A DNA stretch of 25,794 nt from positions 1-25,794 of the IMG/VR virus record IMGVR_UViG_3300019458_000081; one strand, 5' to 3'. This DNA is from a virus. Positions 1-25,794 of the stretch are shown one piece after another. Within the stretch, counting starts at the first letter, position 1; every line of letters begins with the position of its first letter. Both the position numbers and the translations under genes were made by a program. The notes under the pieces were generated by a model. The model was given only the letters and a program-made list of their open reading frames with translations. It did not search any database and was not told the DNA's origin.

Positions 1-17
1 ATAGGAAATGATTAATC

Positions 18-581
18 ATGAAAAGAGTCTTATCTGTTATAGTTGTGAGCTTAACAACTTCTATTGCTCTTGCAGATAATTGCCATAGAGTAAGAGCAAT
101 CAATTGTGTTGCTCCTGTTAAAGCAGTAGTACCTGTTGTAGAAGTTCAAAGGAATCATTATTATTCAATTGATTCTTATTATCAACAATCATTGCTTGCA
201 GATGCAATTGTTGGTAGATTTTTACAATTACAGATGAAGCATCAAAATGGAACACAAAGACCTACCACTTCGGATAATAGTAATAATAATATTTCTACTA
301 TTCCTAATGGGGTCCCTAATGGTAATATTTTACCAATAGGAATTAGTTCTTATCAAAATTCTGATTTAGCATCAGCACTAAAGAATAATTGTGCTAAATG
401 CCATGATGGTAAGACGAGAACTGCTTTCTTATCTCAAGATGATAAAATTTTGGATTTACCAAAATACAAAGTACTTGAAGTATATCATCTTGTCAATACA
501 GGTAAGATGCCAAAAGCAGGGCCACCATTGGAAGACAAGTTCATGCCATTACTGGACGCTTGGGTAGGAGGAAGCAAATGA
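18..581 (+). CDS. Exported class I c-type cytochrome (phage moron)
   Basis: 187 aa. Residues 1-19 form a signal peptide (KR, hydrophobic stretch, ALA before D20). The middle (about 20-110) is low complexity and rich in Val, Asn and Gln. The C-terminal third is a small cytochrome c fold: heme motif C125-A-K-C128-H129 and a GKMP motif with Met164 as probable distal ligand. The product should be exported and receive covalent heme from host maturation machinery, then carry electrons in the periplasm or cell envelope. The start is supported by AGGAAA at 3-8. Its stop overlaps the next start (ATGA), so the two are probably co-translated. It has no obvious virion role and sits directly upstream of the terminase, typical of a moron acquired from a host. 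Such sequences are common in Planctomycetota (family knowledge); the substrate is unknown. Confidence 0.8.
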   Translation: MKRVLSVIVVSLTTSIALADNCHRVRAINCVAPVKAVVPVVEVQRNHYYSIDSYYQQSLLADAIVGRFLQLQMKHQNGTQRPTTSDNSNNNISTIPNGVPNGNILPIGISSYQNSDLASALKNNCAKCHDGKTRTAFLSQDDKILDLPKYKVLEVYHLVNTGKMPKAGPPLEDKFMPLLDAWVGGSK

Positions 582-895
582 TTCGTAATCTTTTCTTAGC
601 AATCTTGGCTTTGGGAGTAATTACTCCATTTAGTCAAGCAAGGGCACCAGTTGTTGCTGTAAGGGCACCAGTTGTTGCTGTAAGAGCACCAGTTGTTTTC
701 CGACAACGATTTATTGCTCCTATATTTATTGCTCCGCAACAATTTGTTGCTCCGATTCCGGTACAACAGTTTGTTCAACCAGTACAACAGTTTGTTCAAC
801 CAGTACAACAGTTTGTTCAACCGGTACAACAATTTGTTCAACCTCAATCGACTTGTGGTTTTGTGGTTCGTCAACGGTTTATCATTACCCCATAA
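578..895 (+). CDS. Small exported Val/Gln/Pro repeat protein
   Basis: 105 aa, starting at the ATG at 578 inside the ATGA overlap. A strong AGGAGG at 568-573 favours this start over the ATG at 560. Residues 1-21 look like a signal peptide ending near SQA. The mature part is almost entirely repeats: three RAPVVAV-type units, then FIAP and QQFVAP units, then four VQQFVQP units, ending in a short tail with one Cys and RQRFIITP. No enzymatic motif is visible. Similar secreted repeat proteins of unknown function are common in Planctomycetota. Coupling to the cytochrome gene suggests a shared envelope function, which is inference only. The frame is supported by the signal peptide, the ribosome binding site and preservation of the repeats as amino-acid units. 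Confidence 0.72.
   Translation: MIRNLFLAILALGVITPFSQARAPVVAVRAPVVAVRAPVVFRQRFIAPIFIAPQQFVAPIPVQQFVQPVQQFVQPVQQFVQPVQQFVQPQSTCGFVVRQRFIITP
640..697 (+). repeat. Tandem 21-nt repeat, about 2.8 copies
   Basis: Copies at 640-660 and 661-681 are identical; a partial third copy at 682-697 has one change. Each unit is seven codons (RAPVVAV), so copy number can change without shifting the frame. Confidence 0.9.
760..843 (+). repeat. Tandem 21-nt repeat, 4 copies
   Basis: Four 21-nt units at 760-780, 781-801, 802-822 and 823-843 differ only at the first base and at one A/G position. Each encodes a VQQFVQP heptapeptide. Confidence 0.92.
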
Positions 896-912
896 CGCCT
901 GGTGGGGTGGGA

Positions 913-941
913 GGGTCCTGGGTTGTAAAGACCCAGGACTC
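913..941 (+). promoter_or_regulatory. Hairpin covering the terminase ribosome binding site
   Basis: GTCCTGGGT at 915-923 pairs perfectly with ACCCAGGAC at 931-939 across the 7-nt loop 924-930; a G-U and a G-C pair can extend it. The only plausible Shine-Dalgarno for the terminase start (AGGA, 935-938, 7 nt before ATG 946) lies in the 3' arm, so the folded RNA would hide it. No T-run follows, so it is a weak terminator candidate. A role in limiting terminase translation is inferred. Confidence 0.55.
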
Positions 942-945
942 CTTT

Positions 946-2634
946 ATGCATGTTATACAACAACTTATTGCAGAGAGAGTAGCATCTGGTTTAAAGCGTA
1001 AAAGTGTCACATCTTGTTCAAGATGGGCAAGTATGTATAGAGTTATGGGTTCGCCATTTCCTGGACCTTGGACTTTTAAGTACCATCCTTGGTTAAAGGA
1101 AATGCATGATTCTAATACTGATATGAATGTTGGACAAAAAGCAGCCCAGATGGGCTATACAGAATGGGCACTTAATACAGCTTTTCATGCTATTGATGTT
1201 AAGGGTATATCTGTTTTATATGTTCTTCCTGCAAAAACTCCAGATGCAACAGACTTTAGTGCTGCTCGATTTGATCCTGCACTTGAAATGTCTTTGCATC
1301 TATCAAAGCTTTTTTCAGATGTCAAAAATATTGGTCACAAAAGAGCTGGGACTAATAACTTATATATTCGTGGTTCTAAATCACGATCTTCATTGAAATC
1401 TATTCCGGTAGGATTATTAATCCTAGACGAAGTGGATGAAATGTTACAAAAGAATGTTACACTTGCTCTTGAACGTACAGCTGGGCAAGTACAAAGACAG
1501 AATTTATTATTATCTACTCCAACGATTTTCGATCATGGGATTAATCTTTATTATAATATTTCGACTCAAGAACATTTCATGTTCAAGTGCCCAAAGTGTA
1601 ATAAATCAACTGAATTTGTATTTCCTGATTGTTTGGTAGTTACTGGTGAATCGTTAACTGATATTAATTTGGAAAATTCTTATATTCAATGTAAAGAATG
1701 TAAAAATAAATTGTGCGATAAAGATGATTATAAATACAAACATACCTTCCTCTCAACCGGGAGATTTGTCCCAACACACAAGCAACGATCTATACGAGGT
1801 TTTCATGTTAATCAATTATATTCTTCTGCATTGGCTGGAAACCCCGTAGAACTTGGGTCCAAATATCTAAAGTCATTAACTAATCCAGCAGATGAGCAAG
1901 AATTCTGGAATAGTTCTTTGGGATTGCCGCATGTCCCAGAAGGTGCAGCAATTGACGATACTCATTTAGATGAGTGTAGAAATATCAATCCTTATAGGAA
2001 TGGTAAGATTAAGCCTCATGGTTTAATTACAATGGGAGTAGATGTTGGGAAATGGTTACATGTCCAGATTGATCGTTGGACATTACCAGAAACTCGTTAT
2101 TCCAGTGATTGTAATATCGAAGCCACTCCTAAATGTCTTTTCTTTACTAAAGTAAAGACTTTCGATGAATTGGATCGTTTGATGTTCGAGTGGAAAGTGA
2201 ATTTTTGTGTAATGGATGTTCAACCAGAAAGACGCCCTGCATATGATTTTGCTTGTCGATTTCCAGGTTTTGTAAAATTATGTTTTTATGCTAGAGGAAT
2301 ATCGGGCAAGCAAATGCACGCAATGAAAGATAAGTCAGAAGATTATATGGATGAACATACAATAAATGTCGATCGTACATCATGGCTTGATCTTAGATTA
2401 GGTCGGTATCGACGAAAAGCAATTCTAATTCCTATGGATTTATCTGAGGAATATAGAATAAATCTAAAAGCTTTGGTACGTTTGACTGAACTTGATAAAG
2501 ATGGTAATCCTATAGCAATTTATAGGAAAGCTGATAATACGCCGGATCATTATGCTCACGCGAGCACGTACTCAGAAATTGCTTTACCGTTTGCAATTGG
2601 ACTAGGTGCCCCTAAATCAATAAATGTAAGGTGA
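946..2634 (+). CDS. terL: Terminase large subunit, GpA-like packaging ATPase/nuclease
   Basis: 562 aa from ATG 946. The frame is open further upstream, but that part overlaps the preceding gene and lacks a ribosome binding site. N-terminal ATPase: Walker A-like QKAAQMGYTE (64-73), a motif form typical of the lambda GpA family, and Walker B LLILDE (157-162, D161/E162). A zinc ribbon follows (C215, C218, C249, C252), another GpA-family trait. The C-terminal RNase H-like nuclease shows candidate metal ligands D366 (GVDVGK) and D424 (VMDVQPE), and a conserved-looking DHYAHA near the end. It should pump DNA into the prohead through the portal encoded next and cut concatemers. Length is somewhat below the roughly 640 aa of lambda GpA. 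No small subunit gene is visible in the window. Confidence 0.92.
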   Translation: MHVIQQLIAERVASGLKRKSVTSCSRWASMYRVMGSPFPGPWTFKYHPWLKEMHDSNTDMNVGQKAAQMGYTEWALNTAFHAIDVKGISVLYVLPAKTPDATDFSAARFDPALEMSLHLSKLFSDVKNIGHKRAGTNNLYIRGSKSRSSLKSIPVGLLILDEVDEMLQKNVTLALERTAGQVQRQNLLLSTPTIFDHGINLYYNISTQEHFMFKCPKCNKSTEFVFPDCLVVTGESLTDINLENSYIQCKECKNKLCDKDDYKYKHTFLSTGRFVPTHKQRSIRGFHVNQLYSSALAGNPVELGSKYLKSLTNPADEQEFWNSSLGLPHVPEGAAIDDTHLDECRNINPYRNGKIKPHGLITMGVDVGKWLHVQIDRWTLPETRYSSDCNIEATPKCLFFTKVKTFDELDRLMFEWKVNFCVMDVQPERRPAYDFACRFPGFVKLCFYARGISGKQMHAMKDKSEDYMDEHTINVDRTSWLDLRLGRYRRKAILIPMDLSEEYRINLKALVRLTELDKDGNPIAIYRKADNTPDHYAHASTYSEIALPFAIGLGAPKSINVR

Positions 2635-2641
2635 CATACCA

Positions 2642-4396
2642 ATGGAAAATGATTTCATGATAGAAAGGGTATGTCACCCACACTATACAGAAAATATTTT
2701 GGAATGGTTCAAATGGAGAACTATAAAACAAGGTGGCCAAAGATTTATTAATCAATATTTAGAGCAATTGCCAAAAGAAATGGAATCTGATTTTGAAAAA
2801 CGTAAGAGTGGTTCACCAAATCCAGCATTTGCAAAGATGGCTTTAATTGAGATTAAAAACTCAATTTTCCAACGTCTTATAGATGTTGTAAGAACAGGTG
2901 GTCCAGATTCTTATCAGCTTGCTGTAGAAAAGGATGTAGATTTTAAAGGTAGTAGTATGAATTATTTCATGGGGGAATTAATCCTTCTTGAATTACTTTT
3001 TATGGGGAGAGTAGGTATTTATGTTGATAAGCCTCCTTTACCTAATAATACATTATATGCTGCCAGAACAGTTAGACCATACATGTATTTGTATGAAACG
3101 GAGGATATAAAGTCTTGGTCGTATGCAGATCAAAATAAAGGAGAATTTAGTAATATTCTTTTGAGAGATTATGTATTTGCATATGATAAGAAGACTGGTC
3201 TTCCAGGAGGACAAAAAGACCGATACAGACATTATTGGATTTCTGAAGGACAGGTATGGGCACAATTTTATAATCAATATTACAATACACAAGCACAAGC
3301 TATAAGATATGCCCCTGAGTCAGAGCCAATATTATTAGGACTTGATAAGATACCGTTTCATGTTCTTGATATTAAAGAAAGTCTGCTAACTGAAATTGCA
3401 AATTATCAGATAACACTTTTGAATATGGAATCAAGTGATAAAAAATTCTTTTTAGAACATAATTTCCCTACGTATACTGAACAATATAGTCCAAGAGCTT
3501 TTTCAGAGCATCTAAGATCACCTACTACTGAAGGAGAGAAGTCTACTGATGGTTCAACCAGAACTGTTAATTTAGGGATGGGTACAGGTAGACAATATCC
3601 TGCTGGTACAGAGAGACCTGGATATATCAGTCCTCCTTCTGATAATATTAAAGTCTCAATGGAAAAGCAGCAGCAGATTAAAGAAACTATCAGATTGCTT
3701 GTTAATCTTGGATTAACAAATTTGGAAGCAAGTCTAACATCTGCTGAAGCTAAAGGAATTGATGAGCATGGTTTAGAATCAGGATTAAGTGCTCTCGCTC
3801 TTGAATTAGAAAAAGCAGAACGTAGAATAGCAGAATTCTGGTGCTTATATGAAGGTGTTAAAGAATTTCCAACTATTAAATACCCAGAAAAATATGATTT
3901 AAGACCAGATGCCGATAGACGTAAAGAAGCAATAGAAATTGCTGCCCTTATTCCAAAAGTAGCATCTGTCGAGTATCAAAAGAGAATGGCTAAGCGATTG
4001 GCAGATATTATGTTAGGTGCTCAATTGTCTTATGACGAAATGGAAAAGATTTATAGACAAATTGATTCTGCTCCATTTGTTGTAATTGAACCAGATGTAT
4101 TGGATAAAGATCTTGAAAGGGGATTAATTAGTAATGAAACGGCTTCTAAAGCTAAAGGATATCCTGAAGGAGAAGTAGAAAAGGCTGCTGATGAGCATGC
4201 TAAGCGTCTTGAGCGCATAGCTATATCTCAATCTGAAGGAATTGGGTCAAATGTACCAAACCCAGGAGCCAGGGGGCTTAAAGATAAATCAGACAATCCA
4301 GGTGAACAAGCACGTCAAGAGAAAACTGAAAGTCGGGATAACACGAAGAGGGGTGACGTGCAAGATAGAACCAGAGGTCAAGGCAAGGAAGTGTAA
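2642..4396 (+). CDS. Portal protein
   Basis: 584 aa. Follows terminase by 7 nt, with AAGGTG upstream of ATG 2642. Identification rests on position after the terminase, length, and mixed alpha/beta composition with a long helical C-terminal half (about 335-480, rich in Glu, Lys, Ala and Leu: ETIRLLVNLG, ALALELEKAE) expected for stem and wing helices. The last 90 residues are charged and low complexity (GEVEKAADEHAKR, then a Gly/Arg/Lys/Asp tail), as in many portals whose tail is disordered. A portal forms the dodecameric ring at one capsid vertex through which DNA passes and to which neck proteins bind. No catalytic motif is expected. ATG 2657 is an alternative start that would remove five residues. 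Confidence 0.82.
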   Translation: MENDFMIERVCHPHYTENILEWFKWRTIKQGGQRFINQYLEQLPKEMESDFEKRKSGSPNPAFAKMALIEIKNSIFQRLIDVVRTGGPDSYQLAVEKDVDFKGSSMNYFMGELILLELLFMGRVGIYVDKPPLPNNTLYAARTVRPYMYLYETEDIKSWSYADQNKGEFSNILLRDYVFAYDKKTGLPGGQKDRYRHYWISEGQVWAQFYNQYYNTQAQAIRYAPESEPILLGLDKIPFHVLDIKESLLTEIANYQITLLNMESSDKKFFLEHNFPTYTEQYSPRAFSEHLRSPTTEGEKSTDGSTRTVNLGMGTGRQYPAGTERPGYISPPSDNIKVSMEKQQQIKETIRLLVNLGLTNLEASLTSAEAKGIDEHGLESGLSALALELEKAERRIAEFWCLYEGVKEFPTIKYPEKYDLRPDADRRKEAIEIAALIPKVASVEYQKRMAKRLADIMLGAQLSYDEMEKIYRQIDSAPFVVIEPDVLDKDLERGLISNETASKAKGYPEGEVEKAADEHAKRLERIAISQSEGIGSNVPNPGARGLKDKSDNPGEQARQEKTESRDNTKRGDVQDRTRGQGKEV

Positions 4397-4401
4397 TTAT
4401 T

Positions 4402-5394
4402 ATGGCTATTGAACGCTTTGCTAATTCTGCTGCATCTATCTTGGCTAGTGATATTAATGGATCTCAAAGCACTTTAGTAGTTGTTTCTGCAATTACTTTC
4501 CCTGATTCTGGTGATTTTAGAATTATAATTGATTCTGAAATCATGAAAGTAATTGGGGTTTCAGGTAATACTTTTACAGTTACTCGGGGAGCTGAAGGTA
4601 CTGCTGCCACTAATCATTTCTCTGGTGCAGATGTTGTAGCGATACTTAGTAAAGAAGCATTAGCAGCATTCAGAGCCAATACGATTCAGTTAGGCCAGTT
4701 TTCTCTTCGTGGGAATCCTGGACTAGCTGGTCGTCTTTATTTAGGAGATAATGACTCAGGTGTATCTGCTGTTGATGATGGAGTTAATTGGAATCCATTT
4801 GGATTGTATAATTTCAGATTAACAGCAGTACAAGCTACTGATTTTACTCAAATATTTAATGGTGGCGGTGGCGCCACTTTTACTCAACAAGGTCATTCGA
4901 TTTTATTTAATAGTCCAGCAAACAATAATACAAGTATATTTGCTAAAGCATTACCAACTGAACCTTTTACATTAACGGTACAATTTAGTTGTCAGCATAT
5001 ACCTGTAAGTCCTGGTTTTGTTATGCAAGGCTTGTGTATGCGTGGGGGCAATAGTGCTATATGTTTTGGTTGGCAAGCTAATGGTACTAATAGATTTTTT
5101 GCTATTAGCAATTTCACTGGAGCATCATTTAATTATGGTGCTATTGATTATAGAGCATTTACTAGTGGTAATTTTCCAGAAAATCCTAAATTTTTGAGAG
5201 TCTTTCAACCTCCTACAGGTACTAGAATTTGGAGTTTTTCAGTAGATGGGATCAATTGGATTCCATATTTGTCCCATCCAAGGAATACAGGAACAGGTAT
5301 ATCTGGACCTACGCATATTGGTTTCTTAATTAGAAATGATACAATTAATGCGAATCCAGCTCAGACAATAATTAGAAGTTGGGAGGAAGATTAA
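4402..5394 (+). CDS. Putative tail fibre/adhesin with ConA-like C-terminal half
   Basis: 330 aa. The N-terminal about 95 residues form a beta-rich module (TFPDSGDFRIIIDSEIMKV, GNTFTVTRGAEGT) that recurs at the N-terminus of the 15083-17008 protein; in phages it is a common virion-attachment module. The rest, from about 120, is beta-rich with Gly, Asn and aromatic residues, including FTLTVQFSCQHI and WSFSVDGINWIPY, resembling LamG/ConA-like carbohydrate-binding folds found in fibres. The next gene starts on its stop codon (TAATG) with a strong GGGAGGA, so the pair is probably translated together. The ConA assignment comes from strand pattern and composition, not a confirmed match. Confidence 0.65.
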   Translation: MAIERFANSAASILASDINGSQSTLVVVSAITFPDSGDFRIIIDSEIMKVIGVSGNTFTVTRGAEGTAATNHFSGADVVAILSKEALAAFRANTIQLGQFSLRGNPGLAGRLYLGDNDSGVSAVDDGVNWNPFGLYNFRLTAVQATDFTQIFNGGGGATFTQQGHSILFNSPANNNTSIFAKALPTEPFTLTVQFSCQHIPVSPGFVMQGLCMRGGNSAICFGWQANGTNRFFAISNFTGASFNYGAIDYRAFTSGNFPENPKFLRVFQPPTGTRIWSFSVDGINWIPYLSHPRNTGTGISGPTHIGFLIRNDTINANPAQTIIRSWEED

Positions 5395-6431
5395 TGGCTC
5401 TTAGATTTATGGACGGTTTTGATCATTATACAAGTGTTGCCAATGGTGGCATAAAATGGAATACATTTAATGCTTCCTTAGCTATACAAACAGCTGTAGC
5501 TAGGAATGGTAATTCTTTGAAAGCAGACAATGCAAATAGGAATTTTGCAAAAACTTTAGATAATCAAGCAACATGGATTATTGGGTTCGGTTATCAATTG
5601 TCAGCTTTAAATCAAATTAGATTAATAGAACTTATTGATGCTGGTACTACTCAATGTGCTTTAAGAGTTAATACTGATGGTACTTTGGAAGTTGTAAGGG
5701 GCACTACTACTGCATTGAATGCTTCAGGGAAATCTAGTTTTTCTCTTCTGACAAATACTTGGTATTATATCGAATGGAAAGTTACAATTGCTGATTCTAT
5801 TTCAGCTAATACTTGTAAAGTTAATGTTAACGGAGTTAATTGGATTAATGTAGATGCTGCTCAAGATCTTAAAGCTGGGAGTAATGCATTTGCTAGTAAT
5901 TTATCATTTAATACTAATGCTAGTACTATTATGAATATTTATTATGATGATATTTATGTTCTAGATGGTACTGGTTCGGTTAATAATGATATTCTCGGTG
6001 ATTCTAGAGTGGAAACTCTATTTCCAAATGCTGATGGAAATTATAGTCAATGGGATGGTTCGGATGGAAACCAGATAAATAATTATTTACTTGTTGATGA
6101 AACTAATCAGAATGGTGATACTGATTATGTTGAAACATCTACTGTAAATAATATTGATACTTATAATTTTGGAAATCTCAGTTCTACGCCTACAAGTATT
6201 GCTGGTATTCAAATAAATACTACTGCTGAAAAGACGGAAGCTGGTGCAAGAACATTTGCGAATTTAATTAGAATTAGTAGTACAGATTATCTAAATTCTA
6301 ATAATTTTAGTCTATCGCAAAATAGTTATATTGATTTCTTGCAAATATATGAACAAGATCCCAGCACCAGTGCAGCATGGGGGGTAACAAACATCAATGG
6401 TGCAGAATATGGTTATAAGTTAACTGCTTAA
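5394..6431 (+). CDS. ConA-like lectin fold virion protein
   Basis: 345 aa from ATG 5394, chosen because it sits in a TAATG junction 5 nt after GGGAGGAAGA; an in-frame ATG at 5379 has no such signal. The opening ALRFMDGFDHY is a signature of a phage fibre-associated family, followed by beta-sandwich features: WYYIEWKVTI, CKVNVNGVNWINV, IYYDDIYVLDGTG. In this family the fold resembles laminin G/concanavalin A domains, so surface glycan binding is plausible. The last part (SYIDFLQIYEQDPSTSAAW) also looks like the known C-terminal segment of such proteins. No protease or hydrolase motif is seen. Confidence 0.68.
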   Translation: MALRFMDGFDHYTSVANGGIKWNTFNASLAIQTAVARNGNSLKADNANRNFAKTLDNQATWIIGFGYQLSALNQIRLIELIDAGTTQCALRVNTDGTLEVVRGTTTALNASGKSSFSLLTNTWYYIEWKVTIADSISANTCKVNVNGVNWINVDAAQDLKAGSNAFASNLSFNTNASTIMNIYYDDIYVLDGTGSVNNDILGDSRVETLFPNADGNYSQWDGSDGNQINNYLLVDETNQNGDTDYVETSTVNNIDTYNFGNLSSTPTSIAGIQINTTAEKTEAGARTFANLIRISSTDYLNSNNFSLSQNSYIDFLQIYEQDPSTSAAWGVTNINGAEYGYKLTA

Positions 6432-6453
6432 TTCTCTTAAATGATGTGAAATC

Positions 6454-8667
6454 ATGGCAGGACGAGTTACACAAATAGTTGTGGAGTCCTTGGAGCAACT
6501 GACTCCAAAAAGTCGTGTAACTCAAATAGTTATAGAGACTTTGGAGAAATTAACTCCTAAGGCTCGAATAACTCAAAGTGTTGTTGAGATTTTACGTAGA
6601 ACAAGCGATAAAATAAGAACAACACAAATAATAGTAGAAGTTCTTCGTTCTACTTCAGGGGCTGCTTCTTTTGATGAATCTGTCAGTTTTAGCTCTATTG
6701 CAGGATTTACTAGAGCTATAATGATTAATTTTGACCCTTCAGTATCATTTACTTCAATTGCAAATGTTACATTTAATGAAGGGACAATTACTTTTAATGC
6801 TACTTTAACTTTAGCAGCTAATGCTAATGTTATATTTACTTCTACAGGTAATACGTATGAACCATCAATAACTTTTGTAGCTATAGCAAATATTATCACT
6901 GATCCAATTAGTGATATTCTTTTTGCTGTAGGTCAGGGGATAATATTCCAAGCTGGTGTAGTTAAAGAAGCTTCTTTAACTTTTATAGCTGATGCTGAAG
7001 TAATTTTTGATGGTCAAAGAGGCTTATTTGTACTTTTAGTTTTATCGAATTTTAGTCATATATCAGAACCTTTACTTGGTTTTGATGCTATATCAAGTAG
7101 TCATGAACATAATCAATTATCAGGTTATAGTACAGATTGCCAAGTATCTTTTAATCCTGTACTAACATTAATAGTAGATGCAGATGTAACTTTTGTAGTA
7201 GATGGAACATTTGAGATATTTATTCAGTTCTGTGTTCTTAATGGTGACATTAAGAAAATACCAGAACCATTGCCAAGTTTTGATGCAATATCAACTTGCA
7301 ATGAATCTGTGACTTTTCCAGAGATATTTACAGCTAATAATGTTGTAGATGTTTCAGTTATTTTTTCATCAACAGCTGGTTTTACCACAATAGGTGGTTT
7401 TGCATTATTTGATTCAATAGTATTTAAAAATTATACATCAATACCTGATCCATTAAATAGTTTCGATGCAATTTCTAGTTCTGAAACACTATCTTCATTT
7501 GATACAGTATTAGATGTAGTATTTGGACCTGAAGTAACATTAAATGCTTTTGCAACCATTACTTTTGTTTCTTCTGAAAATACGTTTGAACCTTCTATAA
7601 TATTTTCAAGTACAGCTGGATTTATACTTATTCCTAATAATGTAATAGACACTACATTACTATTTTCAGTAACATCTTTTGCTAATTTCGCTGCTGGTTT
7701 TATTATAGAATTTGAAATAATATTTAATGCCACACCAAATATAACTTTTGATTTATTAACTACATTTAATAATACTTTAACATTAAATGCTACTCCGAAT
7801 TTACAATTTTTCCCTGGTCAAGTAATATTAAGATCTCTTGCACAGACATTACTTCTTACTCAAAGCCATACTCGACAACGATTAATTATACGTTCTCTAG
7901 AAACCATAATAAATTTTACAAATACAGTAATAGCAGGTAAGGTATATGTTGTAGAAATAGAAAATGATTTAATTTTTACTCATCAAGCTATTAGAGTAAT
8001 TGAAGTTTTTGCAAGTAATATATTATATTTTAATGCAATATATCATCATATACCCGAAAATTTATTAAGTCATGATGCAATAGCAACTCAAAATACTAAT
8101 ACGGAAGCTGAATATGATAAAATAATGTATAGGGAAACCGAAAATGAGCTTGAATTAGTTTCGATATTAAATCAGAATTTCGTATTTAAAGTAGAAGCAG
8201 ATAATATTCTTGAATTCCAGACCACTTTTTATCAACTTATACCAATTGATAATGAAGTAATAGCTATACCAGATGTAACAGTTGTAAAATTACCTAAAAA
8301 ATGTATTGTAACTCTACAAGTTGATAATTCTATAATCATTCTGCCTTGTCCATTACTTAATGATACTCAAAATTTGAGTGGTACTCAATTATTACAGAAG
8401 AAATCAGTTGTAAATGATCTTTATACCTATGCTAGACAAACTGATCTTCAAAAATTGAAGTATACATTCATTCTTGATAGAAAAAAGAGTAAAGAATTAA
8501 AGGTATTTTTAGCAAATAATATGACAATATTGATAAAAATGATTAATTGGAAGGGTGAAATTTGGTTAGTTAAGCTTATAAATACCGCTTTTGACTTAGT
8601 CTTCAAGTCAAGAGGAGAGAGGGTTGAAGTATTATTAGAATTTGAAGGCGTTAAGATTGCGGGTTAA
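6454..8667 (+). CDS. Repeat-rich virion protein with RxTQ/VEVL and beta-strand repeats
   Basis: 737 aa. Residues about 3-65 hold four units of R-[VIT]-TQ-x-[VI]-V-E-x-L spaced about 17 residues. Residues about 70-480 are degenerate beta-strand repeats, with recurring patterns EPSITFVAIA, EPSIIFSSTAGF and four segments around P-[ED]-x-L-x-[SG]-[FH]-DAI[SA]. The C-terminal about 120 residues (from KKCIVTLQ to the end) match the C-terminus of the next gene product: SIIILPCP/ALIILPRP, LSGT, KSKELKVFLANN, EFEGVKI. It is probably a large tail or fibre component whose C-terminal domain docks on a shared partner. The ribosome binding site is weak (GATGTGA). Enzymatic function is not evident. Confidence 0.62.
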   Translation: MAGRVTQIVVESLEQLTPKSRVTQIVIETLEKLTPKARITQSVVEILRRTSDKIRTTQIIVEVLRSTSGAASFDESVSFSSIAGFTRAIMINFDPSVSFTSIANVTFNEGTITFNATLTLAANANVIFTSTGNTYEPSITFVAIANIITDPISDILFAVGQGIIFQAGVVKEASLTFIADAEVIFDGQRGLFVLLVLSNFSHISEPLLGFDAISSSHEHNQLSGYSTDCQVSFNPVLTLIVDADVTFVVDGTFEIFIQFCVLNGDIKKIPEPLPSFDAISTCNESVTFPEIFTANNVVDVSVIFSSTAGFTTIGGFALFDSIVFKNYTSIPDPLNSFDAISSSETLSSFDTVLDVVFGPEVTLNAFATITFVSSENTFEPSIIFSSTAGFILIPNNVIDTTLLFSVTSFANFAAGFIIEFEIIFNATPNITFDLLTTFNNTLTLNATPNLQFFPGQVILRSLAQTLLLTQSHTRQRLIIRSLETIINFTNTVIAGKVYVVEIENDLIFTHQAIRVIEVFASNILYFNAIYHHIPENLLSHDAIATQNTNTEAEYDKIMYRETENELELVSILNQNFVFKVEADNILEFQTTFYQLIPIDNEVIAIPDVTVVKLPKKCIVTLQVDNSIIILPCPLLNDTQNLSGTQLLQKKSVVNDLYTYARQTDLQKLKYTFILDRKKSKELKVFLANNMTILIKMINWKGEIWLVKLINTAFDLVFKSRGERVEVLLEFEGVKIAG

Positions 8668-8669
8668 AA

Positions 8670-9896
8670 ATGATATACGACGAAAGTATTTCTTTTAACT
8701 CGACCAATCAATTCCAATTAAATTTGGAAATTATATTTGGTCCAACGCTGACTTTTTCAAGTCTAGCGTTTATGAGACCAAAATATCAAAGATTTTTTAC
8801 TGCACAATTGGGTACACCTGAGAGTTATTTATCAAATTTCTCATTAGGTTTTAAAGGCTTAATATTTGTTGCTGAAGATGATACTACACATGCTCAAAAT
8901 GGTATTATTTTTGAACAGACAGCAGAAGTAGCAGGAGTTTTTGCTCAGCACCCTGAACAAGAACTTGTCTTTATAACAGAAGCAACTTTTGTAAGGATTT
9001 ATGGAAGAAATGTATTACATACATTAAATTTAAGTCAGATTGCTACATTTACTTATAGACCTGCAAAAAATACTATAGTATTTTCACATATAGTAAGTGT
9101 TTTGAAATCAAAGATTACTCCAGCATCTAATACATTATCATTTACTCAAAATGCAATTAAGGCATCAGGAAGTTTGTCTAATTTGTTTCCAATAAATACA
9201 ACCAATTTTAATCATACTGTAACAAAAGCTAGATTAGCTTTTAAGACAACTGATAATGCTTTAGTACTATCAAGTATTGCCACAAGAGGTGATAAAAGAT
9301 CAGGTTCAGATGATTTAGTATTAGTAGATTTATTAGATATAATGAGAGTAAGGAATAGATTAGCAGAAGATGAATTGGTTTTAGATCAAACGGCAGAATA
9401 TAATGTGATTTATCAAAGAGAAGCTAATAATCTTCTAGAAATTAAAAATGGTTATTATAGATCTTTTACAGCTATCCCTGGTCTTGAGATAGATATTCCT
9501 GGGGCAATTGGAGTTGTACCAAAAAGATTAGTACAACTTAGAACTAATAATGCTTTAATTATTCTACCTAGACCAAAGTTAGCTGATACTCAAAAATTAT
9601 CAGGAACAATTGTTTTTAAAAGATCTATAGTAAATAATTTGTACGTACATGTAAGAGATAATGAAATATATAGATTAAAATATGATTTTACTATAGATTA
9701 TTTGAAAGCAAAAGAATTAAGGGTATTTTTAACTAACAATTGGGCAGCTTTAATAGATATGCTCAATTGGAAAGCTGAAAATTGGAAAGTGAAAGTGGCT
9801 AACAATCCTTTGGAATTTATTTATCGGAGTAGAGCAATGGAGGCTCATGAAAGAATAGAAGTAACCCTAGAATTTGAAGGAATTAAGGTGACTTAA
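8670..9896 (+). CDS. Virion protein paralogous to its upstream neighbour at the C-terminus
   Basis: 408 aa, starting 2 nt after the preceding stop. It lacks the RxTQ repeats. The N-terminus begins with beta-strand repeats of the same type as the neighbour (DESISFNST, IIFGPTLTFSSLAF), followed by about seven units of a D/N-x-L-x-[FL]-x-Q-x-A pattern (NGIIFEQTAEV, NTLSFTQNAIK, DELVLDQTAEY). The C-terminal about 120 residues form the domain shared with 6454-8667 (ALIILPRPKLADTQ, AKELRVFLTNN, EFEGIKVT). Adjacency and shared ends suggest duplication followed by repeat divergence. Likely a tail or fibre structural protein; the exact place in the virion is unknown. Confidence 0.6.
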   Translation: MIYDESISFNSTNQFQLNLEIIFGPTLTFSSLAFMRPKYQRFFTAQLGTPESYLSNFSLGFKGLIFVAEDDTTHAQNGIIFEQTAEVAGVFAQHPEQELVFITEATFVRIYGRNVLHTLNLSQIATFTYRPAKNTIVFSHIVSVLKSKITPASNTLSFTQNAIKASGSLSNLFPINTTNFNHTVTKARLAFKTTDNALVLSSIATRGDKRSGSDDLVLVDLLDIMRVRNRLAEDELVLDQTAEYNVIYQREANNLLEIKNGYYRSFTAIPGLEIDIPGAIGVVPKRLVQLRTNNALIILPRPKLADTQKLSGTIVFKRSIVNNLYVHVRDNEIYRLKYDFTIDYLKAKELRVFLTNNWAALIDMLNWKAENWKVKVANNPLEFIYRSRAMEAHERIEVTLEFEGIKVT

Positions 9897-10711
9897 TGAA
9901 TACAGAACTTTCTATGGGACCAATGTCCCATAATGTATATACTTTGGAGTGCTTTGAAAATTGGTACCGAATCCCTTTAATTGGTACTAAGCTTTTTAAA
10001 CGCAAGACTCCGAAGTTAAAGTGGCGCGATAAGTTCCATAATCTTGTTGTGACTGCTGGACTTAATAAAGTCCTTGATGCTACGTTCAAGACTGGTCTTA
10101 CTACTCCAGCTTGGTATGTTGGTCTTAAGGGTGCCGGTTCGGTTGTGGCAGGTGATACTATGGCTAGCCATAGTGGTTGGTCTGAGATTACTCCTTATAG
10201 TAACTCTACCAGACCTGCTTTTACTCCTGGTACTATTTCTGGGGGTAGTGTTGATAATGCAGCTGCTAAGGCAGTATTTAATATTAATGCTACTGCTACA
10301 GTTGTTGGTGCATTCTTGGCTGATGATAATACTAAGGGTGGAACTACTGGTACTTTGTACGGAGCAGGTGATTTTGCTGCTAGTCGGTCAGTAGCTTCTG
10401 GTGATACCTTGATTCGGGGTCTCTAAGCAGTAATGCTTAGTTGCAATTGGGCCATATGCTGGAATATCCGAGTATCTACCTGTACTCAATTTGAGTGAAA
10501 ATCAGAGTAGTGCGGACAATCAGCAGGGAAGACTTTGATTTAAAATCAAAGAACCCTCAGAGACTGGATGCCCAACTCCTAGAAATAGGATGAAGTTACA
10601 GTCCGATCTATATGGCGACATATAGAAATAGGCAGAAATGTCCTATTCCTATGATTTACAATCATAGAGTAACAAAATGTGAATGTGACGGTCACATTGA
10701 CACAATCGTAA
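9896..10711 (+). CDS. Small virion structural protein, gene split by a group I intron
   Basis: Proposed as join(9896..10409, 10680..10711), 181 aa. Unspliced, the frame reads only six codons past the splice site before TAA at 10424. Splicing joins T10409 to TG at 10680-10681, making a Leu codon and giving the tail SGDTL-NVTVTLTQS before TAA at 10709-10711. The protein resembles a widespread phage family: a conserved-looking FHNLVVTAGLNKVLDATF, then WYVGLKG, GDTMASHSGW and YSNSTRPAF, ending in beta strands. It starts on the stop of the previous gene (TAATG). Codons are less AT-biased than in neighbouring fibre genes, resembling the capsid gene and perhaps reflecting high expression. The exact role (tail tip, neck or decoration) is unknown. 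Confidence 0.78.
10410..10679 (+). ncRNA. ORF-less group I intron
   Basis: 270 nt. P1: exon bases 10403-10409 (GATACCT) pair with the guide at 10417-10423, leaving T10409-G10417 as the U-G splice-site wobble. P4: GCTG 10458-10461 with CAGC 10521-10524, within TGCTGG and CAATCAGCAGG. P7: GACTG 10562-10566 (inside CCTCAGAGACT) with CAGTC 10599-10603 (inside AGTCCG). P8: CTATATG 10608-10614, loop GCGA, CATATAG 10619-10625. P9-type hairpins: 10628-10646 and 10649-10667. The intron ends in G10679. The flanking frames join exactly. No ORF is inside. Subgroup was not assigned. Confidence 0.9.
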
Positions 10712-10764
10712 AACTCTGTGTAAAATTGTCTTAACTCAATCTTATATTTTATAGGTAATTTTGT

Positions 10765-11253
10765 ATGCTGATTTGTTCAAGTTGTGGTGAAACTAAGTCT
10801 GAAACTGAATTTCACAAGAATTTAAGTATTAAAGTTAGGGGATATAGTTGGTATTGTAAGACATGTATGAAAATTAAATATGATTCTAATAGATCAAATG
10901 ATTATAAATCACGAAAGCGTGAACGAGACAGGAAGAAACGTAGAATTATGCTTCATTATTCAAATAATACTCTTACTTGTAAATGTTGCGGTGAGCATAG
11001 AATAGAATTCCTTACTATAGACCATATTAACAATGATGGCGCTGCCCATCGAAGGGAAATAGGACGTACACCACAAAATCTTTATAAATGGATTGAAGAT
11101 AATAATTATCCAGAAGGATTCCAAGTACTTTGTTTCAATTGTAATTGTGCAAAGGAATACAGTGGATATTGCCCTCATGAAGAAGAACAAATGATTCAAG
11201 ATCAAATAGATAAGTATGACTTGCCTCTTTTCGCTAATTTAATGGAGGCATAA
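10765..11253 (+). CDS. Free-standing HNH homing endonuclease
   Basis: 162 aa. An N-terminal zinc finger (C4, C7, C31, C34) is followed by a basic linker (about 48-61), then a zinc-associated HNH nuclease core: C72-x2-C75, the D86-H87 catalytic pair in TIDHINND, and LCFNCN (C123, C126) with the final Asn. It starts 54 nt after the spliced gene's stop and ends immediately before the next ATG (TAA-ATG), and its 3' end carries that gene's GGAGG. It lies outside the intron, so it is a free-standing endonuclease between two structural genes. Its position suggests it cuts intronless alleles of the neighbouring gene and promotes co-transfer of the intron. The target site is unknown. Start support is weak (TAGGT upstream). 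Confidence 0.85.
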   Translation: MLICSSCGETKSETEFHKNLSIKVRGYSWYCKTCMKIKYDSNRSNDYKSRKRERDRKKRRIMLHYSNNTLTCKCCGEHRIEFLTIDHINNDGAAHRREIGRTPQNLYKWIEDNNYPEGFQVLCFNCNCAKEYSGYCPHEEEQMIQDQIDKYDLPLFANLMEA

Positions 11254-12126
11254 ATGGCTGTTGCAGTTGCACTTTTCGATAGAGTAAAGGAATTTAGTAC
11301 CACTACTGGTACTGGTAATTTTACTCTCGCGGGTGCCCAGCCAGGTGGTTTCGAGACTTTTAATGCTAATGCGGGTGTTGGTCCGAAATTCTTCTACTGT
11401 ATACAAAATGTAGTAGCAAGTGAATTTGAACTTGGTATAGGTTCTCTTTCGGGTGCTACTACATTAGTAAGAGAGACAGTATACCAAAGTTCCAATAGTG
11501 ATAGCTTAGTTAGCTTTAGTGCAGGTACAAAGGATGTCTATATTCCTGCCGTTGCAGCATTTTTACAACCAATGACTGCAACAGGAGATATAATCTTTTG
11601 TGATTCTAATGGAGTTCCTGATAATCTTGCTATTGGATCTACTGGACATCAACTTACAGTTGTCGGTGGACTACCTGTTTGGGCAATAGATAATGTTAAG
11701 AGGATGACTGCTAATGCGACAAATGCTACTACCACGATGGCGAATTTAACAGATTTGTCAATAACATTAGTATCAGGAAAGAAATATACAGGAAGATTAG
11801 TAATTAAGTGTAATAATGATCAATCAATAGAAGGTATTAAGCTTGATTTTGATGGTGGAACAGTAAGTGTTAATGCTGTATGGTTTGCGGCAAGTGCTAA
11901 AGTTACTAGTGGTACAGTCGTTGTAGCAACAAATATAACAACTACACTTGCTGGTGATTTATCATTTACTACAATAACTGGTGAAACGGTAATAGAAGTA
12001 GAAGTTAGCATAGATGTAAATGCTGGTGGTACTTTTATACCGAGATTTGCTGAAGCTGCTTCTACTTCTGGAACTGTGACTGTTGAAACTGGATCTTATT
12101 TACATTTAAAGCAAAGTGATAATTAA
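11254..12126 (+). CDS. Tail fibre protein with adaptor module and beta-rich C-terminal domain
   Basis: 290 aa. Residues 1 to about 105 are the adaptor module FDRVKEFSTTTGTGNF ... FELGIG ... LVRETVYQSS ... FSAGTKDVY, which recurs in 12145-13917 and in the second half of 14290-14925; in phages it commonly attaches fibres to the virion. Residues about 108-145 (ATGDIIFCDSNGVPDNLAIG ... LPVWA) are a linker also found in the next protein. The C-terminal about 140 residues, with TTMANLTDLSITLVSGKKY, KLDFDGGTVSV and GSYLHLKQS, resemble small jelly-roll-like fibre tip domains. The ribosome binding site is GGAGG in the end of the HNH gene. Receptor binding is a reasonable inference. Confidence 0.7.
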   Translation: MAVAVALFDRVKEFSTTTGTGNFTLAGAQPGGFETFNANAGVGPKFFYCIQNVVASEFELGIGSLSGATTLVRETVYQSSNSDSLVSFSAGTKDVYIPAVAAFLQPMTATGDIIFCDSNGVPDNLAIGSTGHQLTVVGGLPVWAIDNVKRMTANATNATTTMANLTDLSITLVSGKKYTGRLVIKCNNDQSIEGIKLDFDGGTVSVNAVWFAASAKVTSGTVVVATNITTTLAGDLSFTTITGETVIEVEVSIDVNAGGTFIPRFAEAASTSGTVTVETGSYLHLKQSDN

Positions 12127-12144
12127 ATTTAAGAGGACTGTACT

Positions 12145-13917
12145 GTGGCAGCAGTATTAATAGCTGATAGAGTTAGAGAAACAAGTACAACTACTGGGAC
12201 AGGTAATTTTACATTACTTGGAGCAGTGAATACTGATCATGTTTCATTTAATACTGCTGTAACTGTCGGTCCTTCTTTTTATTATGAAATTATATTAACT
12301 GGCGGTGGGGAATGGGAAATTGGAATAGGTCATTTATCCAATTCAACTACCTTAGTAAGAGATACTGTTAAAAGAAGCACAAATTCCAATAATTTAGTAA
12401 ATTTCAGTGCAGGTACGAAAGATGTATTTATACCAGCACCAGTGGCCTTTCTTGCTCCTATGACTACTACTGGTGATCTAATTTATTTAGATTCTGGTGG
12501 GGAGCCAGCAAGATTAGGTGTTGGTACTAATGGACAATTTTTAACTTTGTCGTCTGGTATACCAGCTTGGGCAACTATTGCCCCTTTTGATGATGGAACT
12601 AATATTATTAAAGGATCGGCTGATCCTACGAAATTATTGAGATTTGAGATTGATGGATTCACTACTGCAATTACTAGAGTTATAACTCCACCAAATTCAG
12701 ATATTAATCTTCCTGGTACAAATATAACAAATACTTGGACATTAACACAAACATTTTCTGTTTCACCTACTGCACCTTTTGGTAGTGGGGCTAGAACAGA
12801 GCGTTTTGGATCGGGGGCTGGTAATGATTCTGCTACAGGGGCTGATAATATATGTATCGGTCCAAATGCTGGTGCTGCACTTACTAGTGGTATTCAAAAT
12901 ATTGCCATAGGTAGGGATGCTTGTGGTATACTTACTTCTACTAGTAATAATATAGCGATAGGTTATCAAGCCCTAGATGCAACAAGTGGTTTAGCTGATA
13001 GAAATGTTGCAATAGGTACTGATGCTTTAGGTCTTAATCAAAGTGGTGATGATAATGTAGCAATTGGTTATCATGCTTTAGATGCTGCAACAACTGGTGG
13101 TAATAATGTATGTATAGGTACAGATGCTGGTGGTATTTTTACAACAGCTTCTAATAATATTTGTATTGGATATAATGCAGGGTCAGCTTTAACAACATCT
13201 TCAGGTGATAATGTAGCAATTGGTAGTAGTACTTTAAATGGAGGATCTGGAGTTGCAAATGTTGCTGTAGGTAAGGAAGCTCTTCAAGATTCTTCTGGTG
13301 GTAATAGTAATACGGCTGTTGGATATAGAGCTGGAGCAAATACAACAACAGGTGATGAAAATGTTCATATAGGTGATAATGCTGGGTCTAATAATCTTAC
13401 TGGTAGTGATAATGTATGTATTGGGGTTGATTCACAAACAACGGCGTCAAATGTAAATGAGGCAATTGCTTTGGGGCATCTTGCACTTGCTCCTGGAAAT
13501 ACATTTGCCTTAGCTCCAGGAATTAATAGACAAATTCTTTATGGTACATCAAGTACTTCAACAAGAGAACGTTGTAGTTTTACTGTTTCTTGGGTTACAA
13601 GTACAGATGCATCACGCAAAGCTAGATTAGTAATAAGTGCTTGGGATACAGTTGAGAGAGAAGCTTTTCGCTGTGAAGGTAATGGTACTGTTGCTATTAT
13701 TTCTTGGTTTGGTGCAACTGCTGTAGTGAAACAGACCTCTGGAGCTGATTTAACTAATAATGTTACTTCTGGTGGTACTAATGATACTATAGCAGATTTT
13801 ACAGATTTAACTGTGTATGCTAACGATGCTGCTACAATTCGTAATGATATATATCAATTGTCAAGGAAGCTCAAGCAAATAAATGATGGTTTGCGTGCAT
13901 ATGGGTTATTTACGTGA
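12145..13917 (+). CDS. Tail fibre with YadA-like NxAIG repeats
   Basis: 590 aa, GTG start supported by AAGAGGA at 12131-12137. Order: adaptor module 1-105 (IADRVRETSTTTGTGNF ... FSAGTKDVF); linker (MTTTGDLIYLDSGGEPARLG); a neck to about 230; then about 13 repeats of N-[VI]-[AC]-[IV]-G-x2-A-[LG] spaced 14-18 residues (about 234-450). Such repeats form the left-handed beta-roll of trimeric YadA-like adhesin heads and also occur in phage fibres. A C-terminal domain of about 140 residues ends in a short helix (TIRNDIYQLSRKLKQIN). The protein is probably a homotrimer contacting the host surface. The DNA of the repeat region is degenerate, not an exact tandem repeat. Confidence 0.78.
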   Translation: MAAVLIADRVRETSTTTGTGNFTLLGAVNTDHVSFNTAVTVGPSFYYEIILTGGGEWEIGIGHLSNSTTLVRDTVKRSTNSNNLVNFSAGTKDVFIPAPVAFLAPMTTTGDLIYLDSGGEPARLGVGTNGQFLTLSSGIPAWATIAPFDDGTNIIKGSADPTKLLRFEIDGFTTAITRVITPPNSDINLPGTNITNTWTLTQTFSVSPTAPFGSGARTERFGSGAGNDSATGADNICIGPNAGAALTSGIQNIAIGRDACGILTSTSNNIAIGYQALDATSGLADRNVAIGTDALGLNQSGDDNVAIGYHALDAATTGGNNVCIGTDAGGIFTTASNNICIGYNAGSALTTSSGDNVAIGSSTLNGGSGVANVAVGKEALQDSSGGNSNTAVGYRAGANTTTGDENVHIGDNAGSNNLTGSDNVCIGVDSQTTASNVNEAIALGHLALAPGNTFALAPGINRQILYGTSSTSTRERCSFTVSWVTSTDASRKARLVISAWDTVEREAFRCEGNGTVAIISWFGATAVVKQTSGADLTNNVTSGGTNDTIADFTDLTVYANDAATIRNDIYQLSRKLKQINDGLRAYGLFT

Positions 13918-13962
13918 AAATAAGAGCTCAAAATTGATCAGAAAGTCAGAGGAGTTAAATTC

Positions 13963-14265
13963 ATGGCTGTTCAGAATTTATCATCTAAGAAAAGTAATTT
14001 TGTAAGTTACTGTAAAAATGCTACTACTCAATTTCTTGATTCTTATGAAAAATTAAAAGCTTTTAGACAAGAATGGACTTCTGAAGGTTATAGTGGGGCT
14101 ATATCTCAAGATGATATTAATGGTGATAATGCTCATATAACTCCGGGTATTTTAGGGAACTTAATGAATACTTTTGATGTTATAGAGTCTTTAATAAATT
14201 CTAATACTCCTATTATTAGTGGTAATGTGGGATATTTAACTAATTTGTATAATATGAAACCTTGA
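13963..14265 (+). CDS. Small helical virion-associated protein
   Basis: 100 aa, preceded by AGAGGAG at 13949-13955. Mostly alpha-helical: KKSNFVSYCKNATTQFLDSYEKLKAFRQEW, then a turn with DINGDNAHITPGILGNLMNT and a hydrophobic helix DVIESLIN. Proteins of this size and pattern (a helix, a 'G-x-N-x-x-I-T' turn, then a helix) are common among fibre and tail genes of phages but have no assigned function. No signal peptide, membrane segment or catalytic motif is seen. Position between fibre genes suggests a fibre accessory or tail component. Confidence 0.6.
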   Translation: MAVQNLSSKKSNFVSYCKNATTQFLDSYEKLKAFRQEWTSEGYSGAISQDDINGDNAHITPGILGNLMNTFDVIESLINSNTPIISGNVGYLTNLYNMKP

Positions 14266-14289
14266 TTATAATTATAATGGGGACTTGAT

Positions 14290-14925
14290 ATGATAAGTGG
14301 CTCCCCAGCTTCTGTTAATTCTGTTTCTACTCTTTCTTATTATATTTTTGAAAATACTACAACTTTACCATCTACAAGTAATTTTGTATTAGATATAATA
14401 GTTACTTTTGAAACATCTATAAATTTTATAGCCATAGCTAATTTGACTTTTTCACCAGCAAATGTAATATTGGTTTCTGTTGATTTTATTAGTACAGTTA
14501 ATATAATTTTTGTTGATTCTTTAAGTTTCGATGATTCAATAATTTTTATAGAAAATAATATAGTAAAGTTTTCTCCAATGGAGACTTTACTTGTAATTGC
14601 AGATCGTATTAAAGAATTTAGTATTACTATTGGAACTGGTGATTTTATAGTAACTGGTGCACAATCAGGTGGATTTCGAACTATTGATAGTGTTGTGAAT
14701 ATTGGAGAATATTTTCCATATTGTATTCAAAATACTACAAGTGATGAATTTGAAATAGGTGTTGGTAGATATATAAGTTCTAATACTTTTTCAAGAACTA
14801 TGGTGGAAGTTAGTAGTAACAACAATAATATTGTAAATTTTAGTGTTGGTACAAAGGATGTATTTATTGATATGCCTGCATTTATTTTAGGGAATATAAA
14901 TGCATTTATTTTAATTATTAGATAG
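14290..14925 (+). CDS. Beta-repeat/fibre-adaptor fusion, possibly a remnant
   Basis: 211 aa, with GGGGAC before ATG 14290. The N-terminal about 95 residues are beta-strand repeats of the type seen in 6454-8667 (VTFETSINFIAIANLTF, VDFISTVNIIF). From METLLVIADRIKEF to the end it is a complete but diverged copy of the fibre adaptor module (GTGDFIVTGAQSGGF, FEIGVGRY, FSVGTKDVF). Unlike the two intact fibres, nothing follows the module except a short hydrophobic tail, so there is no receptor-binding domain. It could be a short adaptor, a base for another fibre, or a remnant made by recombination. An internal ATG at about 14578 could start the adaptor alone, but no ribosome binding site was seen there. 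Confidence 0.55.
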   Translation: MISGSPASVNSVSTLSYYIFENTTTLPSTSNFVLDIIVTFETSINFIAIANLTFSPANVILVSVDFISTVNIIFVDSLSFDDSIIFIENNIVKFSPMETLLVIADRIKEFSITIGTGDFIVTGAQSGGFRTIDSVVNIGEYFPYCIQNTTSDEFEIGVGRYISSNTFSRTMVEVSSNNNNIVNFSVGTKDVFIDMPAFILGNINAFILIIR

Positions 14926-14932
14926 GTGAAAT

Positions 14933-15076
14933 ATGTTCGGATTTGATGCTCTATCTAATAGAGCTATTTCAGCTCTAGTCAGTAATATATATTTTGTTTC
15001 TATTCCTTACACTGAAACTAATATTTATATCATAAATGTAGGTAATGTTTTAGATACCGCTATAGAGTTATGGTGA
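14933..15076 (+). CDS. 47-aa small protein of unknown function
   Basis: ATG 14933 to TGA 15074-15076, following AGGTGAA at 14924-14930 and ending 6 nt before the next start. The peptide begins MFGFDALSNRAISALVSN, related to the GFDAIS segments in 6454-8667, and continues with short beta-prone stretches (IYFVSIPY, NIYIINVGNVLD). Good ribosome binding site, fitting length in an otherwise gapless operon, and similarity to a repeat in the same region support it. It may be a detached repeat unit rather than an independent functional protein. Confidence 0.45.
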   Translation: MFGFDALSNRAISALVSNIYFVSIPYTETNIYIINVGNVLDTAIELW

Positions 15077-15082
15077 GTTATT

Positions 15083-17008
15083 ATGGTTGAAATACTTCGA
15101 AATAATCCGTCTACGACTCTTAATGGTGCCATAAATTCTACTGTAACTTCTTTAATTGTAACTTCTGCAACTGGATTTCCTACTACTGGTGATTTTAGGA
15201 TAAGAATTGATAATGAAATCATTTTAGTAACATCAGTATCGGGGACTACATTTACTGTTATTAGAGCCGTAGAAGAATATCAAGGAACTCAAACTGCTGT
15301 CTCACATTCTAATGGTGCAGCAGTAACTTTGGTTTTAAGTCAGCATGGATTGTCTGATTTTATTCAAGTTGAAACTGGTGGTATTACTATGGGTAGCTTG
15401 GGTACTCCAGCTACTCCGACTGTAACACCACAAGGAACAACTGGGGCAACTACTTGGACGTATAAAATAGTTGCCAAAAATGCTAGCGGTAATTCGACTG
15501 CGGCTGGATCAGCTGGATCAACTAGTACCGGAAATGCTACTTTGACTAGTAGCAATTTTAATAGAATAACTTGGATAGAATTAAATAGAGCCACAAGCTA
15601 TGATATATATAGAACAGTAGCAGGTGGAACACCATCTACAATAGGTAAAATAGGCAATACAAGTAATACTACATTTGATGATACAGGTTTAGCGGGTGAT
15701 TCTGCTACTGCACCATCTGTAGATAAATCATATTATAGTGGTGTTAATACTGCTACTCCAGGAGTTGAATGGGATGTAACTGGAAGTGGTAGATATTCGG
15801 TTGGTTTGGTTGTAGGTTTTGCTGGAACTCCATCAGCTGATATTATTCAAATAGGTGATTCAAATTTCTATATTGATTTTAATATTACTGCAATTGGACC
15901 TGGAATCAATTTCGATTCAGGGGATTATTTACAATATGATAGAGCCACAAACACATTTACTATCTTAACAGGAAGTTCTTCTAGATTTTCTCTTAATTCT
16001 TCAGGAGTAAATATATTTCAAGGATTAAGAGTAGGTTTTAGTGGAAATCCTGCTGCAATTACAAGATTAGAAGTAACAGATTCGACTTTTTATTTGGAAG
16101 TGCAAAGTGGTGTTTCAACTATTTTATTAGATACTGGAGATTATTTTAGTTATACTCGTAGTACTAATACATTAGAATTTTTAATAGGTGCAAATACATT
16201 ATGGAAATCTACTTCATCTGATTTTGATTCAATTGCTGCATATAAAGGGATGTCAGTTGATTATAATACAGTTTCCAGTGATAGTTTTGGAATGTTATGG
16301 TATCAAGGAAATAATTCAGTAGCAAGAGCATATTATGTCTTTATGGATATGAATGCTCAGGCTTTTAGAGTAGTCGGAAATACAACTGGTTCAGAAGTTG
16401 AATGGGCAAATATAAGTGATACAAGTGGTTGGGCTGCTGCATCCGGCTCTCCATTTAAAGATAATATTAAGACAATAACACAGCAACAATTAAATTATCT
16501 TTTTAAGTCTATAATTAATGTTCCTCTTAGAACTTATAGACGTAGAGATGATGTTACACAATCGTTAGAATTTGGTATATTAGCTGAAGAAATATTACCA
16601 GAAATTCTCTCTGCAAAGAATAAAGAATTTATTCAACCAGTTAAATGGTTAGGTGTTCTTACAGCTTTGGTGCAGTCGCTTGCTGTAAGAGTAGCAAGAT
16701 TAGAGGGGAATCCTATAGTATGGGAAGCTGAATTAAAATTAAGAGTAACTGCTGGAATGATGGGACGTGCGCGTGGTCTTTTTGATACTAGACAAAGATT
16801 CATATCTTCTAATGAAATGATTCCAGATCATTTCTTTTATGGGGAAATGTTTTTTGACTCTTTGTCTAATATAGGATTAGACGGAATAAATGATTTAAAT
16901 CGGAATGTAGAATTGGTTATAGCTACGCTTGAATTTGGACCTGATGCCAATGTAGATGTAGAACCTACTATGACTTTTGATTCCAAGTCAGGAATTGACA
17001 ATGAGTAG
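15083..17008 (+). CDS. Tail fibre with S74-type intramolecular chaperone domain
   Basis: 641 aa. Residues 1-95: beta-rich attachment module shared with 4402-5394 (GFPTTGDFRIRIDNEIILV, GTTFTVIRA). Residues about 115-215: an FnIII-like domain (TPTVTPQGTTGATTW, TYKIVAKNASGNST, YDIYRTVAGG). Residues about 225-440: repeated beta shaft units (RYSVGLVVGFAG, DSNFYIDFNI, GDYLQYDRATNTFTIL; second copy GDYFSYTRSTNTLEFL). Residues about 454-545: a peptidase S74-like chaperone, S454-GSPF-K459-DNIKTI, FGILAEEILPEIL, ALVQSLAVRVARLEG. S74 domains trimerise fibres and self-cleave before the Ser. The Ser-x4-Lys spacing is kept, but the usual Asp and Arg are replaced. About 95 further residues follow, which is unusual. 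Confidence 0.75.
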   Translation: MVEILRNNPSTTLNGAINSTVTSLIVTSATGFPTTGDFRIRIDNEIILVTSVSGTTFTVIRAVEEYQGTQTAVSHSNGAAVTLVLSQHGLSDFIQVETGGITMGSLGTPATPTVTPQGTTGATTWTYKIVAKNASGNSTAAGSAGSTSTGNATLTSSNFNRITWIELNRATSYDIYRTVAGGTPSTIGKIGNTSNTTFDDTGLAGDSATAPSVDKSYYSGVNTATPGVEWDVTGSGRYSVGLVVGFAGTPSADIIQIGDSNFYIDFNITAIGPGINFDSGDYLQYDRATNTFTILTGSSSRFSLNSSGVNIFQGLRVGFSGNPAAITRLEVTDSTFYLEVQSGVSTILLDTGDYFSYTRSTNTLEFLIGANTLWKSTSSDFDSIAAYKGMSVDYNTVSSDSFGMLWYQGNNSVARAYYVFMDMNAQAFRVVGNTTGSEVEWANISDTSGWAAASGSPFKDNIKTITQQQLNYLFKSIINVPLRTYRRRDDVTQSLEFGILAEEILPEILSAKNKEFIQPVKWLGVLTALVQSLAVRVARLEGNPIVWEAELKLRVTAGMMGRARGLFDTRQRFISSNEMIPDHFFYGEMFFDSLSNIGLDGINDLNRNVELVIATLEFGPDANVDVEPTMTFDSKSGIDNE

Positions 17009-17017
17009 GAAATCATT

Positions 17018-18001
17018 ATGGCCTACACAGGTATTTTGGGATTAAGTGGGCCAGGTGATTTTGCTTTAACTGGCTTAGATCAAGGTACAAATAAAGATCG
17101 AGTCACTCAATTAGTACTGGAAACATTAGCTAAATATACTGCAAAGGCTAGAATAACTCAATCAATAATAGAAGTATTATCAAGTAGAGCTGCAAAGGCC
17201 AGAATAACACAGCAACCTATAGAGGTATTAGCTAATTATACTGCAAAATCTAGACATACTCAAATAGTAATAGAAGTTCTTAGAAGTACTAATGATGTAT
17301 TCAATGAAACTTTAACTTTAATAGCAAATGCAAATGTAATTTTTGATGTTGTAGGCATATTTGAACCAAGTAATATTTTCAATGCCACTGGTAATTTTAT
17401 ATTAGATTCAAATAATGATATAACAAATTCCTTATCTTTAATTAATATAAATGATTTTCAATTATCACCAGAAAATAATTTAATAACATTACTTTCTTTA
17501 GGTCAATTTGCAACTGATGATTGTATATCAGCAACACCTGTATCTGCATTAAATTTAAGACGAAGTTCTATAATATTTGAATATTCACATTTATTAGAAG
17601 CAACAATAATACTATGTCATAGATTACCACAGGGGGATTCAATAAGTTCATTTTGTATTTCATGCTTAAATAATAAAGAAATACCGAAAGCATTATTTGA
17701 AATTGCCAATGAAGTTTTTGATGATAATATAAATTTAGATTCAAGTGCTGGTTTCTTCCCTGAACTTAGAAAAAGTGAAATATTTTTTGCTGCAAGTGTA
17801 ACTTATAATTTAAGTATTATATTATGTCATAGATTACCTGCTGGGGATGCAATTGGTTCTTTTGCTGTTTCTGAATATAAAAATAGAATAATACCTGATA
17901 TTATTTTTGATTCTGATCTTAGTGCTAATTTCATTTTTAGAAGGACTCTGTCACCGATTGGTACCAGAACTGGTAGTCGTCAAATTCATCAATGGGGTTA
18001 A
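17018..18001 (+). CDS. Virion protein with RxTQ/VEVL and beta-strand repeats
   Basis: 327 aa, preceded by TAGGAAA at about 17006. A short Gly-rich start is followed by four R-[VIH]-TQ-x-x-[IL]-E-x-L units (about residues 28-91), the same repeat as in 6454-8667. Next come beta-strand repeats (ETLTLIANANVIFDVVGIFEPSNIF) and two related segments IILCHRLPQGDSISSF and IILCHRLPAGDAIGSFAV, which vary the DAIS theme. It ends with a basic tail (PIGTRTGSRQIHQWG) and lacks the shared C-terminal domain of the other RxTQ protein. Role unknown; probably a tail or fibre component that uses the RxTQ region as an interaction surface. Confidence 0.58.
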   Translation: MAYTGILGLSGPGDFALTGLDQGTNKDRVTQLVLETLAKYTAKARITQSIIEVLSSRAAKARITQQPIEVLANYTAKSRHTQIVIEVLRSTNDVFNETLTLIANANVIFDVVGIFEPSNIFNATGNFILDSNNDITNSLSLININDFQLSPENNLITLLSLGQFATDDCISATPVSALNLRRSSIIFEYSHLLEATIILCHRLPQGDSISSFCISCLNNKEIPKALFEIANEVFDDNINLDSSAGFFPELRKSEIFFAASVTYNLSIILCHRLPAGDAIGSFAVSEYKNRIIPDIIFDSDLSANFIFRRTLSPIGTRTGSRQIHQWG

Positions 18002-18003
18002 TT

Positions 18004-18714
18004 ATGGCAGTATTAAGAAAGAAAACCCCATATAGACGATTATTCGTGATGATTGATTCGAGTAATCATGTGGATGGTAAGATTGGTGCTAGTCCAGTAG
18101 TTATGTTAGGTAAATCAGGTGCAGCTTTTGCTTCCCCAGAAGGTAGTGTTAGTGAAATATCAAATGGTTGGTATTATATTGATCTAACTGTCAATGATAC
18201 AAATACTATTGGAGATTTAGGGTATAAGATTACAGGGACAGGAGCCGATCCTACAGATTTTATTGATCAAATTGATTATTTTACAATTTTTGAGGAAGAT
18301 TTAGATTTAGAAAGTATTAATGGGTTAACTTTTGCTTCTACACAAATATTTGGTCCAAGTATAACATTTGTAGTCACAGCAGGAAATAGTCATTCTATAT
18401 TAGCTACATTTCAGCCAATAATAACATTTACTACTAATGTTAATATTATTTCAAATTCTGATGGTATTTTTGAACCACAATCAAATTTCAATAGTACAGC
18501 GGGTTTTATATTGGGACCAAATAATGTAATAGAATTAGCAACAGGTTTAGATGGAATAGCAAGTATAACATTTTTTGGTGGAACTGGTTTCTTCTTTTTA
18601 TTGACTTTAAATGCAACAACTGATATCGGATTGGTAAATACAATGAAAATGTATCCTATAATAAGATACGTAGTGCATCAATGGATTATTATTTTTGAGG
18701 GAGAAGTAATATGA
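18004..18714 (+). CDS. Beta-rich virion protein
   Basis: 236 aa from ATG 18004; an in-frame ATG at 17992 would overlap the previous gene. The N-terminal about 90 residues (TPYRRLFVMIDSSN, AAFASPEGSVSEISNGWYYI, DLTVNDTNTIGDLGYKIT) form a module common in phage virion proteins, typically in tail, baseplate or fibre proteins. From about 100 onwards it carries the window's beta-strand repeats (IFGPSITFVVTAG, IFEPQSNFNSTAGFILGPNNVIE). Its stop overlaps the next start (ATGA). No hydrolase motif is visible. Likely a structural adhesin component. Confidence 0.6.
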   Translation: MAVLRKKTPYRRLFVMIDSSNHVDGKIGASPVVMLGKSGAAFASPEGSVSEISNGWYYIDLTVNDTNTIGDLGYKITGTGADPTDFIDQIDYFTIFEEDLDLESINGLTFASTQIFGPSITFVVTAGNSHSILATFQPIITFTTNVNIISNSDGIFEPQSNFNSTAGFILGPNNVIELATGLDGIASITFFGGTGFFFLLTLNATTDIGLVNTMKMYPIIRYVVHQWIIIFEGEVI

Positions 18715-19148
18715 TCCCTTATATTAGTGTAGAAGATGCTGATGATTATTTTGAAGAAAAAGTAAATACTATATTATGGACGGAGACTGATCCTGCTGAA
18801 AAATTGAAAGCATTAAAAGATGCGACTAAAAGAATTGATCGTCTCAATTTTTCAGGAGAAAAAGCTGATCCTGACCAAGAACTTCAATTTCCTAGAGGAA
18901 TTGATATTTTAGTACCAGAAGATATACAAAAGGCATGTTGTGAAATAGCTTTCAAGTTGTTAGATGGAATTGATGTAGATATGGAAGTTGATAACTTACA
19001 AGTAGAACAACAATCTTACCATAGCGTGAGAACTTCATATAATAGAGAACATATTCCAGAATATCTTCGAGCCGGAATACCTAGTGCATTGGCTTGGAGT
19101 TATTTGGTTCCTTATTTAAGAGATCCAAGAGAAATTAAGGTGAATTAA
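18711..19148 (+). CDS. Head-tail adaptor (head completion), DnaT-like/gp6-like family
   Basis: 145 aa. Begins IPYISVEDADDYFEEK, the signature of a phage family often labelled 'DnaT-like ssDNA binding protein' but placed with head-completion/adaptor genes. Continues with LKALKDATKRIDRLNFSGEKA, LQFPRGI, IQKACCEIAFKLLDG and a C-terminal AWSYLVPYL. The all-helical bundle with an extended C-terminal arm fits the adaptor ring under the portal. It starts inside the end of the previous gene (ATGA) with GGGAGAAG upstream. Here the adaptor lies before the scaffold and capsid genes instead of after them, which is unusual but not unknown. Confidence 0.75.
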   Translation: MIPYISVEDADDYFEEKVNTILWTETDPAEKLKALKDATKRIDRLNFSGEKADPDQELQFPRGIDILVPEDIQKACCEIAFKLLDGIDVDMEVDNLQVEQQSYHSVRTSYNREHIPEYLRAGIPSALAWSYLVPYLRDPREIKVN

Positions 19149-19654
19149 TGGGTAAAAGATTACCATTTTTTCCTACTTCCATTTGGGATGGTTCCGGAGA
19201 AAATAGACCTGCTCCAGTGGAATTAATTGACAGTAGTCCTGATTTCGATGATTGGGATCAGATGACTGCTGAAGTTATTTCATTAGAAGTTCAAGTAGGC
19301 GGTCTTTTAGTTTCTACTAATCTTGAGGAATGGCAAGATTTTTCGTCTCTTTCTAATAATTGGACAAATAAAACTGGATATACTGCAAGTTATAAGAAGT
19401 GGGGAAGCTTAATAAAAGTTAGAGGCGCAGTTGTTCCAGGTACCATTACTGATGGGACGACAATTACTACTCTTCCAGTTGGTTTTAGACCGGCACATAT
19501 ATTAAGTTTTCCTGTTGTTGGAAGTGAAGTAGACGCAGAAGATGTGAATGCAAAAGTAGTCATTGGCACGGATGGTACAATAAAGATTTATAATCTAACT
19601 AGCACTACTGTTAGTATAGATCTGTCAACAATTATTTTCTTTGATGATGAATGA
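19148..19654 (+). CDS. Virion protein with receptor-binding-like C-terminal domain
   Basis: 168 aa. Starts on the previous stop (TAATG). The N-terminal part is acidic and rich in Asp and Trp (DSSPDFDDWDQMTAEVISLEV). The C-terminal about 105 residues, with WQDFSSLSNNWTNKTGY, YKKWGSLIKVRGAVVPGTI, TLPVGFRPAHIL and a terminal beta strand, match the pattern of a small beta-sandwich found at fibre or baseplate tips of many phages and used there for receptor binding or trimerisation. Coupled to the adaptor gene by overlap. Probably a head- or tail-surface protein; a direct receptor role is an inference. Confidence 0.6.
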   Translation: MGKRLPFFPTSIWDGSGENRPAPVELIDSSPDFDDWDQMTAEVISLEVQVGGLLVSTNLEEWQDFSSLSNNWTNKTGYTASYKKWGSLIKVRGAVVPGTITDGTTITTLPVGFRPAHILSFPVVGSEVDAEDVNAKVVIGTDGTIKIYNLTSTTVSIDLSTIIFFDDE

Positions 19655-19663
19655 GGTTTTAGT

Positions 19664-20476
19664 ATGATTTTTAATCAGTTATTGAAGAGTCGGTGGGTTA
19701 ACATTTATGAAGATCCTCCTGAAGAAGAGGATAAAGGTGAGGAGGAAAAAAAGGAGACCCCACCTGTAATTGATGATGAAGATAAGCCAGTTCACAGCCA
19801 AAAGAGACTTAATAGTATTATGGCTGAAGAAAAGCGTAAATATAATAAAGAAAAAGATGCTCTTATTGCTCAACTTGGAGAACTTAAGAAGAGCAAAGGT
19901 TTAAGTGAAAAAGAGAAGTCTGATTTACAAGCTAGAATTGAAGCTCTTGAAAATTCTAAGCTTACTACAGAGCAGCTTGCTGCTAAAGATAAAGACAAGC
20001 TTATTAAAGAGCGTAAGGAAATCGAGGAACGACTTACGAAGGAACGTGATACCTGGCAAAGCCGATATACTCAATCTACTATTGAGCGAGCCATATTGGA
20101 CGCGGCAGGGACTAATGACGGATATGACCCAGAACAATTTATTGCGATTCTGGGGCCTAATACTCGTTTAGTCGAGGGACAGGATGAAGATGGCAATCTG
20201 ACAGGTGTCTTCATTCCTTCTGTTAAATTCAAGGATGTTGATAAGGAAGGGAAACCTATTACTCTGGAATTGTCAGTTCCAGAGGCCGTAAAACGGATGA
20301 AAGATATTTCGCGTTTTGCGAATTTATTCAAATCCGGTGCTACTGGTGGCTTGGGCGCTGGTCGCGATGGTGGAGCAGCTGAAAAGAAATCTGTGAAAAA
20401 TCCGTATTCTTTGTCTCCTGCTGAATTTCGCGAGTGGCGTAAGTCTCAGGGAATTAATTCCAAACAATTTCGATAA
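19664..20476 (+). CDS. Capsid scaffolding protein
   Basis: 270 aa, directly upstream of the major capsid gene. Strongly charged and helical: acidic Glu/Asp/Pro run at about 14-40, then a long coiled coil at about 45-145 (MAEEKRKYNKEKDALIAQL, KSDLQARIEALENS, KLIKERKEIEERL). After a middle segment with FIAILGPNTRLVEGQDEDG comes a Gly-rich linker and a C-terminal LSPAEFREWRKSQGI helix-turn-helix tail, the expected site for capsid binding in scaffolds. Scaffold directs prohead assembly and then leaves. No separate prohead protease was recognised, in line with a P22-like coat that is not cleaved. Confidence 0.82.
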   Translation: MIFNQLLKSRWVNIYEDPPEEEDKGEEEKKETPPVIDDEDKPVHSQKRLNSIMAEEKRKYNKEKDALIAQLGELKKSKGLSEKEKSDLQARIEALENSKLTTEQLAAKDKDKLIKERKEIEERLTKERDTWQSRYTQSTIERAILDAAGTNDGYDPEQFIAILGPNTRLVEGQDEDGNLTGVFIPSVKFKDVDKEGKPITLELSVPEAVKRMKDISRFANLFKSGATGGLGAGRDGGAAEKKSVKNPYSLSPAEFREWRKSQGINSKQFR

Positions 20477-20490
20477 TAATAGAGGTTAAG

Positions 20491-22831
20491 ATGTATACTT
20501 TTCTGAAGACAGTTGAATTCACGTGCCACGAAAATACTGTGGACGCTTTTAATCCACAAATGTGGGCATCATTTTTTTACCCCTCTTGCTAGTGATAGTA
20601 AGATGAAAAGCGTGCTATTTGCTGGAAACTCCTCTTGAATTTTGCAAAATTCAAAAAGGCTAACATCACTCATTAGGTAACAAAATGTTAGTATGGGACA
20701 ATCAGCAGGCAACCAGTTGGTTCATTGGTATTCTTGAGGCTGAAGGACATTTTAATAAAAGAGATAAATGTATTGTAATAACTAACACAGATAGTGATAT
20801 AATCAATGAATGTGTTAGGTATTTGAATTCTTTATTGTTGTTTCCTATGGAAAGCCAAGAAAAATTGTCTAGTGGTAAAATATCCTATATAATTAGGATA
20901 CCGACCACTGAGACTAAATTGCTTTATTATCATATTATTAATAAAATGGAATGTCGGACACAAGAATACCAAAGAATAATGGGTGCCTCAGAGACTATAC
21001 GCACGCCAACTATTGATCTGCATTGGCTCATTGGACATTGGGAAGGTGAAGGTTGTTTGTCTTTGAGTAGACAACAACGTATTAAAAATATTCACTATCT
21101 ACCTGAAAGCAAAACTGTTAATACTAATCATAATATGATTAGTAAAGTTAGAAAAACTTTGAATTCATTAAATATTCCATATTATATAAAGGATTATGAT
21201 GGAGTGTTTCCACGTAAGCCTTACCAGAGACTTACTTGTACAGGAATGAAACGTTGTAATTATTTTTTAGAAGCTACAAAAGATTTGTGGAGATCTTCTA
21301 GAAATATAAAACGTTCAAAGTTGCTTTCAGATTTTATTGATAGTAGATTAAGTAAATCTCAATGTGAACCATATACTGAGCTAGAGCATGATATTTATTA
21401 TCAGCTTAAAAGATTAAATAGTTGATGAGATAGTCCGAGCTTGCAGCGAAACTGCAAGAAAATAGCAGAAATGACTATTTCCTTTGATTTGAAATCAAAG
21501 AGTAACAAAACTGACAAGAATCCCTTGCGATTCTAGAAGAAAACATGGTGGCGGCTCAGCTTATCCATCGTGATTTTTCTGATATAGTTCAACAATTTGG
21601 TGATACTGTTAATACCCGTCGTCCGGGTGAATTTGTTGCCAAGCGTAAAGGCAATGCTGATGAAGTTACTATTCAAGACGCAACTGCAACTAATGTTGCT
21701 GTGAAGCTTAATCAATGGGTTTATACATCATTCATGATTAAGGATGGTGAAGAGAGTAAGGCTTTCAAGGATTTGGTTGCTGAGTACATGGCTCCTGCCA
21801 TGCTTGCTCAGGCTCGACATGTTGATCAAGTTATTCTTGGTCAATATGCTCAATTCCTTGAAAACAATTTCGGTTCCTTGGGTGGCTTGACACCTTCGAC
21901 TGCTAAGACTTATATTCTTGGCACGCGTAATGTTATGAATAAGAATAAGGCTTACATGCAGAATCGCAACCTTATTCTAACGCCGAATAGTGAAACTTCT
22001 ATACTTGGACTTGACTTATTCTTGGCCGCTCAGGATGTTGGTGATAATGGTACAGCTTTACAAGAGGCTGCTTTGGGTCGAAAGTTAGCATTCGATATGT
22101 ATATGGCCCAGAATATGGCCACTGTGCTTACAGGTAATACCACTTCACTTGGTGCACTGAATGAGGCTGGTTCAGTTGGTGAAACTGTATTGGATGTTGA
22201 CGGTTTCACTGGTGCTGTTAGCACTGGTGGATGGTTAACGATTGCTGGTGATGATACCCCATATCGTGTTGCTGCTCATACTGAGACCCTTGGTAATACT
22301 ACACAGATTACTTTGCATACTGGTCTTCGTTATGCTGTACTTGATAATGCTGTTGTTACTTTCTATGTGCCAGGTGCAATTAATTTCGTGGCTGGTTATG
22401 ATGAGGGGTATGACAAAGAGATCGTTGTAGATGGTTTCACTGTTGCTCCTCAGGTAGGTCAATTAGTTAGCTTTACTAATGACAATGCCACTAGCCCAAT
22501 TTATACTATTATTGGTGTAACTGGTTTGGTTGGCATTACTTTGGATCGGCCTTTGGAGGCAGATATTGCTAATAATGATGAAGTTAATATCGGCCCAGCC
22601 GGTGAATATAATCTTGCATTCCACCGTAATGCTATGACAATGGTTATTCGTCCTCTGGCTGCACCTAAGGAGGGGACTGGTGCTCGTTCTACAGTTGTTA
22701 ATTACAATGGACTGTCAATGCGTGCGACTATTACTTATGATGGTCGTAAGCAAGGGCACTTAGTCACGCTTGATATGCTTTTTGGTATCAAGGTTTTGGA
22801 CGAAAATCTTGCTGCTGTTATGTTTGGTTAA
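20491..22831 (+). CDS. Major capsid protein (P22-like HK97 fold), split by a group I intron
   Basis: Proposed join(20491..20573, 21514..22831), 466 aa; a 5' splice site at 20576 also keeps frame. Exon 1 begins at ATG 20491 with AGAGG at 20481-20485 and encodes MYTFLKTVEF ... FNPQMWAS before running into a stop at 20590 inside the intron. Exon 2 continues QESLAILEENMVAAQLIHRD, and a stop codon covers 21512-21514 if unspliced. The ATG at 21545 would give a protein lacking 38 N-terminal residues. Coat features: NTRRPGEFVAKRKG, WVYTSFMIKDGEE, AEYMAPAMLAQARHVDQ, MNKNKAYMQNRNLILTPNS, and a C-terminal LDMLFGIKVLDENLAAVMFG. Residues about 249-316 are an inserted beta module shared with the tail tube protein. 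Codons are less AT-biased than in the fibre genes. Confidence 0.88.
20574..21513 (+). ncRNA. Group I intron in the major capsid gene
   Basis: About 940 nt; the 5' edge is uncertain by 3 nt (splice after 20573 or 20576). P4: GCTG 20621-20624 with CAGC 20703-20706, in TGCTGGAAA and CAATCAGCAGG. P7: GACTAT 20993-20998 in CCTCAGAGACTA with ATAGTC 21430-21435 in ATAGTCCG. P8: CTTGCAG 21440-21446 with CTGCAAG 21452-21458. A P9-type hairpin, CTTTGATTTGAAATCAAAG at 21482-21500, precedes the end AGTAACAAAACTG, with final G 21513. A perfect hairpin lies at 20635-20654. Core sequences match the intron at 10410. The endonuclease ORF runs through P4 and P7, inserted mainly between the two halves of P7. 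Confidence 0.88.
20685..21425 (+). CDS. Intron-encoded LAGLIDADG homing endonuclease
   Basis: 246 aa, the size of a monomeric two-motif enzyme. Motif 1: W12-F-I-G-I-L-E-A-E20-G21; motif 2: W114-L-I-G-H-W-E-G-E122-G123. The acidic residues E20 and E122 are the expected metal-binding pair at the domain interface; Glu in place of Asp is common. It should cut intronless capsid alleles near the exon junction and so spread the intron. The 5' end of the ORF contains the intron's P4/Q segment and codons for GASETIRTP contain the R segment of P7, so coding and ribozyme sequence overlap. No Shine-Dalgarno is obvious; expression may depend on intron structure or phage timing. Confidence 0.9.
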   Translation: MLVWDNQQATSWFIGILEAEGHFNKRDKCIVITNTDSDIINECVRYLNSLLLFPMESQEKLSSGKISYIIRIPTTETKLLYYHIINKMECRTQEYQRIMGASETIRTPTIDLHWLIGHWEGEGCLSLSRQQRIKNIHYLPESKTVNTNHNMISKVRKTLNSLNIPYYIKDYDGVFPRKPYQRLTCTGMKRCNYFLEATKDLWRSSRNIKRSKLLSDFIDSRLSKSQCEPYTELEHDIYYQLKRLNS

Positions 22832-22837
22832 CTTGTT

Positions 22838-22872
22838 CAGGGTGTCTATGATTTTGAATCATAGACACCCTG
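22838..22872 (+). terminator. 16-bp perfect hairpin after the capsid gene
   Basis: 22838-22853 pairs perfectly with 22857-22872 across the loop TTG, 6 nt after the capsid stop. The sequence following (CATCTTGAGG) is not T-rich, so it is a poor intrinsic terminator; it may instead stabilise the capsid mRNA 3' end or be a processing site. Being GC-poor in the apex and GC-rich at the base, it should fold stably. Confidence 0.6.
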
Positions 22873-22890
22873 CATCTTGAGGGCTTAAAT

Positions 22891-23193
22891 GTGCAGATTA
22901 AGCTAAGTGAACAATCGGTTACGAACATTGTTTTGTTCATTGTGGCTTATTTAATTGCAGGAACGGCATTTGTAATCAATATGCACAATCGTGTAAATGA
23001 TAATAGTATTAGGTTTGGATTCATTAATGAATCTGTTATCAAAGTTGTTAATAATTTAGATTCAATTAGGCAATCGACACATGATGGTAATACTCAGATT
23101 CAGATTTTGAATACTAAATTTGAAAGTTTTATGCGTATTCAAGCTGAATTTAGGGATGATGTAAAAGCTCAATTAAAGGATCTTAAAAAATAG
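22891..23193 (+). CDS. Small single-span membrane protein with coiled-coil tail
   Basis: 100 aa. GTG start at 22891 with GAGG at 22880-22883; the upstream ATG at 22889 is out of frame and short. Residues about 11-31 (TNIVLFIVAYLIAGTAFVINM) form one transmembrane segment; the rest is a charged amphipathic helix (NNLDSIRQST, TQIQILNTKFESFMRIQ, FRDDVKAQLKDLKK). This topology fits holin-like, spanin-like or membrane-anchored accessory proteins, but its place between capsid and neck genes does not favour lysis. No lysin gene is visible nearby. Function unresolved. Confidence 0.65.
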   Translation: MQIKLSEQSVTNIVLFIVAYLIAGTAFVINMHNRVNDNSIRFGFINESVIKVVNNLDSIRQSTHDGNTQIQILNTKFESFMRIQAEFRDDVKAQLKDLKK

Positions 23194-23200
23194 GTGTTAT

Positions 23201-23773
23201 ATGTTAACTAATCAATTGAGCTTTATAAGAAAAACTATTTATCAACTCAAAAGGAGATATGGATTTCCTCTTGATTTATATGCAATTGACTTTGGTAATA
23301 TGAAAATTGATAGAGGAACTGGTCAAAAAGAAGTCCCTAAGATAAAGTACCATATAAATAGAGCAATAGTAATCCCGAATCAACTTGCTCGGAAATTTGC
23401 ATATGATTTAGCATACTTAGCTGGTGCAACACAACATTTCACTTATGGTGCTTTTTTTGATGAAGATCAAAAAACAATAATAATAGATATTAAAGACTTA
23501 CCAAAGAATTTGAAGTTAACTCAAAATAATTTTATAATATATGATCATAAAAGATTTCAAATCAAAATCATAATGGAAGCTGAGCATAAGCAAGCATATA
23601 TGATTATAATGACACATGCTCCAGGTGCAAGTCCATTTGAAATACATACTTTATTAACAATCCAGAAATTTAAACCAGAACAACAAGCAATTGGTAATTT
23701 GGTAATTGAAGTAAATCTTTCATTTGATTCTGTTAATAATATAGAATTGGAAGATGAACTTATACCTCCATAG
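23201..23773 (+). CDS. Neck or head-closure protein (candidate)
   Basis: 190 aa with AGGTG before ATG 23201. No firm family match from sequence alone. The N-terminus is basic and helical (IRKTIYQLKRRYGFPLDLYAI); the middle is beta-rich (GAFFDEDQKTIIIDIKDLP, NFIIYDHKRFQIKIIMEAE, QAYMIIMTHAPGA), a pattern typical of head-tail stopper proteins with a beta-barrel carrying an extended N-terminal helix. The tail (IEVNLSFDSVNNIELEDELIPP) echoes the FDSxxxI repeats of the fibre block. Position, between capsid and tail tube genes, supports a connector role. Confidence 0.55.
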   Translation: MLTNQLSFIRKTIYQLKRRYGFPLDLYAIDFGNMKIDRGTGQKEVPKIKYHINRAIVIPNQLARKFAYDLAYLAGATQHFTYGAFFDEDQKTIIIDIKDLPKNLKLTQNNFIIYDHKRFQIKIIMEAEHKQAYMIIMTHAPGASPFEIHTLLTIQKFKPEQQAIGNLVIEVNLSFDSVNNIELEDELIPP

Positions 23774-23782
23774 TGGTGTGAA

Positions 23783-24265
23783 ATGATAAATCCTAATTGG
23801 CCTCGTTGGGTATTTGCTTCTGTCTCAAAGCATTTTATAGATATTATTGAAGCAACAGATACTAAAGTATATGTAGAAGGTGATGATAGAAATACAAATG
23901 AATTCAAGACTTTTATAGAATTTCGAATGGATGGGCCAACTGAGAAACGTCTTACCAAGATAGAGTCTGATCTTAGAATTGAAATTAGTCTGCTTGTTAC
24001 CACTATGAAAGATGACAAGGATGCCCATATTCTTGAGAGGTATATAGGTAATGCTTCTCTTGGTTTTACAACCGGTATTAGTGTATTTAGGTTTGGTGAC
24101 AGTCCTGATCCCGAGAATCCTTTATTTGAAGGTTGCTTAACTTTAGAGACAGAATCAAAACGCGCGTTAATCATTTCCAAATTTGGATTGGTGCAAACAG
24201 ATTTACCTGTATTGCAAGCAACTTTAAATGCTTTTTACTCAGGTAGATTTGTTAATAAACCATAA
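23783..24265 (+). CDS. Tail terminator/completion protein (candidate)
   Basis: 160 aa with GGTGTG before ATG 23783. Alpha/beta pattern: WPRWVFASVSKHFIDIIEA, then FKTFIEFRMDGPTEKRL, LRIEISLLVTTM, HILERYIGNASLGF and LFEGCLTLETESKRALI. This suits the small alpha/beta fold of siphovirus tail terminators, which cap the tail tube. It lies one gene before the tail tube gene, the canonical place for a terminator. The assignment rests mostly on position and size. Confidence 0.55.
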   Translation: MINPNWPRWVFASVSKHFIDIIEATDTKVYVEGDDRNTNEFKTFIEFRMDGPTEKRLTKIESDLRIEISLLVTTMKDDKDAHILERYIGNASLGFTTGISVFRFGDSPDPENPLFEGCLTLETESKRALIISKFGLVQTDLPVLQATLNAFYSGRFVNKP

Positions 24266-24276
24266 GGGAGAAGTTA

Positions 24277-24999
24277 ATGGCTGTCATTGATATGAAAAAC
24301 GTGAATTTTTTATTGGAAGATGGATATTCCGGGCCTGGTGGGACACCAGCAATTAATAATGGCGGTGGTTATAGCACTGGTGCAACTACCATTACAGTTG
24401 ATGGATTTACTGGAGCAGTTGCAAATGGTGATCGATTTACTATATTTGGTGAAACAGGTACTCCTGAGCATTCTGTTACTTCTCATATTGAAACATTAGG
24501 GAATACTACTAGTATAACATTTACACCTGCATTAGTTAGTTCTGTTGCAGATGATGCTGCCCTTACTATATTACCACATCAACTTGATGCTAAAGTCGGT
24601 GAAGGTAATTTAACTTATGATGAAAAACGAACTTTCAAATACTTCTTAGATCGTGGGCGTCTTGATACCGTTCGTGAAGAAGATGAACAACCTATGGATG
24701 TTAAATTTGATTTTAATTGGGAGTTTTTAAAGTCTAGTACAGGGGAGCCTATAACTATTGAAGAATTCATGAAGAGAGAAGGCCCTGCGGCAGATTTTGT
24801 TACATCTGGGGATGATGTTTGTGAACCATATGCAGTTGATATAAAATTAGTTAATGAACCGGGTGGTAGTTGCGGGGACTCTGAAACTATTATTTTGCCA
24901 GAATTTAGATGGGAAAGTTTGGCACATGATGCTAAGGCAGGTACGGTATCTATTACTGGTAAATGTAATACTACTCGTGCTATTTTGAGTCGAGGCTAA
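24277..24999 (+). CDS. Major tail tube protein
   Basis: 240 aa, preceded by AAGGGAGAAG. Immediately followed by the tail assembly chaperone, as expected for a tube gene. Residues about 31-104 (ATTITVDGFTGAVANGDRF ... HSVTSHIETLGNTTSITF ... LTILPHQ) form a beta module also inserted in the capsid protein. The rest has tube-like beta content: VGEGNLTYDEKRTFKYFLDRG, MDVKFDFNWEFL, AVDIKLVNEPGG and IILPEFRWESLAHDAKAGTVSITGKC. It should polymerise as hexameric rings around the tape measure. No sheath gene is adjacent, fitting a non-contractile tail. Confidence 0.72.
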   Translation: MAVIDMKNVNFLLEDGYSGPGGTPAINNGGGYSTGATTITVDGFTGAVANGDRFTIFGETGTPEHSVTSHIETLGNTTSITFTPALVSSVADDAALTILPHQLDAKVGEGNLTYDEKRTFKYFLDRGRLDTVREEDEQPMDVKFDFNWEFLKSSTGEPITIEEFMKREGPAADFVTSGDDVCEPYAVDIKLVNEPGGSCGDSETIILPEFRWESLAHDAKAGTVSITGKCNTTRAILSRG

Positions 25000-25003
25000 T
25001 ATT

Positions 25004-25044
25004 TAGGTGCTCCATTAATCGAATTAATGGAGCACCTATATTTT
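25004..25044 (+). terminator. Intrinsic terminator between tube and chaperone genes
   Basis: A perfect 16-bp stem, 25004-25019 with 25023-25038, loop CGA, followed by TATTTTGATTTT. Positioned right after the tail tube stop (24999). Partial termination here would make tube protein more abundant than the chaperone. Confidence 0.75.
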
Positions 25045-25061
25045 GATTTTGAGGAAATTAA

Positions 25062-25598
25062 ATGAAAATTTTTGGAAAGCAACTTAAAGGTCCTAATGTT
25101 GAGTCTGTCTATATTCCACGTGGCGATGATATTATAGAAATCAAAGCTCAAGCAATCTTAGATGACAGTGAGTTCAATAAAATTTGCCCGCAACCAATAC
25201 CTCCTAAGAAGATGATTCCTAGGCAGGGCGCTGTTCCTGATTTAGATGACAAATTTTATAAATCTTCTTTAGATGATTATGCTAAGAAGCGGTCTTCTTG
25301 GATATTTATTAAATCTCTTGAAGTTACTCCTGGTCTTGAATGGGAAAAAGTAAAATTAACTGATCCCAATACTTGGAATTTATATAGAGAAGAATTAATT
25401 GACTCTGGTTTTAGTACAAATGAAATAAATATTATTTGGAATTGTGTATTGGCTGCAAATGCTTTGGATGATAATAAGCTTGAAGAAGCTAGGAAACGTT
25501 TTTTAGCTATGCGCCAAATGAGGGAAGGCAACTTGTACTCCCAAGAGGCAGAACCACTCAATACTCAATCTGGCGTGCTTGTGAACGGATCGGTATAA
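25062..25598 (+). CDS. Tail assembly chaperone, short form (G-like)
   Basis: 178 aa with GAGGAAA upstream of ATG 25062. N-terminal beta part (VESVYIPRGDDIIEIKAQAI), then IFIKSLEVTPGLEWEKVKL and a helical C-terminal half (EELIDSGFSTNEINIIWNCVLAANALDDNKLEEARKRFLAM). The pattern and position between tube and (expected) tape measure fit the siphovirus tail assembly chaperone, which guides the tape measure during tail assembly. It has a longer frameshifted form, described separately. Confidence 0.75.
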   Translation: MKIFGKQLKGPNVESVYIPRGDDIIEIKAQAILDDSEFNKICPQPIPPKKMIPRQGAVPDLDDKFYKSSLDDYAKKRSSWIFIKSLEVTPGLEWEKVKLTDPNTWNLYREELIDSGFSTNEINIIWNCVLAANALDDNKLEEARKRFLAMRQMREGNLYSQEAEPLNTQSGVLVNGSV

Positions 25599-25741
25599 GA
25601 CCTCCTGGCATTGATTTCGAATCATTTGATGAATTAAATGTTATGGCTCAGGCTCTTGTTTTGGGATATCATCAAATAAGGGAGTTGGAGGAGTATCATT
25701 TACAAGCACAATTAGCGAAATTTGGGGCACTTAGAATATGA
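25062..25741 (+). CDS. Tail assembly chaperone, -1 frameshift product (GT-like)
   Basis: Proposed join(25062..25505, 25505..25741), 226 aa. At 25499-25505 the zero frame reads cgT TTT TTA, a classic X XXY YYZ slippery heptamer. The -1 frame is open from there to TGA 25739-25741 and encodes SIWRACERIGIRPPGIDF ... FDELNVMAQALVLGYHQIRELEE, which matches the typical C-terminal extension of such chaperones (W..C, G.RPPG and QIRE.EE). The zero-frame tail after the heptamer is short and ordinary. Extension of G into GT at low frequency is known for lambda-like tails; the rate here cannot be inferred. Confidence 0.8.
25499..25505 (+). promoter_or_regulatory. Programmed -1 frameshift slippery site
   Basis: TTTTTTA read as T TTT TTA in the zero frame (codons CGT, TTT, TTA). 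Both tRNAs can re-pair in the -1 frame. No strong downstream stem was identified by eye within about 20 nt, so the stimulator, if any, is unidentified. Confidence 0.7.
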
Positions 25742-25743
25742 GG

Positions 25744-25780
25744 ATAGCCCGGTTGATTTGAAATCAATCGGGCTATTTTC
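25744..25780 (+). terminator. Intrinsic terminator after the chaperone genes
   Basis: A 13-bp stem (25744-25756 with 25764-25776, one G-U pair), loop TTTGAAA, then TTTTC. It follows the frameshift ORF's stop by 2 nt. GGGGAG at 25786-25791 looks like the ribosome binding site of the next gene, whose start is outside the window; the tape measure gene would be expected there. Confidence 0.8.
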
Positions 25781-25794
25781 ATATTGGGGAGTGA

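Follow-up and report, generated by a model that had tools for sequence, protein, structure and literature searches.

Intron-encoded nucleases usually target the insertion sites of their own introns. To our knowledge, few collaborative homing pairs are known experimentally, and we know of none that involves the PHROG 2255-like HNH family. A free-standing nuclease gene next to an intron-split gene is the layout of collaborative homing (PMC6083498, PMC3984707, PMC10448857, PMC12724721). In cyanophage S-PM2, the free-standing gene of F-CphI (ORF177) adjoins psbA, which is split by a group I intron (PMC6083498), and in the ICP1 terL intron with its T5orf172 nuclease, as in a T3/T7-like intron with a neighboring nuclease, the nuclease lies outside the intron, beside an exon of a phage gene (PMC10448857). 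Here we describe a similar layout in the uncultured-phage virus record IMGVR_UViG_3300019458_000081, a stretch of 25,794 bases that was analyzed as a whole and is referred to below as the window.

According to ORF and profile searches, the structural module of the window is P22-like, comprising terminase, portal, tail/fiber genes, scaffold, and major capsid protein. One of its structural genes, on the plus strand at 9896-10711, matches PHROG 8123 (E = 8e-32, profile search), with a match under the cut-off to Pfam Gp80, a podophage fiber protein (E = 8e-4). The gene is interrupted 32 nt ahead of its end by a 270-nt element (10410-10679), which separates exon 1, the Gp80/phrog_8123-like tail/fiber part (9896-10409), from exon 2 (10680-10711), which encodes NVTVTLTQS plus the stop and agrees with the C termini of intronless homologues. 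The Rfam model RF00028 matched at 10399-10625 over all model positions (65.7 bits, E = 7.8e-15), above its gathering score of 50. Joining 10409|10410 to 10679|10680 restores ...SVASGDTL|NVTVTLTQS*, as found in the contiguous intronless homologues. P1 contains a U10409.G wobble at the 5' splice site, and the intron ends in G10679; by reading, P10 could form between AUUC (10412-10415) and GAAU of exon 2 (10681-10684). In the core, P3, P6, P7, P8, P9, and P9.2 pair, and P4 was also identified. The original prediction held that the intron has no ORF, and the ORF list of the window indeed contained no ORF of 60 amino acids or more within these 270 nt. Judged by its sequence, the element at 10410-10679 is a group I intron, compact and ORF-less, which is presumably self-splicing. 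Its insertion site, GDTL|NVT, falls in the second-best block of the protein, at rank 4 of 156 conservation windows.

Downstream of exon 2, a 53-nt gap (10712-10764) with a weak AGG ribosome site near 10753 precedes a free-standing HNH endonuclease gene on the same strand (10765-11253; ATG at 10765, stop at 11251-11253). The predicted start, 54 nt after exon 2, agrees with an ATG at 10765 and a last exon base at 10711, and the distance from the intron to the HNH gene is 86 bp. The next structural gene, probably encoding a fiber protein, occupies 11254-12126 (plus strand), with its ATG directly after the HNH stop, and its GGAGG Shine-Dalgarno sequence (11244-11248) lies within the C-terminal codons of the HNH gene; the nuclease gene thus contains the ribosome binding region of its neighbor, as had been proposed. 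The C-terminal 20 or so residues of the HNH protein, which overlie this Shine-Dalgarno sequence, are absent from its relatives. Relatives do not share a conserved next gene, which prevents reconstruction of the site as it was before the HNH gene was inserted. In the stretch 11254-17008, the structural genes are paralogous and have a start module in common (RVKEFSTTTGTGNFTLAGAQ...), which recurs at 11254, at 12145, and within 14290-14925.

The 162-aa product has an N-terminal zinc ribbon and an LTIDHINNDG...LCFNCN active site, and its assignment as an HNH protein is based on PHROG profiles, the motif, and a modest fold match, Pfam being silent. In a profile search the protein matched PHROG 2255, annotated as HNH endonuclease, with E = 6.3e-15, and endonuclease VII profiles matched more weakly; in the Pfam search, no HNH or other relevant model was matched. 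Aligned with 35 relatives, it keeps all invariant residues of LTIDHINNDG, CxxC, and LCxNCN, including D86, H87, N89, D91, and G92 and the cysteines C72, C75, C123, and C126. By motif reading rather than structural superposition, the family reads D-H-I-N, with Asn where H43 stands (residues from PMC6083498). The AlphaFold model is confident (pLDDT 86.9), and its structural neighbors include Gme HNH (4h9d), GVE2 HNH (5h0m), and PacI; several of the top matches are HNH nucleases, but none scores high enough to establish the fold (Foldseek E of 0.067 or worse; Z of 3.7-4.0 to 5h0m and 4h9d). A sequence search of solved structures gave no usable match.

The gene is uninterrupted at the insertion site in about 85 homologous alleles from virus contigs, MAGs, and named phages, and in none of them was the window's HNH gene found next to it. 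This set covers 25 virus contigs, four MAG contigs, L090, L111/L124, and a deeper 80-locus scan that overlaps the first set. In the five named-phage records opened, the annotated gene is likewise uninterrupted and no neighboring nuclease is annotated, and a DNA-level search of named phages gave no match. The nearest relative is L157, with 80% protein identity over the matched region, and the order of the module is common to five relatives (L003-L006 and L090), all of which are intronless. In L319 an in-frame insertion lies upstream of the site, yet the C terminus still reads GDTLDVT. Candidate intron carriers among homologues with a match ending at residue 170, i.e., L300, L307, and others, were ruled out, as GDTLTVTVT is unbroken in them. 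No allele with this intron and without this HNH gene, or the converse, was seen among the homologues found. The proposed comparison for joint presence or absence gives a mixed picture: both elements are missing from all homologues found, which says little given how rare each of them is, and two intronless relatives carry other HNH genes.

One of these, L003, has an unrelated HNH gene at 6558-7064 (PHROG 1872, E = 4e-17; PHROG 826), which starts 39 nt downstream of the uninterrupted gene's stop codon and shares 4 nt with the start of the small gene that comes next. At L004:6534-6729 no HNH gene is present and the small gene directly follows the same gene, so that the two related phages form a clean present/absent pair. 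The other, L008, carries an HNH/NUMOD3 gene 484 nt downstream of the intronless gene. Together, these loci indicate that nuclease genes are gained and lost behind this gene with no intron present. L003 and L008 weaken the notion that the intron and the HNH gene need each other; the nucleases in this slot also fit a conserved target close to the end of the gene. A neighbor in L011 with a zinc-ribbon, nuclease-like start was discarded, as it matched no HNH profile.

Beyond this gene, the HNH family has more than 100 loci, about 10 of them inside phage group I introns (L039, L050/L072, L057, L082, L084, L086, L087, L182, L184, and L193) and the rest apparently free-standing; the counts of intronic members are approximate, since introns were scanned with a home-made regex filter that admits chance matches. 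The scan missed L086, which was assigned through its alignment to L082 and L084. Where the host gene of intronic members was read, it was the major capsid gene. The same regex scan revealed no introns beside most free-standing members. The family tree needs a minimum of two switches between the intronic state and others, and in this poorly resolved tree of few columns the window's HNH protein does not group with the intronic members. As a separate observation, the major capsid gene at L082:3850-5480 is split by two group I introns, the first HNH-bearing and the second ORF-less, and the relative L084 has no counterpart of the ORF-less one.

The only other beside-the-intron case found is L059, where a double-HNH member immediately precedes a gene that contains three group I introns, none with an ORF (47.4, 43.9, and 25.7 bits, all under the gathering score of 50; E of 1e-9 to 4e-3). 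Here, too, the HNH ORF runs over the Shine-Dalgarno sequence of its neighbor, the split gene. The three introns are closely spaced within one gene (L059:4689-5680), and the middle exon is very short. L167 was rejected as a third case because its intron, which lies in a capsid-type gene (L167:1069-3354), holds a LAGLIDADG ORF; downstream is a free-standing gene of the window's HNH family.

The window contains a second group I intron, at approximately 20568-21513, which splits the P22-like major capsid gene (20491-22831; ...NPQMWA|QESLAILEENMVAAQ). The two-domain LAGLIDADG ORF of this intron (20685-21425) extends across its ribozyme core, and P6 (20707-20714/20981-20988), P7 5' (20993-20998), P3' (21001-21006), and P8 (21008-21014/21417-21423) all lie inside the ORF, their helices pairing perfectly or near-perfectly. 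This would place LAGLIDADG domain 1 in L6 and domain 2 in L8, with the P3/P7 strand in the linker-coding stretch. Overlap of an ORF with the core is known as "core creep" (PMC3073962), and the second intron looks like an extreme case of it. Its predicted 5' splice site (20560-20570) ends in C instead of U (ATGTGGGC|ATC), and the partner of that C may be A, forming a C.A wobble. The two introns of the window share a 3' segment (83% over 51 nt), and directly after P9 both have the hairpin AATAG-(G)CAGAAATG-CTATT (10626-10647 and 21459-21479), the loop of which, CAGAAATG, is conserved. A strict-pattern search for the 3' segment of the 270-nt intron found none, and the hairpin also occurs in about nine other phage contigs that contain cores resembling those of group I introns (L131, L135, L138, L142, L145, L146/L155, L149, L150, and L152). 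As a relaxed pattern finds many phage group I introns, AATAG-CAGAAATG-CTATT was rejected as a specific link between the introns of the window.

We consider it probable that the HNH protein is a free-standing homing endonuclease and that the linked ORF-less intron is copied along during homing. A free-standing phage HNH gene would have established itself behind a conserved structural gene, in an intergenic slot that nuclease genes repeatedly occupy. Upon co-infection with a phage that has no such cluster, the HNH protein would nick or cut the uninterrupted gene in its 3' region, and donor-templated repair would copy the nuclease gene together with the linked intron, i.e., co-conversion; the intron would then splice out, leaving the gene functional, and it may shield its carrier from the cut. 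The intron and its splice sites, the family of the nuclease, the empty alleles, and the presence or absence of nuclease genes in the slot among relatives are observed, whereas cleavage by the HNH protein, the location of its target, and co-conversion are inferred. The reading draws on the splice product, the intact active-site residues, the empty alleles, the L003/L004 pair, L059, and the conservation of the insertion site. As the intron site and the HNH gene are 86 bp apart, a nearby cut would be expected to copy both, so transfer of the intron as a passenger is likely if the enzyme is active, and the intronic members mark the family as capable of intron homing. In a narrower form of this explanation, which overlaps with it, the HNH protein would cut the exon junction itself, GGTGATACCT|TGAATGTGAC, and the intron would interrupt the target and protect its carrier, so that both spread together, as with F-CphI and S-PM2 psbA. 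We regard this form as a serious possibility short of probable. The highly conserved block at the intron site would make a suitable nuclease target, the ORF-less intron lies close to a gene of homing type whose family has intron-encoded members, L059 provides a second locus, and there are precedents (PMC6083498, PMC3984707, PMC10448857). Against it, the intronless L003 tolerates an HNH gene in the slot, so that occupancy needs no protection by an intron, albeit with an HNH gene of another family; the nearest relatives of the window's HNH protein are free-standing, in a tree of low resolution; and by inspection the insertion sites of the intronic relatives have no visible motif in common with the window site. 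The proposal of a collaborative pair thus keeps its footing in the anatomy of the locus, the intron-encoded members of the family, and the neighborhood of L059, and it loses ground to the slot nucleases of L003 and L008. That a PHROG 2255-like HNH protein forms a genuine collaborative pair on a conserved tail-gene site, and that such a pair arose independently again in L059, can be advanced tentatively.

The unrelated HNH genes near the same gene in L003 and L008, together with the lack of introns seen near most free-standing family members, would also suit a slot that is simply a nuclease hotspot, where the HNH protein targets the next gene or a site elsewhere and the intron came separately and gains nothing. 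This seems somewhat unlikely, as a cut near elements so closely spaced is expected to co-convert the intron and the association is repeated in L059. It is likewise unlikely that the intron lost a homing nuclease of its own and that a new free-standing HNH gene later took the neighboring slot, an alternative proposed for ICP1 terL (PMC10448857), although the second intron of the window, with a similar 3' segment, keeps its LAGLIDADG ORF and the slot gains and loses HNH genes (L003 versus L004). The 270-nt intron holds no remnant of an ORF, and a 3' hairpin common to many phage introns gives no sign of recent common descent of the two. Such turnover concerns origin and can be compatible with either form of homing. 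Finally, some phages keep conserved HNH genes among their head genes (GVE2-type, PMC12724721), and the HNH protein could be a structural or packaging-associated phage nuclease instead of a homing enzyme; this is very improbable, since it belongs to a different sequence family with intron-encoded relatives, and its gene is absent from all syntenic relatives and does not lie between terL and portal.

If the pairs of the window and L059 are genuinely collaborative, the family would show the inside-intron, beside-intron, and intron-free states side by side, which are steps proposed for the making of mobile introns. A nuclease family whose genes lie within introns, next to ORF-less introns, or on their own offers material for testing how mobile introns are assembled, and the empty alleles, e.g., L003 to L006, are natural cleavage substrates.

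Compared to the described systems, the window resembles S-PM2 psbA in that homologous alleles of the split gene are intronless; F-CphI has an Endo VII-type DHHRN motif, whereas the window's nuclease belongs to an HNH-type TIDHINNDG..LCxNCN family and its target is presumed. The ICP1 and T3/T7-like cases differ in nuclease family and host gene, and splicing has been shown in ICP1, whereas it is predicted for the window intron. The HNH proteins in capsid-gene introns of L039, L084, and L087 are of the same family and also associated with phage group I introns, but their ORFs lie inside the intron and that of the window lies outside. Free-standing phage HNH genes of intronless homing, e.g., L003:6558-7064, are similarly intergenic and optional and overlap the start region of the next gene; unlike the window, L003:6558-7064 has no intron nearby and is of another HNH family. 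The arrangement is a good candidate for the known mechanism of collaborative homing, and cutting at the intron site, the step that defines it, is plausible here.
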